Origin: Pelagibacteraceae bacterium
GTDB lineage: Bacteria > Pseudomonadota > Alphaproteobacteria > Pelagibacterales > Pelagibacteraceae
Assembly (NCBI GenBank): GCA_018402735.1
Contig: JAGYIF010000001.1
Coordinates: forward strand, 186,001 to 250,000
DNA length: 64,000 bases
Direction of reading: 5' to 3'
The notes under the pieces are model-generated. The model ran no database searches and was not told the DNA's origin. It worked only from the letters and a program-made list of their open reading frames with translations. The translations under genes were made by a program, and so were the position numbers. This document shows positions 1-64,000 of the stretch, in pieces (the stretch's first letter is position 1; every line of letters begins with the position of its first letter).

Positions 1-306
1 TACGTAAATTTAAAGCTCGATAAATTTGGAACACATGAGCAGATACTAAAATATATTAAAACTGCTAAAAAATTAAAGAAAAAAATATTGTTAGGATGTA
101 TGATTAGTTCCTCTTTGTCTCTTTATCCTGCTTTGCGCTATTTTAAATACTGCGATTATTTTGATTTAGATGGTGCTTACTTTTTAAAGCAGGACCGTAC
201 TGGTGGAATTGTTTATAAAAACGGTATAGCTTCTCTTAGTCCTGGCTTTATTTGGGGTAAAAAAAAGGCCTCTAAAAAGAGGCCTTTTTTAAATTTTAAA
301 AATTAA
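1..306 (+). CDS. Dipeptide epimerase, C-terminal fragment (start upstream of window)
   Basis: The frame is open from the first base and stops at 304-306, so about 101 C-terminal residues are visible. They contain a KLDK segment, then GCMISSSLS and DLDGAYFL, which match the last barrel strands of L-Ala-D/L-Glu epimerases of the enolase superfamily (YcjG/YkfB type). Members of this family epimerise the L-Ala-D-Glu dipeptide released by murein recycling. The last 15 or so residues (GKKKASKK and on) are encoded by the terminator hairpin at 259-291, so the protein tail looks like read-out of a terminator rather than a conserved part. Other muconate-lactonising-type enolase members cannot be fully excluded without the N-terminal part. 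Confidence 0.75.
   Translation, partial: YVNLKLDKFGTHEQILKYIKTAKKLKKKILLGCMISSSLSLYPALRYFKYCDYFDLDGAYFLKQDRTGGIVYKNGIASLSPGFIWGKKKASKKRPFLNFKN
259..291. terminator. Bidirectional rho-independent terminator
   Basis: Perfect 7-bp GC-rich stem GGCCTCT (267-273) and AGAGGCC (278-284) around an AAAA loop, with an A-run before and a T-run after, so it has a U-tail on both strands. It lies between convergent genes and can end both the epimerase and the proteorhodopsin transcripts. It sits inside the last codons of the epimerase gene. Confidence 0.9.
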
Positions 307-318
307 TTTAAAATATTA

Positions 319-1014
319 TTATTTGCTTGTAGCTGGAGTAAGCGACTTAGCTGTTGCATAAATCACCAGACCAAACAATATCTTGTTGATAAAATCAGCC
401 AAGTTATAGACTTGATTAAGTGTAACTTCGTCTGCTCCACCTACCATATATCCAAATAGATAACCTAGAGGATATACAGACCAACCAAGTGTAACAATCC
501 ATTTGCAGAAATTGAAACAATCAGCTGCAGGTCCTTTTAGCTTAGCGGCTTCTTGACCGGCTTCACCTGCAAATACTTCATACAGAATGTAAATCCATCC
601 ACCCATTCCAATTATGAAACCTGCAGTTACATTCATATAACCAGCTTCACCTAAGTATCCGCCAATTAACATAACTAATGTTCCAATTAAAAGTCTCCAG
701 AAAATTCCTCCAGACACTTTTTTTACTGCAGATAGAATAAAATAAAACTCGACCATTAACAGTGGAACTGTCAATAACCAATCGATATATCTAAACACAG
801 TTGGAGAAGTTCCTGTAGTGACCCAAACTTCTCTCATATATACATAGTGAAAAAACGCAATACCACAGACTAGACCTGATATAGTAACTGACGTTCTCCA
901 TGATGCTTTTACCTGATCTCTTTCAACGAAAAAGAACACAGTTGAAGCCAATAGTGCCATTGATACTAGCCAGAATGTAATTCCAGTAAAATCATTGGAT
1001 TGTAACATGTTCAT
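319..1014 (-). CDS. Proteorhodopsin, green-absorbing type, light-driven proton pump
   Basis: A 231-aa seven-helix rhodopsin. The RYIDWLLTVPLL segment carries the proton acceptor Asp78 (D97 of the classical protein), spectral-tuning Leu86 (position 105, Leu means green) and donor Glu89 (E108). His56 matches H75, and the retinal Schiff-base lysine is Lys211 in NLADFINKILFG. These residues are those of an outward proton pump. The start is supported by AAGGGAG just upstream (1021-1027). Compared with the classical protein the N-terminus is short and shows no cleavable signal peptide. No carotenoid or retinal genes (crt, blh) lie in this window, so the chromophore must come from elsewhere. A hairpin lies in the leader (see 1034-1079). 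Confidence 0.97.
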   Translation of the reverse strand: MNMLQSNDFTGITFWLVSMALLASTVFFFVERDQVKASWRTSVTISGLVCGIAFFHYVYMREVWVTTGTSPTVFRYIDWLLTVPLLMVEFYFILSAVKKVSGGIFWRLLIGTLVMLIGGYLGEAGYMNVTAGFIIGMGGWIYILYEVFAGEAGQEAAKLKGPAADCFNFCKWIVTLGWSVYPLGYLFGYMVGGADEVTLNQVYNLADFINKILFGLVIYATAKSLTPATSK

Positions 1015-1033
1015 ATTTTCTCCCTTATTTTTT

Positions 1034-1079
1034 TTTGTTTAAACAAAAAATGTGAATTCTACTTATATAGAATTCACAT
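1034..1079 (-). promoter_or_regulatory. Leader hairpin and palindrome upstream of proteorhodopsin
   Basis: Two dyads lie 20-65 bases before the proteorhodopsin start. The outer one is a perfect 12-bp inverted repeat, arms 1050-1061 and 1068-1079 with a 6-base loop. Read on the minus strand its 3' arm is followed directly by six T, the layout of an intrinsic terminator, though only 4 of the 12 pairs are G-C. The inner one is the 14-bp palindrome TTTGTTTAAACAAA (1034-1047). It could be an attenuator or mRNA-stability hairpin in the proteorhodopsin leader, a terminator for an antisense read-in, or an operator. The sequence does not distinguish these. Confidence 0.5.
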
Positions 1080-1222
1080 GTTTCAAATCTTTATTTACTA
1101 GAGTTTGCAGCATTTAAAAAGCAATAATAACATGAATAAGTCCATATATTTATTGTTTTTTTTAAAAATTGCATAAATTTCTATTTGTAGTTTAATAATA
1201 ATAGATCTAAACGGGGGGAATC

Positions 1223-3112
1223 TTGAATAGTAAATATAGAGAAGTTTTTAAATCTTCGCTGCATGACAAAGAAGCTTTTTGGGCAAAAGCAGCTGAGGAG
1301 GTTAGATGGATTAAAAAATATGATCAAGTTTTAGATGCAAGCAATCCTCCATTTTACAAATGGTTTAAAGGTGGGACTATCAATACTTGTTTTAATGCAC
1401 TTGATAGACATGTTGAAGAAGGTAATGGAGAAAGAACAGCGCTAATTTACGACAGCGCTATGTCAAATAGCAAAAAAAAATATTCTTACAAACAGTTAAC
1501 AGAGGAAGTTTCTGTTTTAGCTGGTGCTTTACAAAGACAAGGTATTGTTAAAGGAGATAGAATTATCATTTACATGCCTATGATTCCTGAGGCAATTATG
1601 GCAATGCTTGCTTGTGCAAGAATTGGGGCTATTCATTCAGTTGTCTTTGGAGGATTTGCGTCACCCGAACTTGCAAGTAGGATTGACGATTCAAAAGCAA
1701 AATTAATTTTATCAGCTTCTTGTGGATTAGAACCTGGAAGAATTATTGAATACAAACCGCTACTAGTCGAAGCAATTAAATTAGCAAAGCACAAACCAGA
1801 AAAAACAGTAATTTTCCAAAGAGATAAACATAAAGCAATATTAGATAGTAACGATATAGACTGGAACGACTTTATCAAAGGAGCGCCTAGTTCAGTATGC
1901 ATTGAATGTGATGCAAATGATCCTGCATATATTTTATACACCTCTGGCACCACCGGAGTTCCTAAAGGAATTTTAAGAGATATAGGCGGACACATTGTGG
2001 GACTGAAATGGACTATGAAAAACATTTACGACATAGATCCAGGAGATGTTTGGTGGTCTGCAAGTGACATTGGCTGGATTGTAGGACACTCTTACATAGT
2101 CTACGCTCCTTTATTTCATGGCTGCACTACAGTAATTTTTGAAGGAAAGCCGGTTGGCACTCCTGATGCTGGAGCATTTTGGAGAGTCATTTCTGAATAT
2201 AAGGTTAAAACTATGTTCACAGCTCCCACCGCTTTTAGAGCGATTAAAAAAGAAGATTCAAAAGGAGAATTTTTTAAAAAATATGATTTATCAAAATTTG
2301 AAGCTTTGTTTTTAGCTGGAGAACGAGCTGATCCAGATACGATCCATTGGGCTGAAAAATTATTAAACAAACCTGTCATTGATCATTGGTGGCAAACAGA
2401 AACAAGCTGGTCAATCACTGCTAATTTTAAGGGGCTTGGACTTTTCCCAACTAAATATGGATCTGCTGGAAAACCAGCACCAGGCTATGATGTTCGGGTA
2501 TTTAGAAAAGATGGGACCGAGGCACAACCAGGTGAAATGGGAGATATTGTTGTTAAATTACCTCTTCCCCCAAGTACATTTCCAACCCTATGGAATGCTG
2601 ACAAAAGATACAAAGAAAATTATATGGACACATATCCAGGTTACTATCAGACCTATGATGCAGGTCATATCGATGAGGATGGATATGTTTGGATTATGTC
2701 ACGAACTGATGACATTATTAATGTTGCAGGTCATCGCTTATCAACTGGGGCAATGGAGGAAATATTATCTGAGCATCCAGATGTTGCAGAATGTGCCGTC
2801 ATTGGAATAGCGGACAAACTAAAAGGACAGCTACCAATAGGACTTGTAGTTATCAAAACAGGAGCGGGTAAAGAAGAAAACGAAATTTCAAAAGAGTGTG
2901 TTGCAATGGTACGAAATAAAATTGGACCCGTTGCGGCTTTTAAAACAGCAATTGTAATAAAAAGACTTCCTAAAACAAGGTCTGGAAAAGTACTGAGAGC
3001 TATTATGAGAAAAATTGCAGATAAGGAAGAATTTAAAATACCAGCGACTATTGACGATCCTAATATTTTACATGAAATTAAAAACGCTTTTATTAAAGCT
3101 AAAATTTTATAA
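1223..3112 (+). CDS. prpE: Propionyl-CoA synthetase (acyl-CoA ligase)
   Basis: A 629-aa AMP-forming acyl-CoA synthetase, the usual length of PrpE (about 628). The N-terminal acetyl-CoA-synthetase domain is followed by YTSGTTGVPKG (about residues 239-249) for ATP binding, and the C-terminal TRSGKVLRAI carries the adenylation lysine near residue 590. SNPPFYKWF near the N-terminus and the closing TIDDP motif are PrpE-like rather than Acs-like. It activates propionate (acetate possibly too) in the cytoplasm. The start is TTG at 1223 with a strong GGGGGGAA ribosome site just before it. It stands alone on the plus strand, divergent from proteorhodopsin and convergent with the yqaA-like gene. Near the PHA locus it could supply C3 units, which is inference. 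Confidence 0.88.
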   Translation: MNSKYREVFKSSLHDKEAFWAKAAEEVRWIKKYDQVLDASNPPFYKWFKGGTINTCFNALDRHVEEGNGERTALIYDSAMSNSKKKYSYKQLTEEVSVLAGALQRQGIVKGDRIIIYMPMIPEAIMAMLACARIGAIHSVVFGGFASPELASRIDDSKAKLILSASCGLEPGRIIEYKPLLVEAIKLAKHKPEKTVIFQRDKHKAILDSNDIDWNDFIKGAPSSVCIECDANDPAYILYTSGTTGVPKGILRDIGGHIVGLKWTMKNIYDIDPGDVWWSASDIGWIVGHSYIVYAPLFHGCTTVIFEGKPVGTPDAGAFWRVISEYKVKTMFTAPTAFRAIKKEDSKGEFFKKYDLSKFEALFLAGERADPDTIHWAEKLLNKPVIDHWWQTETSWSITANFKGLGLFPTKYGSAGKPAPGYDVRVFRKDGTEAQPGEMGDIVVKLPLPPSTFPTLWNADKRYKENYMDTYPGYYQTYDAGHIDEDGYVWIMSRTDDIINVAGHRLSTGAMEEILSEHPDVAECAVIGIADKLKGQLPIGLVVIKTGAGKEENEISKECVAMVRNKIGPVAAFKTAIVIKRLPKTRSGKVLRAIMRKIADKEEFKIPATIDDPNILHEIKNAFIKAKIL

Positions 3113-3121
3113 TTATAAAAT

Positions 3122-3547
3122 TTAGAAAAAAAGATTTATTGAATAAATAACTACAATATATCTTGTAACTTTTCCAATACTTACCAGTATTAAAAATTTA
3201 ATAAAATTAGTTTTAAAAACACCAGAAACAAAAGTTAATGGATCTCCTATAATTGGTACCCAAGAAAACAACAAGGACCAAGCTCCATATTTTTTAAACA
3301 GATTAGAATATTTATTCATTTGCACGCTCGAAAAAGGAAACCATTTTTTGCTTTGATAGCGTAAAACATGAATTCCTAGATACCAATTCACACAAGAGCC
3401 TAAAATATTACCAATACTTGCAAACAATAATAGTAAATATTTATTATAAGTTCCAAGGGATAACATACCGAACAAAGTTATTTCTGATGATACTGGCAAT
3501 ATGGTTGCAGCAAAAAAACTTATAAAAAAAAGAGCAATATATTCCAT
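3122..3547 (-). CDS. yqaA: YqaA/DedA-family small membrane protein
   Basis: About 141 aa with several hydrophobic segments. The pattern LPVSSEITLFGML, then GNILGSCVNWYLG, KKYGAWSLLFSWVPIIGDPL and GKVTRYIVV matches the E. coli YqaA family, a small relative of the DedA/SNARE-associated inner-membrane proteins. Function in the family is poorly defined; DedA relatives act in lipid carrier flipping and envelope homeostasis. The ATG at 3547 is preferred; an in-frame GTG-TTG extension reaches 3553. It ends 9 bases from the convergent prpE stop. Confidence 0.8.
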   Translation of the reverse strand: MEYIALFFISFFAATILPVSSEITLFGMLSLGTYNKYLLLLFASIGNILGSCVNWYLGIHVLRYQSKKWFPFSSVQMNKYSNLFKKYGAWSLLFSWVPIIGDPLTFVSGVFKTNFIKFLILVSIGKVTRYIVVIYSINLFF

Positions 3548-3610
3548 CAACACTCAAGAGTATTGCTAGTCTATTTCAAAATAATTTATTTGTATAAAAA
3601 ATTATATTTT

Positions 3611-4804
3611 CTATTGATCGATAAAATTACGCTCAATACACATCGCAATTCCCATACCACCACCAATACACAAAGTAGCCAAACCTCTTTTAGCTTTTCT
3701 TTTTTGCATTTCGTGGATTAATGTAACAAGAATTCTAGCTCCAGATGCGCCAATAGGATGACCTAAAGCAATAGCTCCGCCGTTAACGTTTACTTTGTCA
3801 ACGGTAAATCCTAATTCTTTATTTACAGCGATAGCTTGAGCTGCAAAAGCTTCATTTGATTCTATTAAATCTAATTGATCCTCACCCCAACCTGCTTTAT
3901 CTAATGCCATCTTAGATGCTGGAATTGGACCTGTACCCATAATCGAAGGATCAACACCGCACTGTGCCCAAGAAACAATTCGAGCAAGTGGTTTTAAATC
4001 TTTTTTCTTAGCTAATTCTGCTGTCATTAAAACAACAGCTGCTGCCCCATCATTCAAACCAGATGCATTTCCTGCTGTAATGGTTCCGTCTTTTTTAAAA
4101 GCTGGCTTTAATCCAGCTAGTTTTTCAACTGTAGAACCTACTTTTGGATACTCATCTTGATCAAAAACTAAGTCTTGTTTTTTTATTTTAACCGTTACCG
4201 GAACAATTTCATCTTTGAATTTTTTATCAGTAATAGCTTCTGCAGCTTTTCTTTGAGAGGAAGCTGCAAAATCATCTTGAGTTTCTCTTTTGATTTGAAA
4301 TTTTTCAGCAACATTTTCTGCGGTCATACCCATATGGTACTGATTGTAAGTATCCCAAAGACCATCTACGATCATAGAGTCTTGCATTTTTCCATCACCC
4401 ATCTTAATGCCATCCCGTAAATGCATGTAATGAGGAGAATTAGACATACTTTCTTGTCCGCCAGCAATAATAATTGAACCATCTTTGCACTTAATTGAAT
4501 TATAAGCTAACGCGATTGAAGCAAGCCCTGAACCACAAACTTGATTTATAGTAGTTGCTGTTTTTTCTTTAGCAATACCAGCTTGCATTGCAGCTTGTCT
4601 TGCCGGGTTTTGTCCTACCCCAGTGGTTAGAACTTGTCCCATGTAAATCATATCTACTTCATCATTTTTTAATTCCGAGTGTTCTAAACATTTTTTAATA
4701 ACTGCAGCACCCAATTGAGGAGCAGTTTGGCTTGCAAGAGATCCTCCAAAAGATCCAATGGCAGTTCTAAAAGCACTTGTGATAACTATATCGTCTTTGT
4801 TCAT
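3611..4804 (-). CDS. phaA: Acetyl-CoA C-acetyltransferase (beta-ketothiolase)
   Basis: A 397-aa thiolase. NQVCGSGL near residue 89 carries the acyl-accepting cysteine; [16 protein letters not shown] holds the catalytic histidine and CIGGGMGIA the second cysteine. It condenses two acetyl-CoA into acetoacetyl-CoA, the first step of PHB synthesis, and runs backwards in degradation. An AAGGA ribosome site precedes the ATG. It is last in the minus-strand order phasin-phaB-phaA, 36 bp behind phaB, so probably one operon with it. Length and motifs are typical; a role in other acetoacetyl-CoA reactions is also possible. Confidence 0.95.
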
Positions 4805-4840
4805 GATGTTTTGTTCCTTCTTTTTTTTGGTTAAATAAAT

Positions 4841-5566
4841 TTACTGCATGTACTGACCACCGTTGATAGAGAACGTGGCACCAGTAATAAAGCCAGCACT
4901 GTCACCTGCTAGATAACTAGCAAGCGCTGCAATTTCGGTTGGTTCTGCTAATCTACCTACAGGTATCTGAGATACAATTCCCTTTAAAATAGTTGGATCA
5001 ATTTTTTTCACCATATCTGTTCCCACATAACCAGGAGCAATTACATTTATGGTAATTCCTTTATTTGCATTTTCTAAAGCTATTGATTTTGAAAATCCTA
5101 TAATACCAGCTTTAGCTGCAGCATAATTTGCCTGGCCTATTTGACCTTTCAAACCATTAATTGAGCTTATAGAAATAATTCTTCCAAATTTTTTTTCTCT
5201 CATTTTTTCAATTACGTTTCTTGTAATATTAAAACATGAATTTAAATTAGTATTAATCACCGCGCTCCATTCGTCTGGTGACATTTTGTGAATAAATCTA
5301 TCTTTTGTAATACCGGCGTTATTAATAACTATGTCGATACTTCGTCCGTAATCTTTTTCTATTTGTTCAATCGCATCTTTACAACTTTCAAAATAAGCAA
5401 CGTCAAATTTATAAGTTTTAATACCAGTTGCGTTTGTAAACGCTTCTGCAGATTCTGGCCTTCCAACATAAGTTGCAATTACCTCGCAACCATCTTGTTG
5501 TAATTTTTTAGCAATAGCTTCACCTATGCCTCTTGTTCCCCCTGTAACTAGTGCAAGTTTTTTCAT
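4841..5566 (-). CDS. phaB: Acetoacetyl-CoA reductase
   Basis: A 241-aa short-chain dehydrogenase. The N-terminal TGGTRGIGEAIA is the NAD(P)-binding loop, NNAG is present, and the catalytic set is Ser in SISSING plus YAAAK. The stretch WSAVINTNLNSCFN and the SINGLKGQIGQANYAAAKAG block are characteristic of PhaB rather than FabG. It reduces acetoacetyl-CoA to (R)-3-hydroxybutyryl-CoA, the PHA synthase substrate. It lies between phasin and phaA on the same strand, behind a hairpin (5593-5652) that may lower its expression relative to phasin. Confidence 0.93.
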   Translation of the reverse strand: MKKLALVTGGTRGIGEAIAKKLQQDGCEVIATYVGRPESAEAFTNATGIKTYKFDVAYFESCKDAIEQIEKDYGRSIDIVINNAGITKDRFIHKMSPDEWSAVINTNLNSCFNITRNVIEKMREKKFGRIISISSINGLKGQIGQANYAAAKAGIIGFSKSIALENANKGITINVIAPGYVGTDMVKKIDPTILKGIVSQIPVGRLAEPTEIAALASYLAGDSAGFITGATFSINGGQYMQ

Positions 5567-5592
5567 CTCGGGTAAGATATATCGTAAAAAAA

Positions 5593-5652
5593 TTAAACCT
5601 CAAGATCGATTTAATTCAGGGGAGAAATAAGATATCGATCTATGAGGTTTAA
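5593..5652 (-). terminator. Hairpin between phasin and phaB, terminator-like
   Basis: Arms 5593-5610 and 5634-5652 are complementary over 18 pairs with one bulged base and enclose a 23-base loop. On the minus strand the second arm runs into seven T. It sits after the phasin stop and before phaB. A partial terminator or mRNA-processing hairpin here would let phasin be made in excess over the two enzymes. Confidence 0.6.
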
Positions 5653-5661
5653 AGTATTAAT

Positions 5662-6120
5662 TTAGTTTTTAACTGAAGTTGTAGCTGTTTTTTTATCAAC
5701 TATAACGTTCTTGATTTCAGTCAAACTATCTAAAAATCTAGCATTTAAAATATCAAATGCTTCTTTAGCAGTCTTTTCATTAATTTTTGCTAGTTCAGCA
5801 ACATTGGCTTGTGCTTCAATGATAGCAGATTTAAGTGAATCAACTGATTTAGCCACTGATTCCTGAACATTTCCTTTAGCGATTTCAGAAGTTACATCCT
5901 TAGCAGATGCGATTGCATCGTTTAAGATTTCAACTTGTTTTTTTGAAAATGCGTTTACACCTTCAAAAGCCGCTTTGGAAGCACCAGCAAAAGCTTCCAT
6001 AGTTTTTTTCTGAGAATTGATTAAAGCCTCAGAATTTACATCTAAAGAAGGCATTTTAGCCGCTGATAAAATTTTTTGAAAATCAAAGATTTCAAAAAAG
6101 TTAGTGTTTGTATTGAACAT
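5662..6120 (-). CDS. phaP: Phasin (PHA granule surface protein)
   Basis: A 152-aa, cysteine-free, Ala/Lys/Glu-rich helical protein. The N-terminal FFEIFDFQKIL resembles the lipophilic start of phasin_2 proteins, followed by long amphipathic helices with SQKKTMEAFAGASKAAFEG and the C-terminal half AQANVAELAKINEKTAKEAFDI. Phasins coat PHA granules and control their size. It is the first gene of the phasin-phaB-phaA series and diverges from phaC across a 197-bp region full of TTGC/GCAA dyads, consistent with PhaR repression that is lifted as granules grow. Confidence 0.87.
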   Translation of the reverse strand: MFNTNTNFFEIFDFQKILSAAKMPSLDVNSEALINSQKKTMEAFAGASKAAFEGVNAFSKKQVEILNDAIASAKDVTSEIAKGNVQESVAKSVDSLKSAIIEAQANVAELAKINEKTAKEAFDILNARFLDSLTEIKNVIVDKKTATTSVKN

Positions 6121-6156
6121 ATTTGCTCCTATTATTTAAAGTTAAATAGTATATAT

Positions 6157-6277
6157 GTTGCGTTGCAATATATTGCAATAGATATTTTATTAAAAACTTA
6201 TAAAATATTGATTTTATGCATTTTTATTTATTGCATTGCAATACTATAATATTGCTATGCAATATCTTATATTGCAT
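6157..6277. promoter_or_regulatory. Cluster of TTGC/GCAA dyads between phasin and phaC, probable PhaR operators
   Basis: The divergent promoter region holds repeated TTGCA/TGCAA half-sites. Dyad 1 is a perfect 16-bp palindrome (6163-6178, TTGCAATATATTGCAA), with an extra half-site at 6158. Dyad 2 is TTGCATTGCAA (6231-6241). Dyad 3 is ATATTGC-TAT-GCAATAT (6249-6265), followed by another half-site (6269-6276). Dyad 1 is about 40 bp from the phasin start; dyads 2 and 3 are 53-87 bp from phaC. PhaR proteins of other alphaproteobacteria bind TGC/GCA half-site repeats in phasin and phaR promoters, and a phaR gene lies at 8278. Binding itself is inferred. Confidence 0.65.
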
Positions 6278-6317
6278 AAACAGCCTAATAAAAAGATAAT
6301 AAGTTAAAAAAAAGACA

Positions 6318-8273
6318 ATGAAGTCAAACAAAACAAAAATTACAGCAAAAGCAGCCATTGCATCAGACGAACAAAGTCAAAAAAAAGATCAGCCAAAAGA
6401 AAAGCTAAAATCTGAAAACAAGAAAGAACATGAAAAAGATGAGCTACCTAAGTTTGATCAGCTAAATGATATTTTTCAAAACAATATAAAGATTTATAAC
6501 AATATTGTTAACTCTAGTTTATCTGCGTTTGGGCAAAATAATCAGGAACAAAATAAAAATTCATCTAGTCCAAATGATTTTAGCATAAACGATTTGTTAA
6601 AATCAATTAATCCAACTACAACGAAAATTTTAGAGAGTATTGAAAAGTTTACGAATGAAATTGGAAAAAATCCACAAATATATTACAAAAATATTAATAA
6701 ATGGCTAACACAAATAACTACATTAAATTTTTACTTTGTTTCAAAGCTTTCTAATAACAGCGCTCTACCTGCCATCAAAGAGGACAAAACTGATAAAAGA
6801 TTTTCATCAGAAGAATGGCAGCAAAATTTATTTTTTGATTTTATTAAACAATTTTATTTAATAACATCTCAAATGTTAGATAATCTGGTTGAGTCTGTTG
6901 AATTTCCGGATCCAAAACAAAAAGCATTAATGCAATTTTATATTAAACAATTAAACATGGCGATGTCTCCAAGTAATTTTGTCTTTACTAATCCAGATGT
7001 GATGATGGCTACTCTAAAAGAGAATGGAGATAATTTAGTACGTGGATATAATAATTTTAAAGAAGACTATTTAAAATATCCAAATAAATTATTTATATCA
7101 CAAACAAAATTTTCTGATTTTAAGGTTGGAGGGAATCTGGCGACAACACCAGGAACTGTAATTTTTAAAAATAAAATATTTGAACTTATCCATTACAAAC
7201 CAGAAACAACAACTCAATATGAAAAACCTTTATTAGTTATTCCTCCTTTTATTAATAAATTTTACATTTTGGATTTAAATGAAAAGAAGTCTATGGTAAA
7301 ATATTTGGTAGAAAATAAAATTAATACATTTTTAATATCATGGAAAAATCCGAAAATTGAAAGTAAGGATTTTGGATTTGAAGAATATATAGAAAACGGA
7401 GTTTTAAAAGCAGTAGAAGTTGCTTGTGAACAAACTGGTTCTAAAGAAATTAATTTAGCATCGTATTGTGTTGGCGGAACTCTTGCGGCTATGGTCTTGG
7501 CTTACGTCGAGCAAAATAAAATCCCTTATAAAATAAATTCATCTACTTTCTTTGCTAGTTTAATAGATTTCTCAGAACCAGGTGATTTAGGAATTTTCAT
7601 TACAGATGAACAAATTAGAGCCATAGAAGAACAGATGAATAAGGTTGGCTACTTTGATGGTAAAAATATGGCTGCAGCCTTTAATTTTTTACGACCAGGT
7701 GATTTATACTGGAACTATGTAGTAAATAATTATTTACTTGGAAATCAACCGTCCGCTTTTGATATGCTATATTGGAATAGTGATTCAACAAGACTTCCGG
7801 CAAAATTACATAGTGATTATTTGCGTTCGATGTATTTGCATAATAAAATTGTTAAAAAAGAATATAAATTTAAAGACCTGGTTTTGGATTTAAGTAAAAT
7901 TAAAACACCAATGTTTCATGTTGCAACCACTGAAGATCACATCGCGCCATGGAAATCAGTATTTTCTGGTCTTAAAAATTATAACAATCAGTGCAAGTTC
8001 ATTCTTGCTAATTCTGGTCATATCGCCGGAATTATTCAAGGTAAGGATGCGAAACCTGGTAAGCAGCACTATTATAGTAATGATAAGGTATCGGTAAAAT
8101 CCCCTGCTCCTGAATGGTTACAAACTGCTCAAAAACAAGATGGTTCTTGGTGGCCGGAATGGATTAATTGGCTAGAACAATATTCTGGTGATGCAAAAGA
8201 AATCGCTAGTATTAATTTAAATAAATTCTCTGAAATTTATTCAGCTCCAGGTGAATACGTAATAGAACAATAA
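6318..8273 (+). CDS. phaC: Class I polyhydroxyalkanoate synthase
   Basis: A 651-aa PHA synthase, longer than most class I enzymes because of a Lys/Glu/Ser/Asn-rich N-terminal tail (about residues 1-55). The PhaC N-domain and alpha/beta-hydrolase core follow. The catalytic set is visible: Cys384 in ASYCVGG, Asp540 in TTEDHIAPW and His568 in NSGHIAG. The lipase-like box G-x-C-x-G has Ser in place of the first Gly. It polymerises (R)-3-hydroxyacyl-CoA at the granule surface. No phaE partner is nearby, as expected for class I. phaR starts 4 bp after the stop, so the two are co-transcribed. Confidence 0.95.
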   Translation: MKSNKTKITAKAAIASDEQSQKKDQPKEKLKSENKKEHEKDELPKFDQLNDIFQNNIKIYNNIVNSSLSAFGQNNQEQNKNSSSPNDFSINDLLKSINPTTTKILESIEKFTNEIGKNPQIYYKNINKWLTQITTLNFYFVSKLSNNSALPAIKEDKTDKRFSSEEWQQNLFFDFIKQFYLITSQMLDNLVESVEFPDPKQKALMQFYIKQLNMAMSPSNFVFTNPDVMMATLKENGDNLVRGYNNFKEDYLKYPNKLFISQTKFSDFKVGGNLATTPGTVIFKNKIFELIHYKPETTTQYEKPLLVIPPFINKFYILDLNEKKSMVKYLVENKINTFLISWKNPKIESKDFGFEEYIENGVLKAVEVACEQTGSKEINLASYCVGGTLAAMVLAYVEQNKIPYKINSSTFFASLIDFSEPGDLGIFITDEQIRAIEEQMNKVGYFDGKNMAAAFNFLRPGDLYWNYVVNNYLLGNQPSAFDMLYWNSDSTRLPAKLHSDYLRSMYLHNKIVKKEYKFKDLVLDLSKIKTPMFHVATTEDHIAPWKSVFSGLKNYNNQCKFILANSGHIAGIIQGKDAKPGKQHYYSNDKVSVKSPAPEWLQTAQKQDGSWWPEWINWLEQYSGDAKEIASINLNKFSEIYSAPGEYVIEQ

Positions 8274-8277
8274 TTAA

Positions 8278-8781
8278 ATGTTGGTTATTAAAAAATACTC
8301 CAATCGAAGATTATATAACACTGAAACCAGCAATTACATAACACAAGACGATATTGTTGATTTAATAAAAAACAAAACACCTTTTCAGATTACTGATGTA
8401 GATTCAAAAAAAGACATCACTTCGTCTATTTTAATGCAAATTCTTTTAGAAAAACAAACAGCTGGAACTAACTTAATTCCTGAAGAATTTTTAAAACAAA
8501 TTATTATATTTAATGAAAATAATCAGTCTGCAGATATGTTCGGTTTTCTTAGCAATGTATTAAATTTTGCTAATTCTAAAAATATTTTTACAGAAGGGTT
8601 TGGAGGAATAATGAAATTTAACCCTTTTGATTTTCAAAAATTTTTTGATTTTCCTAATGCAAAAAACTTTACCAAAACTCAAGAACCTACAAATAATGCA
8701 GATGCTGCTAATATCGATTCTTTATCTCAACAATTAAATGAATTAAAGTCTCAGATAGAGAAAATGAAAAAATCTAATTAA
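8278..8781 (+). CDS. phaR: PHA synthesis repressor PhaR
   Basis: A 167-aa protein. The first 60 residues (IKKYSNRRLYNTETSNYIT, then DITSSILMQILLE) match the PHB accumulation regulator DNA-binding domain, and a regulatory domain (FLKQII and following) comes next. The C-terminal 40 residues are polar with a short coiled coil (SLSQQLNELKSQIEKMKK). PhaR binds both nascent PHA and phasin/phaR promoters. It is translationally close to phaC, and its likely operators are the dyads at 6157-6277. The 3' end overlaps the convergent dihydroorotase gene by 8 bp. Confidence 0.93.
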   Translation: MLVIKKYSNRRLYNTETSNYITQDDIVDLIKNKTPFQITDVDSKKDITSSILMQILLEKQTAGTNLIPEEFLKQIIIFNENNQSADMFGFLSNVLNFANSKNIFTEGFGGIMKFNPFDFQKFFDFPNAKNFTKTQEPTNNADAANIDSLSQQLNELKSQIEKMKKSN

Positions 8782-10093
8782 ACTGCAAAGGTTTCCCAGA
8801 TTTGTTATCTGCTAATTTTCCTTGCCATACAGATATATTTCCATTCACAATAGTTCCAAATGGAGTGACTTTGACTTTCCATCCATCAAAAGGAGTCCAT
8901 TTACAGTTGCTTGCGATCCAATCATTGGTAATGGTAAATTCTTTGTTCATATCTATAATTGCTAAATCGGCATAAAAACCTTCTTTGATATATCCTCTTT
9001 TTTGAATCCCAAATAATTTACAAGGATTTTCTGAAAGTAAACTTATTACTTTTGATAATTTTATTTTTCCTTCTTTAAAATGTTTTAACATTAATAAGAA
9101 AATTGTTTGAACACCGGGCATGCCAGATGGACTTGCTGGATATTCTTGTAATTTTTGTTCTTTAGTATGGGGTGCATGATCAGATCCAATCACATCCACC
9201 GTTCCGTCTAGCACACCCTTCCAAATTCCAATCATATGCTCTTTTTCTCGAACAGGAGGGTTCATTTGCACCAAAGTTCCTTTTTCTGCATAGCAATCTG
9301 GAGCAAATAAACTTAAATGATTAGGGGTTGTTTCAACGCTAACTATATCTTTATAATCTCTTAAAAAATCTATTTCATCTTTAGTTGACACGTGAAGAAC
9401 ATGAACTCGCTTCTGATGTTTTTTTGCAAAGCTAGCAACTTTTTTTGTTGATGCCATAGCGCATTCAACACTTCTCCAAACATAGTGAGATTGAACATCG
9501 CCTATGATTATTTTGTCCTTGTTTGTATTTAATATGTCCTCATCTTCAGAATGAACGGAGACAATTCTTGGTGAATTTTTAATAACCAATTCTATATATT
9601 TATCATCTTTTACTAATAAGTTTCCGGTGGAGGATCCGATAAACATCTTAACTCCGCAACATCCCTCTAAATCTTTAGTAACATCTAAAGAAGAGGAATT
9701 GTTTTCAGTTGCCCCGTAGTAAAAAGCATAATTGCAGTACATTCTGTTTTTTGCTCTATCTAATTTATCACGAAATCGTTCTGGACTATCTGTTGGTGGA
9801 TCTGTATTTGGCATTTCAAATACAGAAGTAACTCCGCCAAGCACCGCAGCTTTACTCCCACTTTCTAGCGTTTCTTTGTTAGAATCTCCTGGCTCTCTAA
9901 AATGAACCTGAGTGTCAATAATACCCGGAAAAATAGTTAAACCTTTAGCATCTAAAATCTTATCCGCTGGTTCATTAATGTTGATAGATATTTTAGAAAT
10001 AATATTGTCTGTTATAGCGATATCAGAAACTGTAAGATCACCGTCTATATAACATTCGGCATTTTTGATAAGTAAAGTATATTTATTTTTCAT
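8774..10093 (-). CDS. pyrC: Dihydroorotase
   Basis: About 439 aa. DTQVHFREPG holds the first zinc histidines, GVKMFIGSSTGN the lysine that is carboxylated in the family, HSEDED and LHVSTKDE further His ligands, and GSDHAPHT the catalytic Asp. It closes carbamoyl-aspartate to dihydroorotate in pyrimidine synthesis; the close relative allantoinase is less likely as no purine-degradation genes are near. The preferred start is ATG at 10093 (MKNKYTLLIKNA); an in-frame ATG at 10117 adds eight residues without family support. It is divergent from ygfZ with only 35 bp between the start codons. Confidence 0.9.
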   Translation of the reverse strand: MKNKYTLLIKNAECYIDGDLTVSDIAITDNIISKISININEPADKILDAKGLTIFPGIIDTQVHFREPGDSNKETLESGSKAAVLGGVTSVFEMPNTDPPTDSPERFRDKLDRAKNRMYCNYAFYYGATENNSSSLDVTKDLEGCCGVKMFIGSSTGNLLVKDDKYIELVIKNSPRIVSVHSEDEDILNTNKDKIIIGDVQSHYVWRSVECAMASTKKVASFAKKHQKRVHVLHVSTKDEIDFLRDYKDIVSVETTPNHLSLFAPDCYAEKGTLVQMNPPVREKEHMIGIWKGVLDGTVDVIGSDHAPHTKEQKLQEYPASPSGMPGVQTIFLLMLKHFKEGKIKLSKVISLLSENPCKLFGIQKRGYIKEGFYADLAIIDMNKEFTITNDWIASNCKWTPFDGWKVKVTPFGTIVNGNISVWQGKLADNKSGKPLQFN

Positions 10094-10128
10094 TATGAAT
10101 AACAAACTAATATACAAAAATAATTGAG

Positions 10129-11019
10129 ATGAACAGCAATTTTGGTATTCACTTAAAGCATAAATCGATTATTTCAGTTAGCGGAACTGATTGTATTAAT
10201 TTCTTACAAAACATTATTTCAAACGATATTTTCCTGGTTACAGACAGAAATTCTATTTACTCTTATTTATTGTCTCCACAGGGTAAGTTTCTCTATGATT
10301 TTATGATCATTCAACAATCTAAGGATAATTATTTGCTGCAATGTAATAAAGAAGTTGCAACAAATTTTGTAGCTAAATTACGTACATATAAATTAAGATC
10401 TAATATTGAAGTTAAGCAAGTAGATGAAAAATTTAAATCTTACTTTTTTAACACTGCAAATGAATTAATTAAAACCTCTTTTAAAACAATCAAAGGTTTT
10501 ACGATTAGCAATAATTATGGATTTTTTTTTAATGATCCAAGAATTGATGAATTTGGAATTCACGGAATAATTTATGAGGACAAGAATAAAGATCTTGTAA
10601 AAGAATTGGCATTAACACTTTTGCCTTTTCAAACGTATGAAAAATTGTGCCACAATACTGGTTTAACAGACTTGATTTCTGCAAAAGTTTTGCAAGATTT
10701 CTTTTCTTTAGAATTAAATGGCAAAGAGTTGCATGGGGTTAGTTTTAAAAAAGGGTGTTTTGTGGGCCAAGAAAATACCGCCCGCATGAACTTAAAAAAC
10801 AAAATTAGGAAAAGAGTTTTGCCGGTTCAAATCATTTCTGGATACGTAGAGATGAATGAAAACATAAGTATTAACAATAACATAGTTGGAAAAATTTTAT
10901 CTATCGAGCCTCACTGTTTTTCCATAACAAAAATAGAAGAGGCTAATCTATTTGATCAAACAATACAGCTTAAACAAGCTAGTATTAAAATTATAAAACC
11001 GTATTGGTTAAAAAACTAG
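10129..11019 (+). CDS. ygfZ: YgfZ/GcvT-domain Fe-S cluster maintenance protein
   Basis: A 296-aa protein of the aminomethyltransferase-fold family. The signature K-G-C-F-V-G-Q-E lies near residues 208-215, as in YgfZ and mitochondrial IBA57. Family members bind folate and support assembly or repair of certain 4Fe-4S enzymes; the cysteine is essential in E. coli. N-terminal sequence (HLKHKSIISVSGTDCINFLQN) is typical. In this window likely clients include NadA and the radical SAM protein. It is followed after 45 bp by a DUF2721 gene on the same strand. Confidence 0.88.
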   Translation: MNSNFGIHLKHKSIISVSGTDCINFLQNIISNDIFLVTDRNSIYSYLLSPQGKFLYDFMIIQQSKDNYLLQCNKEVATNFVAKLRTYKLRSNIEVKQVDEKFKSYFFNTANELIKTSFKTIKGFTISNNYGFFFNDPRIDEFGIHGIIYEDKNKDLVKELALTLLPFQTYEKLCHNTGLTDLISAKVLQDFFSLELNGKELHGVSFKKGCFVGQENTARMNLKNKIRKRVLPVQIISGYVEMNENISINNNIVGKILSIEPHCFSITKIEEANLFDQTIQLKQASIKIIKPYWLKN

Positions 11020-11064
11020 AAAGACGTAGAAAAAAAACTTTTTTTTGCGTAAGATAGATTTAGA

Positions 11065-11466
11065 ATGAATATAAATTATACAGTCGCGGCATTAATGTTT
11101 CCTGCAATTCCTTTATTAATGACTGTTTATAATAATAGATTTCATACATTAAGTGCTCTTATTAGAAAAATTCATGATGAATTCATTTTTGAAAAACATA
11201 TTCCAGCTCAATGGGAAAAACAATTTTCAAACCTACATAAAAGAATTAAAATTGCAAAATACACTATGATGTTTGCTGCGTTAGGATTTTTCTTTAACAT
11301 GGTGACTGTGTTTGCTCTATATCTTGACAATCTATATGTGGCTAAAATGATTTTTGTATCTTGCTGCACTTCTGTTTTAATATCTATTGTCTTCTTTATC
11401 GTCGAAATCCATATATCAACTAGAGCTCTTAATCTGCACATGTCAGATATGGATTTTAAAAGATAA
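11065..11466 (+). CDS. DUF2721 family membrane protein
   Basis: 133 aa. An N-terminal hydrophobic stretch (VAALMFPAIPLLM), then the conserved YNNRFHTLSALIRKIHD block, and two further membrane segments (about residues 69-86 and 94-116). This pattern is that of DUF2721, a small integral membrane family of unknown function. It lies between ygfZ and the tRNA-Leu gene and may be read from the ygfZ promoter. I can assign no activity. Confidence 0.75.
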   Translation: MNINYTVAALMFPAIPLLMTVYNNRFHTLSALIRKIHDEFIFEKHIPAQWEKQFSNLHKRIKIAKYTMMFAALGFFFNMVTVFALYLDNLYVAKMIFVSCCTSVLISIVFFIVEIHISTRALNLHMSDMDFKR

Positions 11467-11472
11467 GTATTT

Positions 11473-11558
11473 TGGTGCGGCCAGAGAGACTTGAACTCTC
11501 ACAGGCTAGGCCCACACGGCCCTCAACCGTGCCTGTCTACCAATTCCAGCATGACCGC
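11473..11558 (-). tRNA. tRNA-Leu (anticodon GAG)
   Basis: Read on the minus strand, an 86-nt class II tRNA with a 7-bp acceptor stem (GCGGTCA with TGGCCGC, one G-U), a long variable arm, TTCAAGTC in the T loop and an encoded CCA end. The anticodon loop TTGAGGG gives GAG (template bases 11522-11524), decoding CUC/CUU leucine. Confidence 0.97.
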
Positions 11559-11645
11559 AAATCATAATTTTGTTATAGTAATAGATACAAATGTGACAAT
11601 AATACAGTAACAATTATATGAGTTTTGTTATTATTTAATAATTAT

Positions 11646-12653
11646 ATGAATATACAACTTTCTTTTACAGATGAAGTGAAAACTAATACTTCACAAATTT
11701 ATAATAAGATCAAAGATACAGTTCCAGATGTGGAGTGGCCTTTGTTAGCCCCTTACATTTATGAAATTAATAAATTAAAAAAAGAAACTAACTCAATTAT
11801 TCTTGCCCACAATTATCAAACACCTCAAATTTTTTATGGAGTAGCCGACATTGTTGGGGACTCTTTGGCTCTTGCAGTTGAAGCATCCAAAGTAAAAGAA
11901 GACAATATCATTATGTGCGGCGTCCACTTTATGGCAGAGACAGCAAAAATTATGTCTCCACACAAAAAAGTTTATTTACCTAATTTAAAAGCTGGCTGTT
12001 CTTTAGCAGAATCTATTACGGGACAAGATGTTATTAATCTTAAAAAAAAATATCCTGGCGTCCCTGTTGTCTCTTATGTCAATACCTCTGCTGACGTTAA
12101 GGCTGAGACAGATGTATGCTGCACCTCAGCTAACGCTGTCAAGGTCGTGGAATCTCTTGGAGTAAATAAGGTTTTGTTTTTACCAGATGAGTATTTAGCA
12201 AAATATGTTGCAACTAAAACAAAAGTTGAAATTATATCATGGCATGGAAAATGCCAAGTGCATGAACAATTTAGTGAAAAAGAAATTGCCGAATTAAGAA
12301 AAAACTATCCTGAAATAACTATTATTGCCCATCCAGAATGTTCTCCTGATGTTATTAGTGCATCTGATTTTGCTGGATCCACGTCGCATATGGTGAATTA
12401 CGTTAAAGACAAGAAACCAAAAAATGTTTTTTTAGTAACTGAATGCTCTATGAGTGATAATATTCAAGTAGAAAATCCCAATGTTAATTTTATCAAAACA
12501 TGCAATCTTTGTCCGCACATGAAATCAATTACTTTATCTAATATACTAGATTGTATCAAAAATAAGAAAAATGAAATTTTAATCGATAGCAATACTATAA
12601 AACGAGCAAGAGGTTCGATTGAAAAAATGATTGCTATTGGTAGACAAGATTAA
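11646..12653 (+). CDS. nadA: Quinolinate synthase A
   Basis: About 335 aa. The three cysteines that hold the 4Fe-4S cluster are in MCGVHFMAETAKI, TDVCCTSANAV and TCNLCPHM. HNYQTPQIF near the N-terminus and EVASKVK-like helices also fit. It condenses iminoaspartate with dihydroxyacetone phosphate to quinolinate in NAD synthesis. The ATG at 11646 is preferred over an upstream in-frame TTG at 11625. nadC follows after 6 bp. No nadB or aspartate dehydrogenase is in the window, so iminoaspartate must be made by a gene elsewhere. Confidence 0.95.
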   Translation: MNIQLSFTDEVKTNTSQIYNKIKDTVPDVEWPLLAPYIYEINKLKKETNSIILAHNYQTPQIFYGVADIVGDSLALAVEASKVKEDNIIMCGVHFMAETAKIMSPHKKVYLPNLKAGCSLAESITGQDVINLKKKYPGVPVVSYVNTSADVKAETDVCCTSANAVKVVESLGVNKVLFLPDEYLAKYVATKTKVEIISWHGKCQVHEQFSEKEIAELRKNYPEITIIAHPECSPDVISASDFAGSTSHMVNYVKDKKPKNVFLVTECSMSDNIQVENPNVNFIKTCNLCPHMKSITLSNILDCIKNKKNEILIDSNTIKRARGSIEKMIAIGRQD

Positions 12654-12659
12654 TCACCT

Positions 12660-13499
12660 TTGAAACCAAACAATATCAAAATATCAAAAAATATTATTAA
12701 GCATGCATTACTTGAAGATATGCCTTCTGGTGATATTACAACTGACCTAATTGTGAACAATAATGAAAAAGCTACTGCTCACATTGTGTCTAAGGAACAG
12801 GGTATTTTATGTGGTATAGAAGTAGTAGTTCAAGTTTTTTTAAACGTAGATTCTAAATTAAAAATCAAAAAAAAATTAAAAGATGGAAATGTTATTAAAA
12901 AAAATCAAGTCATTTTAAGTATTGTAGGAAAGAAAAAGTCTATTTTAAAAGCAGAACGTACTGCACTTAACTTTCTTGGTTTTGCAACAGGCATTTCAAC
13001 TAAAACTAATAAATTAGCTAAAAAAATAACCAAGTTTAAAAGTAAGGTTTGTTGTACTAGAAAAACTATTCCTAATCTTCGAGTTTTACAAAAATATTCA
13101 GTTATTATGGGTGGAGGAACAAATAACAGAATGAGTTTAAGTGAGGAAATTTTGGTTAAAGATAATCACCTAGCAAATTCTAATAATATAAAATTACTGA
13201 TAAACAATATAATTAAAAAAAATAAATTAAAAAAAAAAATTACAGTTGAAGTTGATAATTTAAAACAGCTACAATTAATCAAAGACTTAAAAATTAACAG
13301 AGTTTTGTTTGACAACATGACACCATCTCAAGTTAAATATGGAATTAAGCTTCTTCCAAAAAAAATAGAAACAGAAGCTTCTGGCAATATTAAAGAGCAC
13401 AATATTATAAATTACGCCAAGACTGGCGTGCAAAGAATTTCAATGGGAGACTTAACCCATAGTATTTCTAATTTCGATTTTTCTTTAGATATTAAATAA
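12660..13499 (+). CDS. nadC: Nicotinate-nucleotide pyrophosphorylase (carboxylating)
   Basis: A 279-aa quinolinate phosphoribosyltransferase. RKTIPNLRVLQKYSVIMGGG, EEILVKDNHL, EVDNLKQL, LFDNM and EASGNI are the family motifs in the expected order. It converts quinolinate and PRPP to nicotinate mononucleotide and CO2. It starts with TTG at 12660, 6 bp after nadA, so the two form an operon. Unusually rich in Lys/Asn/Ile, in keeping with the base composition. It ends 3 bp from the convergent ppdK stop. Confidence 0.93.
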   Translation: MKPNNIKISKNIIKHALLEDMPSGDITTDLIVNNNEKATAHIVSKEQGILCGIEVVVQVFLNVDSKLKIKKKLKDGNVIKKNQVILSIVGKKKSILKAERTALNFLGFATGISTKTNKLAKKITKFKSKVCCTRKTIPNLRVLQKYSVIMGGGTNNRMSLSEEILVKDNHLANSNNIKLLINNIIKKNKLKKKITVEVDNLKQLQLIKDLKINRVLFDNMTPSQVKYGIKLLPKKIETEASGNIKEHNIINYAKTGVQRISMGDLTHSISNFDFSLDIK

Positions 13500-13502
13500 A
13501 AG

Positions 13503-16229
13503 TTACTGTTTTTGTTCAGATCTTATCTTTGACTGAGCAGCAGCCAATCTTGCAATTGGAACTCTGTATGGAGAACAGGAAACATAATGTAATCCAGCAT
13601 TATGACAAAAATCAATTGAATCTGGATCTCCGCCATGCTCTCCGCAAATACCTAATTTAATTTTAGGATTATTTCTTTTTCCATTCTCACAAGCAATTTT
13701 AATTAGTTGACCCACTCCATCAACATCTATGCTAATGAAAGGATCAATTTTAAAAATGTTACTATTCACATAATCATTCAGAAACTTACCTGAATCATCC
13801 CTGCTTATTCCAAGTGTAGTTTGAGTTAAATCATTAGTTCCAAAACTAAAGAAGTCTGCATGTTTAGAGATTTCAAAAGCGTTTAAAGCAGCTCTTGGCA
13901 ATTCAATCATGGTTCCCACTAAGTAATCAATTTTCATACCATGTTTTTTCTGAACTTCTTTTGCCTTTGTATCAACTAGGATACTTAATATTTCTAATTC
14001 TTTTGCAGTAGATACAAGTGGAATCATAATCTCTGGTATAACCGACTGAACTTTAGCTTTACGACATTCAACTAAGGCTTCAAAAATAGCTTCACACTGC
14101 ATTTCGTAAATTTCAGGGTATGATATAGCTAGTCTACAACCTCGATGCCCGAGCATTGGGTTTTCTTCGTGAAGATCATTAATTCTATTATTAATTTCAT
14201 GCTCAGAAATATTTAAAATTTTAGCAACAGATGCTATTTCTTTTTCACTCTTAGGTAAAAACTCATGAAGTGGGGGATCTAATAATCGAACTGTAACTGG
14301 CAATCCCTTCATTGTTTTGAATATCTCAACAAAGTCTTTTTTCTGAAAAGGAAGAATATTTGTTAAAGCTTTGTTTCTATCCTCAATATTTTTAGACAAA
14401 ATCATTTGTCGAACATAAAGAATTCTTTCTTCATCAAAAAACATATGCTCGGTTCGGCATAAACCAATTCCTTCAGCACCAAAGTCTCTTGCTACTTTGG
14501 TATCAAGTGGTGTTTCCGCATTAGTTCTGATATTAAGAGTTCTAGTTTTGTCAGCCCAGGCCATAATAGTTGAAAAATCTCCTGATATATCTGGCTTAAT
14601 AGTTGTAACTTCTCCAATCATTACTTCACCAGTAGATCCGTCAATAGTTATAATATCACCTTCTTTTACCTCTCTTGCATTAGCCCTAAAAAATTTATTT
14701 TTATAATCAATTTGAATACTGCCCGCTCCAGATACGCATGGTCTTCCCATTCCTCTTGCAACAACTGCTGCATGACTTGTCATACCTCCTCTACAAGTTA
14801 AAATTCCTTCTGCAGCGTGCATTCCATGAATATCTTCAGGTGACGTCTCTTGTCTTACTAAAATAGATTTTTGTCCCTGCGTTTTTAATTTTTCAGCATC
14901 ATCTGCTGAAAAGGTAACTTTACCCGATGCTGCACCTGGTGATGCCGGCAATCCTTTAGCAATAATATCTTTTTTAGCTTTTGGGTCTAATGTTGGATGT
15001 AATAATGTATCCAGCATTTTTGGATCTATTCTTAATATGGCTTCATCTTTAGTGATCAGCTTTTCTTTCACCATATCTACTGCAATTTTAATACTTGCTT
15101 TAGCAGTTCTTTTTCCAGATCTGGTTTGTAACATCCATAATTTTTTATTTTCAACTGTAAATTCGATATCTTGCATATCTCGGTAATGTTTTTCTAACTT
15201 TTTATAGATAGTTACTAATTCTTTATAAACTTTAGGCATCGACTCTTCCATCGATGCATCTTTTGATCCCGCTTCTAATCTTGCTTTTTTAGTTATATTT
15301 TGTGGAGTTCTAATTCCTGCAACTACGTCTTCTCCTTGTGCATTAATTAAATATTCACCGTAAAAACTATTGTCTCCAGTAGAAGGATTTCTTGTAAAAG
15401 CAACGCCTGTTGCACAATCATCACCCATATTTCCAAACACCATAGACTGAACGTTAACTGCTGTACCCCACTCTTCAGGAATATTATTTAATTTTCTGTA
15501 TGTTTTTGCCCTTTGATTTTTCCAGGATTGAAATACTGCGCCTATCGCTCCCCATAATTGTTCATTCACATCTTGAGGGAAATCTTTGCCAGTTTCGCTT
15601 ATAATTTGTTCTCGAAAAGAGCCAATTAAAGACTTCCAATCACTAGCTTCCATTTCAGTATCAAGAACAACACCCTTAGTTAATTTATAATTTTCAATTA
15701 AGTCTTCAAAATTATGATGGTTCACATTAAGAACTACGTTACTGTACATCTGAATAAATCTTCGGTAGCTATCGTAGGCAAAGGTTTCATTATTAGTTTT
15801 TTTTGCCAAACCTATGACCGTTTTATCATTCAGTCCTAAGTTTAAAACTGTATCCATCATACCTGGCATTGAAACTCTTGCTCCTGATCTAACAGAGACT
15901 AACAATGGATTAGTTTCGTTACCGAATAATTTTTTAATTTTTTGCTCCACTTTTTTGATTGCAACGCTAACCTGGTTTTGAAGAGTAGAGGGATATTTTT
16001 GATTTAACCTATAAAATTCGTTACAGGCCTCTGTAGTAATTGTAAATCCAGGTGGAACAGGAAGGTTAATCCTTATCATTTCAGAAAGGTTTGCTCCTTT
16101 ACCTCCTAATAAATTCTTTAGAGATTGCTTATCGAAACTAGGTGTATCTTCAAAATTATAAACCCATTTAGCTTTGCTTATATTTGCAACCTTTTTTTTA
16201 ATTATGGATTTTTTAATTTTCTTAACCAT
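13503..16229 (-). CDS. ppdK: Pyruvate, phosphate dikinase
   Basis: About 908 aa. N-terminal ATP-grasp domain (LLGGKGANLSEM, SVRSGARVSMPGMMDTVLNLG), central swivelling domain with the phosphohistidine in GGMTSHAAVVARG, and C-terminal PEP/pyruvate barrel with GICGEHGGDP carrying the proton-donor Cys. It interconverts pyruvate + ATP + Pi and PEP + AMP + PPi. The ATG at 16229 overlaps the glyS stop by 8 bp and has GAAGG in front; an in-frame TTG at 16241 is less likely. About 20 Lys-rich residues precede the usual KWVYNFED start of the family. It is the last gene of the S49-glyQ-glyS-ppdK run. Confidence 0.96.
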   Translation of the reverse strand: MVKKIKKSIIKKKVANISKAKWVYNFEDTPSFDKQSLKNLLGGKGANLSEMIRINLPVPPGFTITTEACNEFYRLNQKYPSTLQNQVSVAIKKVEQKIKKLFGNETNPLLVSVRSGARVSMPGMMDTVLNLGLNDKTVIGLAKKTNNETFAYDSYRRFIQMYSNVVLNVNHHNFEDLIENYKLTKGVVLDTEMEASDWKSLIGSFREQIISETGKDFPQDVNEQLWGAIGAVFQSWKNQRAKTYRKLNNIPEEWGTAVNVQSMVFGNMGDDCATGVAFTRNPSTGDNSFYGEYLINAQGEDVVAGIRTPQNITKKARLEAGSKDASMEESMPKVYKELVTIYKKLEKHYRDMQDIEFTVENKKLWMLQTRSGKRTAKASIKIAVDMVKEKLITKDEAILRIDPKMLDTLLHPTLDPKAKKDIIAKGLPASPGAASGKVTFSADDAEKLKTQGQKSILVRQETSPEDIHGMHAAEGILTCRGGMTSHAAVVARGMGRPCVSGAGSIQIDYKNKFFRANAREVKEGDIITIDGSTGEVMIGEVTTIKPDISGDFSTIMAWADKTRTLNIRTNAETPLDTKVARDFGAEGIGLCRTEHMFFDEERILYVRQMILSKNIEDRNKALTNILPFQKKDFVEIFKTMKGLPVTVRLLDPPLHEFLPKSEKEIASVAKILNISEHEINNRINDLHEENPMLGHRGCRLAISYPEIYEMQCEAIFEALVECRKAKVQSVIPEIMIPLVSTAKELEILSILVDTKAKEVQKKHGMKIDYLVGTMIELPRAALNAFEISKHADFFSFGTNDLTQTTLGISRDDSGKFLNDYVNSNIFKIDPFISIDVDGVGQLIKIACENGKRNNPKIKLGICGEHGGDPDSIDFCHNAGLHYVSCSPYRVPIARLAAAQSKIRSEQKQ

Positions 16230-18297
16230 TGAGCCCTTCAAGTTTTGAAAAGTCTGTAAAATTATCGAAGGTTTTACACATCAAAAACAATAATTCCAGC
16301 CTATTTTTCCTTACTTGTTCGTTTTCATCATTTACCTTAACTTCTTCAAAAAATTTATCTGTTAATACCTTAGTCTCTGAAAGCATTTTGATAGATTTTT
16401 GCGAGTCTCGTAATCGACTAGGAGTTGAAAAATATTCTCTAATCTCATTAATCTGCGCTAACAGATTTTCTTCAATCTCCGATGCAAATAAAACAGGATC
16501 AGGAGTGCCAAAAATATTTTCTTTCATCATTTTTTCATTTTGTTGCAAAATATTTTTTGCTCTTTTGTAAACAGCAATTGCATTAGCGCCGTCAGGTTGC
16601 TTGATGTGCTTGGCAATAGTCGTTATTTTTAAATAAAGATTGTAAAAATCATCACTTCGGTTATCTGATAAAACAGAATCAACTACATCAAATCTTTTTT
16701 CTTTTTCTTTAAGTAAATTTTTAAATCTTTCATTGAAAAAATCAATTAACTCATCTGCTAATTTATCATTAGTAAATTTAATATTTTTTGATAAGTATAA
16801 ATTTTTAGCATTATTAATTATTTCTTTTAATGAAATAGAAATTTTATTTTCGATAATTATTCTAATCATTCCGATGACAGCGCGTCGCAAAGCAAAGGGG
16901 TCTTTAGAACTAGTTGGTTTTAAATTAATCCCAAAAAATCCAATTAATGTATCGATTTTGTCTGCAAGCGCTACGCAAATAGAAATTTTGTCTTTAGGCA
17001 CTTTATCGTTTGATCCAATAGGTAAATAGTGATCAGAGATTGCACCTGCAATTTCTAGACTAAATCCTTGCGCCATTGCAAAATGTTTTCCAATCACTCC
17101 TTGTAATTCTGGGTATTCTCCAACTAAATCAGAAACTAAATCTGCCTTACAAATAGAAGCTGCAATTTCTGTATCTCCTTTATTAGATCCAACAATATCA
17201 GCAATTAAAGATGATAGCTGTCTAACTCTTTGAGTTTTATCATACAAGGATCCAAGATCTTTATAAAAAGTAATGCCGTTTAGTTTAGATACATTTTTTA
17301 CAAGGTTTTGTTTTTTGTTTTTATCCCAAAAAAATTTGGCATCTGACAATCTTGCTTGCAATACTCTCTCATTTCCAGCAATAATTAATTTTTTTTCATC
17401 CTTATTATTGGAAATTGTTACAAAACTATTAGTAATCTTATCAGTTTCTAAAGACTTCATTGGAAAGTATCTTTGATGCTGCATCATAGTTAGGTGTAGC
17501 AATTCTTCTGGTAAATCTAAAAAATCTTTTGAAAACCCACCTTTTAAAGCGGTTGGATAGTCTACTAAGTTTGTAACTTCCTCAACTAGTTTTGAGTTAG
17601 GTTGATCCTCGCACTTAGCTTTTTTAAAAACAGATGTTAATCCTGTTAACACCATCTTTTTTCTAACTTCTTGGTCTAAAATAATATTCTTATCTTTTAA
17701 AACAGAAAAATATTGAGAGATATTTTTGATAATAACAGCCTTCTCATCGTAAGGTCCACCTACATAAATCTTATTGGATGACTTTAAATGATAAAAATCA
17801 AAGTTGACTGTACAGTTGTCAAATAAACAAAATATAGATTTAAGCGGTCTTGCCCAAGTCATTATATAATCAGACCAGCGCATAGATTTCTTCCAATTCA
17901 TGCTTTTTAAAATATCAGATATTTGTTTTGCAAATAAACTTTGTAAATCTACTTTTTGCTGTTTTGTTATAGCAAAATAAAAAGTTCCTTTATCAATCTC
18001 TTTTTCAAATACATCTTTTTTCTCAAGTATATTTGATTTTAAAAATCCTTCTAATGCCTGCTCAGGAGATCCAACTTTTGGGCCTTTTAATTCTTTAGCT
18101 TCAAGAACTAAATAAGTTGGCAAACCTTCTACATGCACGCAAAGTCTAGTTGGTGTGGAAAAAACCTTAATTTGTTTATATTTAATATTTTGTTCTTCTA
18201 GCTTTTTAACAAAAGCAGCTTCTATATTAATTCTGCAATCAATTTGTAACCCATGCGGTATTTCTTCCGAATACAGCTCTAATAAAAAATTAGACAT
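16222..18297 (-). CDS. glyS: Glycine--tRNA ligase beta subunit
   Basis: A 691-aa protein of the expected beta-subunit size. The N-terminus LLELYSEEIPHG, MQHQRYFP, SDAKFFWD and the DKIDTLIGFFG/DPFALRR blocks are family hallmarks, with an anticodon-binding-like C-terminal part. With GlyQ it forms the heterotetrameric bacterial glycyl-tRNA synthetase. The start codon directly follows the glyQ stop with no gap and its 3' end overlaps ppdK, so these are translationally coupled. Confidence 0.96.
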   Translation of the reverse strand: MSNFLLELYSEEIPHGLQIDCRINIEAAFVKKLEEQNIKYKQIKVFSTPTRLCVHVEGLPTYLVLEAKELKGPKVGSPEQALEGFLKSNILEKKDVFEKEIDKGTFYFAITKQQKVDLQSLFAKQISDILKSMNWKKSMRWSDYIMTWARPLKSIFCLFDNCTVNFDFYHLKSSNKIYVGGPYDEKAVIIKNISQYFSVLKDKNIILDQEVRKKMVLTGLTSVFKKAKCEDQPNSKLVEEVTNLVDYPTALKGGFSKDFLDLPEELLHLTMMQHQRYFPMKSLETDKITNSFVTISNNKDEKKLIIAGNERVLQARLSDAKFFWDKNKKQNLVKNVSKLNGITFYKDLGSLYDKTQRVRQLSSLIADIVGSNKGDTEIAASICKADLVSDLVGEYPELQGVIGKHFAMAQGFSLEIAGAISDHYLPIGSNDKVPKDKISICVALADKIDTLIGFFGINLKPTSSKDPFALRRAVIGMIRIIIENKISISLKEIINNAKNLYLSKNIKFTNDKLADELIDFFNERFKNLLKEKEKRFDVVDSVLSDNRSDDFYNLYLKITTIAKHIKQPDGANAIAVYKRAKNILQQNEKMMKENIFGTPDPVLFASEIEENLLAQINEIREYFSTPSRLRDSQKSIKMLSETKVLTDKFFEEVKVNDENEQVRKNRLELLFLMCKTFDNFTDFSKLEGLNG

Positions 18298-19212
18298 TTA
18301 TTTTTTTTGACTATCAAGCCAAGCTTGTCCACAACCTCTGGCTAAATTTCTAATTCTAGTGATAAAACCAGCTCTTTCTGAAACTGAGATTACTCCTCTT
18401 GCATCTAATAAATTAAAAGTATGACTTGCTTTTAAGCATTGATCATATGCAGGTAAGCAAAGTTTTTTTTTTAGCAAAGTATTGCATTCGCTTTCTGCAA
18501 ATGAAAATATTTTAAGTAAGTTTTCAGTATTTGCATGTTCAAAATTATAGGCGGAAAATTCTTGTTCTGCTTGTTTAAAAATTACTTCATATTTCACTCC
18601 CTCTTTATTCCACTCAATATCAAACACGCTTTTTTTACCTTGGATAAACATGGCTAATCTTTCTAAACCATAAGTAATTTCTGCAGATACTGGTTTGCAT
18701 TCAAAACCAGCCATTTGTTGAAAGTAAGTAAATTGAGTAATTTCCATACCATCACACCAAACTTCCCATCCCAAACCAGCTGCTCCTAATGTTGGACTTT
18801 CCCAGTCATCTTCTACAAATCTAATGTCGTGATCTTTGTAATTAATTCCAATTGCAGCAAGGCTTTTTAAATAAAGTTTTTGTACATCCTTTGGTGATGG
18901 TTTGATGATTACTTGAAATTGATAATAATGTTGGAGCCGGTTGGGGTTTTCACCATATCTACCGTCAGTTGGTCTTCTTGATGGCTGAACGTATGCAGCT
19001 TTCCAGCTATCAGGACCTAGAGATCTTAGAGTAGTCGCGGGATGAAAAGTTCCTGCACCAACTTCATTGTCATAAGGTTGTAGAATCACACATCCCTGAT
19101 CAGACCAAAACTTTTGTAATTTAAAAATAATTTCTTGAAAACTTAAAAATGCAGGTATTTTTTTTACTTTTGATTGAACAATGGATTTTTTTGTTACTTT
19201 CTTCTTAACCAT
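18298..19212 (-). CDS. glyQ: Glycine--tRNA ligase alpha subunit
   Basis: 304 aa. The catalytic class II core begins at [15 protein letters not shown] and shows [59 protein letters not shown] and the closing [15 protein letters not shown]. It charges tRNA-Gly together with GlyS. There are about 20 extra Lys-rich residues before the usual start, similar in character to the extension on PpdK. It directly abuts the S49 peptidase stop upstream and glyS downstream. Confidence 0.97.
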
Positions 19213-20019
19213 TTATAATCCAAATCTATTCCAAAAGGACCTTGTTTCTAGTTCAGTTAATATAGAAGATGCAGCATCTGCCATGCTGGAGGATAATTTT
19301 TTCTTCAACCATCCTTCTTGTTTTTCAAAATTCTTAACTTTTACATCTTTACCAAATCTATCTTCTAAAACTTGAAAAACATTTCCAATACCATCAATTA
19401 GACCTAATTCTTTTGCTTTGCTACCAGCCCAAAACTCACCATTAAATAAAACATCGTCATTTAATTTTAATTTTTCTTTTCTACTATATTTAACTAAGTT
19501 GATAAATTCTTTATGCAAATCTTCCTGAATATCTTTTAATTTTTTAATATCTTCTGGTTTCTCTTCAACAAAGGGGTCTAAAATACTTTTGCTTTTTCCA
19601 GCAGTATGCACCCTTCGCTCAACTCCTGCTTTTTTAATCAAGTCTTGAAAACCAAATCCAGAATAAATCACTCCGATCGATCCAACAATAGAACTGGCAT
19701 TTGCATAAATCTCATCACCTGCACAAGCAAGCATATAACCGCCTGATGCAGCCACATCTTCTGCGAAAGTAATTACTTTTATTTTATTTTCGTCTGCTAA
19801 TTTTCTAATGAGTGAATATAAAAGATGAGATTGAACAGGAGATCCTCCTGGAGAATTAATAGAAATAGCTACAGCTTTTGCCTTTTTAATAGAAAAAGCT
19901 TTTTTAATAATGTCACGATGGGATGCGTAGCTCAAACCTTGTTGAAATCTGCCTACATTGCCAATTACTCCGCTTAAGCGAATATGAGCGACTACTGGTT
20001 TACTATTAAAAAAAAACAT
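19213..20019 (-). CDS. S49 family peptidase (SppA/SohB-like)
   Basis: 268 aa with one ClpP-like protease domain. The nucleophile Ser is in AASGGYMLACAGDEIYA and the base Lys in AGKSKSILDPF, the Ser-Lys dyad of the S49 family. INSPGGSPVQS is the substrate-strand motif. It is half the length of E. coli SppA, like short archaeal and alphaproteobacterial forms. There is no clear N-terminal signal anchor (MFFFNSKPVVAHIRL), so it may be peripheral or cytoplasmic. Relatives degrade cleaved signal peptides. It leads the operon with glyQ, glyS and ppdK. Confidence 0.88.
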   Translation of the reverse strand: MFFFNSKPVVAHIRLSGVIGNVGRFQQGLSYASHRDIIKKAFSIKKAKAVAISINSPGGSPVQSHLLYSLIRKLADENKIKVITFAEDVAASGGYMLACAGDEIYANASSIVGSIGVIYSGFGFQDLIKKAGVERRVHTAGKSKSILDPFVEEKPEDIKKLKDIQEDLHKEFINLVKYSRKEKLKLNDDVLFNGEFWAGSKAKELGLIDGIGNVFQVLEDRFGKDVKVKNFEKQEGWLKKKLSSSMADAASSILTELETRSFWNRFGL

Positions 20020-20141
20020 ATTTGATCTAAGCCTTTTAAATCTAACAATATTGAGAGTAAAGTATTATAGCACGATTTAATCGCAATTACTGCGGCATTA
20101 GATGATTACAAGAATAATTAAAATTAAGTATAATCAAATCT

Positions 20142-21158
20142 ATGCTAAGTAACGTACTTCCACTTAAAAAATTAGATATTGCCAATCCTTACCAAGATCT
20201 TCGATACGCTTATCAATCAGAAATTGAAAAAGTAGATGAGTTTATAAAAGAAAAATTATCCAGCCATGTCGAGCTTATCGGAGAAATGGCAACCTATTTA
20301 TTTAAGTCAGGCGGTAAAAGATTAAGACCCTTACTTACCATCGCCTCATCTGGTTTATTTGGTTATCAAGGAGATCGGCATATTAAGTTAGCGGCATGCA
20401 TTGAACTCATTCACAACGCAACTCTACTCCATGATGATGTTATTGATAAATCAAGCTTCAGAAGAGGCAATAAAACTAATAATCATATTTGGGGAAATAA
20501 AAATTCAATTTTAACTGGAGATTATCTTCTCAGCAGATGTTTTGAAATTATGGTAGAAGACGGTTCTTTAGAAGTATTAAAATTACTCTCTGCTGTCTCT
20601 TCAGAAATAGCTCAGGGTGAAATTTTACAATTACAACATGAAAAAGAAATTGAAACGTTAGAAAAAACCTATATTGAAATTATAGCTGCGAAAACCTCCT
20701 CTCTATTTGCAGCAGCGATGCGAGTTGGCGGTTGTATTAACAATAAATCTAAAAATGAAAAAGAGGCGTTAACATCTTTTGGATCTAATTTTGGTATTTG
20801 TTTTCAAATTACTGATGATATTTTAGATTATTATTCAGATAGCTCGAGTTTTGGGAAATCCATCGGTAATGATTTTTATGAAGGTAAAGTAACTTTGCCT
20901 GTTATTATGTTATATCAAAAATCTAATGATGAGGAACGATTAATGCTAAAAAATATGTTTGCAGCCAATGAACGAACTACGAAACAATTAAATTACATAT
21001 TGGATCTAATGTCTAATTACAAAGTAATTACTACTTGTAAAAAGAGAGCAGAATATTTCTCCGCTGTTTCCTCTGACTCTCTTGGTATTTTTCCTGAAAC
21101 ATTAGAGAAAAAAAGATTACAAGATTTAGCTTTTTATATTGTTAATAGAATTAATTAA
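20142..21158 (+). CDS. ispB: Polyprenyl diphosphate synthase (octaprenyl/decaprenyl type)
   Basis: A 338-aa trans-isoprenyl diphosphate synthase. First Asp-rich motif LLHDDVID, second ITDDILDYY, plus GGKRLRPLL for isopentenyl diphosphate binding. It makes the long side chain of ubiquinone from FPP and IPP. It has a roughly 120-bp promoter region facing the S49 peptidase operon. The 3' end overlaps the convergent tspO gene by 8 bp. The exact chain length cannot be read from sequence. Confidence 0.9.
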   Translation: MLSNVLPLKKLDIANPYQDLRYAYQSEIEKVDEFIKEKLSSHVELIGEMATYLFKSGGKRLRPLLTIASSGLFGYQGDRHIKLAACIELIHNATLLHDDVIDKSSFRRGNKTNNHIWGNKNSILTGDYLLSRCFEIMVEDGSLEVLKLLSAVSSEIAQGEILQLQHEKEIETLEKTYIEIIAAKTSSLFAAAMRVGGCINNKSKNEKEALTSFGSNFGICFQITDDILDYYSDSSSFGKSIGNDFYEGKVTLPVIMLYQKSNDEERLMLKNMFAANERTTKQLNYILDLMSNYKVITTCKKRAEYFSAVSSDSLGIFPETLEKKRLQDLAFYIVNRIN

Positions 21159-21636
21159 GTTTCCAGATTGCAATATTTAAAATCAAAGCAAAGCAGCTCC
21201 AAAGCAAATAAGGAATCATAAGATAAAAAGATATTTTGCTAACATTCCAATAAGTTCTCATTAAATAAATAATAAAAAGCAAAATTAAAATAATTACAAA
21301 AGCTCCCATACCTATTTGATAATATCCAAAAAATACAAGGCTCCAGCTAGCTCCAACTAATAAATGAATAAAATAAATACTTACAATTTTTTTGGCATAA
21401 GCTGGATTGGTATTTTTTAATTCATTCCAGATATTCCACACTGCAACTGACATTAAAGAATAAAGAGTTGTCCAAACTGGTCCAAAAATCCAATTAGGCG
21501 GGCTAAAGCTTGGTCTAACAATATTAACATACCATGTTCCTACCGATTGAGCGGTGATAAAACCAGCTGGAACAGAAATTAAATAAGTTGCAACAACAAT
21601 TAGTGCTAGGCTTTTATATTTATTCCAAAAGCTCAT
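21151..21636 (-). CDS. tspO: TspO/MBR family tryptophan-rich sensory protein
   Basis: 161 aa, five predicted membrane helices. The signature V-R-P-S-F-S-P-P-N-W-I-F-G-P-V-W-T-T-L-Y lies at about residues 40-59, and the C-terminal part has the conserved helix-rich LLLFIIYLMRTYWN. TspO proteins bind porphyrins and, in photosynthetic alphaproteobacteria, tune pigment gene expression with light or oxygen. Start overlaps the stop of a 54-aa ORF (ATGA), placing it at the end of the glycine cleavage operon. A link to the rhodopsin is possible but not shown. Confidence 0.92.
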   Translation of the reverse strand: MSFWNKYKSLALIVVATYLISVPAGFITAQSVGTWYVNIVRPSFSPPNWIFGPVWTTLYSLMSVAVWNIWNELKNTNPAYAKKIVSIYFIHLLVGASWSLVFFGYYQIGMGAFVIILILLFIIYLMRTYWNVSKISFYLMIPYLLWSCFALILNIAIWKLN

Positions 21637-21797
21637 AAAAGACTGGTATTTCTAACTATATACAATGCAATCGCTGCAATAAAATGCCCATAATAAGTAA
21701 GGTTCGTAAATACTCTCAAAATAAATTTATGATCATCTTTTAAATTTAAATAATTACAAAGAACATTGCCAGGGTTATACAACACTTCCCATTTCAT
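21633..21797 (-). CDS. Small ORF (54 aa) between gcvP and tspO, unknown
   Basis: The ATG at 21797 lies 2 bases after the gcvP stop and the TGA overlaps the tspO start codon as ATGA. The protein begins MKWEVLYNPGNVLCNYL and has one hydrophobic segment near the C-terminus (GHFIAAIALYIV), so it may be a single-span membrane peptide. Coupling on both sides argues it is translated. I do not recognise the family. Confidence 0.6.
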   Translation of the reverse strand: MKWEVLYNPGNVLCNYLNLKDDHKFILRVFTNLTYYGHFIAAIALYIVRNTSLL

Positions 21798-21799
21798 AA

Positions 21800-24661
21800 T
21801 TAAGCAGCCTTCTCATCTCGGTATGAATCTAACGAAGGACAAGAACATACCAAATTTCTGTCGCCATAAACATTATCAACTCGTGCAACAGGTGGCCAAA
21901 ACTTATTTTGTTTTAAAAAGCTTAGTGGATAAGCAGCTTGTTCTCTTGTGTATTTATGTTCCCAGATATCAGCTGATAATTCAATATGAGTATGCGGAGC
22001 ATTCTTTAGTGGATTATCTAACAGATCAAATATTTTATTTTGGACCATCGTAATTTCTTTTTTAATATTAATAAGTGCACCACAGAACTTATCAATTTCA
22101 TGCAAGCTTTCACTTTCGGTTGGCTCAATCATTAAAGTTCCAGGAACTGGCCAGGACATAGTTGGAGCATGAAATCCATAATCAATTAAACGTTTTGCAA
22201 TGTCTTCCTCATTAATACCACTTTGCGCTTTAATTTCTCGAAGATCAATAATGCACTCGTGTGCAACTAATCCCCTTTTGCCTTTGTATAAAGTTTTAAA
22301 ATGTCCTTCTAATTTTTTAGAAATATAATTGGCATTTAAAATTGCAACCTCCGTTGCTTTTCGTAAGCCATTAGATCCCATCATTTTTATATACATCCAT
22401 GAAATAGGTAAAATACTTGCACTTCCCCAAGGGGCTGCTGATACAGCTCCTATACCTGTTGAAGGACCAGAGTTTTCTTTTACAACTACATGATTTGGAA
22501 GAAATGGTTCTAAATGTTTATTGACGCCAATAGGTCCCATGCCTGGTCCACCACCACCATGCGGAATACAAAAAGTTTTATGTAAATTCATGTGACAAAC
22601 ATCTGGACCAAATACTCCAGGTTTTGCAATTCCAACTAACGCATTTAGATTTGCACCATCCATATAAACCTGACCACCATGATCATGAATAATTTTACAA
22701 ATATCTTTAATACTCTCTTCAAACACTCCGTGGGTTGAAGGATACGTTACCATTAACGCTGCAAGTTGTTTTGAATGTAATTCTACTTTTGTTTTTAAAT
22801 CATTAATATCTACGTTTCCTTCATGATCACAATTCACTACTACTACTTTCATTCCAGCCATTTGCGCAGAAGCAGGATTAGTGCCATGAGCTGAACTTGG
22901 AATTAAACAAATATTTCTATGATGATCTCCGTTGTGAATATGAAATTTTCTAATCACCATTAAACCAGCGTACTCTCCTTGTGCTCCTGCATTTGGTTGT
23001 AATGAAATTCCAGAAAAGCCTGTTACTTCACTTAGCATTTTCTTTAAATCATCAAATAAAGTCTGGTATCCTTGAGCTTGTGATACGGGCGCAAATGGGT
23101 GCAAAGCTCCAAATTCTGGCCAAGTTACCGGTATCATTTCAGCAACTGCATTCAATTTCATAGTGCAAGATCCAAGTGCAATCATAGACTGGTTCAAGGC
23201 AATATCTTTGTCTTCCAATCTTTTTAAATATCGAAGCATTTCTGTTTCTGAATGAAACGAATTAAACACACTGTGTGTCATAAATTCTGAGGTTCTTATC
23301 AAATCCTTTGGAATACTGGTATGAGAACTCTCTTCTTTAACTGTGACATCTAGTGAAAATATTTTAGAAAGAAGCACTAAATCTTTCACTTCTGTTGTCT
23401 CGTCAAAAGAAACTGAAATCTGCTCATTATTAACTTGTCTTAAATTAACTCCTAATTTTAGAGCATCACTGATAATTTTTTGTGTATTAGAAGCAGTGAT
23501 AATACAAACCGTATCAAAAAAATTATTAGAAACTAATTTATATTTTTTTAAAACAGAAGTTGCAAATGTAATTGCAAAATTATTTGTTCGTTCTGCAATA
23601 TGTTTTAATCCTTTTGGACCATGGTAAATTCCAAAAGCTACAGCCATAATAGAAAGTAAAGCTTGCGCAGTGCAAATATTACTAGTCGCTTTTTCTCGTC
23701 TAATATGCTGCTCTCTAGTTTGTAGAGCCATTCGTAATGCTAGATTATTTTTTCTATCAACTGATACACCAATAATTCTTCCAGGCATTGCTCTTTTATA
23801 TTCATCTTTAGTTGCAAAAAACGCTGCATGTGGTCCACCATACCCCATCGGTACACCAAATCTTTGAGAATTACCGACAACGATATCTGCATTCATTTCA
23901 CCTGGCGCTTTTAATAAAGTTAATGAGAGCAAATCTGAAACAACAATAGCTTTTCCGTGTTTTTCATGAATAGTTTTAATGTGTGTTTCAATATTCTCAA
24001 CTACTCCATACGTATCTGGATATTGAAGTATGCCGCATAAAATATCTCCACTAATATTATCTAACTCACTTACTGGTCCAACAATAACTTCTAAACCAAA
24101 TGGCTCTGCTCTTGTTTTAATCACATCAATCGTTTGAGGATTGCAATTTTCAGAAATAAAAACTTTAGTTAAAGTTTCTTTTCCAACTCTTTGACATAAA
24201 GCCATTGCTTCTGCTGCTGCTGTTGCTTCATCAAGTAAAGATGCATTAGCAATATCCATTTTAGTTAAATCGATAATCATCTGCTGAAAATTAAGTAGCA
24301 TCTCTAATCTGCCTTGAGCAACTTCTGGCTGATAAGGAGTGTATGCAGTATACCATCCTGGATTTTCTAAAATGTTTCGTAAGATTACATTAGGTGTGTA
24401 AGTTCCAAAATAACCCATACCAATAAAATTTTTATTAATAATATTTTTTGAAGCTATGGCTTTTAAAATAGTAAGAGCTTTATGTTCTGATACACAATCT
24501 TGAAGATCTAATTGCTTTTGCTCTAAAATAGATGATGGAACAATATCTTTAATAAATTGATCCATTGATGAATAACCAACTGAGGTAAGCATCTTCACCT
24601 GATCAGAATCGGAGGGACCAATGTGTCTACTTATAAACTCTGATGATCTATTGTCGTTCAT
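21800..24661 (-). CDS. gcvP: Glycine dehydrogenase (decarboxylating), P-protein
   Basis: A single-chain 953-aa P-protein. N-terminal FISRHIGPSDSD, then YTPYQPEVAQGRLE and LLDEATAAAEAM; the C-terminal half has the PLP-lysine region DVCHMNLHKTFCIPHGGGGPG and PLSFLKQNKFWPPVARVDNVYGDRNLVCSC at the end. It decarboxylates glycine and passes the aminomethyl group to lipoyl-GcvH. Its ATG overlaps the gcvH stop by one base (TAATG). It is third in the riboswitch-led gcvT-gcvH-gcvP operon. Confidence 0.97.
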   Translation of the reverse strand: MNDNRSSEFISRHIGPSDSDQVKMLTSVGYSSMDQFIKDIVPSSILEQKQLDLQDCVSEHKALTILKAIASKNIINKNFIGMGYFGTYTPNVILRNILENPGWYTAYTPYQPEVAQGRLEMLLNFQQMIIDLTKMDIANASLLDEATAAAEAMALCQRVGKETLTKVFISENCNPQTIDVIKTRAEPFGLEVIVGPVSELDNISGDILCGILQYPDTYGVVENIETHIKTIHEKHGKAIVVSDLLSLTLLKAPGEMNADIVVGNSQRFGVPMGYGGPHAAFFATKDEYKRAMPGRIIGVSVDRKNNLALRMALQTREQHIRREKATSNICTAQALLSIMAVAFGIYHGPKGLKHIAERTNNFAITFATSVLKKYKLVSNNFFDTVCIITASNTQKIISDALKLGVNLRQVNNEQISVSFDETTEVKDLVLLSKIFSLDVTVKEESSHTSIPKDLIRTSEFMTHSVFNSFHSETEMLRYLKRLEDKDIALNQSMIALGSCTMKLNAVAEMIPVTWPEFGALHPFAPVSQAQGYQTLFDDLKKMLSEVTGFSGISLQPNAGAQGEYAGLMVIRKFHIHNGDHHRNICLIPSSAHGTNPASAQMAGMKVVVVNCDHEGNVDINDLKTKVELHSKQLAALMVTYPSTHGVFEESIKDICKIIHDHGGQVYMDGANLNALVGIAKPGVFGPDVCHMNLHKTFCIPHGGGGPGMGPIGVNKHLEPFLPNHVVVKENSGPSTGIGAVSAAPWGSASILPISWMYIKMMGSNGLRKATEVAILNANYISKKLEGHFKTLYKGKRGLVAHECIIDLREIKAQSGINEEDIAKRLIDYGFHAPTMSWPVPGTLMIEPTESESLHEIDKFCGALINIKKEITMVQNKIFDLLDNPLKNAPHTHIELSADIWEHKYTREQAAYPLSFLKQNKFWPPVARVDNVYGDRNLVCSCPSLDSYRDEKAA

Positions 24662-25041
24662 TAGCTTGGATTTTCCAATACATATTTATCATAATCAGCT
24701 TTGTTCATTAATGAACTTAATTCACCTGGATTAGACAGTTTAACTTTAAAAAACCAACCTTGGCCCTCTGGATCTTTATTAATAAGTGACGGATCAGTTA
24801 CAATGGCACTATTACCTTCTGTTACTTCTCCTGAAATAGGTGTGTACACATCACTTGCAGCTTTCACTGATTCTACAACTGCAGTCTCACCTCCACTTGT
24901 AATATTTTTTCCCAAATCTGGAATTTCTGCAAATACAATATCTCCCAATTGTTCAGCTGCATATTTTGTAATGCCGACTGTTCCAATATTTCCTTCGACT
25001 AAAACCCACTCATGTTTTTTTGAATACTTAATATCCGGCAT
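24661..25041 (-). CDS. gcvH: Glycine cleavage system H protein
   Basis: 126 aa, the usual size. KYSKKHEWV at the N-terminus, GITKYAAEQLGDIVF, and the lipoylation site Lys in VESVKAASDVYTPISGEV. It shuttles the aminomethyl and reduced lipoyl group among P, T and L proteins. It lies 8 bp after gcvT and overlaps gcvP. Confidence 0.97.
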   Translation of the reverse strand: MPDIKYSKKHEWVLVEGNIGTVGITKYAAEQLGDIVFAEIPDLGKNITSGGETAVVESVKAASDVYTPISGEVTEGNSAIVTDPSLINKDPEGQGWFFKVKLSNPGELSSLMNKADYDKYVLENPS

Positions 25042-25049
25042 ATATTCTC

Positions 25050-26150
25050 CTATTTTGCATAACTTTTTTTATAAAACGGTAACAAACAAACCTTTGCAGG
25101 GTATTGCTTGCCTCTTACTTCTAGTTGCAAAGAAGTTCCAACTTCTGAACACTCAATATTCACATACCCCATTGCAACCGCAAAACCTACACTTGGACCA
25201 AAACCACCGCTGGTAATTTCTCCTACTTCTTTTCCTTCATGAAATACTTTGGTATGTTCTCTTGCAATAATTTTTCCCTCTGGTTGAATTCCAACTCTTT
25301 TCTTTTTAATCCCATTCAATAAATGATTTTTCACAATAGATCCTCCAATAAAATCACAAGTCTCTCTTCTCTGTTTTGCAATTCCAAATAGCAAATCTGC
25401 CTCGATCGGAGTAATATCAGAATTTAAATCATGACCATATAAACAAAGTCCCGCTTCCAGACGAAGAGAATCTCGTGCGCCCAGTCCAATCATAGTAATA
25501 TTAGAATTGTTTAATAACGTTTCGCACAAATCTTTAGCTGATGCATTAGCAATAGAAACTTCAAAACCATCTTCTCCCGTATAGCCTGATCTTGTCACAT
25601 ACGCCGGTTGTCCTTTAAAAACAAAAGATCCACCATTCATAAATTTTAAATTAGATATACCTGGAATAAAACTTTCTAAAATAGAAACAGCCATAGGTCC
25701 TTGAATTGCTATTAAGGACAATTCATCATGTAACATAAATTTTGCAGGTTTTTTAAAAACTGACTTAATTTGCAGTACATCATTGTGCTTACAAGCTGCA
25801 TTTAACACAATGTTAATTCCATCTTTTACTTTTGTCACAATCAAATCATCGTTAATTCCTCCTTTGTCATTAATTAAAAATGAATACTTTGATTGATTTA
25901 ATCTTAAAGATGCTAAATCAAGAGGAACAATTTGTTCTAATTGTTTACAAACAGTCTCGTCGCCTTTTATAGAAAATTGACCCATATGTGATACATCAAA
26001 TATTCCAGCTTTGCTTCTTACAAAATTATGTTCCGCTGCAATCCCCAATGGATATTGAACTGGCATTGCATAACCAGCAAACGGCACTAATTTTGCACCA
26101 CAGGCTTGGTGAAAATTAAAAAGACTAGTATGTAAAATTTCTTGATTCAT
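25050..26150 (-). CDS. gcvT: Aminomethyltransferase (glycine cleavage T-protein)
   Basis: About 366 aa. PFAGYAMPVQYP, FDVSHMGQ, GYTGEDGFEVS, LGARDSLRLEAGLCLYGHD and GEITSGGFGPS are all GcvT motifs. It releases ammonia and gives methylene-THF. The ATG at 26150 is preferred: an in-frame GTG at 26165 falls inside the riboswitch's second aptamer. Translation starts one base after the aptamer P1 stem, so initiation is likely controlled directly by glycine. Confidence 0.95.
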   Translation of the reverse strand: MNQEILHTSLFNFHQACGAKLVPFAGYAMPVQYPLGIAAEHNFVRSKAGIFDVSHMGQFSIKGDETVCKQLEQIVPLDLASLRLNQSKYSFLINDKGGINDDLIVTKVKDGINIVLNAACKHNDVLQIKSVFKKPAKFMLHDELSLIAIQGPMAVSILESFIPGISNLKFMNGGSFVFKGQPAYVTRSGYTGEDGFEVSIANASAKDLCETLLNNSNITMIGLGARDSLRLEAGLCLYGHDLNSDITPIEADLLFGIAKQRRETCDFIGGSIVKNHLLNGIKKKRVGIQPEGKIIAREHTKVFHEGKEVGEITSGGFGPSVGFAVAMGYVNIECSEVGTSLQLEVRGKQYPAKVCLLPFYKKSYAK

Positions 26151-26151
26151 T

Positions 26152-26314
26152 AAAACTCTGTTCACCCAACTGTTTTTGTTACCTGAGATCTTGAATCCTT
26201 CGGTGGAGCAACCTGCTCTCTTTCCAGAGTTTTTATGTATACGGTCCTTTTCCCTGAGATTTTCCTGGGCAGTTGATCCTTCGGAGCTATATTAAAATAG
26301 TCTCTCCCGTACAT
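26152..26314 (-). ncRNA. Tandem glycine riboswitch upstream of gcvT
   Basis: On the minus strand two glycine aptamers follow one another. The first has CCGAAGGAUC and CUCAGGGAAAAGGACCG, with its P1 formed by about 26307-26314 and 26235-26244. The second has CACCGAAGGAUUCAAG and CUCAGGUAAC; its P1 pairs 26225-26233 with 26152-26160, 9 bp, ending one base before the gcvT ATG. No terminator hairpin separates it from the gene, so control of translation initiation is more likely than attenuation. Glycine riboswitches on gcvT are commonly ON switches. Confidence 0.95.
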
Positions 26315-26559
26315 TTTTTATTTTAAACCAAAAAAAAAGAGAAACAACTGTCTATTAGTTGTATGAAAACTAATAATAATCATACTTTTTTTTCCTCCTT
26401 AAGCTTCCAGCTTTGAGAATGAACAAGTATTATTCTGTCAATCGAATCATAAGCATTAACTGAGTTAATACTTAAAACGTGCCATTTTTTAGCATTTGTC
26501 AAAAAAAACAATTTAATGCCAACGATTATTTGGGTTCGTTTTTCTAACTACTCTTTTTT

Positions 26560-27228
26560 TTATACTTTAAGATTATCAAGATGCCCGGTTTTTACATAAA
26601 TCAGCGCTCCTTCTGATTTTGTGAAAGGGGCGTGCTTACTGTAGCAAGGACTTCGTATCCAGGTGCCGGTTGGATAACTATCATGTTCATCATAAAATAT
26701 TCCTTTGAGAACAAAAATTTCCTCTCCTCCTGGATGAACATGCGGATTAAAAATTGTATCAGGAGCCCACTTTACTAAAGCGGTACCAACACCATCAAAG
26801 TCATGAAGAGGCATAACGGATAGACCAGGAACCATTCCAGGATACCAAACTGCAGTGTTTGTATTAATGCGAACGGTTTCTAAATCATCTGGATGAAAGT
26901 GTCTTAATTTTACAAATAAAGTACAACCTTCTTTTGAAAAAGGAGTGTGGGAACTTTTGGGTGGATTTCTAAGATAGGATCCTGCAGGATAATCGCCAAA
27001 CTCATCGGAAAATACTCCCTCTAAAACTAAAATCTCTTCACCTCCACCATGCGCATGGCGCGTAAAAGAAGAGTTAGGTGCATATTTAACAATAGTACTT
27101 GCAATTGCAACTTCGTCACCAACCCGGTCTAAATATTTTCTCTCTACTCCAGGAACGGGTGATTGTTCCCAGTTCATTTGCTGAATATTCACCACTGCCT
27201 TTAAGGAAAAATCAGCATTAATGATCAT
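26560..27228 (-). CDS. Double-cupin ChrR-like protein
   Basis: 222 aa made of two similar ChrR-type cupin repeats. Repeat one has RHAHGGGEEILVLEGVFSDE and YPAGSYLRNPPKSSH; repeat two has PHVHPGGEEIFVLKGIFYDE and YPTGTWIRSPCYSKH. The His and Glu residues are the metal ligands of the fold. In ChrR the cupin is joined to a zinc anti-sigma domain that senses singlet oxygen. Here that domain and any adjacent ECF sigma gene are absent, so it is more likely a stand-alone metal-dependent enzyme or sensor. It is alone, with 331 bp to the riboswitch-led operon counting leader sequence and nothing clear in the gap 26315-26559. Confidence 0.75.
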   Translation of the reverse strand: MIINADFSLKAVVNIQQMNWEQSPVPGVERKYLDRVGDEVAIASTIVKYAPNSSFTRHAHGGGEEILVLEGVFSDEFGDYPAGSYLRNPPKSSHTPFSKEGCTLFVKLRHFHPDDLETVRINTNTAVWYPGMVPGLSVMPLHDFDGVGTALVKWAPDTIFNPHVHPGGEEIFVLKGIFYDEHDSYPTGTWIRSPCYSKHAPFTKSEGALIYVKTGHLDNLKV

Positions 27229-27372
27229 AGTAAATATTCAAATAAATATTAGTTATTTTATTATATTAAAGCACCTTTTTAAAGCTTAACGTTTTTTTAA
27301 AAATAAGATTTTAATCATCAAGAAGTCTATTAAAAAAAAGTGATCCTTAAAGCGTTAAATAAACATTATCAA

Positions 27373-27846
27373 TTATACTTTTGGTATAAAAGTTAAACTT
27401 GCTCCATTATTACAATAACGTTTTCCCGTTGGTGGTGGTCCATCGTTAAAGACGTGACCGTGATGTCCTTCACAAACCGCACAATGATATTCGGTTCTTG
27501 GCAGTAATAACTTAAAGTCTAATTTGGTTGCAATAACATTTGGGTAATGTTCAAAAAATGATGGCCAACCCGTGCCACTATCGTATTTCATCGAACTATT
27601 AAATAAAGGAGTTTTGCAGCCAGCACAAAGATACTCGCCTTCTCTTTTTTCATCATCTAAAGGGCTAGAGTAAGGAGGTTCTGTCCCCTCTCTTCTTAAG
27701 ATGTAATATTGATCAGATGTTAAAATCTTCTTCCATTCCTTATTAGATTTGATGACTTTTTCAATTTCTTTGGCAATGGCCTTGACCGATACAAAGGGAA
27801 ATAATAATCCAAAGGTTAGCCACTTTATAAATTTTCTTTTTTTCAT
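27373..27846 (-). CDS. msrB: Peptide methionine-R-sulfoxide reductase, exported
   Basis: 157 aa. An N-terminal signal peptide (KFIKWLTFGLLFPFVSVKAIA) precedes the MsrB domain. Zinc CxxC pairs CAGC and CAVC, SGTGWPSFF, and the catalytic Cys in RYCNNGASL, where most family members have RYC-I/V-N-S-A. It reduces Met-R-sulfoxide in periplasmic proteins. It is divergent from the AhpD-like gene with 20 bp between starts, so the two may share a promoter region. The substitution beside the catalytic Cys is mild. Confidence 0.92.
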   Translation of the reverse strand: MKKRKFIKWLTFGLLFPFVSVKAIAKEIEKVIKSNKEWKKILTSDQYYILRREGTEPPYSSPLDDEKREGEYLCAGCKTPLFNSSMKYDSGTGWPSFFEHYPNVIATKLDFKLLLPRTEYHCAVCEGHHGHVFNDGPPPTGKRYCNNGASLTFIPKV

Positions 27847-27866
27847 TCTAAATGTTAATGTAACTT

Positions 27867-28415
27867 ATGTGGCTTAAGTTTGAAAATAGTCAATTGCCGC
27901 TCCTCACCAGAGTAATTTTATTCTTTCAAAGAAGGAAATTTGGCTTTGATCTTAATCCAACCAAGGCCTGGGGGGTGGTGCCAAGATTGATGCTTGGTAT
28001 GAATTTTTTCTTTAAGTTACTAGTAAGTAAAAGTGCTAAGATTGACTCTGGCTTAAGAACGCTTATTTCAGTCAAAATTTCACAAATTAATAACTGTGAG
28101 TTTTGCATTGATATGAACAGTCATTTATTTTTTGAAAGTAAGGGCGAAACTGAAAAAATAAACCAGTTAAAACATTGGCAGGAAAGTAATGTTTATTCAT
28201 TAAAAGAAAAGGTTGCCCTGGAATATGCAGAAACCATAACCATTACAGGTCGATCCGTTTCACAAGCATTGCAAGCAAAATTACTGGAACATTTTAAAAA
28301 AGAGGAAATCATTGAACTTACAGCAATCATTGCCTATCAAAATCTATCTAGTAAATTTAATAGTGCACTCGATATCAAGCCCAATGGATTTTGTGATATC
28401 GGCAAATCTAAATAA
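27867..28415 (+). CDS. AhpD-like / carboxymuconolactone decarboxylase family protein
   Basis: 182 aa, all-helical. The CxxC in NNCEFCIDMNSHL followed by His six residues later is the redox motif of AhpD-type peroxidase proteins. The N-terminal part (VVPRLMLGMNFFFKLL) and LKEKVALEYAETIT fit the CMD family. It probably acts in peroxide or thiol chemistry, consistent with its divergent msrB neighbour. The 3' end overlaps the glycosyltransferase gene by 8 bp, tail to tail. Confidence 0.78.
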   Translation: MWLKFENSQLPLLTRVILFFQRRKFGFDLNPTKAWGVVPRLMLGMNFFFKLLVSKSAKIDSGLRTLISVKISQINNCEFCIDMNSHLFFESKGETEKINQLKHWQESNVYSLKEKVALEYAETITITGRSVSQALQAKLLEHFKKEEIIELTAIIAYQNLSSKFNSALDIKPNGFCDIGKSK

Positions 28416-29721
28416 AACTCTTCTCATTAACTTTTAAAAAATTAAGTAATTTTTTTTGCTCAAAACTTAAACTAGTCTCACTAATAATTAATTCCTCATA
28501 AACTTTTTTCAAATCTAAAATTATATCGACATCAGTGAACACTTTTTTTGCAATTTCAATCTTGTGTAGGCACTGGGTTAAAGTCTTCATCACGGATGAA
28601 GTTGAGGAGGTAACTTTGCTCAAGCATTCAATTACCTTCTCATCATTACTGAGCATAAAGCAAAAGCCGCCATCTTTAGTTGAAAAAAAATGCGAACTTT
28701 TATCTAATTTTTTTGATAATACCTGATCTAATTCATCAACATTTAATGATGGAATATCTGATCCAAGCAGAGCAACGGTACCAACAGTCTCTAGTGAAAG
28801 TTTACTTAGATCACTCATGATCAAGTTTAGACCCTGATCATGATTAATAAATTTACCTTTATAAATATTATTAAAAGAATTTAACTTTTCTTCATCAATG
28901 CCTTTACAAACTTTAATGAAATGAATTTTTTTCCTTTGTTGTAATTGTCTCAAATTTGCATTGGTAATGTTAATAAAATTTTCATTTAATTGATTTACAA
29001 ATTTATCATTCAATGTTTTCCTCAATCTTGATTTACTCTCGGCTGAATGCGGATTTTTTATAAATACTCCAAGTGCGATGTGTTTTTTAACTTGATAAAA
29101 CTTGATTGCTTGAAGAATTGTTTTCCATAAAGTTTTTAAACTCTGATACACCCTTTTATTTTTATATTTGATGGCAGAGGTGATAATTTTTTTATTAATG
29201 ATGTTGAGTTTAATATTTAAGGATTTGATCCTCCAAATAAACTCATGATCTTCGCCCACAGATAAATTCTCATTGAATCCTCCAGCAAAGTTAAATAAAT
29301 TCTTGCTCATCAAAAAAGATTGGTCACCAAAAGGAATACCAAAGTTTTTTGTTCTAAAATTAGCTCCAGCCGCAATCCACCAACAATTTACCTGATCAAA
29401 TTCAAGTAAAAATGTACTTACAGCAAATTCATCAAGTCCCATCACATCCGGTAATTGAATGTGCTCAATATTTGAGTCTAGATGGAGAAACCATAGGTTT
29501 TTAGAAGTTGAAAGGTTTGCACCTTTATTTAAAGCCTTCGCCCTTGATGAGTTTTTTACTAAATGTAATTGATCTACTTCAAGTTTTGCTGATTTTATAA
29601 AATCATTAGTCTCATCGCTAACCATGATGATTTCACAATCTTTAAATTTTTCCCTTAGTTGTTTTATGAGTTTGAAATCATGTTCACGTCTTGCAACGGG
29701 AATGATGATGCTAAGATCCAT
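28408..29721 (-). CDS. Fusion of a family 2 glycosyltransferase and a DUF2064 (TIGR04282-like) domain
   Basis: 437 aa, two domains. Residues 1-205 are a GT-A glycosyltransferase (LSIIIPV, ALNKGANL, FLHLDSN at 79-84, GIPFGDQSFL at 128-137, GEDHEF at 156-161), like the TIGR04283 family. From residue 215 a DUF2064/TIGR04282 domain follows (GVFIKNPHSAESKSRLRK, LLGSDIPSL, KDGGFCFML), a nucleotidyltransferase-like fold. These two families are often neighbours in so-called arsenosugar-type loci; here they are one chain. Start overlaps a 52-aa ORF as TAATG. Substrate is unknown. Confidence 0.8.
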   Translation of the reverse strand: MDLSIIIPVARREHDFKLIKQLREKFKDCEIIMVSDETNDFIKSAKLEVDQLHLVKNSSRAKALNKGANLSTSKNLWFLHLDSNIEHIQLPDVMGLDEFAVSTFLLEFDQVNCWWIAAGANFRTKNFGIPFGDQSFLMSKNLFNFAGGFNENLSVGEDHEFIWRIKSLNIKLNIINKKIITSAIKYKNKRVYQSLKTLWKTILQAIKFYQVKKHIALGVFIKNPHSAESKSRLRKTLNDKFVNQLNENFINITNANLRQLQQRKKIHFIKVCKGIDEEKLNSFNNIYKGKFINHDQGLNLIMSDLSKLSLETVGTVALLGSDIPSLNVDELDQVLSKKLDKSSHFFSTKDGGFCFMLSNDEKVIECLSKVTSSTSSVMKTLTQCLHKIEIAKKVFTDVDIILDLKKVYEELIISETSLSFEQKKLLNFLKVNEKSFI

Positions 29722-29879
29722 TATTTACGAATGAATAAATCCCTTATAGTCGCAATAGCAATAAACCAATATAATCTTAACTTATTCCAAAAGCCCTTCT
29801 TTTTTCTAAGAAGATAATATTGATCAATACCACACTCGGTCTTGATGAAATTGTTAATGTTGTCTTTTGAATCTTTCAT
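29721..29879 (-). CDS. Small ORF (52 aa), unknown, coupled to the glycosyltransferase fusion
   Basis: It starts inside the last codons of the TVP38-type gene (26-bp overlap) and its TAA overlaps the ATG of the glycosyltransferase fusion by one base. It is basic and aromatic: KTECGIDQYYLLRKKKGFW, then a single hydrophobic helix (YWFIAIATIRDLF). It may be a small membrane-associated partner of its neighbours. Family not recognised; the tight coupling is the main evidence. Confidence 0.5.
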   Translation of the reverse strand: MKDSKDNINNFIKTECGIDQYYLLRKKKGFWNKLRLYWFIAIATIRDLFIRK

Positions 29880-30531
29880 AAATTTTTTTTGTTATTATAG
29901 GCAAAAGTCCAAGGGCTGAGAATGAAATAATAACTGGTACAGTTAAGATATCCTTTACATCGTTGATTTGTGCCAGCTGAACGCCTGCATTTACAAATAA
30001 AATTGTGGCAGGCAACATGCCTAATTGTGAAATCCAATAAAAGTTAGTCCACTTCATATGTGTTAAGCCAAAAGTTAGATTAATGACAAAGAATGGAAAA
30101 ATCGGACTTAAACGTAGAAACAATAAATAAAGAAGCCCTTCCTCTTTAATGCCTTGATTAATTGTACCTAAATATTTTTGATATTTTCCTTGGACATAAT
30201 CTTTAAATAAATACCTTGAAAGTAAAAAACATAATGTTGATCCTATGGTGCTAGCAAATGAAGTTAAGATAACTCCAGGCCATAAACCAAAAAACGCTCC
30301 AGCAAGCAGAGTCTTCAATACTGCAATGGGTAAAGCAAATGCAGTAACCATGATGTAGATTAGAAAGAAAATTAAATAATAAAAAAGTGGGTTTGCATTA
30401 ATAAGTAATTGTAAGTCCTCATATTTTTGTTTGATTATCTCTAAACTTAAAACATCATTATAATTAAATCCAACAATGATAATAACCAGGGCTAAAAATA
30501 AAAAAACGATGATCTTTTTATTTAACTGCAA
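29854..30531 (-). CDS. TVP38/TMEM64 family (SNARE-associated) membrane protein
   Basis: 225 aa, about six membrane segments. The core has FALPIAVLKTLLAGAFFGLWPG, ASTIGSTLCFLLSRYLFKD and LLFLRLSPIFPFFVINLTFGL, the family's re-entrant helix motifs. Eukaryotic and bacterial relatives are linked to lipid scrambling or transport. It starts with TTG at 30531 inside one copy of a 33-bp repeat, and GGAGGATCAAG just before it is a good ribosome site. Before the DUF3047 insertion it would have started only a few bases from the radical SAM stop. Confidence 0.85.
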   Translation of the reverse strand: MQLNKKIIVFLFLALVIIIVGFNYNDVLSLEIIKQKYEDLQLLINANPLFYYLIFFLIYIMVTAFALPIAVLKTLLAGAFFGLWPGVILTSFASTIGSTLCFLLSRYLFKDYVQGKYQKYLGTINQGIKEEGLLYLLFLRLSPIFPFFVINLTFGLTHMKWTNFYWISQLGMLPATILFVNAGVQLAQINDVKDILTVPVIISFSALGLLPIITKKIYERFKRQH

Positions 30532-30545
30532 CTTGATCCTCCAAG
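30513..30545. repeat. 33-bp direct repeat, left copy
   Basis: Identical over 33 bases to 31399-31431. This copy holds the ribosome site and first codons of the TVP38-type gene. Together the copies bracket 853 bp containing one GC-rich gene. Confidence 0.92.
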
Positions 30546-30688
30546 GTTATAGCTATTAACTATATGCTTAAAAAAAAGAGCAATAGTTACATTTATAATG
30601 TTAATTATAATATAAATTATAATTTTAGGTTTAAAAACTTTTAAATAATTTATATAAAATAAAAAAGATTTTGATAAACTTCAAATTT

Positions 30689-31348
30689 CTAATCAGCGGA
30701 AAACCATATATCCTTATAATAACCGCTGGATGGCAGCCCGCTATTGTCACAATCAGTCATCACAGCCACACCGTCAATGCTGGTAATATCCGCCCCGAAG
30801 AATTTTTTGAAGTCCTCACGCACGTTACGCACTTCACTCACCCATTGTCCCAGTTTTTCTGGTGGTCCGGAACGTGCGGCCACCATTATAGCCCGATCCG
30901 TGAAAGCATTAGGCCATGATGCTCCGACAGGCTGGCTATTGGCCCAGACATAATTGACAGCCTTGACCCGCCACGGGAGTAAACTATTAGGTGCATATAC
31001 GACATAAATTCTTGCTGCGTAGTCATCACCGGCTTTGGTGGTATCATTCAAGCCTGGATGCGCGCCATCAACGCGCCACGTCCAGTGTAACATCGGCGTC
31101 TTTGTCAAATCCACAGAAATCTTACGATACAAAGCTGAGGCCGTGTTCTTGCACATTGCTTGCAGCGTCATAGGAGCTGCTTTACCTATCAGTTGGTAAC
31201 TTGTATTGCCTTTGAACGAACGCTCTTCCCAATAAGACAGTTCGTCCTGCGTAAACGTTCCAATAGCCGTTCTTTTACCTGTCTCGGCCTCTACTGATAA
31301 GGCAACCGCCAAAAGTAGCATAATGGTCATCAGTAGAATTCTTTTCAT
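30689..31348 (-). CDS. DUF3047 secreted protein, GC-rich, probably acquired
   Basis: 219 aa. A signal peptide (about residues 1-21, ending VEA) precedes a DUF3047 domain: MLHWTWRVDG, GDDYAARIYVVY, YVWANSQP, SEVRNVREDF and VAVMTDCDNSG. The family is periplasmic and of unknown function. Base composition is sharply different: lines inside the gene are about 47-58% G+C against roughly a third in the neighbours, with codons such as CTG, GCG and CGC. It lies between two 33-bp direct repeats and splits the radical SAM and TVP38 genes. It looks like a recent transfer, possibly from a gammaproteobacterium. Confidence 0.88.
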   Translation of the reverse strand: MKRILLMTIMLLLAVALSVEAETGKRTAIGTFTQDELSYWEERSFKGNTSYQLIGKAAPMTLQAMCKNTASALYRKISVDLTKTPMLHWTWRVDGAHPGLNDTTKAGDDYAARIYVVYAPNSLLPWRVKAVNYVWANSQPVGASWPNAFTDRAIMVAARSGPPEKLGQWVSEVRNVREDFKKFFGADITSIDGVAVMTDCDNSGLPSSGYYKDIWFSAD

Positions 31349-31376
31349 TCAGTTATCTTTTTTATTTCAAAAAACA

Positions 31377-31405
31377 AAAAAGAAAACTGGTCTGGTTTTC
31401 TTTTT
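31377..31405. terminator. Hairpin between the radical SAM and DUF3047 genes
   Basis: Perfect 11-bp stem AAAAAGAAAAC (31377-31387) with GTTTTCTTTTT (31395-31405), 7-base loop, T-rich on either strand. It begins just after the radical SAM stop on the minus strand. Stem is mostly A-T, so strength is uncertain. Most of it belongs to the inserted segment. Confidence 0.6.
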
Positions 31406-31431
31406 ATTTAACTGCAACTTGATCCTCCAAG
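31399..31431. repeat. 33-bp direct repeat, right copy
   Basis: Identical to 30513-30545. This copy encodes the last residues of the radical SAM protein (LGGSSCS and stop) plus nine bases beyond. The position at the 3' end of a gene, restored by the repeat, resembles an integrase attachment site. Confidence 0.92.
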
Positions 31432-32310
31432 AACACAAAACTTTGAGCAATGAGGATGATTAAGATAAATTCTTTGCATAGATGATTTTAAGGATGAGCC
31501 AAGATCAAAAGCCTCATCATAAGGTAATAACGTGCAAGCAATTACCGATGGTTTTGTACTTCCTTTTTTCTTCACAATCATTCGGGATGAGGAACACATC
31601 ACAGTGTTAGGGTTTTTATTCAAGAGCGTCCAACATTCTGTTGTGATCTCAGGCGTTTCTTGTTTAGCATCCATTTCTGTAAAAGTGACAAGATCCTTCG
31701 TTGAATAAGCATCTATCGGTAATTTATTTTTTAAAATAAATTCAGCAAATACCTTTCTTGTTTCCTCCTCGCTTTCACCCCACATTAAGCGTGTGGCCAA
31801 GCTCATCTTAAACTCATTATCTTTCAACCACTTTAGTCCCTCCATCATAGGTTCGTAGCTATGAGATCCTCTAATTTCTTCGTGTTTCAATTGGTCAACA
31901 TGATCAATTGAAACCCTAAAGGTTAATCTTTCTCGGTCAATCATTAAGATTTCTGACTTTTTATTTAGCATTGGCTTCATAGCATTGGTTAATACCAATA
32001 CATCATTACCATGCTTAGCTGCATGATTTAACATCTTAGGAAATTCCTTATTTAAAAAAGGCTCACCACCAGTGAAACCTATTTCTGATACATTAAATCC
32101 TTCTTCTGTTGCCTCGTTCATGAACGTCAAATATTCGTCAAAGCTTAAATAAGAAAGACGATCATTACTTGGACTGCTTTCTATATAACAATTCTTACAA
32201 GTTAGGTTACACAAGGTTCCTGTGTTAAACCAAAGTGTTTTAAGATCTTTTGCTTCTATGAAGGCTCTTGATTTGCCGTCAGCAGTTAATGTTAAGTTAT
32301 TAAATTTCAT
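31408..32310 (-). CDS. Radical SAM protein with C-terminal cysteine cluster
   Basis: 300 aa. The cluster motif is Cys34-x3-Cys38-x2-Cys41 (CNLTCKNC), followed by FTGGEP at 79-84 for SAM binding. The C-terminus has Cys259, Cys288, Cys292 and Cys299, spaced like a SPASM/twitch auxiliary cluster, and ends GGSSCS. Such proteins modify peptides, sugars or small thiols. A 71-aa protein gene lies 45 bp upstream on the same strand and could be partner or substrate. The downstream TVP38 and glycosyltransferase genes were probably in the same operon before the DUF3047 gene was inserted. It is not close to ArsS by motif. Confidence 0.82.
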   Translation of the reverse strand: MKFNNLTLTADGKSRAFIEAKDLKTLWFNTGTLCNLTCKNCYIESSPSNDRLSYLSFDEYLTFMNEATEEGFNVSEIGFTGGEPFLNKEFPKMLNHAAKHGNDVLVLTNAMKPMLNKKSEILMIDRERLTFRVSIDHVDQLKHEEIRGSHSYEPMMEGLKWLKDNEFKMSLATRLMWGESEEETRKVFAEFILKNKLPIDAYSTKDLVTFTEMDAKQETPEITTECWTLLNKNPNTVMCSSSRMIVKKKGSTKPSVIACTLLPYDEAFDLGSSLKSSMQRIYLNHPHCSKFCVLGGSSCS

Positions 32311-32355
32311 TTTAATTCATAATAAACTAAAACATGCATCCAATTCACAGCAGGC

Positions 32356-32571
32356 TCAACTATAGATAGCTTGGCAGTCCTGCTTACTACCGCTTGAAAT
32401 AAAGCGAAGATGCCAATGTAAAGTTTCTTCTTCTGATAATGTGGTTGTTTTTGCAAAACCCATTGCTTTGGTCTGACTGATGACAAACTTACTTACGTAA
32501 CCAGCCAACTCTTCTTCGCTCATTCTAGCTTCTTTTTGAAAGTTTTTGCCTACTATTCTAACTTCAAACAT
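32356..32571 (-). CDS. Small protein (71 aa) upstream of the radical SAM gene, unknown
   Basis: It begins MFEVRIVGKNFQKEARMSEE and ends with SGSKQDCQAIYS. Predicted by eye: a strand, two helices (SEEELAGYVSKFVISQTKAMG), then a strand (HWHLRFI) and a flexible tail with one cysteine. It looks like a small folded protein. The position, 45 bp before a radical SAM gene on the same strand, makes it a candidate partner or modified substrate of that enzyme, but no known precursor motif is seen. Family not recognised. Confidence 0.65.
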   Translation of the reverse strand: MFEVRIVGKNFQKEARMSEEELAGYVSKFVISQTKAMGFAKTTTLSEEETLHWHLRFISSGSKQDCQAIYS

Positions 32572-32608
32572 AACAATATCTTATCATTAAAAGCCTAGAT
32601 TTAATTTT

Positions 32609-32761
32609 TTATTCCCACAATATGCAGGCTAATATAAAGCCAGTCCCAAAGGTGTATAGTGCAATTTTAAGATATTTGTCTTGCTGAGTTGCTTTTTTTT
32701 TAGCAAATGCCATGCCAAGCATAAGACTGCCCATTAATAACAACAATTGCTGAGGCGTCAT
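32609..32761 (-). CDS. Small ORF (50 aa) with two hydrophobic segments
   Basis: The ATG lies 12 bases after the carbonic anhydrase stop. It encodes MTPQQLLLLMGSLMLGMAFA, a polar loop (KKKATQQDKY) and a second hydrophobic segment (IALYTFGTGFILACILW): a likely two-helix membrane hairpin. It fills most of an otherwise empty 202-bp gap. Family not recognised. Confidence 0.5.
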   Translation of the reverse strand: MTPQQLLLLMGSLMLGMAFAKKKATQQDKYLKIALYTFGTGFILACILWE

Positions 32762-32773
32762 GAATGATGCTGA

Positions 32774-33298
32774 TTAATTTTTTTGTTCCTTGGCTTCTGC
32801 TTCGTAACGTATAGAATTGTGAACATATCTTTGTGCATTCTCATAAATAGCTTTAATTTCAGCATCGGTCACCTCTCTAACTACTTTGCCTGGAGAGCCC
32901 ATGACCAAAGATCGTTCTGGTATTTTTTTACCTTCAGTAATTAAAGAATTGGCGCCAATGATAGAATTTTTTCCAATATGAGCGCCATTTAAAATAGTAG
33001 CTCCCATGCCAATTAAAGAATCGTCCTCTATCGTGCAACCATGTAAAATGACAGAGTGACCAACCGTTATACCTTTGCCAATAATTAGTTTGCAGCCTCT
33101 GTCTGTATGTAGCACGCTATTATCTTGAACGTTTGTTCCTTCATCAATAGTAATTGTTTCAATATCTCCTCGCAATACTGCTCCATACCAAATATTTACA
33201 TTGTTTTGTAAAATCACATCACCAGTTACAATCGCAGAAGGAGCAACCCAAACTCTGCCGTGCATTTTTACTTTAATGTCACCTAAAGAATAAATCAT
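32774..33298 (-). CDS. Gamma carbonic anhydrase-like hexapeptide-repeat protein
   Basis: 174 aa of left-handed beta-helix repeats (I-x-G-x and related). The three zinc histidines of gamma carbonic anhydrases fit VLHTD and VGHSVILHG. WVAPSAIVTGDV near the start and NIWYGAVLRGD are typical of the YrdA/PaaY group. Some members hydrate CO2, others have unknown roles. It starts at an ATG facing the glycosyltransferase gene across 113 bp. Confidence 0.85.
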   Translation of the reverse strand: MIYSLGDIKVKMHGRVWVAPSAIVTGDVILQNNVNIWYGAVLRGDIETITIDEGTNVQDNSVLHTDRGCKLIIGKGITVGHSVILHGCTIEDDSLIGMGATILNGAHIGKNSIIGANSLITEGKKIPERSLVMGSPGKVVREVTDAEIKAIYENAQRYVHNSIRYEAEAKEQKN

Positions 33299-33411
33299 GT
33301 TACCTTCATAACAAAATTTATAGTATTTAGTAAATAAAATGTTCCTAGATAAATATCTTTAATCAAATGAACAGTTTGTTAGTATAAACTTCAGTATTAA
33401 ATGAGAGTTAC

Positions 33412-34506
33412 ATGTTTGTTATAGTTACAAGAAATTTTCCTCCAAGTATTGGCGGTATGCAATCATTAATGGGAGATCTTGCATTAAATTTTTCAGAACA
33501 TGGTCCTGTTAAAGTGTTCGCTGATGCGGATGATGAATCAGATGATTTTGATAAAAAACAACCCTACTCCATCGAGAGGATTGGAGGAATTAAACTTCTA
33601 CAAAAATATAGAAAAAATAATCAGGTAGAGTTATTTTGTTCTGGACATAAAGGAATTCGGGCAATCATTTCAGATCATTGGAAAAGTATAGAAAAAATAT
33701 CACATAATATTTGTGCGCAAATTCCAACCTTATGCCTAATCCATGGTAAAGAAATTAATCATACGAAAGGATCTTTGTCTAATACAAGGATGTTATCGAG
33801 TTTAAAAAAGGCTACGTACGTTATTGCTAATTCAGAATTCACAAGAAAACTAGCAATCTCTAAAGGAGTGAAGGCTAATAAGATAAAAGTTATCAATCCT
33901 GGAATTTTTCCACCAAAAAAAATATCCAAAAAAATAATAACAAAAGCAGCTAACATTTTTGGAAAAAGTAGTCCTAAACTGATCTCGGTTACAAGATTAG
34001 TGAAACGTAAAGGACTTCATTCTGTAATTTTGTCCTTAAAAAACTTACAAGCTATGTACCCTAATTTTTTGTATGTGATTTTAGGATCGGGCGAACAAGC
34101 AGACCAATTACAGTCTTTAACCAACAATATGGGTTTAGAAAACAATATTCTTTTTTTAGAAAAAACAAGTGTAGAACTTAAAAATGCATTGCTTAGTGAG
34201 TCTGATATTTTCTTAATGCCATCAATTCAAGATGGTGCCTCGGTGGAAGGTTTTGGTATATCTTTTCTTGAGGCATCCATGTTTAAAACAGCATGTATTG
34301 GCGGAAAGATTGGCGGCGCATCAGATATTATCAAACATGGCGTTACAGGATTTTTGTGTGATGGTGAAGACCAGGCCGATATATATGACTCTCTAGTTAT
34401 GATGATGAAGAAAGAGCTATATAAAAAAATGGGTGTTGCTGCGCAAGCGTACTCAAAAAACTTTCTTTGGAAAATACAAATTAAAAAATATTTAAAACTA
34501 ATCTAA
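33412..34506 (+). CDS. Family 4 glycosyltransferase
   Basis: 364 aa with the GT-B fold. N-terminal FPPSIGGMQSLMGDL is the acceptor-side loop; VTRLVKRKGL and the EGFGISFLEASMFKTACIGG motif (E-x7-E) are the donor-side hallmarks. It probably builds a cell-surface glycan or lipopolysaccharide core, along with the GT9 enzyme at 34738. Donor and acceptor cannot be named. It is followed after 18 bp by a small membrane protein gene. Confidence 0.88.
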   Translation: MFVIVTRNFPPSIGGMQSLMGDLALNFSEHGPVKVFADADDESDDFDKKQPYSIERIGGIKLLQKYRKNNQVELFCSGHKGIRAIISDHWKSIEKISHNICAQIPTLCLIHGKEINHTKGSLSNTRMLSSLKKATYVIANSEFTRKLAISKGVKANKIKVINPGIFPPKKISKKIITKAANIFGKSSPKLISVTRLVKRKGLHSVILSLKNLQAMYPNFLYVILGSGEQADQLQSLTNNMGLENNILFLEKTSVELKNALLSESDIFLMPSIQDGASVEGFGISFLEASMFKTACIGGKIGGASDIIKHGVTGFLCDGEDQADIYDSLVMMMKKELYKKMGVAAQAYSKNFLWKIQIKKYLKLI

Positions 34507-34524
34507 TCAACAAAGGAGATCATT

Positions 34525-34749
34525 ATGCAATTTATTAAACAATACCTAAAATGGATCAGTACCGGTCTAGTTTTGGTTGGAATTTTACTAACTAATTTAA
34601 ATATCTACCCTATTAACATTTTCTTTCATGGATTGGGTGTTGTGGGATGGACTATTTCTGGCATCATGCATAAAGATAAAGCTATTATTACTAATTTTGG
34701 ACTGCAAATACCTTTGTTTGCGGTAGGTTTTGCAAAATTAATTTTTTAA
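34525..34749 (+). CDS. Small membrane protein, DUF6552-like
   Basis: 74 aa, three hydrophobic stretches: WISTGLVLVGILLTNL, IFFHGLGVVGWTISGIM and FGLQIPLFAVGFAKL. The pattern of N-I-Y-P-I-N then a G-x-x-G-W helix and H-K-D-K-A-I resembles DUF6552 of marine alphaproteobacteria. A strong AAAGGAGAT ribosome site stands before the ATG. Function unknown. It overlaps the convergent GT9 gene by 12 bp. Confidence 0.65.
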   Translation: MQFIKQYLKWISTGLVLVGILLTNLNIYPINIFFHGLGVVGWTISGIMHKDKAIITNFGLQIPLFAVGFAKLIF

Positions 34750-35661
34750 TAAAGATTCAACTTCTTTAAAAACTGTATCTACTGATAAATTTTTAAGATC
34801 TTCGCTTACGATTGCTTTAAAGGATTTAGTTTCAATACTCGTCTTTTTGGGCGATGTATGACTTCCAAATAAAACAATACCTTTTGCTCCTACATGAGCT
34901 GCAATATGAGCGGGTCCGGTATCGTTTGCTATGACTAATTCCGCCCTCTTAATAACTTTTGTAAGTTGGGCAAAGTTTGTTGGCTTATCTCCATCTAGGA
35001 CAGCTGTAATATTTAATTTATTAGCTTGCTCTATTTCGCCAGGACCAGGTGCAACTACAATATCCCACTCTGGAAAATTCCATTTAATCTTTTGAATAAG
35101 TTCTGGATAATAAGGCCAACGCTTATGGATTAATTGAAAGGAAGAAAAAGGAGCAATAAAAATATATTTCTTCAAATGATTAATGGAGAAATTCTTATCT
35201 ACCGCCCAAGTAAAATCTGGTGCTAAAGTGTTATTACTTGAAATTCCTGTTCGATCTAACTGAACTTTAAATCGCTCTAATACTCCGTCTTGATCAAAAT
35301 CTTTTTTATGTTCATCTTTTTTTAAGATTGTACTAGTTGATGACCAATTCTTAATACCAAATAAATATTTTCTATAAAATTCTGTACGTGATGAATTTTG
35401 TAGATCTATCACTTGAGAAAACGATCCTTTTTCAATTATAATTTTTAAATCCAGCAGATAAAAAACATTCCAGCGAGGCCTTCTCTGATCAACTATCACT
35501 TCATCTACATAAGGACATTGCTTAAATAAATTTTCGTAAGGTCTGGTGGTAAGAATGGTAATCTTATCTTCTTTGTAATGATTTCTAATGTCTTTTAAAA
35601 CGCCAGAGATTTGAACAATATCTCCTAAAGAGCCGTGTTTAATTATTAAAATATTTGACAT
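34738..35661 (-). CDS. Family 9 glycosyltransferase (heptosyltransferase-like)
   Basis: 307 aa. KHGSLGDIVQISGVL at the N-terminus and ANDTGPAHIAAHVGAKGIVLFG in the C-terminal half are the two GT9 marks. Family members add heptose to lipid A core in the cytoplasm. The acceptor here is not determinable. It is divergent from the DUF6165 gene, 29 bp between starts. Confidence 0.9.
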   Translation of the reverse strand: MSNILIIKHGSLGDIVQISGVLKDIRNHYKEDKITILTTRPYENLFKQCPYVDEVIVDQRRPRWNVFYLLDLKIIIEKGSFSQVIDLQNSSRTEFYRKYLFGIKNWSSTSTILKKDEHKKDFDQDGVLERFKVQLDRTGISSNNTLAPDFTWAVDKNFSINHLKKYIFIAPFSSFQLIHKRWPYYPELIQKIKWNFPEWDIVVAPGPGEIEQANKLNITAVLDGDKPTNFAQLTKVIKRAELVIANDTGPAHIAAHVGAKGIVLFGSHTSPKKTSIETKSFKAIVSEDLKNLSVDTVFKEVESLLKN

Positions 35662-35690
35662 AAAGTGGCAATAAAATAACTAATAACAGC

Positions 35691-36089
35691 ATGAATACCA
35701 CAAATAAAATACTTTCCGAAATATCGGCGGGAGAGTTAATGGATAAAATAACCATTTTAGAAATAAAAAAAATTAAAATTTCAGATTCTGCTAAGCAAAT
35801 TATTATTAATAAAGAACTAGATAGCTTAAAAAAAACGTATCAAACTTGTCTTACTCCTACGCCAGAATTAACTGAACAAATCGCTATACTAAAAGCTATC
35901 AATTTAAAGTTATGGGATATTGAAGAAGGGAAAAGAGAATGTGAACGTCAAAAAGATTTTGGTGATACTTTTATTAAACTTGCAAGAAGCGTTTATATCG
36001 AAAATGATCATAGAGCTAAAATTAAGGCTGAAATTAACAGGCTAACCAACTCCAATATCTCGGAAGTAAAAAGTTACAAAGCTTACTAA
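35691..36089 (+). CDS. DUF6165 family protein
   Basis: 132 aa. ISAGELMDKITILEIKKIKI is the family's conserved N-terminal motif; the rest is helical and charged (LKAINLKLWDIEEGKRECERQKDFGD). DUF6165 genes are usually found beside glycosyltransferase and surface polysaccharide genes, as here. No activity is known. It overlaps the nitrilase gene tail to tail by 4 bp. Confidence 0.8.
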   Translation: MNTTNKILSEISAGELMDKITILEIKKIKISDSAKQIIINKELDSLKKTYQTCLTPTPELTEQIAILKAINLKLWDIEEGKRECERQKDFGDTFIKLARSVYIENDHRAKIKAEINRLTNSNISEVKSYKAY

Positions 36090-36883
36090 TCTACATTAAG
36101 ACTTGGAATTTTTGTTCTGAGCAATCCTGGTAATGTACTATCAATTTCTGCAATAATATAACCGACACCACTTTTCTTTTCAGCCAAAATTTCTCCATCT
36201 GGAGAAATGATTAGTGTATGACCATACGTTTGTCTTTGATTAAAGTGTGTTCCAGTTTGGGCTGGGGCGAAAATATAACAAAAGTTTTCAATAGCTCTGG
36301 CTCGGAGTAATATATGCCAATGTTTTTCTCCAGTAGTTTTAGTAAAAGCCGAAGGAACTGCGATATAAGAACAACCTAATTTAGCAAGTTTTCGATACAT
36401 TTTTGGAAAACGAACATCATAACAAATGGATAGTCCTAATGTTCCCCAGGGAAGATCAGCATGAACTAAATCTTGGCCTGCTATAAATTTTTTAGATTCT
36501 TCATACTGTTCAGATTTGGAAAGCACCGCATCAAACATATGAATCTTATCGTAATACGTTACGATCTCCCCTTTCGGATTAATCAAAATAGCTCGATTGA
36601 CTAATTTACTTGAAATTTTAATTGGCATACTACCAATTAAAAACCATTTCTTTTTTTCCTTAGAAAATTCTTGAATACTTGTAATAAAATTATTGTTTTC
36701 ATACTTTTTGGATTTTTCTAATAATTCTTTATGATCAGCAGAAAAAATAGATGAATTTTCTGGAGTCATAATAATATCAGCGCCTGCACTTACTGCCTGG
36801 TTTGCTACATCAAGAATAATTGCTAGATTTTCATCTACTTGATTGCCACTAGTTAACTGAACGCAAGCAGCTTTAAATTTCAT
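36086..36883 (-). CDS. Nitrilase-superfamily amidase (Nit1/deaminated glutathione amidase type)
   Basis: 265 aa. The catalytic triad is Glu in IIMTPENS, Lys in YYDKIHMFD and Cys in SICYDVRFPKMYR. FTKTTGEKHWHILLRARAIENFCY and the YGHTLIISPDG block are those of the Nit1/NIT2 group, which clears deaminated glutathione. Another possibility, given the polyamine gene upstream, is N-carbamoylputrescine amidase, but the motifs fit Nit1 better. Its ATG overlaps the SpeD-SpeE stop as ATGA. Confidence 0.85.
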   Translation of the reverse strand: MKFKAACVQLTSGNQVDENLAIILDVANQAVSAGADIIMTPENSSIFSADHKELLEKSKKYENNNFITSIQEFSKEKKKWFLIGSMPIKISSKLVNRAILINPKGEIVTYYDKIHMFDAVLSKSEQYEESKKFIAGQDLVHADLPWGTLGLSICYDVRFPKMYRKLAKLGCSYIAVPSAFTKTTGEKHWHILLRARAIENFCYIFAPAQTGTHFNQRQTYGHTLIISPDGEILAEKKSGVGYIIAEIDSTLPGLLRTKIPSLNVD

Positions 36884-37920
36884 TTATTTATAGAGCTAAC
36901 AAAATTCCAAGCACAGTCAAAACTAGGAATAAACACGTCGGATAGTTTTGTGTTACCAAAATGCTGATTCAAGGTATCAGTCCAGGCTTCAACTTGTTTT
37001 GGTTTTTTGTGTTGCGATCCAACCTGGGCTGTGATCACGCCATTTTTTTTCACAATTCGTTTAATTTCCTCCATGTTTTTTTCGGCAAGACTAATGCAAT
37101 AAGGATCATCATTTAAGTCAATAAACAAATGATCATATTTATCATTTTCACTGCCTTTTATGTTTGTAAAAGCATCTCCCCAAATACAATTTACATTATT
37201 ACTTTTATTAATATTTTTAAAAACTTCCGGTAAATATTTATGGCAGCACTCCACTACTTCTTTATCTAATTCAAACCAATCCACATAATCAAAACCATTT
37301 TTTATACATTCTCTAGCTACGCCGCCATCACCCCCTCCAATAATTGCAGCTGAATGATTATTTGTAGATAATTGCAAAGAAGATTTAACAAAAGTAGATG
37401 AGTATAGTTTCTCGTCACTTTCAGCAACCTGAAGTTCGTGATCAATAAATAAGGCATTACCAAATTCTTTTAACTTTAATATTTCAATAAACTGACCTTG
37501 CTTGGATTTAAAACACTTAATAATTTCCTCGACTACGTAACTTTTTTGATGTCCTTCCGAACTATAAATGTCTGGGTAATGATGAATAGTATCTCGAGGA
37601 AATTCTTTTTTAACAACACTCGTATGTTGAATTTCTTGTTTTAATATATCCAGCGAAACATTAGGACTAACGTTACCGCACGTAAAAAAATCAAAACTGA
37701 TAATGCCTTCTTCAGGAAAAGTGTGAAAACTCATATGACTTTCTTTCAAAAGAGCGACCATGGTTAAGCCTTGTGGATTAAATTCATATTTAGCAATATT
37801 AACAATACCTACCTGCGCAGCTTTGGCAATTTTGTGAATAATATTTTCGTAGAAGGATGGAGAATATTCTTTTGTTACTCCTAAAAAATCAAGCGTGATG
37901 TGATCACCAACTTTAACCAT
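36880..37920 (-). CDS. SpeD-SpeE fusion: S-adenosylmethionine decarboxylase and aminopropyltransferase
   Basis: 346 aa, two enzymes in one chain. Residues 1-115 are a bacterial AdoMet decarboxylase proenzyme: KESHMSFHTFPEEG carries the Ser that becomes the pyruvoyl group, and FDFFTCG the conserved Cys. From about residue 130 a spermidine-synthase fold follows: FIDHELQ, IIGGGDGGVARE and the acidic DLNDDPY. The first domain would make decarboxylated AdoMet, the second transfers aminopropyl to a diamine and releases methylthioadenosine. Some SpeD homologues decarboxylate ornithine or arginine instead. The nitrilase gene overlaps its 3' end. Confidence 0.9.
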   Translation of the reverse strand: MVKVGDHITLDFLGVTKEYSPSFYENIIHKIAKAAQVGIVNIAKYEFNPQGLTMVALLKESHMSFHTFPEEGIISFDFFTCGNVSPNVSLDILKQEIQHTSVVKKEFPRDTIHHYPDIYSSEGHQKSYVVEEIIKCFKSKQGQFIEILKLKEFGNALFIDHELQVAESDEKLYSSTFVKSSLQLSTNNHSAAIIGGGDGGVARECIKNGFDYVDWFELDKEVVECCHKYLPEVFKNINKSNNVNCIWGDAFTNIKGSENDKYDHLFIDLNDDPYCISLAEKNMEEIKRIVKKNGVITAQVGSQHKKPKQVEAWTDTLNQHFGNTKLSDVFIPSFDCAWNFVSSINK

Positions 37921-38145
37921 CTGAATCTTCCCTCTTTTTATAATTTTTGATCTTACCTAAAACTTTACCCATTCAAGATTTTGCCAAAACTTTAGGCCTA
38001 CCAATTCTTAAACAATTTATATACTGACTTGATAAATATTCAACTTCCTGCTCTAATTTAAATGGTAGTAACTTTTGATTTATGATTTTTACAACTTTAT
38101 TCTTTGAATTAAGCCTTATTCTTTTATAAATTGATTAACTGATTT

Positions 38146-39012
38146 TCAATTATTCAAAACTCTGCCAGCAATAGTGGATAAATTTTTTAATGTCTTTTTT
38201 GTCCAAGCTTTTTTATCAGTAATAATAGCAAAATTTAAACAATGATGAGCAGGATCATTGTCAGCTATATCTTCTTCAAAAGACATTAATACTTCTGTTA
38301 CAACTTTTTTTGCTTGTTCAGTATTTTTCAATAAAGTTTTAATGACTTGCTCTACCGAAACATCATCATGATCTGGGTGCCAACAATCAAAATCAGTAAC
38401 CATAGCTACTGTTGCATAACGAATTTCAGCCTCTCTTGCCAATTTTGCTTCCGGCATATTAGTCATTCCAATCACGTCTGCACCCCAATTCCTATACATA
38501 TTAGATTCTGCTAGAGAAGAAAATTGTGGTCCTTCCATTACCAAATAAGTCCCTCCTTGCTGATAAGGTATATTTAATTTTTGTAATGCTTTTTCACAAG
38601 TTTTCATCAGACCGGGGCTTGTAGGTTTTGCCATAGAAACATGCGCAACAATTTCTTTATCAAAAAAAGTTTTAACTCTTGCAAACGTTCTATCTATAAA
38701 TTGATCTATGATTACAAATTTTCCAGGTTCTAAATTTTCTTTCAATGACCCAACTGCTGACATCGAAATAATATCTGTGACACCTAGTTGTTTTAAAGCA
38801 TCTATATTTGCTCTAAAATTAATATTAGATGGACTTATTGTGTGTCCTCTCGCATGTCTTGGTAGAAAAAAAATTTCTTTACCTTTTAGCCTTGCTTGTA
38901 AAATTTGATCAGAGGGACTTCCCCATGGCGTATCTATTGTAATCCATTTAGAATCTTCAAGACCTTCGATGCTATACAGGCCGCTGCCCCCCATAATTCC
39001 TAATTTGCTCAT
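38146..39012 (-). CDS. mtnP: S-methyl-5'-thioadenosine phosphorylase
   Basis: 288 aa. N-terminal GIMGGSGLYSIEGLE, FLPRHARGHTISPSNINFRANI and the ligand loop VMEGPQFSSLAESNMYRNWGADVIGMTNMPEAKLARE are those of MTA phosphorylase rather than purine nucleoside phosphorylase. It splits MTA into adenine and methylthioribose-1-phosphate. It lies beside the MTA-producing fusion gene and divergent from apt, which reuses adenine. The 225-bp gap behind it (37921-38145) holds no gene I can support. Confidence 0.93.
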   Translation of the reverse strand: MSKLGIMGGSGLYSIEGLEDSKWITIDTPWGSPSDQILQARLKGKEIFFLPRHARGHTISPSNINFRANIDALKQLGVTDIISMSAVGSLKENLEPGKFVIIDQFIDRTFARVKTFFDKEIVAHVSMAKPTSPGLMKTCEKALQKLNIPYQQGGTYLVMEGPQFSSLAESNMYRNWGADVIGMTNMPEAKLAREAEIRYATVAMVTDFDCWHPDHDDVSVEQVIKTLLKNTEQAKKVVTEVLMSFEEDIADNDPAHHCLNFAIITDKKAWTKKTLKNLSTIAGRVLNN

Positions 39013-39049
39013 GACTTTTTATCAAATAACTTATAATTATATAATTTTG

Positions 39050-39577
39050 ATGAATCTAGAAAAATATATAAGATCTATTCCTAATTATCCGAAACAAGGC
39101 ATTTTGTTTAGAGATATCACGTCTCTGCTCGAACATAAAAAAGCTTTTCAGTTTGCTATAAAAAAAATGAAAGCGATAAGTAAAAAAATTCCGCACACCA
39201 AAATTGCAGCTATTGAGGCAAGAGGCTTTGTCTTTGCTGCGGCTTTGGCCTACGTCAATAAAAAACCACTAGTATTGTTACGAAAAAAAAACAAACTACC
39301 TGGCAAGACTATCAACCAAAAGTTTACACTAGAATATGGAATGGACGTTATTGAAGTCCATAAATCTTCTTTACATAACAAAGACAAGGTCCTTATTATT
39401 GATGATTTAATTGCCACCGGTGGCACCGCTTTAGCGGCAGCTCATCTAGTTCGTAAATGCAAAGCGACCGTTTCTGCTTTTATTTTTTTAATTGATTTAT
39501 TTGATTTACCTGGAAATAAACTTTTGCAGTCTCGAGGATACAAAACTTATAAGTTAATTGATTTTCCAGGACACTAA
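39050..39577 (+). CDS. apt: Adenine phosphoribosyltransferase
   Basis: 175 aa from the ATG at 39050; an in-frame extension to 38969 would overlap mtnP and is not family-like. YIRSIPNYPKQGILFRDIT is the Apt start, IEARGFVFAAALA and the PRPP loop VLIIDDLIATGGTA follow. It turns adenine and PRPP into AMP. It is divergent from mtnP across 37 bp, completing the MTA salvage path. The 3' end overlaps the EamA gene by 4 bp. Confidence 0.95.
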   Translation: MNLEKYIRSIPNYPKQGILFRDITSLLEHKKAFQFAIKKMKAISKKIPHTKIAAIEARGFVFAAALAYVNKKPLVLLRKKNKLPGKTINQKFTLEYGMDVIEVHKSSLHNKDKVLIIDDLIATGGTALAAAHLVRKCKATVSAFIFLIDLFDLPGNKLLQSRGYKTYKLIDFPGH

Positions 39578-40473
39578 TCAATAATCCCAATTTTCTTTTG
39601 TCGGTAAATGATAAAGAGACCGCTTGCGACAACAATCGAAGATCCAACAATCATATTCAAGGAAGGGATTTCATTAAAGAAAAAGTAGCCATACATAATT
39701 CCCCAGACAATAACTGTGTATCTAAAAGTGGAAGTAGTCGACATAGTTGCGATCTTAATCGTTGCAACAGCACAAATATAACCAAATGCTAATAAAATTG
39801 CTGAACAAACTATGAAAATAAATTCTTTGAACGTCACTGGCACGAAATGAAATAACATAAAAATTCCAAAAATAATGGTTACTACCAAAGAGGTTACAAA
39901 AGCAATTTGAATACTATCAAATTTAAACTGAAATTGTCTGGTGTAGGTATCTCGGTATGCAATAAGTAAAGCAGCCAGTAAGGGAAATATAAAAGCAAAA
40001 CCAAATTCAAGTTTGGCTGGATTAATAACTATGACCACTCCCACAAATCCAATAATTACTGCACTCCATCTTCGCCAACCAACCGTTTCTTTTAAAATAA
40101 TAGCTGCAGAAGCAGTAATGATAATAGGTGCAAGATTAAGAAGAACGTATAAATCTCCCAGAGGTAAAGTAGCTAATCCTAAAAAGAAAAAAATAGCACA
40201 ACCTCCTTCAATTAAGCCTCGGATCCATAATTTTCGCGAGCCAAGCATTGTGTACAATTCAAGTTGTTGTTGGACGTATAATATAAGACCGATTAATAAG
40301 GTTGTGATAACACCTCTAATAAAGACAATTTGCCCCAACACAGCAATATTATTGTCATGAAAAGATAAAATATATTTTACAAACGCATCATTGGAGGCAA
40401 AGAAAAATTGCGAAAGCATCATGACAATGATGCCTTGAATTTCTAATGGTAAATTATAATATTTTTTTAACAC
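39574..40473 (-). CDS. EamA/DMT family transporter
   Basis: 299 aa, ten predicted membrane helices in two EamA repeats (FFASNDAFVKYIL, then RGLIEGGCAIFFFLGLATLPLGD and VGWRRWSAVIIGFVGVVIVI). Drug/metabolite superfamily; typical substrates are amino acids, nucleobases or S-adenosylmethionine-like compounds. Its neighbours in nucleotide salvage do not fix a substrate. Confidence 0.87.
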   Translation of the reverse strand: MLKKYYNLPLEIQGIIVMMLSQFFFASNDAFVKYILSFHDNNIAVLGQIVFIRGVITTLLIGLILYVQQQLELYTMLGSRKLWIRGLIEGGCAIFFFLGLATLPLGDLYVLLNLAPIIITASAAIILKETVGWRRWSAVIIGFVGVVIVINPAKLEFGFAFIFPLLAALLIAYRDTYTRQFQFKFDSIQIAFVTSLVVTIIFGIFMLFHFVPVTFKEFIFIVCSAILLAFGYICAVATIKIATMSTTSTFRYTVIVWGIMYGYFFFNEIPSLNMIVGSSIVVASGLFIIYRQKKIGIID

Positions 40474-40551
40474 AACTAATCATGAAGCAAATTTAATCTA
40501 CGATTCTAGTACTCTTAAAGATAATACTAGTAAAGAGCATTACGAGAGCAA

Positions 40552-41169
40552 CTAATTTTGCGCAATGAAATCAATAATACTTTTTTTTAATATGTTGCTT
40601 ATCACAATAGTGCCTTGCGCATTGGGATGAATACCATCAGCTTGATTTAATTCTGGCTTCAATGCAACTCCTTCTAATAAAAAGGGTATTAACGGGGCGT
40701 TATGTTTTTTTGCTAAAGCCAGATAAATATTATCAAAACTTTTTTTATAGGAACTGCCGTGGGAAGTTGGAGCTAACATTCCTGCTATAATTAATTTAAT
40801 TTTTCTCTCCTTAGCTACAGCAATAATACCTTCTAGATTTTTTTCAGTTTCGTTTGGATTTATGCCACGTAACATATCGTTTGCCCCGAGACCTAAAATC
40901 ATTAAATCAATGTCTGGTTCAGCCAAAGTCCAATCGGCTCTCCCTAATCCTGCAGATGAAGTGCTACCTGAAACGCTACCATTAATAATTTGAATTTTGT
41001 ATCCATCTTTTTGCAAACTATCTTGAAGAACAATTGATAAATGCTGCTCTGCTGGCAGACCGTAACCTGCCATTAAACTATCGCCAAATAACACTACCTT
41101 TTCTAGAGCATGAGCTTTTATGCTCACTAGACAGAGTATCAATAGTTTAATAATTAAAGTTTTATTCAT
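40552..41169 (-). CDS. tesA: Periplasmic SGNH esterase / thioesterase I (TesA-like)
   Basis: About 205 aa from the ATG at 41169. Signal peptide of about 21 residues ending AHA. SGNH blocks: FGDSLMAGYGLP (Ser), NGSVSGSTSS (Gly), LGLGANDMLRG (Asn) and DGIHPNAQG (Asp-His). TesA has esterase, acyl-CoA thioesterase and lysophospholipase activity in the periplasm. The start codon overlaps that of ybbA on the other strand within the palindrome CATG. The tesA/ybbA divergent order is the same as in E. coli. Confidence 0.92.
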   Translation of the reverse strand: MNKTLIIKLLILCLVSIKAHALEKVVLFGDSLMAGYGLPAEQHLSIVLQDSLQKDGYKIQIINGSVSGSTSSAGLGRADWTLAEPDIDLMILGLGANDMLRGINPNETEKNLEGIIAVAKERKIKLIIAGMLAPTSHGSSYKKSFDNIYLALAKKHNAPLIPFLLEGVALKPELNQADGIHPNAQGTIVISNILKKSIIDFIAQN

Positions 41170-41833
41170 GTCGACACTTCTTAGCTTAAAAAAAGTTAAT
41201 CTCAACTACCAAGCTGGTAAAGCTACCATAAAAGTTTTGCAAGATATTACTTTGAAAACTAATAATAAAGAAACTATCTCTATTGTTGGCGAAAGTGGTT
41301 CCGGTAAAACCAGCTTAATCATGCTTATTGGGGGTTTGGAAAAAGCGACCTCTGGAACTATTTTTTTTCGAGATTACGAAATTACAAGATTAAGTGAAGA
41401 TGAGGTCTCTAATATTAGACGAAAACATATTGGAATTATATTTCAATCTTTTTATTTAATTCCTAATTACACTGCAGTTGAGAATGTTACATTAACTTTA
41501 GAATTAAACAAATTTAACAACCCCCAAAAACAAGCAAAAGAATTATTAGATCGCTTCGGTCTTAAACATAGGTTTAATAATTTACCCAGTCAGTTATCAG
41601 GTGGTGAGCAACAAAGAGTTGCGATTGCACGCTCCATTGCCCTGAGGCCAGAACTGATTTTAGCAGATGAGCCAACAGGAAATTTAGATAGTGAAAACTC
41701 AAAAATGATTGCGGATATTTTGTTTAACTACGTTAAAGACGAGGGCACTTCTTTAATCATAGTAACACACGATGTGAAATTAGCTAATCGAGCAAAAAGA
41801 AAAATTAAAATTAAAGATGGTAAAATTGTTTAA
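41168..41833 (+). CDS. ybbA: ABC transporter ATP-binding protein (LolD/YbbA type)
   Basis: 221 aa from the ATG at 41168; an upstream in-frame ATG at 41120 runs into the tesA signal region and is less likely. Walker [10 protein letters not shown], signature [13 protein letters not shown], Walker [13 protein letters not shown] and the switch His in VTHD. The type belongs to MacB/LolD transporters that act mechanically on periplasmic substrates rather than moving solutes. It overlaps the permease gene by 17 bp. Confidence 0.93.
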
Positions 41834-44354
41834 ATCAATCGAGTTGAGCTTAATAATAAAATACGCTTTGAGAGATTTAAGTCGAAATTACAAAAAAATA
41901 TCTAGTATTATTATTACGCTTTTTATTAGCTTGTTTATTTTAAGTTCTATTTTAACCATTGAAGACAGTTTGAAAAAAGAACTCAATGATAATGCAAAAG
42001 CCTTACTTGGTGGCGATCTGGAGATTGATTATAACCGGTCTAAAGGCGATCAGGAACTAATCAAGCAAGTGACCACTTTTGCGACTGTTTCACAGATGAT
42101 TGAGTTTAGCACTATGCTTTCAACCACTGGTCGGGACAATAACAAATCTCTATTTACAAGAATAAAAACGGTTGATGTGAAGTACCCTTTGTATGGAGAG
42201 GTTAGATACAAACCAGAAGGAGCGCTGACTAGAATTCATCAAGAAAAAAATACTATTTTAGTTAATGAAAATATTTTTAAAACATTAAAATTATCAATTA
42301 ACGATTCTATTAAAGTGCAAAATCAATTATTTACGGTTGTTGGGGTGATCAATGCCGTACCAGATGTTAGCGGCTTTGTTACTTTTGGAGATTTTGCCTT
42401 GGCCGGAGCTCAAACCTTAGAACTATTGCAATTAAATAACTTAGGAAGCTTCTTAAATCATGAATATAAAGTTCGTTTTAATGAACAAGATAATCCAAAT
42501 GTAATAACAGCAAAAATAGAGAATTTATTTAAGGAAGATACTAAAGTAATTTTGCGCTATCCCGAAAATTCAGCAAGTGGCTTAAAAAGAGTGATTAATA
42601 ACTTTTCACAATTTTTATCACTTGTCTCAATTAGCGCCATGCTGATAGCAGGAATTGGAATTGCAAATACCCTGCTCTCTTTCATTAACCAAAATAATAT
42701 GTCGATTGCCGTGCAAAAAGCACTTGGATTTTTTTCTTTAAATATTAAGGCTATTTATTATCTACAATTATTAATTCTACTTTTGCTCATCTCTATCTTT
42801 GCTTATGGTTTAAGCTTCTTTCTTGTACCGGTTGCCAATCTATATTTATCAGAGGCTTTAGGACTAAATATCACCGCCATTTTTTCATTTATAAATTTTG
42901 TTAAAATATTTTTAGTTGGCTTATTAGTTTTGGTTATTTTTTCGATCCCAACTATTAATGCCATTGATCAAGTGCAAGCATCAAATTTATTTAGAAATGT
43001 CTTTCAGAATGTACAATTTTACTATTCTAAAAAATCTATATTTTTAAGTTTGGTATTGCTGGCTGTTTTAATGTTGTTATTTACCATAGGATCGGCCAGA
43101 CCTGCCTATAGTATCGGCTACTTTGTAGCTTTTTTTTCCTGCCTACTTATTTTTTTTCTATTATCCAAATTCATCATTTATTGTTTAAAGAAACTAAACA
43201 ATAGTTCTAATATCTCTTTGCAAACCTCTATTAAAAATATTACCCAGGCAAAAAGTATAACTCCCATCACTATAATGTCGCTGGGTTTAGGAGTTACTTT
43301 ATTATTAACATTAGCATTAGTTGGAACAAATTTTAAAAGAGAAATTGCTAAATCTATTCCTGAAATTGCACCCGATTACTTTTTTTTAGGAATTCAAAAT
43401 AATGATTTAGATATATTTAAGAAGAATATAATGAAGATGGACGGTTCGGTTAATCTAGAAGTAGTACCGATTGTCTCTTCTGCGATTGTCAAAATAAATG
43501 GGCTTGATCCTAATTCCTACATTGCAGCCACTAATGATAGTTACTGGGTAATTTCTCGGGAGCGTCGCTCATCTTGGGTAGATAGTCCACCAGCTGATAA
43601 TCCCATTATTGAAGGAACTTGGTGGGATCTAACTAAACCAGATCGTTTACAAATTTCTTTAGATGCAAAAGTTGCAAACGACTTGAATATTAAACTTGGA
43701 GATACATTTACTCTAAATATTTATGGCAGAGAAATTGAAGGAGATATTATCAATTTTAGATTAGTTAATTACAGAGATTTAAGCATTAATTTTGCAATGC
43801 TTTTTAATCCACAATTTGCCAATACTATTCCTCACGAATATTTAGCAACTGCTAAATTTAAAGATGTTTCTAAATTTAACGAAAGCGCAATGTTAGAATT
43901 GTTGCCTAGTTTATCTATTATCAAAATTGCAGATTATTTATCTAAAGTTACCGCCATACTAAATAAAGTGTTTATAGCCGTAACCCTCATTTCTGCCATT
44001 ACTATTGTCATTGGTTTGATTGTAATTTCCAGCGCAATTATTGTTCAAGGCAAAATAAAAGAGTTTCAAAATTTAGTCTTTAAAATTTTAGGTTTTTCTA
44101 AAAAAGAAGTGATTTTATCATCACTCATTGAATTTGTGATTATTTTTTGCTCCGTCATCCTCATTGCCGTAATATTTGCAGTAATTGGCTCGAGATTTAT
44201 CATGCAAACAATATTTGATCTAGTTTGGCAATTTGATGTGACGATATTATTTTATCTAGCAAGCTCTATTGGTCTGATTACTTTGTTACTAATAATGCTA
44301 ACTAATTTAAAATATCTCAATCCAAAAGTTTATCCACTAATCAGGAACCAATAA
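41817..44354 (+). CDS. ybbP: ABC transporter permease (YbbP/FtsX-like)
   Basis: 845 aa. An N-terminal helix and large periplasmic domain (about 45-250), then an FtsX domain of three helices (about 265-385), a further pair of helices, a second periplasmic domain and a C-terminal FtsX domain (about 715-840). This two-FtsX layout is that of YbbP. With YbbA and TesA it likely handles lipids or hydrophobic compounds in the envelope; no substrate is proven. Overlap with ybbA shows a single operon. A 113-bp gap to fhs follows. Confidence 0.9.
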   Translation: MVKLFKSIELSLIIKYALRDLSRNYKKISSIIITLFISLFILSSILTIEDSLKKELNDNAKALLGGDLEIDYNRSKGDQELIKQVTTFATVSQMIEFSTMLSTTGRDNNKSLFTRIKTVDVKYPLYGEVRYKPEGALTRIHQEKNTILVNENIFKTLKLSINDSIKVQNQLFTVVGVINAVPDVSGFVTFGDFALAGAQTLELLQLNNLGSFLNHEYKVRFNEQDNPNVITAKIENLFKEDTKVILRYPENSASGLKRVINNFSQFLSLVSISAMLIAGIGIANTLLSFINQNNMSIAVQKALGFFSLNIKAIYYLQLLILLLLISIFAYGLSFFLVPVANLYLSEALGLNITAIFSFINFVKIFLVGLLVLVIFSIPTINAIDQVQASNLFRNVFQNVQFYYSKKSIFLSLVLLAVLMLLFTIGSARPAYSIGYFVAFFSCLLIFFLLSKFIIYCLKKLNNSSNISLQTSIKNITQAKSITPITIMSLGLGVTLLLTLALVGTNFKREIAKSIPEIAPDYFFLGIQNNDLDIFKKNIMKMDGSVNLEVVPIVSSAIVKINGLDPNSYIAATNDSYWVISRERRSSWVDSPPADNPIIEGTWWDLTKPDRLQISLDAKVANDLNIKLGDTFTLNIYGREIEGDIINFRLVNYRDLSINFAMLFNPQFANTIPHEYLATAKFKDVSKFNESAMLELLPSLSIIKIADYLSKVTAILNKVFIAVTLISAITIVIGLIVISSAIIVQGKIKEFQNLVFKILGFSKKEVILSSLIEFVIIFCSVILIAVIFAVIGSRFIMQTIFDLVWQFDVTILFYLASSIGLITLLLIMLTNLKYLNPKVYPLIRNQ

Positions 44355-44467
44355 CATCCAAAAATATAATTTTTAGATACTCTTAAATATCCACAACCTA
44401 TTTATTTTCAGTTTATTCTTTGTAATTAGTGATAATAATTATTAAAAAATCTTAAAAAATAAACAAA

Positions 44468-46141
44468 ATGCTCAATGACATAGAAATTGCCCAGCAAGCA
44501 AAAATGAAAAAAATATCAGCTATTGCTAAAGATAGGCTTGGTATTCCTGAAGACGAATTAGAGGCATTTGGCCATTATAAAGCAAAAATTTCATTACCTT
44601 ATTTACATACATTAAAAGAAAAGAAAGATGGAAAATTAATTTTAGTTACTGCCATTAGCCCAACTCCTGCGGGTGAAGGCAAGACAACAACTACCGTTGG
44701 TTTAGGAGACGCCTTAAATCTGATAGGAAAAAAAACCATGATTTGTTTAAGAGAACCTTCGCTTGGTCCTGTATTTGGAATGAAGGGCGGTGCTGCTGGA
44801 GGTGGTTTTGCACAAATCGTTCCTATGGAAGATATCAATTTACATTTTACAGGTGATTTTTCAGCAATTGCCTTGGCACATAATTTATTGGCTGCAATGT
44901 TAGACAATCATATTCATCATGGAAATGCTTTAAAAATTAATTTGAAAAGCATTCAATGGAAGCGTGTAGTTGATATGAATGATCGTGCGCTACGCAAAAT
45001 TACCGTTGGATTAAGCGACTCTAAGAATGGTTTTCCAAGGGAAAGTGGCTTTGATATTATAGCAGCATCTGAAATCATGGCGATCTTCTGTTTAGCAACT
45101 TCCATGGAAGATTTAAAAAAACGATTAGGCCAGGTTGTGGTTGCTTATACAGAGGATGAAAAACCAGTTTTAGCTAAAGATTTAAAAGCACATGGCGCTA
45201 TGACGGTGTTACTAAAAAATGCACTAGCTCCAAATTTAGTTCAAACATTAGAAAATAATCCTGCATTCGTGCATGGTGGTCCTTTTGCTAATATTGCGCA
45301 CGGATGTAATTCAGTAATTGCAACTAAAGCTGCTCTTAAATTAGCTGACTATGTTGTAACTGAAGCTGGTTTTGGTGCAGACCTTGGTGCTGAAAAATTT
45401 ATTGATATTAAATGCCGCAAAGCAGGTTTAAAGCCATCCGCAACTGTAATTGTTGCAACGATTAGAGCCATTAAATATCACGGCGGTGCAGAGTTAACTG
45501 AACTGACTACAGAAAACATAAATGCACTTGATAAAGGTTTAGTGAATCTAGAACGACACGTTGAAAACATTACTAAGATTCATAGTTTACCTTGTGTAGT
45601 TGCGATTAATAAATTCACAAGCGATACCCCTGCAGAAATTGAGTTAATTACTCAAAGAATGAAAAAATTAAACGTAAAAATTGTGTTAGCTTCGCACTGG
45701 GCAGAAGGTGGTAAAGGTGCGGTTGAATTAGCAAAAACAGTTGTTGAAATATGTGACCTAACTACACCAGCGTTGCAATTTGCTTACGAAGATAAAGACA
45801 CTCTGATGGAGAAAATTAACAAAATTGCAAAAAAAATCTACCGCGCAAAAGAAGTAACAGCAGATGATACTATATTAGCTCAAATTAAAAATTTACAAGA
45901 TAAAGGATATGGTCACTATCCCATTTGTGTTGCTAAAACACAAAGCTCATTTTCAACTGATCCAAAACTACGCGGGGCACCAACAGATCATATAATTTCT
46001 ATTCGGGAAATCAGACTAGCAGCCGGAGCTGAATTTGTTGTTATGCTGTGTGGGGGTATTATGACTATGCCAGGCTTATCTAAAGTTCCATCTGCAGAAA
46101 AAATTGATTATGTAGATGGAAAAGTTATTGGATTATTATAG
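44468..46141 (+). CDS. fhs: Formate--tetrahydrofolate ligase
   Basis: 557 aa, the usual size. The P-loop is [44 protein letters not shown] and the [13 protein letters not shown] block are family signatures. It joins formate and THF with ATP to 10-formyl-THF. In this window it complements glycine cleavage and serine synthesis as a one-carbon route, useful where formate comes from demethylation of marine methylated compounds (inference). A single-gene unit on the plus strand. Confidence 0.97.
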
Positions 46142-46210
46142 TCTTGTTTATTCAGTGCAAAAATAAACCTAAACAGACTTAACCAACATTATGTGGGAAA
46201 AGTGATTGTT

Positions 46211-47068
46211 ATGCATATACCTCAATTTCTAAAAAAAATTTTTTCAATCCTTTTTTTTTTAATCATTACGGGCTGTGGTATTGTCACTTTAGGTTATAAT
46301 CGCCTTCCTTTTCTCACTCTTCTTGAATTAGATTCTATTTTTGATTTAACTGATGAACAAAACAAGTTAGTACGTCCGGAATTAGATTCTTGGCTAGATT
46401 GGCATCGAAGTAATCATCTACCGCAATATGTTAGTAAGCTGGGACAGTGGGAAAAGTTGATTGTACAAGATCTAACCCCAGGTCAATTCTGTTCAGAAAT
46501 TGAGGTAGCTAGAGTTTTAATTAATGAAGCTGCGATACAATTTATTCCTGTACTTATTCCTCTTGCTAAAACTTTGTCACCTGCTCAAATGGAGAATTGG
46601 AATAATTATCAAATAAAAAGAGATAAAGAATTTCTTGAGAGGTTTAGAGTTGGAACAAAAGGCGAGATCATTAACGAAGAGAGATTAAAAAAAGCTATCA
46701 GCAGGGCTGAGATGTTTTATGGAACATTAACCACAGATCAAAAGGAGCAATTAGCCAAACGATTAGAGAAAAGCGTATTTAATGCTGAACAAGTTTTGCC
46801 TGAAAGAAAACGGAGATACACTGATGCAGTAGATGCAGTAACACTTATTCAAAAGGGAGCAGAACCTACCCAAACTTTAAAAAAAGTTTGGGATAATAGT
46901 CAACAATCCCCAAACCCCAGCTATGCACTATATTCTAAACAAATGTTGCAAGATGGTTGTGCTCAATTATCGGAGCTGCATAATAACACAACTTCTGAGC
47001 AACGTTTAAATGCTGCACAAAAACTAAAAGGCTATGCAGATGATTTTCAAAGTTTAATTAAACCTTAG
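46211..47068 (+). CDS. DUF6279 family lipoprotein
   Basis: 285 aa from the ATG at 46211; a GTG at 46193 adds six residues. Signal peptide with lipobox I-T-G-C (about residues 19-22), so lipid-anchored. YNRLPFLTLLELDSIFDLTDEQ and DWHRSNHLPQYVS match the DUF6279 pattern; the rest is helical with regular charged residues. Function unknown, probably in the periplasmic face of a membrane. Confidence 0.8.
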   Translation: MHIPQFLKKIFSILFFLIITGCGIVTLGYNRLPFLTLLELDSIFDLTDEQNKLVRPELDSWLDWHRSNHLPQYVSKLGQWEKLIVQDLTPGQFCSEIEVARVLINEAAIQFIPVLIPLAKTLSPAQMENWNNYQIKRDKEFLERFRVGTKGEIINEERLKKAISRAEMFYGTLTTDQKEQLAKRLEKSVFNAEQVLPERKRRYTDAVDAVTLIQKGAEPTQTLKKVWDNSQQSPNPSYALYSKQMLQDGCAQLSELHNNTTSEQRLNAAQKLKGYADDFQSLIKP

Positions 47069-47101
47069 ATAATTATTAGTAATCCAATTATAAAAGAATT
47101 T

Positions 47102-47178
47102 TGGTAGCGGGAGGCAGACTTGAACTGCCGACCTCAGCGTTATGAGTGCTGCGCTCTAACCACCTGAGCTATCCCGCC
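47102..47178 (-). tRNA. tRNA-Met (anticodon CAT, elongator type)
   Basis: 77 nt on the minus strand with an encoded CCA end. Acceptor stem GGCGGGA with TCCCGCT (one G-U at the first pair), D arm GCTCAGGTGGTTAGAGC, T loop TTCAAGT. The anticodon loop CTCATAA gives CAT (template 47142-47144). The GGCGGGA...CCCGCTACCA ends match alphaproteobacterial elongator tRNA-Met; tRNA-Ile with a modified CAT is the alternative. The anticodon stem has one A-C mismatch at its top pair. Confidence 0.93.
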
Positions 47179-47210
47179 GTGTAGTCTTTGAGGTATATAA
47201 TATATTATTA

Positions 47211-48941
47211 TTAATTTAAAGTAGGACTAAACTTTTTTTTTGAAGAATTTTTTGGTCTTGATCTAAATCCGCCTCTGCTAGCTGCACCAAATTTACTGCC
47301 GCCGCCAGGTTTTCTATCAAAAGAGTTTCTGGATTTTGAAAAACCAGGTTTTGGTCTTGGTGCAAAACTATCTTTTTTATCTCTAAATCCATCTTCTCTT
47401 CTCGGTTTATCAGTGTAATCAGAAGTTTTGTTTCTGGTATATCCTTCATTTTTTGTTTTAGCTCTAAATCCTTCTCTTCTCTCGCCACCAAAACCACTCT
47501 TTTTTCTTTCTTGATAGCCACCTTCTCTATTGGGCCTATCACCAAACGATTTTGGATTTTTTCTAGCGTATCCTTCGTTTTTTGGTTTTGATTTAAATTC
47601 TTTTCTAGGTTCTGCCGAAAATTCTGCTGGTTTTCTATCTGAAAAATCTCTTTTATCTTCTCTTGGTTTTCTATCTGAGAAATCTCTTTTATCTTCTCTT
47701 CTATCTGATCTTCCGAATCCACTTTTTTTCTTGTCTCTAAAATTAAATTTACTTTTTCCTGTTCTAAATCCATCTCTTTTGCCACTTTTGCCAAATGATT
47801 TCTTTTTACTAAAGTTATCTCTTCTATCGTTTGATCTATTATCTGAAGAACTTTTTAATCCTGGATTTAAAATTTTTTCTATTTCAAACCATTTTCTCTT
47901 GTCGCTTGGGGTTACAAAGCTCCAAGCTGTTCCGCTTGCTCCTGCTCTTCCAGTTCTACCCATTCTGTGAATAAAATCTTCCGCTTGCTGCGGTAAATCA
48001 TAATTAATGACGTGTTCAATGTGAGGAATATCCAATCCTCTAGCTGCAATGTCTGTTGCGACTAATACGTGAATTTTATTTGCTCTAAACTTACTGATGA
48101 CAATATTTCTTTTATTTTGTCTTAAATTACCATGCAGAGAATCTGCTTCGAATCCTTCTTTGCTTAAGTTGGATGCTAATTTTTTTGCATTATGTTTTGT
48201 TTTTACAAACACAAGAGTTGCTCCATGTTTGATTTTAATTTGCTCAACTAAAGTATTGTATTTATCTTCCTGCCGAAGCTGAACCACTTCTTGTTTAATA
48301 GTAATTAAAGTTGCATTGGCAGAAGCCACACTTACTCGCTCAGCATTATTTAAATATCTAGAAGATAATCTTTCAATGGATGGAGGAATGGTTGCAGAAA
48401 ACATTAGAGTTTGTTTTTCTTTTGGTAAAAATTTAATAATTTCATCAATTTGAATGCTAAATCCCATATCCAACATTCGATCCATTTCATCTAAGATTAA
48501 TAAATCAACCTGATTAATGATGAGAGATTTTCTATTTAAATGGTCATTAACTCGACCAGGGGTCCCAACAATGATTTGAGGTTTTGTTTTTAATCTTTTT
48601 AACTGTTTATTCATTGGCTCGCCGCCAACTAAACAAACGCTTCGAATAACGCTTTGTTGAAATAGTAATTTTTCAATGACATCATTTACTTGTTTTGCAA
48701 GTTCACGGGTTGGGACTAAAATAATTGCTCTTTTTGTTTTTTGACTAGCAATTAATTCAATCATCGGAATACAAAAAGCAGCTGTTTTACCAGTTCCTGT
48801 TTGTGCCGATGCTAAAATATCTTTTTTTTGTAAAATAATTGGTATCGCTTTAATTTGAATAGGAGTTGGAGTGTCAAACTTCATCTTAATTAAAGATGCA
48901 TTCAGACTCGGATTTAGTTTCAACTCTTGAAAATGGTTCAT
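47211..48941 (-). CDS. rhlE: DEAD-box RNA helicase (RhlE-like) with long basic tail
   Basis: 576 aa. The core (1-355) shows FDTPTPIQIKAIP (Q motif), AQTGTGKTAAF (I), ILDEMDRMLD (II, with Met in place of Ala of DEAD), FSATIP (III) and HRMGRTGRAG (VI). From about residue 365 a 210-aa tail of Arg, Lys, Gly, Phe, Asp and Ser repeats (RDKKKSGFGRSDRREDKRD, SDRKP, EGYARK and so on) is disordered and RNA-binding in character. RhlE proteins unwind RNA in ribosome assembly and cold adaptation. A 36-bp tandem DNA repeat lies in the tail. Confidence 0.93.
   Translation of the reverse strand: MNHFQELKLNPSLNASLIKMKFDTPTPIQIKAIPIILQKKDILASAQTGTGKTAAFCIPMIELIASQKTKRAIILVPTRELAKQVNDVIEKLLFQQSVIRSVCLVGGEPMNKQLKRLKTKPQIIVGTPGRVNDHLNRKSLIINQVDLLILDEMDRMLDMGFSIQIDEIIKFLPKEKQTLMFSATIPPSIERLSSRYLNNAERVSVASANATLITIKQEVVQLRQEDKYNTLVEQIKIKHGATLVFVKTKHNAKKLASNLSKEGFEADSLHGNLRQNKRNIVISKFRANKIHVLVATDIAARGLDIPHIEHVINYDLPQQAEDFIHRMGRTGRAGASGTAWSFVTPSDKRKWFEIEKILNPGLKSSSDNRSNDRRDNFSKKKSFGKSGKRDGFRTGKSKFNFRDKKKSGFGRSDRREDKRDFSDRKPREDKRDFSDRKPAEFSAEPRKEFKSKPKNEGYARKNPKSFGDRPNREGGYQERKKSGFGGERREGFRAKTKNEGYTRNKTSDYTDKPRREDGFRDKKDSFAPRPKPGFSKSRNSFDRKPGGGSKFGAASRGGFRSRPKNSSKKKFSPTLN
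47629..47700. repeat. Tandem 36-bp repeat inside the helicase tail
   Basis: Two adjacent 36-bp units, 47629-47664 and 47665-47700, differ at one base. They encode the duplicated peptide REDKRDFSDRKP. A recent in-frame duplication in a low-complexity tail that can vary in copy number. Confidence 0.9.
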
Positions 48942-49044
48942 TAGGGATTGTGTTATTAATTATTAATTGCAGTTGTTAGATATAGTTTCGGGCGCGAAGT
49001 CAATGAATAGTGCAACATTTGAATAAATTAAACTCTATTTGACT

Positions 49045-49647
49045 TCATATTAGAATCATAAAGCCCGTACCTACCAGCAAAAGAGCTAACATTATCTCAA
49101 TTGCTTTCTTTATTTTAGGATTCGAAATGAAGGCCCTAATAGAACTACCAAACAATACCCAAACACTAATAGACGGAATATTTACAATTGGAGCGATGAG
49201 AGCAACGAATAAAAGACCAGTTACAAAGCTTTCATCTTTTGGAAAAAAAACACTAGCGACTGTAACCGCAATGATCCAAGCTTTTGGATTTAAAAGTTGG
49301 AATAAGGCTGCTTCATAAAATCTTAAAGGTCTTCCCGTTTCTTTTTTTGTTTCTTGAATATGTAATGAACCAAACATTTTGTAAGCAAGAAAAAATAAAT
49401 AAGTACATCCTAATACTTTTAGTATTTGATGTAAGTATGGGTAAGTTTGAAAAATAAATCCCAAACCAGCTGCCATAGCAGTGATTTGAACAAAATGACC
49501 AAGTGGTATTCCTAATATGTGAGGTATTGTTTTTTTAAATCCATATTTTACACCAGAGGCAAGTAACATAACGTTGTTTGGACCGGGTGTTATAAACATT
49601 GCAAAATAGAATGATACTAATGCAAAAGTTAATTCGGTGGTGATCAT
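49045..49647 (-). CDS. LysE/RhtB family exporter
   Basis: 200 aa, six hydrophobic segments. FAMFITPGPNNVMLLASGVKYGFKKTIPHILGI is the RhtB family N-terminus, and LFQLLNPKAWIIAVTVASVFFPKD the central motif. It probably exports amino acids or related compounds. It is 17 bp downstream of the 82-aa gene on the same strand. Confidence 0.9.
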   Translation of the reverse strand: MITTELTFALVSFYFAMFITPGPNNVMLLASGVKYGFKKTIPHILGIPLGHFVQITAMAAGLGFIFQTYPYLHQILKVLGCTYLFFLAYKMFGSLHIQETKKETGRPLRFYEAALFQLLNPKAWIIAVTVASVFFPKDESFVTGLLFVALIAPIVNIPSISVWVLFGSSIRAFISNPKIKKAIEIMLALLLVGTGFMILI

Positions 49648-49664
49648 GGGGACTTGGAAAAAAT

Positions 49665-49913
49665 TTAGATTAGTCCGATTAAAAAAATTGTTGCGATAAA
49701 TCCAGCTACCGAGGAATAAATAATCGTTTTATTTTTATTTTCCTCTTTATTAGCGTCAATATTTTTTTGCATTAAATCATGTAGATTTACTTTTCTTCTG
49801 ATTGAAGATTGGGGTCTTGGTTTAAAATTTTTATAATTTTTAAAATCAATGACATCATTCTGCTCTGATACTTTTGGATCTACTGGTTGCTGAAGATTTT
49901 TTTTAAGTATCAT
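49665..49913 (-). CDS. Small membrane-anchored protein (82 aa), unknown
   Basis: A polar, Asn/Lys-rich N-terminal 60 residues (KNLQQPVDPKVSEQNDVIDFKNYK) followed by one C-terminal transmembrane helix (TIIYSSVAGFIATIFLIGLI). This tail-anchored layout suggests a small accessory protein. It precedes the LysE-type exporter by 17 bp. Family not recognised. Confidence 0.55.
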   Translation of the reverse strand: MILKKNLQQPVDPKVSEQNDVIDFKNYKNFKPRPQSSIRRKVNLHDLMQKNIDANKEENKNKTIIYSSVAGFIATIFLIGLI

Positions 49914-50036
49914 TAACGTCCCTGTTGTCCCTACTATTTTGCATCTATTTAAACACTTAAATTTAAATTTTGCAACCTATGATACGAGTGATTTTTAGTG
50001 ACAAGATTGTTTTTTAATCTAAAAGAGTTCAATTAT

Positions 50037-50120
50037 ATGGGATATCCGAAAAAACATAGAGGCCGAAGAAAAGTAGGGTCCAAAAGAAGAAGAGCTAGAA
50101 GAAAAGCTAAGAAGAAGTAA
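50037..50120 (+). CDS. Very small, very basic protein (27 aa), ribosomal-Thx-like in character
   Basis: ATG at 50037, stop at 50118-50120. The product starts MGYPKKHRGRRKVGSKRR and ends RRKAKKK: 18 of 27 residues are Lys, Arg or His and there are no acidic residues. Size and charge resemble the 26-aa ribosomal protein bTHX, but the sequence is not the same. An AAAAGAG ribosome site lies just upstream, and the gene stands in a 233-bp gap between genes of the opposite strand. Nucleic-acid binding is inferred from charge only. Confidence 0.6.
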   Translation: MGYPKKHRGRRKVGSKRRRARRKAKKK

Positions 50121-50146
50121 GTTTTAATCTTTTAATTCTTTACTTT

Positions 50147-51286
50147 CTAGGAAGTGGATGAGATCCATCCACCACCGTACACTCTCATCCCTTCATTATC
50201 CTGCTTATAAAATACACATGCTTGTCCTGGTGATACACCTGGTTCGCCTTGATCAAGAACAACCAATGTAGCATTCTTACTAACCTTGCATGGTAATAAT
50301 TTTCCTGTTGATCTAACTTTTGCTAAAAAATTTCCCTCTAAGACTTTTGGATCACAAAGAAAATTTATATCCTTAACATGTATAGTGCTAACGTTTAGAT
50401 CCTGCCTTGATCCAACGATTACTTCTTTGCTATCAGGATTAATTTTCACAACAAAAATAGCTTCTTCTTGGCCGCCAATTTTAATTCCTTTTCTCTGACC
50501 TATAGTAAAATTAATAATTCCATTATGCGTACCCAAAACTTTTCCATGTAAATCAATAATATTACCAGGATCGTATGATTCGGGTCTTAATTTTTCAATG
50601 ACAGATTTGTAATTTCCATTTGGAACAAAGCAAATATCTTGACTATCAGGCTTTTCAGCAACTACTAAATTCATTTTTTTAGCAATGTCTCTTGTTTGTT
50701 GTTTTGGAAGATCTGCTAGGGGAAATCGTAAAAAATCTAATTGAGCTTGTGTAGTTGAAAATAAAAAATAACTTTGATCTCTATTGATATCAACTGGTTG
50801 ATACATTTTAGAATGAGTAAGATCTCCAACACGTTTGACATAATGACCTGTTACTAAAGCGTCCGCTCCTAAATCTTTGGCGGACTTAAACAAATCTCTA
50901 AATTTAACTGTTTGATTGCAACTAACGCAAGGAATGGGTGTTTCTCCTCGCAAATAACTGTCTGCAAATTTTTCAATAACTTCTTCTTGAAATAAACTCT
51001 CGTAATTAAATACCTGATGCTCAATATCTAACTGTTCACAAACTTTTTTTGCATCATAAATATCTTTACCAGCACAACAAGTTCCTGCTGTTTTTCCAAT
51101 TTTTCCATAATCATATAGTTGCAAGGTAATTCCAATCACATGATAGTTTTGTTCTTTTAGCAAAGCTGCCACTGTTGAAGAATCGACACCACCCGACATT
51201 GCCACTACTACTTTTGTATCCTGGGCAGATTTTGCAAAACCTAAAGAATTTAATTTAGTACTGATGATGGAAGTTGCTAAAGACAT
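50147..51286 (-). CDS. mnmA: tRNA-specific 2-thiouridylase
   Basis: 379 aa. VVVAMSGGVDSSTVAALL is the PP-loop, and the two catalytic cysteines are in TPIPCVSCNQTVKF and SQDICFVPNG. It thiolates U34 of tRNA for Lys, Glu and Gln using sulfur from a relay. Its 3' end faces the 27-aa gene across 26 bp, and its start faces the DUF3553 gene. Confidence 0.96.
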   Translation of the reverse strand: MSLATSIISTKLNSLGFAKSAQDTKVVVAMSGGVDSSTVAALLKEQNYHVIGITLQLYDYGKIGKTAGTCCAGKDIYDAKKVCEQLDIEHQVFNYESLFQEEVIEKFADSYLRGETPIPCVSCNQTVKFRDLFKSAKDLGADALVTGHYVKRVGDLTHSKMYQPVDINRDQSYFLFSTTQAQLDFLRFPLADLPKQQTRDIAKKMNLVVAEKPDSQDICFVPNGNYKSVIEKLRPESYDPGNIIDLHGKVLGTHNGIINFTIGQRKGIKIGGQEEAIFVVKINPDSKEVIVGSRQDLNVSTIHVKDINFLCDPKVLEGNFLAKVRSTGKLLPCKVSKNATLVVLDQGEPGVSPGQACVFYKQDNEGMRVYGGGWISSTS

Positions 51287-51337
51287 AAATCCTATATATC
51301 ACGTTATAAATATAAATTAACAATTTTTAAGAGAATA

Positions 51338-51514
51338 ATGTTTTTTGACTATGATCCTGGTGATTACGTAACCAACCCAAATCAAAAAGAATGGGGCATT
51401 GGACAAGTTCAGTCGATTATTAAAAACTTAGTAACAGTAAATTTTGAACATGTTGGTAAAAAAACAATAAATACAGATGAAATCGTTCTAGAAAAGCATG
51501 ATGTCAAAGCTTAA
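51338..51514 (+). CDS. DUF3553 family small protein (58 aa)
   Basis: Starts MFFDYDPGDYVTNPNQKEWGIGQV and continues KNLVTVNFEHVGKKTINTDE. This short SH3-like domain with P-G-D-x-V, W-G-x-G-Q-V and V-N-F-E-H is DUF3553, also seen at the C-terminus of UvrD-type helicases and CarD-like proteins; here it is free-standing. It overlaps the phosphatase gene by 14-17 bp and is probably translated with it. Confidence 0.85.
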   Translation: MFFDYDPGDYVTNPNQKEWGIGQVQSIIKNLVTVNFEHVGKKTINTDEIVLEKHDVKA

Positions 51515-52280
51515 TCAATCTCAATATAAAAGCATTGTTAAAAAATTGATTCCTGCTTTTATCAAAGCTGGGAAAACTTCCATTCAACTTTCTGGAGCTA
51601 AGTTAAAAATATTTACAAAAGAAGATGGCACTCCTGTTTCTAATGGAGATCTTGCCGTAGATCGCATATTACAAACGGCTATTAAAAAAATAACTCCTAG
51701 CATTGAAATTGTTTCAGAAGAAACTATCAAGAGAAATAAAGTAAAAAAAAGGAATACGTTTTGGCTGATTGATCCGATTGATGGAACTAGTGCCTATATT
51801 AAGAATAAAGATGAATACACTTTAAATGCATCTTTAATTGTAAACAAAATACCCGTGCTAGGTATTATTTTTGCACCAAAAAAGAAGAGATTATTTTACT
51901 CCTATGGCAGAGGTCATGCCTATGAGGTCAAAGGAAAAAAAGCCATCAAACTAAATTGCACTTTTAAGACAAAACAAACGGTCTCTGCATTAACCAATTC
52001 GTCCCATCCATCCTCTTCTATTTTAAAAATTCTAAAAAAACATAAAGCAACAAGCTTTTTAAATATAAGAAGTTCTTATAAATTTTGTCTGATTGCAAGC
52101 GGTGAATTTGATATTTATGCAGCAAGACCAAGAGCCAAAGAATGGGATATTGCAGCTGGTCATGCCATTGCTGAACATGCGGGTGCAATTGTTAGAACTC
52201 ATAATAATAAAAAAATAACATACGGCAAACCAAGATTTTACAATCCATCATTACTCGTCAAACGATCTAATAAAATTTAG
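51498..52280 (+). CDS. cysQ: Inositol monophosphatase family phosphatase (CysQ-like)
   Basis: 260 aa (or 259 from the second ATG at 51501). Metal motifs: EIVSEET, WLIDPIDGTSAYI and KEWDIAAGHAIAEHAGA. These fit 3'(2'),5'-bisphosphate nucleotidase (CysQ), which removes PAP from sulfate assimilation; other inositol-phosphatase activity is possible. Start overlaps the DUF3553 gene. Confidence 0.85.
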   Translation: MMSKLNQSQYKSIVKKLIPAFIKAGKTSIQLSGAKLKIFTKEDGTPVSNGDLAVDRILQTAIKKITPSIEIVSEETIKRNKVKKRNTFWLIDPIDGTSAYIKNKDEYTLNASLIVNKIPVLGIIFAPKKKRLFYSYGRGHAYEVKGKKAIKLNCTFKTKQTVSALTNSSHPSSSILKILKKHKATSFLNIRSSYKFCLIASGEFDIYAARPRAKEWDIAAGHAIAEHAGAIVRTHNNKKITYGKPRFYNPSLLVKRSNKI

Positions 52281-52282
52281 TT

Positions 52283-52426
52283 ATGCTCAAAACTGTACTT
52301 ATTATTATTGTATCCGTAGCTATTTTTGGAATAATTGTGTTTAGTTTTGTAAGACAAATTCTTAAGCGACATATTGATCAATTAGTTGAGGATGAACAGG
52401 AGTTAAAGAAGAATAAGAAGAAATAA
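52283..52426 (+). CDS. Small single-span membrane protein (47 aa), unknown
   Basis: ATG 2 bp after the phosphatase stop. MLKTVLIIIVSVAIFGIIV is one hydrophobic helix, followed by a charged tail (QILKRHIDQLVEDEQELKK). It ends 2 bp from the convergent recX stop. Coding is supported by the tight packing and composition. Function unknown. Confidence 0.5.
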   Translation: MLKTVLIIIVSVAIFGIIVFSFVRQILKRHIDQLVEDEQELKKNKKK

Positions 52427-52427
52427 T

Positions 52428-52988
52428 TTATATTTTTTTTTCAAGTATTTTTAATTCTTTTTTATCAATATTTAAGACCTCAACTGAAGTATCGTAACTA
52501 AATCCAGCTCTAGCTAATACCCCAATATCTTTTTTAAAAAACATTTCTTTATTGGCATCGGGGCGATACGGTCCAATTCTTCTTCTTTTGCAAATTTTTA
52601 TCGCTGAATAAAAATCTGGATCTTCATTATCTTGCTTAATATTTTCAATCGTTTTTTTTAATAATTCACTTCCAATTCCCTTTTGCGACAGCGTCATTTT
52701 AATTTTATTAAGCGAATAACCTCGTTTTAAAAAATTCTTAGATTTAATTTCTGAATACAAATCATCATTGACAAGACCAAGACTATCTAATTGATAAATA
52801 ATTTTATCTATTTGCTCTAAAATAATTGATTTATTGGCAGAACTCTGCTCATTGGAAAGTACTTTTTTAAACAAATACAGGCGCAAATCTTTTTTAGATG
52901 GTTGATATTTGTCTAAATAATTGAGTGCAAGTTCTTTGATTTCATCATCTGTTTCGTAAGTTTTCTTGCTAGATTTGTAATAATTCAT
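52428..52988 (-). CDS. recX: RecX regulatory protein
   Basis: 186 aa of helical repeats. ALNYLDKYQPSKKDLRLYLFKKVL, LDSLGLVNDDLYSEI and KNFLKRGYSLNKIKMTLSQKGIG are the repeats of RecX. It inhibits RecA filament growth. No recA is near. C-terminal segment with KRRRIGPYRPD is typical of alphaproteobacterial forms. Confidence 0.85.
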   Translation of the reverse strand: MNYYKSSKKTYETDDEIKELALNYLDKYQPSKKDLRLYLFKKVLSNEQSSANKSIILEQIDKIIYQLDSLGLVNDDLYSEIKSKNFLKRGYSLNKIKMTLSQKGIGSELLKKTIENIKQDNEDPDFYSAIKICKRRRIGPYRPDANKEMFFKKDIGVLARAGFSYDTSVEVLNIDKKELKILEKKI

Positions 52989-53011
52989 ATATAATATTTA
53001 CCTATCATAAC

Positions 53012-53506
53012 ATGGAAACTATCAAAGAATTTTTTAACCAAGATAATATTTATCTTGCCGCAAATCTTGGAGTTATCCCTTTATGGTTGATGTTAATATT
53101 TTTACCAAGTTCTAGGTTCGTAAATATATTTATTAATACAATTTTTCTGCCAATCATCCTAGCTTTCACTTATGGATATTTGTTGTACCAAGAGTTTTAT
53201 GCAGGTGGAATGTTTGCAGCTGATGCTAGTACTAAAATAGTCGAGAATTTTAAATTATATGGAAGTCTTGATCAATTAGGGACCTTATTAAGCAACAAAA
53301 CTTTTCTATTAACATTTTGGATTCACTTCTTAACTATTAGTATCTTCACAGGTACCTGGATTGCAAAAGATGCGGCTCGAAACGGCATTCATAAATATGT
53401 TGTTATACTTCCTTTAGTTCTAACTTATTTCACGGGTCCATTAGGTTTATTTTTATATCTATTCTTAAGAATGATTATTGTCCAAAAACTAAAAATTAAT
53501 GACTAA
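53012..53506 (+). CDS. ABA4-like (DUF4281) membrane protein
   Basis: 164 aa, four predicted membrane helices. NLGVIPLWLMLIFLPSSR, then WIHFLTISIFTGTWIAKDAARNG and LPLVLTYFTGPLGLFLYLFLR match the ABA4-like family. In plants ABA4 acts in neoxanthin synthesis; bacterial homologues have no defined role. It starts 24 bp from the divergent recX start and the next gene begins 5 bp after its stop. Confidence 0.85.
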   Translation: METIKEFFNQDNIYLAANLGVIPLWLMLIFLPSSRFVNIFINTIFLPIILAFTYGYLLYQEFYAGGMFAADASTKIVENFKLYGSLDQLGTLLSNKTFLLTFWIHFLTISIFTGTWIAKDAARNGIHKYVVILPLVLTYFTGPLGLFLYLFLRMIIVQKLKIND

Positions 53507-53511
53507 TACGT

Positions 53512-54096
53512 ATGAAAAAAATTGATTTTTATTTTGATGTAAGTAGCCCCTATTCTTATCTAGCACACACCCAGTTAAGAAAATTTGAAAAAGAAACTGG
53601 CGAAAAAGTAAATTACATGCCAATTTTTCTGGGTGGCTTACACCGTATGGCGGATATTAATGCGCCTGGATTAAATCCTTATAAAGGAAAGTATATCATT
53701 AAAGATCTCAAGCTTTTTGCAGATAAATATAAAGTTAATTACCAATTCAATAGATATTTTCCAATCAAAAGCATTCATATTATGCGAGGCTCATTAGTGG
53801 CAGAACAAAATAATTACTTTCATAGCTATATTGATAAATTTTTTGTTGCAGCCTGGGTTGATTCTTTAAATCTAAATGATGAAAAAATATTTGAAAAATT
53901 CTTAAAGAATATGAATATTAATTATACTGATTTTTTTCAGAAATTATCAGATCCAAAAATTAAAGATGACCTAAAAAATAGAACAGAAATTGCTTTTAAA
54001 AAAGGGGTATTTGCAGCTCCGAGCTTTATGGTTAATGGCAAAATGTTTTGGGGTCAGGACCGACTTGAGTTTGTTTTTAAAGAAGCGAAAAAATAA
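53512..54096 (+). CDS. 2-hydroxychromene-2-carboxylate isomerase-like (DsbA/kappa GST family)
   Basis: 194 aa. FYFDVSSPYSYLAHTQL replaces the thioredoxin CxxC by SPY, typical of HCCA isomerase; GGLHRMADIN and GVFAAPSFMVNGKMFWGQDRLEFV close the fold. Such enzymes use glutathione and act on aromatic or related compounds. The substrate in this organism is unknown. It abuts the convergent amtB gene with no gap. Confidence 0.87.
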   Translation: MKKIDFYFDVSSPYSYLAHTQLRKFEKETGEKVNYMPIFLGGLHRMADINAPGLNPYKGKYIIKDLKLFADKYKVNYQFNRYFPIKSIHIMRGSLVAEQNNYFHSYIDKFFVAAWVDSLNLNDEKIFEKFLKNMNINYTDFFQKLSDPKIKDDLKNRTEIAFKKGVFAAPSFMVNGKMFWGQDRLEFVFKEAKK

Positions 54097-55302
<1,206 letters not shown>

Positions 55303-55379
55303 GGAATGCAAACTAGTCTATTTGTTTTTAATTAGTTATGCCAAAAACGAATAGGATACCTGCAGGATATGCATGTAGA

Positions 55380-55778
55380 TTATTTAGACTGGACTTCTTT
55401 TTTTTTAAATCCAGAGTCAATCAATGATTGATAACCGCCTTCAACGTGCATAACATTATCAAATCCCATTTCCATTAATGATTTCGCTGCTAAGGCGCTA
55501 CGCCAATTTGATGCACAAAATAATATTTTAGGTAATTCAGGTTTCAATTCAGGTTTGTAGTATGGACTTTCTGGATCAAGCCAAAACTCTAGCATTCCTC
55601 TTGGAATATGTCTTGCACCATCAACCGTTCCTGATTTCCATAACTCTCTAACATCACGAATATCGATTAATAGATGTTCTGTACCACTATCAGTAATTTT
55701 TTTTACTTCATCAGCTTTGACTGTTTTGACGACTTCCATTGCTTCTACAACAAGCTGCTTTACTGTTTTTAATTTCAT
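55380..55778 (-). CDS. Rhodanese-domain protein
   Basis: 132 aa, one rhodanese domain. The active Cys is in LFCASNWRSALAAKSL and LLIDIRDVRELWKSGTVDGARHIPRGMLEF is the N-terminal CH2A-like motif. It probably carries or transfers sulfane sulfur in the cytoplasm, possibly to Moe/ThiF-type partners or MnmA, not shown here. It is divergent from bcp across 31 bp. Confidence 0.88.
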   Translation of the reverse strand: MKLKTVKQLVVEAMEVVKTVKADEVKKITDSGTEHLLIDIRDVRELWKSGTVDGARHIPRGMLEFWLDPESPYYKPELKPELPKILFCASNWRSALAAKSLMEMGFDNVMHVEGGYQSLIDSGFKKKEVQSK

Positions 55779-55809
55779 AAAAGTGTTATAATTATATCAA
55801 TACAAAATT

Positions 55810-56274
55810 ATGATCCAAGAAAATAAAAAAGCTCCTAATTTCACTTTGCCTTCTACTTCTGGCAAAGACTTTGAATTAAAAAAGAATTTAAAAAATCATT
55901 TAGTTATTTATTTCTATCCAAAAGACAATACACCTGGTTGCACCACGGAGTCAGTTGAATTTGCAAAACAATATAAAACGTTACAAAAATTAAAAACAGA
56001 GGTGATTGGAATTTCCAAAGATAGTATAGACAGCCATCACAAATTTAGTAAAGAATTTAAATTACCATTTCCTTTATTGTCTGATGAACATACTAAAGTA
56101 TTAAAACTCTATGATGCTTGGGGAGAGAAAAGTATGTACGGCAAAAAATTTATGGGAATTAAAAGAACCACTGTATTAATAGGAAGTAATGGAACTATTT
56201 TGAAAATCTGGAACAACGTAAAAGTCAAAGATCACGTTGCAGAAGTAGTTGATACTATTAAGAATCTAGCCTAA
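55810..56274 (+). CDS. bcp: Peroxiredoxin, Bcp/PrxQ type
   Basis: 154 aa. YFYPKDNTPGCTTESVEF carries the peroxidatic Cys44, the only cysteine in the protein; the usual resolving Cys five residues on is absent, so it works as a 1-Cys enzyme and needs an external thiol. It reduces organic hydroperoxides. The 3' end overlaps serB by 9 bp. Confidence 0.93.
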   Translation: MIQENKKAPNFTLPSTSGKDFELKKNLKNHLVIYFYPKDNTPGCTTESVEFAKQYKTLQKLKTEVIGISKDSIDSHHKFSKEFKLPFPLLSDEHTKVLKLYDAWGEKSMYGKKFMGIKRTTVLIGSNGTILKIWNNVKVKDHVAEVVDTIKNLA

Positions 56275-57153
56275 CTTAAATTCTTCTTTGCTAATTCCAA
56301 GATAATATAAAAGAGTTGTTAGATCGTTAAATAAAATATGATTTTCCACCTGATCTTTAACTATTTGGTGAGCATAATAACCAACACCAAGTCCAGCATT
56401 AGTTAACATTCCAAGATCATTAGCCCCATCTCCTATGGCAACGACCTGAGCATTAGAAAGATTTTTTTCTTCAGTTAATTGATTCATGTAAATTAATTTA
56501 GAATTTTTTTCTCCTGTAATGGGAACATATTCTCCAGTGAATAGATCTCCTTCAAATTTAAATTCATTACTAATAATATTATGAAAACCTAATTTTTTGC
56601 CAACATAGGTAGAGATCGGTGCAAAACCACCCGTGACTAAACTAGTAATAAATCCTTTTTTATTTAAGGTCTGAACAAGAGTGCTTGACCCTGGATGAAA
56701 TTTAATTCCTTGTAAGACCAGATCTATTAATGATTTGGGTTTATTTTTTAAATAATTGACTCTTAAATTTAAAGTAGTTCTGATATCAATCTTACCCTCC
56801 ATCGCTAATCTACTGGTTTCATCAATGTTAGCGGTGACACCACTGATTTTGACTAAGTCATCTAGTGTTTCATTTTCAATAATAGTGGCATCCATATCAG
56901 ATAATAGAATTTTTTTTTCTCGGTTTCTTTTTGCTTGAATGCAGCAATCCATTTTTTGACTGTAAAAATAGTTTCTTATTTCCTTGTTTTGACTGTCAGA
57001 AATAGATGGTACATAAAAATCACAAGCCTCATTAGATAGCGACTTGCTACCTGTAATAGTTAATGAGTAATTAGAAATAAAATAAGACTTAATTTCTTCA
57101 GCATAAATAGGCTTTGAGTCAACCGCGGTAATAATTTGTTCTTTATTGAGCAT
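56266..57153 (-). CDS. serB: Phosphoserine phosphatase
   Basis: 295 aa. HAD motif I LLSDMDATIIENETLDDL, motif II SLVTGGFAP and motif IV AIGDGANDLGMLTNAGLGVG. About 80 residues precede the HAD domain, the place of an ACT-like regulatory segment in longer SerB forms. It gives serine from phosphoserine. Its start overlaps the serA stop by 11 bp, closing the serC-serA-serB operon. Confidence 0.94.
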   Translation of the reverse strand: MLNKEQIITAVDSKPIYAEEIKSYFISNYSLTITGSKSLSNEACDFYVPSISDSQNKEIRNYFYSQKMDCCIQAKRNREKKILLSDMDATIIENETLDDLVKISGVTANIDETSRLAMEGKIDIRTTLNLRVNYLKNKPKSLIDLVLQGIKFHPGSSTLVQTLNKKGFITSLVTGGFAPISTYVGKKLGFHNIISNEFKFEGDLFTGEYVPITGEKNSKLIYMNQLTEEKNLSNAQVVAIGDGANDLGMLTNAGLGVGYYAHQIVKDQVENHILFNDLTTLLYYLGISKEEFKLG

Positions 57154-58726
57154 TAAAGCTTAAATATTTTGCCTGGATCACTAATGGAATTTTTTTAATA
57201 CTTTCAAGTACCGATGGTTCTATTGCACTATCTGTTGAGATTAGTGCTATTGCTTCTCCGCCTGAATTTTTTCTTCCCAAATTAAAAGTTGCGATATTAA
57301 TATTATTGTCTGCTAATATTTTAGAAAGATCTTTAATAAAGCCAGGTTTATCTTGGTTACTAATATACAAATTGTGCCTAGATAGTTCGGCATCTATCTC
57401 GATACCTTTAATTTCTACCACTCTTGGCTTTTCAGCAAATAAAGTTCCTGATACTGATCTTGTTTGTTTGTTTGTGGTAACAGTTAATTTAATTAAAGTT
57501 TGATATTCAGATTGCTTTTGATGTTTTACTTCTGCAATTGCTATGGATTTATTTTTGGCAACAAGTAAGGAATTTATTACATTCACATTGTCCATAGTTG
57601 GTTTTAATAGTGAATAAATAATTGTTTGCAAAAGAGGCTGTGTATTAATGGATGCGGCATGTCCTTCAAACTCTACCTGTACTGATGTAACTGCGTTTTC
57701 TGTTAATTGACCTGCAAAACCACCTAATAAAGAGCATAAAGAAAGATATGGTTTTACTGATGAGTATTCTTTTGCCGTTAAAGAAAAAGTATTAACTGCG
57801 TTCATAATTGCACCTGTTTTTAAATAATCGCTAATTTGTTCCGCAATTTGCAATGACACTTTCTCTTGAGCTTCAGTAGTTGATGCTCCTAAGTGCGGAG
57901 TTAAAATTAAATTTTTTGTTCCAAGTAATGAACTACCCGCTGGCGGCTCATTAACAAATACATCCAAAGCAGCGCTTGCTACATGTCCGCTATCTAAATT
58001 TGCCTTTAAGGCATCTTCATCTACTAATCCACCTCTAGCACAATTAATGATGCGAACACCTTTTTTCATTTTCGGAAATGAATCTTTGCCAATAATATTT
58101 TTTGTTTTATCTGTAAGTGGTGTGTGCAAGGTTATAAAATCAGAACGTTTGAACAAATCGTCTAAAGAAACTTTTTCAACACCAAGTTCTTCGGCTTTCT
58201 TGTCTTGTAAGAATGGATCAAATGCTAACACTTTAAATTGCAATCCTAAAGCTCGTTGCGCAACAATAGCTCCAATATTTCCGCATCCAATAATTCCTAA
58301 ATACTTTCCATTTACTTCAATTCCTTTAATGGAAGACTTTTCCCATTTTCCTTCATGAGTTGTTTGACTTGCATAAGGGATTTGTCTTGCCGTGGATAAA
58401 ATTAATGTAATTGCATGTTCTGCAGTAGTAATAGAATTTCCAAAAGGAGTGTTCATCACAACTTTGCCGTTACTAGTTGCAGCCTCTAAATCGACGTTAT
58501 CAACTCCAATACCAGCTCTACCAATTATTTTAAGTTTAGGACAAGACTCAATAACTTTCTTAGTTGCTTTAGTTGCTGAACGAACCACTAGTCCATCGCA
58601 ATCTTGTAGTTCTTTAATCAAAGCAGATTCATCTAAACCATTTTTTACAATAGCTTCAATCCCGTTATCCGTGAAAATACGAACTGCTTCTTCACTTAAT
58701 TTATCTGCAATAAGAACTTTAAGCAT
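57143..58726 (-). CDS. serA: D-3-phosphoglycerate dehydrogenase
   Basis: 527 aa, the long form. NAD-binding LGIIGCGNIGAIVAQRA, catalytic residues in INCARGGLVDEDAL and LTPHLGASTTEAQEKVSLQIA, then an allosteric substrate-binding domain and a C-terminal ACT domain (HNLYISNQDKPGFIKDLSKIL). It starts serine synthesis from 3-phosphoglycerate and is usually serine-inhibited. It begins right after the serC stop. Confidence 0.96.
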   Translation of the reverse strand: MLKVLIADKLSEEAVRIFTDNGIEAIVKNGLDESALIKELQDCDGLVVRSATKATKKVIESCPKLKIIGRAGIGVDNVDLEAATSNGKVVMNTPFGNSITTAEHAITLILSTARQIPYASQTTHEGKWEKSSIKGIEVNGKYLGIIGCGNIGAIVAQRALGLQFKVLAFDPFLQDKKAEELGVEKVSLDDLFKRSDFITLHTPLTDKTKNIIGKDSFPKMKKGVRIINCARGGLVDEDALKANLDSGHVASAALDVFVNEPPAGSSLLGTKNLILTPHLGASTTEAQEKVSLQIAEQISDYLKTGAIMNAVNTFSLTAKEYSSVKPYLSLCSLLGGFAGQLTENAVTSVQVEFEGHAASINTQPLLQTIIYSLLKPTMDNVNVINSLLVAKNKSIAIAEVKHQKQSEYQTLIKLTVTTNKQTRSVSGTLFAEKPRVVEIKGIEIDAELSRHNLYISNQDKPGFIKDLSKILADNNINIATFNLGRKNSGGEAIALISTDSAIEPSVLESIKKIPLVIQAKYLSFNAQ

Positions 58727-59878
58727 TTATTCTTTTATAGTGGAGTAAGCCCAATCAATCCATGGTAATAACGCCTCAATGTCAGAACGTTCCACCGTAG
58801 CTCCTCCCCAAATTCTAAAACCAGCTGGTGCTGTTCGGTAGGAGTTAATATCATAAGCGACTTTTTCTTTTTCTAATAGAGAGTTTATTTCTTTAAGTTT
58901 ACTAGCTTGTTCTTCTTCATTCAATTTAGTGAACCATTCATCTGTTATTTTTAAACAAATACTAGTTGATGAAATAGTAGAGGTATCTTCTGCCAAAAAA
59001 CTAATCCATGGTGTGTTAGCTACCCACTTAGTAACAACTTCTAAATTTAATTTTGATTTTTTAATGGCGCCATCTATGCCACCAATACTTTGTACCCAAT
59101 GCAAAGCATCCAGCGCATCTTCAACGCAAAGCATGGAGGGAGTATTAATAGTTTCTCCTTTAAAAATACCTTCTGCAACTTTTAAATTAGAGGCTAATTT
59201 AAATATTTTTGGAATTGGCCAAGTTGGCTGATACGTAGATAGTCTTTCTATTGCTTTAGGTGATAATGCAATCATGCCATGTGCAGCTTCGCCGCCTAAT
59301 ACTTTTTGCCAAGACCAAGTGATCACATCAAGCTTGCTCCAATCCATGTCTAATGCAAAAACAGCAGAAGTGGCGTCGCAAATTGTAAGGCCATCTCTAT
59401 TAGCAGGTATCCAATCTGCATTAGGAACACAGACACCAGAACTAGTTCCGTTCCAATTAAAAATAATATCATTATTAAAATCTAAACTTTTTAGATCAGG
59501 AATCTTTCCATAATCAGCTTTATGTATTTTTAAATTATTAGGTTTCAATTGATCTTTTAAATCTTTGAGCCAATCGTTACCAAAATTTTCCCAAACTAAT
59601 ATTTCAACGCCTGTCTTACCTAGCAAAGACCACATCGCAGCTTCAATTGCGCCTGTATCTGATCCAGCTATAATTCCAACTTTGTAATTTTCTGGAAGAT
59701 TCATGATTTCTTTAGAAAGAGTAATAACTTCTAGCAATCTTTGTTTAGGAAGTTTTGCGCGGTGAGATCTTCCCAAAGTATCAGTTCGTAAATTATTAAT
59801 ATTCCAACCCGGCCTTTTTGCACAAGGGCCTGAAGAAAAATTTGGATTATTTGGTTTTGATATCGGTTTTGTTTTCAT
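58727..59878 (-). CDS. serC: Phosphoserine aminotransferase
   Basis: 383 aa of the class V fold. [13 protein letters not shown] at the N-terminus and the PLP-lysine region [14 protein letters not shown] are typical of the alphaproteobacterial SerC form. It transaminates phosphohydroxypyruvate. It leads the serC-serA-serB operon, and a terminator for the upstream gene lies directly before its start, so the serine operon must have a promoter within that short space or depend on read-through. Confidence 0.95.
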
Positions 59879-59882
59879 TGTT

Positions 59883-59918
59883 TAAAAAAAAACGGCACAA
59901 CCATGATTGGTTGCGCCG
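59883..59918 (-). terminator. Terminator between the CADD-like gene and serC
   Basis: An 11-bp stem, CGGCACAACCA (59893-59903) with TGGTTGCGCCG (59908-59918), one G-U pair, loop TGAT. On the minus strand it is followed by nine T. A strong terminator for the CADD-like gene, ending 4 bases before serC starts. Confidence 0.88.
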
Positions 59919-59942
59919 ATTTAAATTTTGAAAAATATTTTA

Positions 59943-60614
59943 TTAAGCTGCTACTTTTAAAGGTATACCGTGCTTAATAGAAACTCCTGATAAAAAGTTC
60001 CACATATATTTAGCAGTAGTCAAAGCAGCATGTTCTGCTTTTTTTTGCTCTGCTGCTGTTAGGTCATTAAGAAGCTTTTCGCACTCTTCTCTATGCACAA
60101 CGTCTGCACCTTTGTGAACTTCAAAAAACATTAAGCCTTCGGCTGTAGTAACTCCGTAATGTTTTTTTAATCCTTGAATTTTTGTTTCAGCAATTTCTGG
60201 AACTTGTCTTTCGTAAGTAAAAAAAGATCCAAGTCCTTCTGCATAGCTAGATCTTGCTTGCTTGAAGAAATTCTCAATCATTTCTGAAGTGAATTTATCT
60301 TGTGGCTTAGTTTCAATTTCTTTTGCGTCAGCACCCATTGCTAATGCAAAGTTTTTCCACAATTTAGGATGATCGTTATCTCTATCTTCCTCTTCATTTA
60401 AGTTTTCTAACAATACTTTTCTTTGTTCAATATTTTCACATAAAGAATGAGTTGCACTTATATATCGAGGAAATGCTTTTACGTGCTGATAGTATTGTTC
60501 AGCGTAATCTTTAATAATTTCTCTTGTTAGTTTCCCTTCATTCCACGATTGGTAAAATGGGTGATTTAATAGATGATACTCATCTAGTTTTTTGTTTAGT
60601 TGTTTAGAAAACAT
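59943..60614 (-). CDS. CADD-type self-sacrificing p-aminobenzoate synthase homologue
   Basis: A 223-aa heme-oxygenase-like di-metal protein. Residues 18-78 (FYQSW, GKLT, DYAEQYYQHVKAFPRYISATHS, RKVLLENLNEEE) match Chlamydia CADD closely. Tyr21 corresponds to the sacrificial Tyr27, Tyr37 to Tyr43 and Lys145 (ETKIQGL) to the amino-donor Lys152. Metal ligands Glu75 or 76, His82, Glu135 and the H-x3-D-x3-H in VHKGADVVHREE are present. CADD makes pABA for folate from its own tyrosine. PqqC is a distant relative but no pqq genes are near. It ends at a strong terminator before serC. Confidence 0.85.
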   Translation of the reverse strand: MFSKQLNKKLDEYHLLNHPFYQSWNEGKLTREIIKDYAEQYYQHVKAFPRYISATHSLCENIEQRKVLLENLNEEEDRDNDHPKLWKNFALAMGADAKEIETKPQDKFTSEMIENFFKQARSSYAEGLGSFFTYERQVPEIAETKIQGLKKHYGVTTAEGLMFFEVHKGADVVHREECEKLLNDLTAAEQKKAEHAALTTAKYMWNFLSGVSIKHGIPLKVAA

Positions 60615-60702
60615 TTATATCTCCTTAATAATTATTTTACTTATTAAATGTATAGAATTTTAACTTAGATAATCAATACTTTTCAATGTGAATAGAAAAG
60701 CA

Positions 60703-60742
60703 CAAAAAAAACAGCCTTAAAACTCAATTTAAAGCTGTTTTT
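60703..60742 (-). terminator. Terminator downstream of HU gene
   Basis: Arms around AACAGCCTTAAA (60710-60721) and TTTAAAGCTGTT (60729-60740) form a long stem with one mismatch, flanked by A-run and T-run. On the minus strand the T-run follows the stem. It lies 18 bp after the HU stop. Confidence 0.75.
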
Positions 60743-60759
60743 TTAGTTAAAAAAAGTTC

Positions 60760-61035
60760 CTATTTATTAAACATTTCTTTCAACGCTTTAGCAGGTAAAA
60801 ACTTAACCTTTTGAGATGCTGAAATTTGAATAGTTTCACCAGTTCTTGGGTTTCTTCCTTGTCTAGCTTTTCTTTTAGCCACTTTGTAAGTTCCAAAGCC
60901 AGCGATTTTCACTGATTCATCACTTTTTAAAGCATCTAAAATAATATTAGTCATTCCGTCGAATGTTCTTTCAGCGTCTGCTTTGCTAAGATTCATAGTA
61001 GATGAAATTTTAGCAATTAATTGTTTCTTGTTCAT
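60760..61035 (-). CDS. hupB: HU family DNA-binding protein
   Basis: 91 aa, the classical HU size. KKQLIAKISSTMNLSKADAERTFD, then FGTYKVAKRKARQGRNPRTGETIQISASQKVKF with the DNA-minor-groove arm including the intercalating proline. It compacts the nucleoid and bends DNA. Its leader, 61036-61181, holds alternative hairpins (61101-61138). An HU paralogue such as IHF cannot be excluded but the GRNPRTGE arm fits HU. Confidence 0.95.
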   Translation of the reverse strand: MNKKQLIAKISSTMNLSKADAERTFDGMTNIILDALKSDESVKIAGFGTYKVAKRKARQGRNPRTGETIQISASQKVKFLPAKALKEMFNK

Positions 61036-61100
61036 TTTAGCCCTTTCGAATCGTTATATTTTTCAATATCGTTAATTATCAAGGAAAATCAATCAAAATT

Positions 61101-61138
61101 TAGTGTTTTTAAAAATTAAAAACACTATAGGTAGTGTT
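61101..61138. promoter_or_regulatory. Two mutually exclusive hairpins between rseP and HU
   Basis: A perfect 12-bp stem (61101-61112 with 61116-61127, loop of 3) shares its AACACTA arm (61121-61127) with a second 7-bp hairpin (61121-61127 with 61132-61138, loop TAGG). Only one can form at a time. Its place is after the rseP stop and 66 bp before the HU start. It could terminate rseP or control HU. There is no strong T-run. Confidence 0.45.
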
Positions 61139-61181
61139 GAAAAATAAAATTTGCGATAAATATATGATTTTATTGACTATT

Positions 61182-62291
61182 TTAGAATAGTCCCAAACTT
61201 TTTAAATCATTAAAAGTTGCAAAAAACATCAAAGAAAAAAGCACAAAGAAGCCGAATCTATAGAAATATTCTTGAATTTGGTCATTAAGCGGTTTGCCTC
61301 TAATGAATTCTATAAGGTAAAAAAACAAATGTCCGCCATCAAGCAATGGAATTGGAAATAAATTGATTAAGCCAAGACTTATGGAAATGTAGGCCATAAT
61401 AGAAAGAAACGGAATAATGCCATACTCAGCAACTTGCCCTGTAATTTGCGCAATTTTTATTGGTCCTCCTAATTGATCGGGACTTGCTGAACCAGCTATC
61501 ACATTTCCCAAATAACCCAGAGTCATAACAACTGTTTTATACGTTTCTTGAAAAGCTGAATATAAAGCTTTAACCGGACCCTGCTTTTGTCTCTCGACTT
61601 GATTATTTAAGGGAACAATTTTAATGCCAATCATTTTGCGTTGAGATTTGTTTCCAAGTGAATCTTGACCTTCTGCCATCTTCGGCTCAATAGTAAAGTC
61701 TAATAATTGAGAGTTTCTTTTAACAGTAATGACTACAGATCCGTCTCCAGGCATATTAATTAGGGCTGCAACATCATTAATACTCTCTATTTTAGTATTA
61801 TTAATAAAAGAAATTTCATCTCCTGATTTTAATCCTGCAATTGCTGCTGGACTATCTTGTTGAACTTCTTGAATCATAGGAATCGAGCTGTCTTTTCCGT
61901 TGAACATAAAAATCAAAGAAAAAATAAATATAGCTAATACAAAATTAGCCATAGGTCCGGCAGCAACAATAATGGCTCTTTGATAGAGAGGTTTAGTAGT
62001 TAATAATTTTGAATGATCTTCAGAATGGATATCGTTTAATTTTGTTGGTTTGCTTGCAGAGTTGCTATCCCCAAAAAATTTAACATAACCACCAAGTGGA
62101 ATAAGACAAATTTTCCACCTAGTGCCATCCTTATCATTCCATCCAAACAGCTCCTTGCCAAAGCCAATCGAGAAATCAGTAACAGTTACTTTGTATTTTT
62201 TTGCATAATAATAATGTCCATATTCATGAATAAATACAACGACCGATATTAACAAAATAAAATAAAAAGCGTTTTGGATAAAAGAGATCAT
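61182..62291 (-). CDS. rseP: Site-2 intramembrane metalloprotease RseP
   Basis: 369 aa. HEYGH at residues 22-26 is the zinc site in the first membrane helix, a PDZ domain (about residues 126-205, with SPAAIAGLKSGDEI) follows, and NLFPIPLLDGG is the second active-site motif. RseP cuts anti-sigma factors and leftover signal peptides in the membrane. Its usual genomic neighbours (dxr, bamA) are not here; it directly follows the LysE-type gene with no gap. Confidence 0.95.
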   Translation of the reverse strand: MISFIQNAFYFILLISVVVFIHEYGHYYYAKKYKVTVTDFSIGFGKELFGWNDKDGTRWKICLIPLGGYVKFFGDSNSASKPTKLNDIHSEDHSKLLTTKPLYQRAIIVAAGPMANFVLAIFIFSLIFMFNGKDSSIPMIQEVQQDSPAAIAGLKSGDEISFINNTKIESINDVAALINMPGDGSVVITVKRNSQLLDFTIEPKMAEGQDSLGNKSQRKMIGIKIVPLNNQVERQKQGPVKALYSAFQETYKTVVMTLGYLGNVIAGSASPDQLGGPIKIAQITGQVAEYGIIPFLSIMAYISISLGLINLFPIPLLDGGHLFFYLIEFIRGKPLNDQIQEYFYRFGFFVLFSLMFFATFNDLKSLGLF

Positions 62292-62906
62292 TTATGTTTT
62301 GATAGTTATAATTAAAAAAAAGCCAATAGAAAGGATAAAAAATCCAGAAACCATATTAATCCGCTTTAAATATACATCGTTTAGATGTTTTTTAAAATGC
62401 AAAGCAATATTTATTAATATAATCCACCACAACATAGAACCTGAAAATATTCCAAGGACAATAAGAGTAGATTGGAAAAAATCAATTCGATCAAATAAAT
62501 AATTAATATTCGAAAGAGCTGCAATAAATGCAAGCATGGTTATGGGATTGCTCAAAGTGATAAAAAAAGTAGATACAAAATCTTTAATGTTATTTTCGTG
62601 GCTTACCACTACATTTTCTGCTGTGTAAACTTGTTTCACCATCATTCGCATACCGATAAAAACAATACAAAGTCCTCCGGCTAATCGCAATACTGGCTGA
62701 TTCACCAAAAACTGCCCTGAAATAGACGTCAAACCATAGATGGCAATAATACCATAAATTAAATCGGCTGCGGCAGCACCTAGACCTGTAGAATATCCAG
62801 ATGATTTACCGTATTGTAAGGATCTAGTTACACAAAGAATACATACCGTTCCAACTGGCAAGGCTACCAAAAAACCAATTATTAAACCTGAAATATAAGA
62901 ATTCAA
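62292..62906 (-). CDS. LysE/RhtB family exporter
   Basis: 204 aa, six hydrophobic segments. GLIIGFLVALPVGTVCILC and the FFITLSNPITMLAFIAALSNI block are family marks. Probable amino acid or homoserine-type exporter. It ends one base before the rseP start, so the two are translationally coupled. Not close in sequence to the other LysE gene at 49045. Confidence 0.88.
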   Translation of the reverse strand: MNSYISGLIIGFLVALPVGTVCILCVTRSLQYGKSSGYSTGLGAAAADLIYGIIAIYGLTSISGQFLVNQPVLRLAGGLCIVFIGMRMMVKQVYTAENVVVSHENNIKDFVSTFFITLSNPITMLAFIAALSNINYLFDRIDFFQSTLIVLGIFSGSMLWWIILINIALHFKKHLNDVYLKRINMVSGFFILSIGFFLIITIKT

Positions 62907-62969
62907 ATCATTCCTTTTACAATTAACACTACTGTAGTTTTTATTTTTTTTGAAAGTATTTTTTTAAAT

Positions 62970-63308
62970 TTAGATAGCCTCTGGTCCACTCTCGCCAGTT
63001 CTGATTCTTATAACTTTTGACAAATCAGTGACGAAAATTTTTCCATCTCCTATTTGATCTGTTTTTGCTGATTTTTCTATTGTTTTGATAACTTTATCTA
63101 AGTGTTCGTCGGTAACTGCAATTTCTAATTTAGATTTTGGTAAAAAAGAAACTTCTATTTCTGTGCCTCGGTATACTTCTTTATGCCCCTTTTGCCGACC
63201 AAATCCTTTTACTTCTGATAAAGTGATTCCGGTAACACCAATTTTTGCTAAAGCATCTTTAACGCTATCAACTTTAGTTGTTTTAATAATTGCTGTGATA
63301 AGTTTCAT
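62970..63308 (-). CDS. glnB: PII family nitrogen regulatory protein
   Basis: 112 aa, the usual size. The T-loop GFGRQKGHKEVYRGTEIEVSFLPK has the uridylylated Tyr and the C-terminal RIRTGESGPEAI closes the trimer. It senses 2-oxoglutarate and ATP/ADP and controls AmtB and glutamine synthetase. It is not next to amtB (54097), which usually marks a GlnB rather than GlnK role. It lies between the LysE gene and a LysR regulator. Confidence 0.95.
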   Translation of the reverse strand: MKLITAIIKTTKVDSVKDALAKIGVTGITLSEVKGFGRQKGHKEVYRGTEIEVSFLPKSKLEIAVTDEHLDKVIKTIEKSAKTDQIGDGKIFVTDLSKVIRIRTGESGPEAI

Positions 63309-63354
63309 GATAAATAATTATATCAAATTGTTTCTGCATGCAAATCATCGATAA

Positions 63355-64000
63355 TTAAAATTGCCACTCACTTACTTTATTAAATATAAAATCTCTAAAT
63401 GCTTGAACTCTTGCAACATTTTTTAAAGATTGTGGGAACACAAAGTGAGCTTCATACTTAGGTCCATTAATTTCGCCAAGCACTTTTACTAGTCCGGGTT
63501 TTCCAATAGTCATGTAGTCTGGTAATGCAGCCAATCCAACTCCACTATCTACAGCTAGAAGTAATGCGTAAATATTATTCACTTTCATTACCGACTTTCT
63601 TTTATTTTTTGTCCCCAATTTTAAAATCCATTCTTTTTGGGATAGTGGTGAAGGTGTTCCTCGTCCATACGTAATTAAATTATGCTTATCCAAATCTTTA
63701 ACGGTTCTTGGAACTCCAGATTTTTCTAGATACTTAGATGATCCATAAATATGATAATTAATATCGATAAGTTTTTTTTGAATATAATTTAGCTGCTTTG
63801 GCTGTCTCATCCATATTGCAATATCAGCTTCTCTAGTACTTAAATCTAATTCCTGATCGGTCACAATTAGCTCTACTTCAATATCTGGATTTTTTTCCAT
63901 AAATTCTTGAATTCTTGGCGTTAACCAAATTCCACCAAAACCCACCACTGTTGTTACAACAATTTTTCCTGATGGCTTATCTTTTTTGTCCATCAAGTCA
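63355..64000 (-). CDS. LysR-family transcriptional regulator, C-terminal part (start beyond window)
   Basis: The frame is open through the right edge of the window, so the DNA-binding N-terminus is outside. The visible 215 residues are the LysR effector-binding domain: GKIVVTTVVGFGGIWLTPRIQEFMEKNPDIEVELI, DLSTREADIAIWM, AVDSGVGLAALPDYM. An in-frame ATG near 63993 is probably internal. Its target genes are unknown. Confidence 0.9.
   Translation of the reverse strand, partial: DLMDKKDKPSGKIVVTTVVGFGGIWLTPRIQEFMEKNPDIEVELIVTDQELDLSTREADIAIWMRQPKQLNYIQKKLIDINYHIYGSSKYLEKSGVPRTVKDLDKHNLITYGRGTPSPLSQKEWILKLGTKNKRKSVMKVNNIYALLLAVDSGVGLAALPDYMTIGKPGLVKVLGEINGPKYEAHFVFPQSLKNVARVQAFRDFIFNKVSEWQF

Follow-up and report, generated by a model that had tools for sequence, protein, structure and literature searches.

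Islands inserted by tyrosine integrases are bounded by attL and attR sites at the 3' ends of genes. Omelchenko et al. in 2003 reportedly described mosaic operons formed by horizontal transfer (cited in PMC1274311). Arsenosugar clusters combine ArsS (TIGR04167), the glycosyltransferase families TIGR04283 and TIGR04282, and TVP38. Elements of the IS1202 group make unusually long target duplications, of 16–28 bp (PMC10132070). We compared with these systems a locus within the window, the whole 64,000-nucleotide stretch of Pelagibacteraceae DNA analysed here, in which the minus-strand gene order is radical SAM, an insert with a DUF3047 gene, TVP38/VTT and a glycosyltransferase fusion. The features of the locus, with positions in the window, are as follows.

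28408..29721, minus strand: gene for a glycosyltransferase fusion, TIGR04283-like (118 bits, cut-off 182) plus TIGR04282-like (52 bits, cut-off 134)
29854..30531, minus strand: gene for a TVP38/VTT-domain membrane protein
30513..30545, minus strand: left 33-bp copy, with the ribosome-binding site and TTG start of the TVP38 gene; the radical SAM 3' end is repeated here in non-functional form
30529-30531, minus strand: TTG start of the TVP38 gene, in the left copy
30538-30542, minus strand: GGAGG ribosome-binding site of the TVP38 gene, in the left copy
30546..31398, minus strand: insert of 853 bp, missing from relatives
30546..30688, minus strand: the 143 bp of the insert downstream of the gene, extremely A+T-rich (13% G+C)
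30689..31348, minus strand: DUF3047 gene, 219 aa, with a signal-peptide-like N-terminus (PF11249, E 2e-53)
31349..31398, minus strand: upstream part of the insert, the 50 bp before the gene, 24% G+C, starting with a weak hairpin across the junction
31399..31431, minus strand: right 33-bp copy, with the final radical SAM codons and stop
31408-31410, minus strand: radical SAM stop, in the right copy
31408..32310, minus strand: radical SAM gene, distantly ArsS-like (61 bits to TIGR04167, cut-off 300)

The insert is bounded on both sides by the 33-bp sequence, CTTGGAGGATCAAGTTGCAGTTAAATAAAAAGA as read on the minus strand, in direct orientation and with a start-to-start spacing of 886 bp. The original prediction had reported two identical copies, and we found them to be exact in sequence and position. 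The pair is the longest exact direct repeat with 60-10000 bp spacing in the 517-kb contig, where the runner-up is a low-complexity repeat of 19 nt, and the expectation of such a 33-bp pair by chance is ~1e-8. The radical SAM frame runs through the repeat to give its last codons and stop (LGGSSCS*); within the same 33 bp, GGAGG is followed six bases on by the TTG start of TVP38. Both assignments made from the sequence beforehand, of the right copy to the radical SAM end and of the left copy to the TVP38 start region, can thus be read directly. Such reading also indicates that repeat bases 4 to 24, a 21-nt core, are required by the radical SAM or the TVP38 gene. Because this core is needed by both neighbours, an insertion that did not duplicate it would damage one of them; the 33-bp duplication leaves both genes whole despite the insertion.

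At the right junction (31376-31410) we observed an 11-bp A/T-rich hairpin, formed where the insert opens with bases reverse-complementary to the end of the repeat. The hairpin could be a weak terminator or a trace of fold-back copying. Rfam gave no match at the insert, and a search for promoters and terminators returned none beyond shuffled expectation. Elsewhere in the window we noted a glycine riboswitch ahead of gcvT (26232-26319) and a 36-bp tandem duplication with 92% identity (47622-47693).

We next compared the locus with those of related genomes, where the original prediction had anticipated strains with a single repeat copy and no insert. Twelve such relatives were found (G570, G012, G002, G014, G021, G026, G034, G445, G452, G458, G463 and G469), all of which have the operon without the gene: the sequence is present in one copy, and the radical SAM stop is joined directly to TVP38. 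In G570 the 33-mer is identical, occurs once only and continues into TVP38. The closest relative, G001, whose radical SAM protein is 90% identical, likewise has one copy and is consistent with an empty site up to the end of its contig C9 (locus L004), which stops 16 nt beyond the last radical SAM codon; those 16 bases resemble the TVP38 start. L004 thus ends at the insertion point, perhaps because strains vary at this position. In a further relative, G468, the sequence 3' of the radical SAM gene differs and gives no match to TVP38. Overall, the insert was found in none of the thirteen relatives (G001 being readable to its contig end), and the other five genomes of the genus gave no DUF3047 match.

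The insert gene belongs to the DUF3047 family, scoring 181 bits against the PF11249 profile, for which the gathering score is 27. A G+C content of about 50% had been ascribed to the DUF3047 gene; this holds for the gene (48.2%) but not for the whole insert (40.9%), in a contig of 30% G+C. G+C at third codon positions is 0.48 in the DUF3047 gene versus 0.31 and 0.25 in neighbouring genes. In contig C1 a 500-bp window reaches 44% G+C at two places only, of which the insert is by far the stronger, while 143-bp windows as G+C-poor as its downstream flank make up 0.15% of the contig. In a tree of 73 DUF3047 proteins with SH-aLRT support values, two Kordiimonadaceae sequences, the nearer of them 64% identical, make up the sister group of the window protein (SH-aLRT 99), and the next group outward is Salinisphaera (SH-aLRT 86). 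The window's own family contributes 31 DUF3047 sequences, which group together in a clade (SH-aLRT 99) that excludes the window protein, a gene phylogeny at odds with that of the host. Because the protein groups with Kordiimonadaceae and outside the family clade, we conclude that the gain of DUF3047 is a horizontal, lineage-specific insertion. The empty sites and the foreign phylogeny of the gene together bear out the original proposal that a recent insertion split an ancestral, overlapping radical SAM-TVP38 pair. The single copy in relatives is also what deletion between the repeats would leave if the gene were ancestral at the site and had been lost elsewhere by recombination; however, that history requires losses in at least twelve relatives, and it is contradicted by the foreign composition of the gene and by a clade that differs from the family's own DUF3047, such that we give it almost no credence.

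We found no donor DNA for the insert. The Kordiimonad contig that carries a related gene (L065) is 36-48% G+C. The very A+T-rich flanks of the insert point to some other genome or element of high A+T content as the immediate donor, rather than to direct transfer from a Kordiimonad-like genome. Since the repeat copies are still identical, there has been little time for the flanks to drift, which makes an A+T-rich immediate donor probable.

An insert between exact repeats could also arise during assembly, if an unrelated contig of 853 bp had been placed between two contigs whose ends have a 33-mer in common. A repeat of just this kind is what a small k-mer setting, for example 33, would produce; contig C12 of the same assembly is clearly chimeric, with a fall from 60% to 31% G+C near base 162,150, and the G001 contig described above also stops just beyond the radical SAM gene. 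By contrast, none of the three genes, the two neighbours and the inserted one, is disrupted, and the inserted gene sits in a cluster type known for DUF3047 elsewhere, where a random misjoin would rarely place it. Moreover, the flanks, at 13-24% G+C, are unlike the Kordiimonad contig, and the contig ends lack exact overlap, so that no k-mer signature is visible. Overall, we consider an assembly artefact unlikely. The 60% G+C portion of C12 in the window's assembly (G000) spans bases 1 to ~162,150, and a further contig of 8 kb (C5) is 63% G+C.

Foreign DNA bounded by identical direct repeats, with a gene 3' end restored by them, speaks for site-specific integration. In this reading the 33 bp would be att cores, belonging either to a small non-autonomous element or to what is left of a larger island, and a tyrosine recombinase supplied in trans would have moved this element or island into the 3' end of the radical SAM gene. 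The direct repeats around the insert agree with an integrase island, but no recombinase gene was found in the element or in the genome: PF00589, the tyrosine recombinase profile that includes XerC and XerD, gave no match across the 96.8%-complete window assembly, whereas 14/14 control genomes matched. The original prediction had itself noted that an integrase was absent, and this extends to the whole assembly. One gene alone lies between the repeats, the contig holds no second copy of the site and no other cargo, and the A+T-rich contigs of the assembly yielded no other insert between direct repeats, the longer direct repeats of the assembly belonging to contig C2 or to the G+C-rich portion of the chimeric contig C12. 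Neither viral and phage records nor phage and viral contigs contained DUF3047, and plasmid homologues were only distant. At the DUF3047 loci that we inspected in other genomes, there were no flanking repeats of comparable length. Apparent long flanking repeats at L101 and L093 were taken as artefacts of short loci, with L093 checked directly, and a dif-like reading of GTTAAAT in the repeat was discarded on by-eye comparison, the other half-site being mismatched. Site-specific integration is thus improbable, and we do not retain the suggestions that the insertion was att/integrase-like or that it represents a minimal mobile cargo unit, of which the contig holds no further example.

We also considered transposition with an unusually long target duplication and subsequent loss of the transposase, in the manner of the IS1202 group. 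The length of the duplications made by that group speaks for this route; however, 33 bp exceeds their range, the ends of the insert lack terminal inverted repeats, DUF3047 is the sole gene between the repeats, with no transposase beside it, and the genome contains no further copies. We regard such a transposition as very unlikely.

The position of the foreign insert can be compared with the surroundings of DUF3047 genes in other bacteria. In a Salinisphaera metagenome-assembled genome the order is ArsS (459 bits to TIGR04167, cut-off 300), glutaredoxin, DUF3047, TVP38 fused to an FAD oxidoreductase, and a TIGR04283 glycosyltransferase; in Chromohalobacter it is DUF3047, TIGR04283, TIGR04282 and TVP38. 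A TIGR04283-type gene lies inside the 3-kb flanks at 16/27 DUF3047 loci, mostly from Halomonadaceae, and the majority of DUF3047 matches in Halomonadaceae are near a TIGR04283 gene; with most cluster matches coming from this one family, these counts are not independent. TIGR04283 scored above its cut-off in 26/30 genomes with DUF3047 versus 1/14 controls. In the window's own family outside genus g4, the glycosyltransferase is present in 9/10 genomes with DUF3047, and DUF3047 in 9/11 genomes with the glycosyltransferase (Fisher p ~2e-5, taking a minimum count of genomes that lack both and ignoring kinship). Within g4, DUF3047 is widespread without this glycosyltransferase, and at the single g4 locus read (L215) it has other neighbours. 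G570, one of the relatives with an empty site, carries a native-type DUF3047 gene (contig C20, locus L214, 9621-10298) directly upstream of the same radical SAM gene, on the opposite side of it from the insertion site. The Kordiimonadaceae gene that is readable in context (L065) lies outside any arsenosugar cluster.

The window operon is labelled arsenosugar-type by resemblance: its radical SAM protein does not reach the curated ArsS cut-off, and its glycosyltransferase falls below those for TIGR04283 and TIGR04282, its similarity to both being clear yet diverged. DUF3047 is a recurrent neighbour of arsenosugar-type genes, such that the insertion site looks functional rather than arbitrary. 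Since the same gene stands beside the same kinds of neighbour in unrelated bacteria, it has probably joined its own pathway, entering an arsenosugar-type operon in which its product is useful. The predicted fold of the protein is a CBM-like beta-sandwich (mean pLDDT 84), for which the best structural matches other than axonemal proteins and C5-epimerases were CBM11 and NDUFAF1/CIA30 (Z ~11-12); a sequence search of solved structures with DUF3047 gave no significant relative. We predict a secreted, sugar-binding-like protein, although sharing a fold does not in itself establish function.

We consider the best explanation, and a fairly probable one, to be a recent one-gene horizontal gain at an overlapping gene pair in an arsenosugar-type operon, through non-homologous capture that selection then preserved. 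The captured fragment, 853 bp long and with its DUF3047 gene undamaged, would have inserted at the radical SAM/TVP38 junction, entering either by template switching or by repair of a break with long staggered ends. This capture would have re-copied 33 bp of host sequence and so kept the 21-nt core, with the TVP38 ribosome-binding site and start and the radical SAM stop, on both sides. Selection may then have acted as a filter, in that only insertions duplicating the shared core would leave both genes intact, and the insertion may have been retained since a secreted, sugar-binding-like DUF3047 protein works with the pathway. Our data show that the site is empty in relatives, that 33 bp are duplicated, that the gene has a foreign phylogeny and that DUF3047 is repeatedly linked to such clusters in other bacteria; the capture step we infer by elimination and from the geometry of the locus. 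ComEC gave no match in the window's assembly but matched in 10/14 control genomes, and natural transformation is therefore not supported. In the literature searched, we found no paper that describes a single-gene insertion accompanied by target duplication, and none that places DUF3047 in an arsenosugar cluster.

Such a capture would be a recent single-gene transfer in a streamlined genome with the scar still visible, as empty sites, an exact duplication, a foreign gene and a functional target, and it shows how a gene can join an operon of overlapping genes without harm to them. The tie to arsenosugar-type clusters also offers a lead to the role of DUF3047, a family of unknown function for which the literature search returned a single paper that names it. 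More speculatively, DUF3047 may be an unrecognised secreted part of arsenosugar-type pathways, with compact genomes capturing such genes in overlapping pairs by target-duplicating insertions. If this tentative reading were true, captures of one gene, made recently and without a mobile element, would be recognisable by a duplication over the ribosome-binding site, start and stop that the pair shares.

Compared with the described systems, the locus resembles attL/attR islands in having direct repeats around foreign DNA and a restored gene 3' end, but differs in lacking an integrase or other mobility gene, in consisting of a single gene in 853 bp, and in showing no reuse of the site. It shares a long direct target duplication with the IS1202 group (PMC10132070), although here the duplication is longer and is accompanied by neither terminal inverted repeats nor a transposase. 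As in mosaic operons, a foreign gene lies within a resident operon and has a phylogeny unlike that of its neighbours; here, however, the gene was added and not exchanged for a resident one, and the event is marked by a 33-bp duplication of overlapping gene ends. Lastly, although the window's radical SAM protein and glycosyltransferase score under the curated cut-offs, the window has the same set of families as arsenosugar clusters, and in the Salinisphaera cluster, too, DUF3047 adjoins TVP38.
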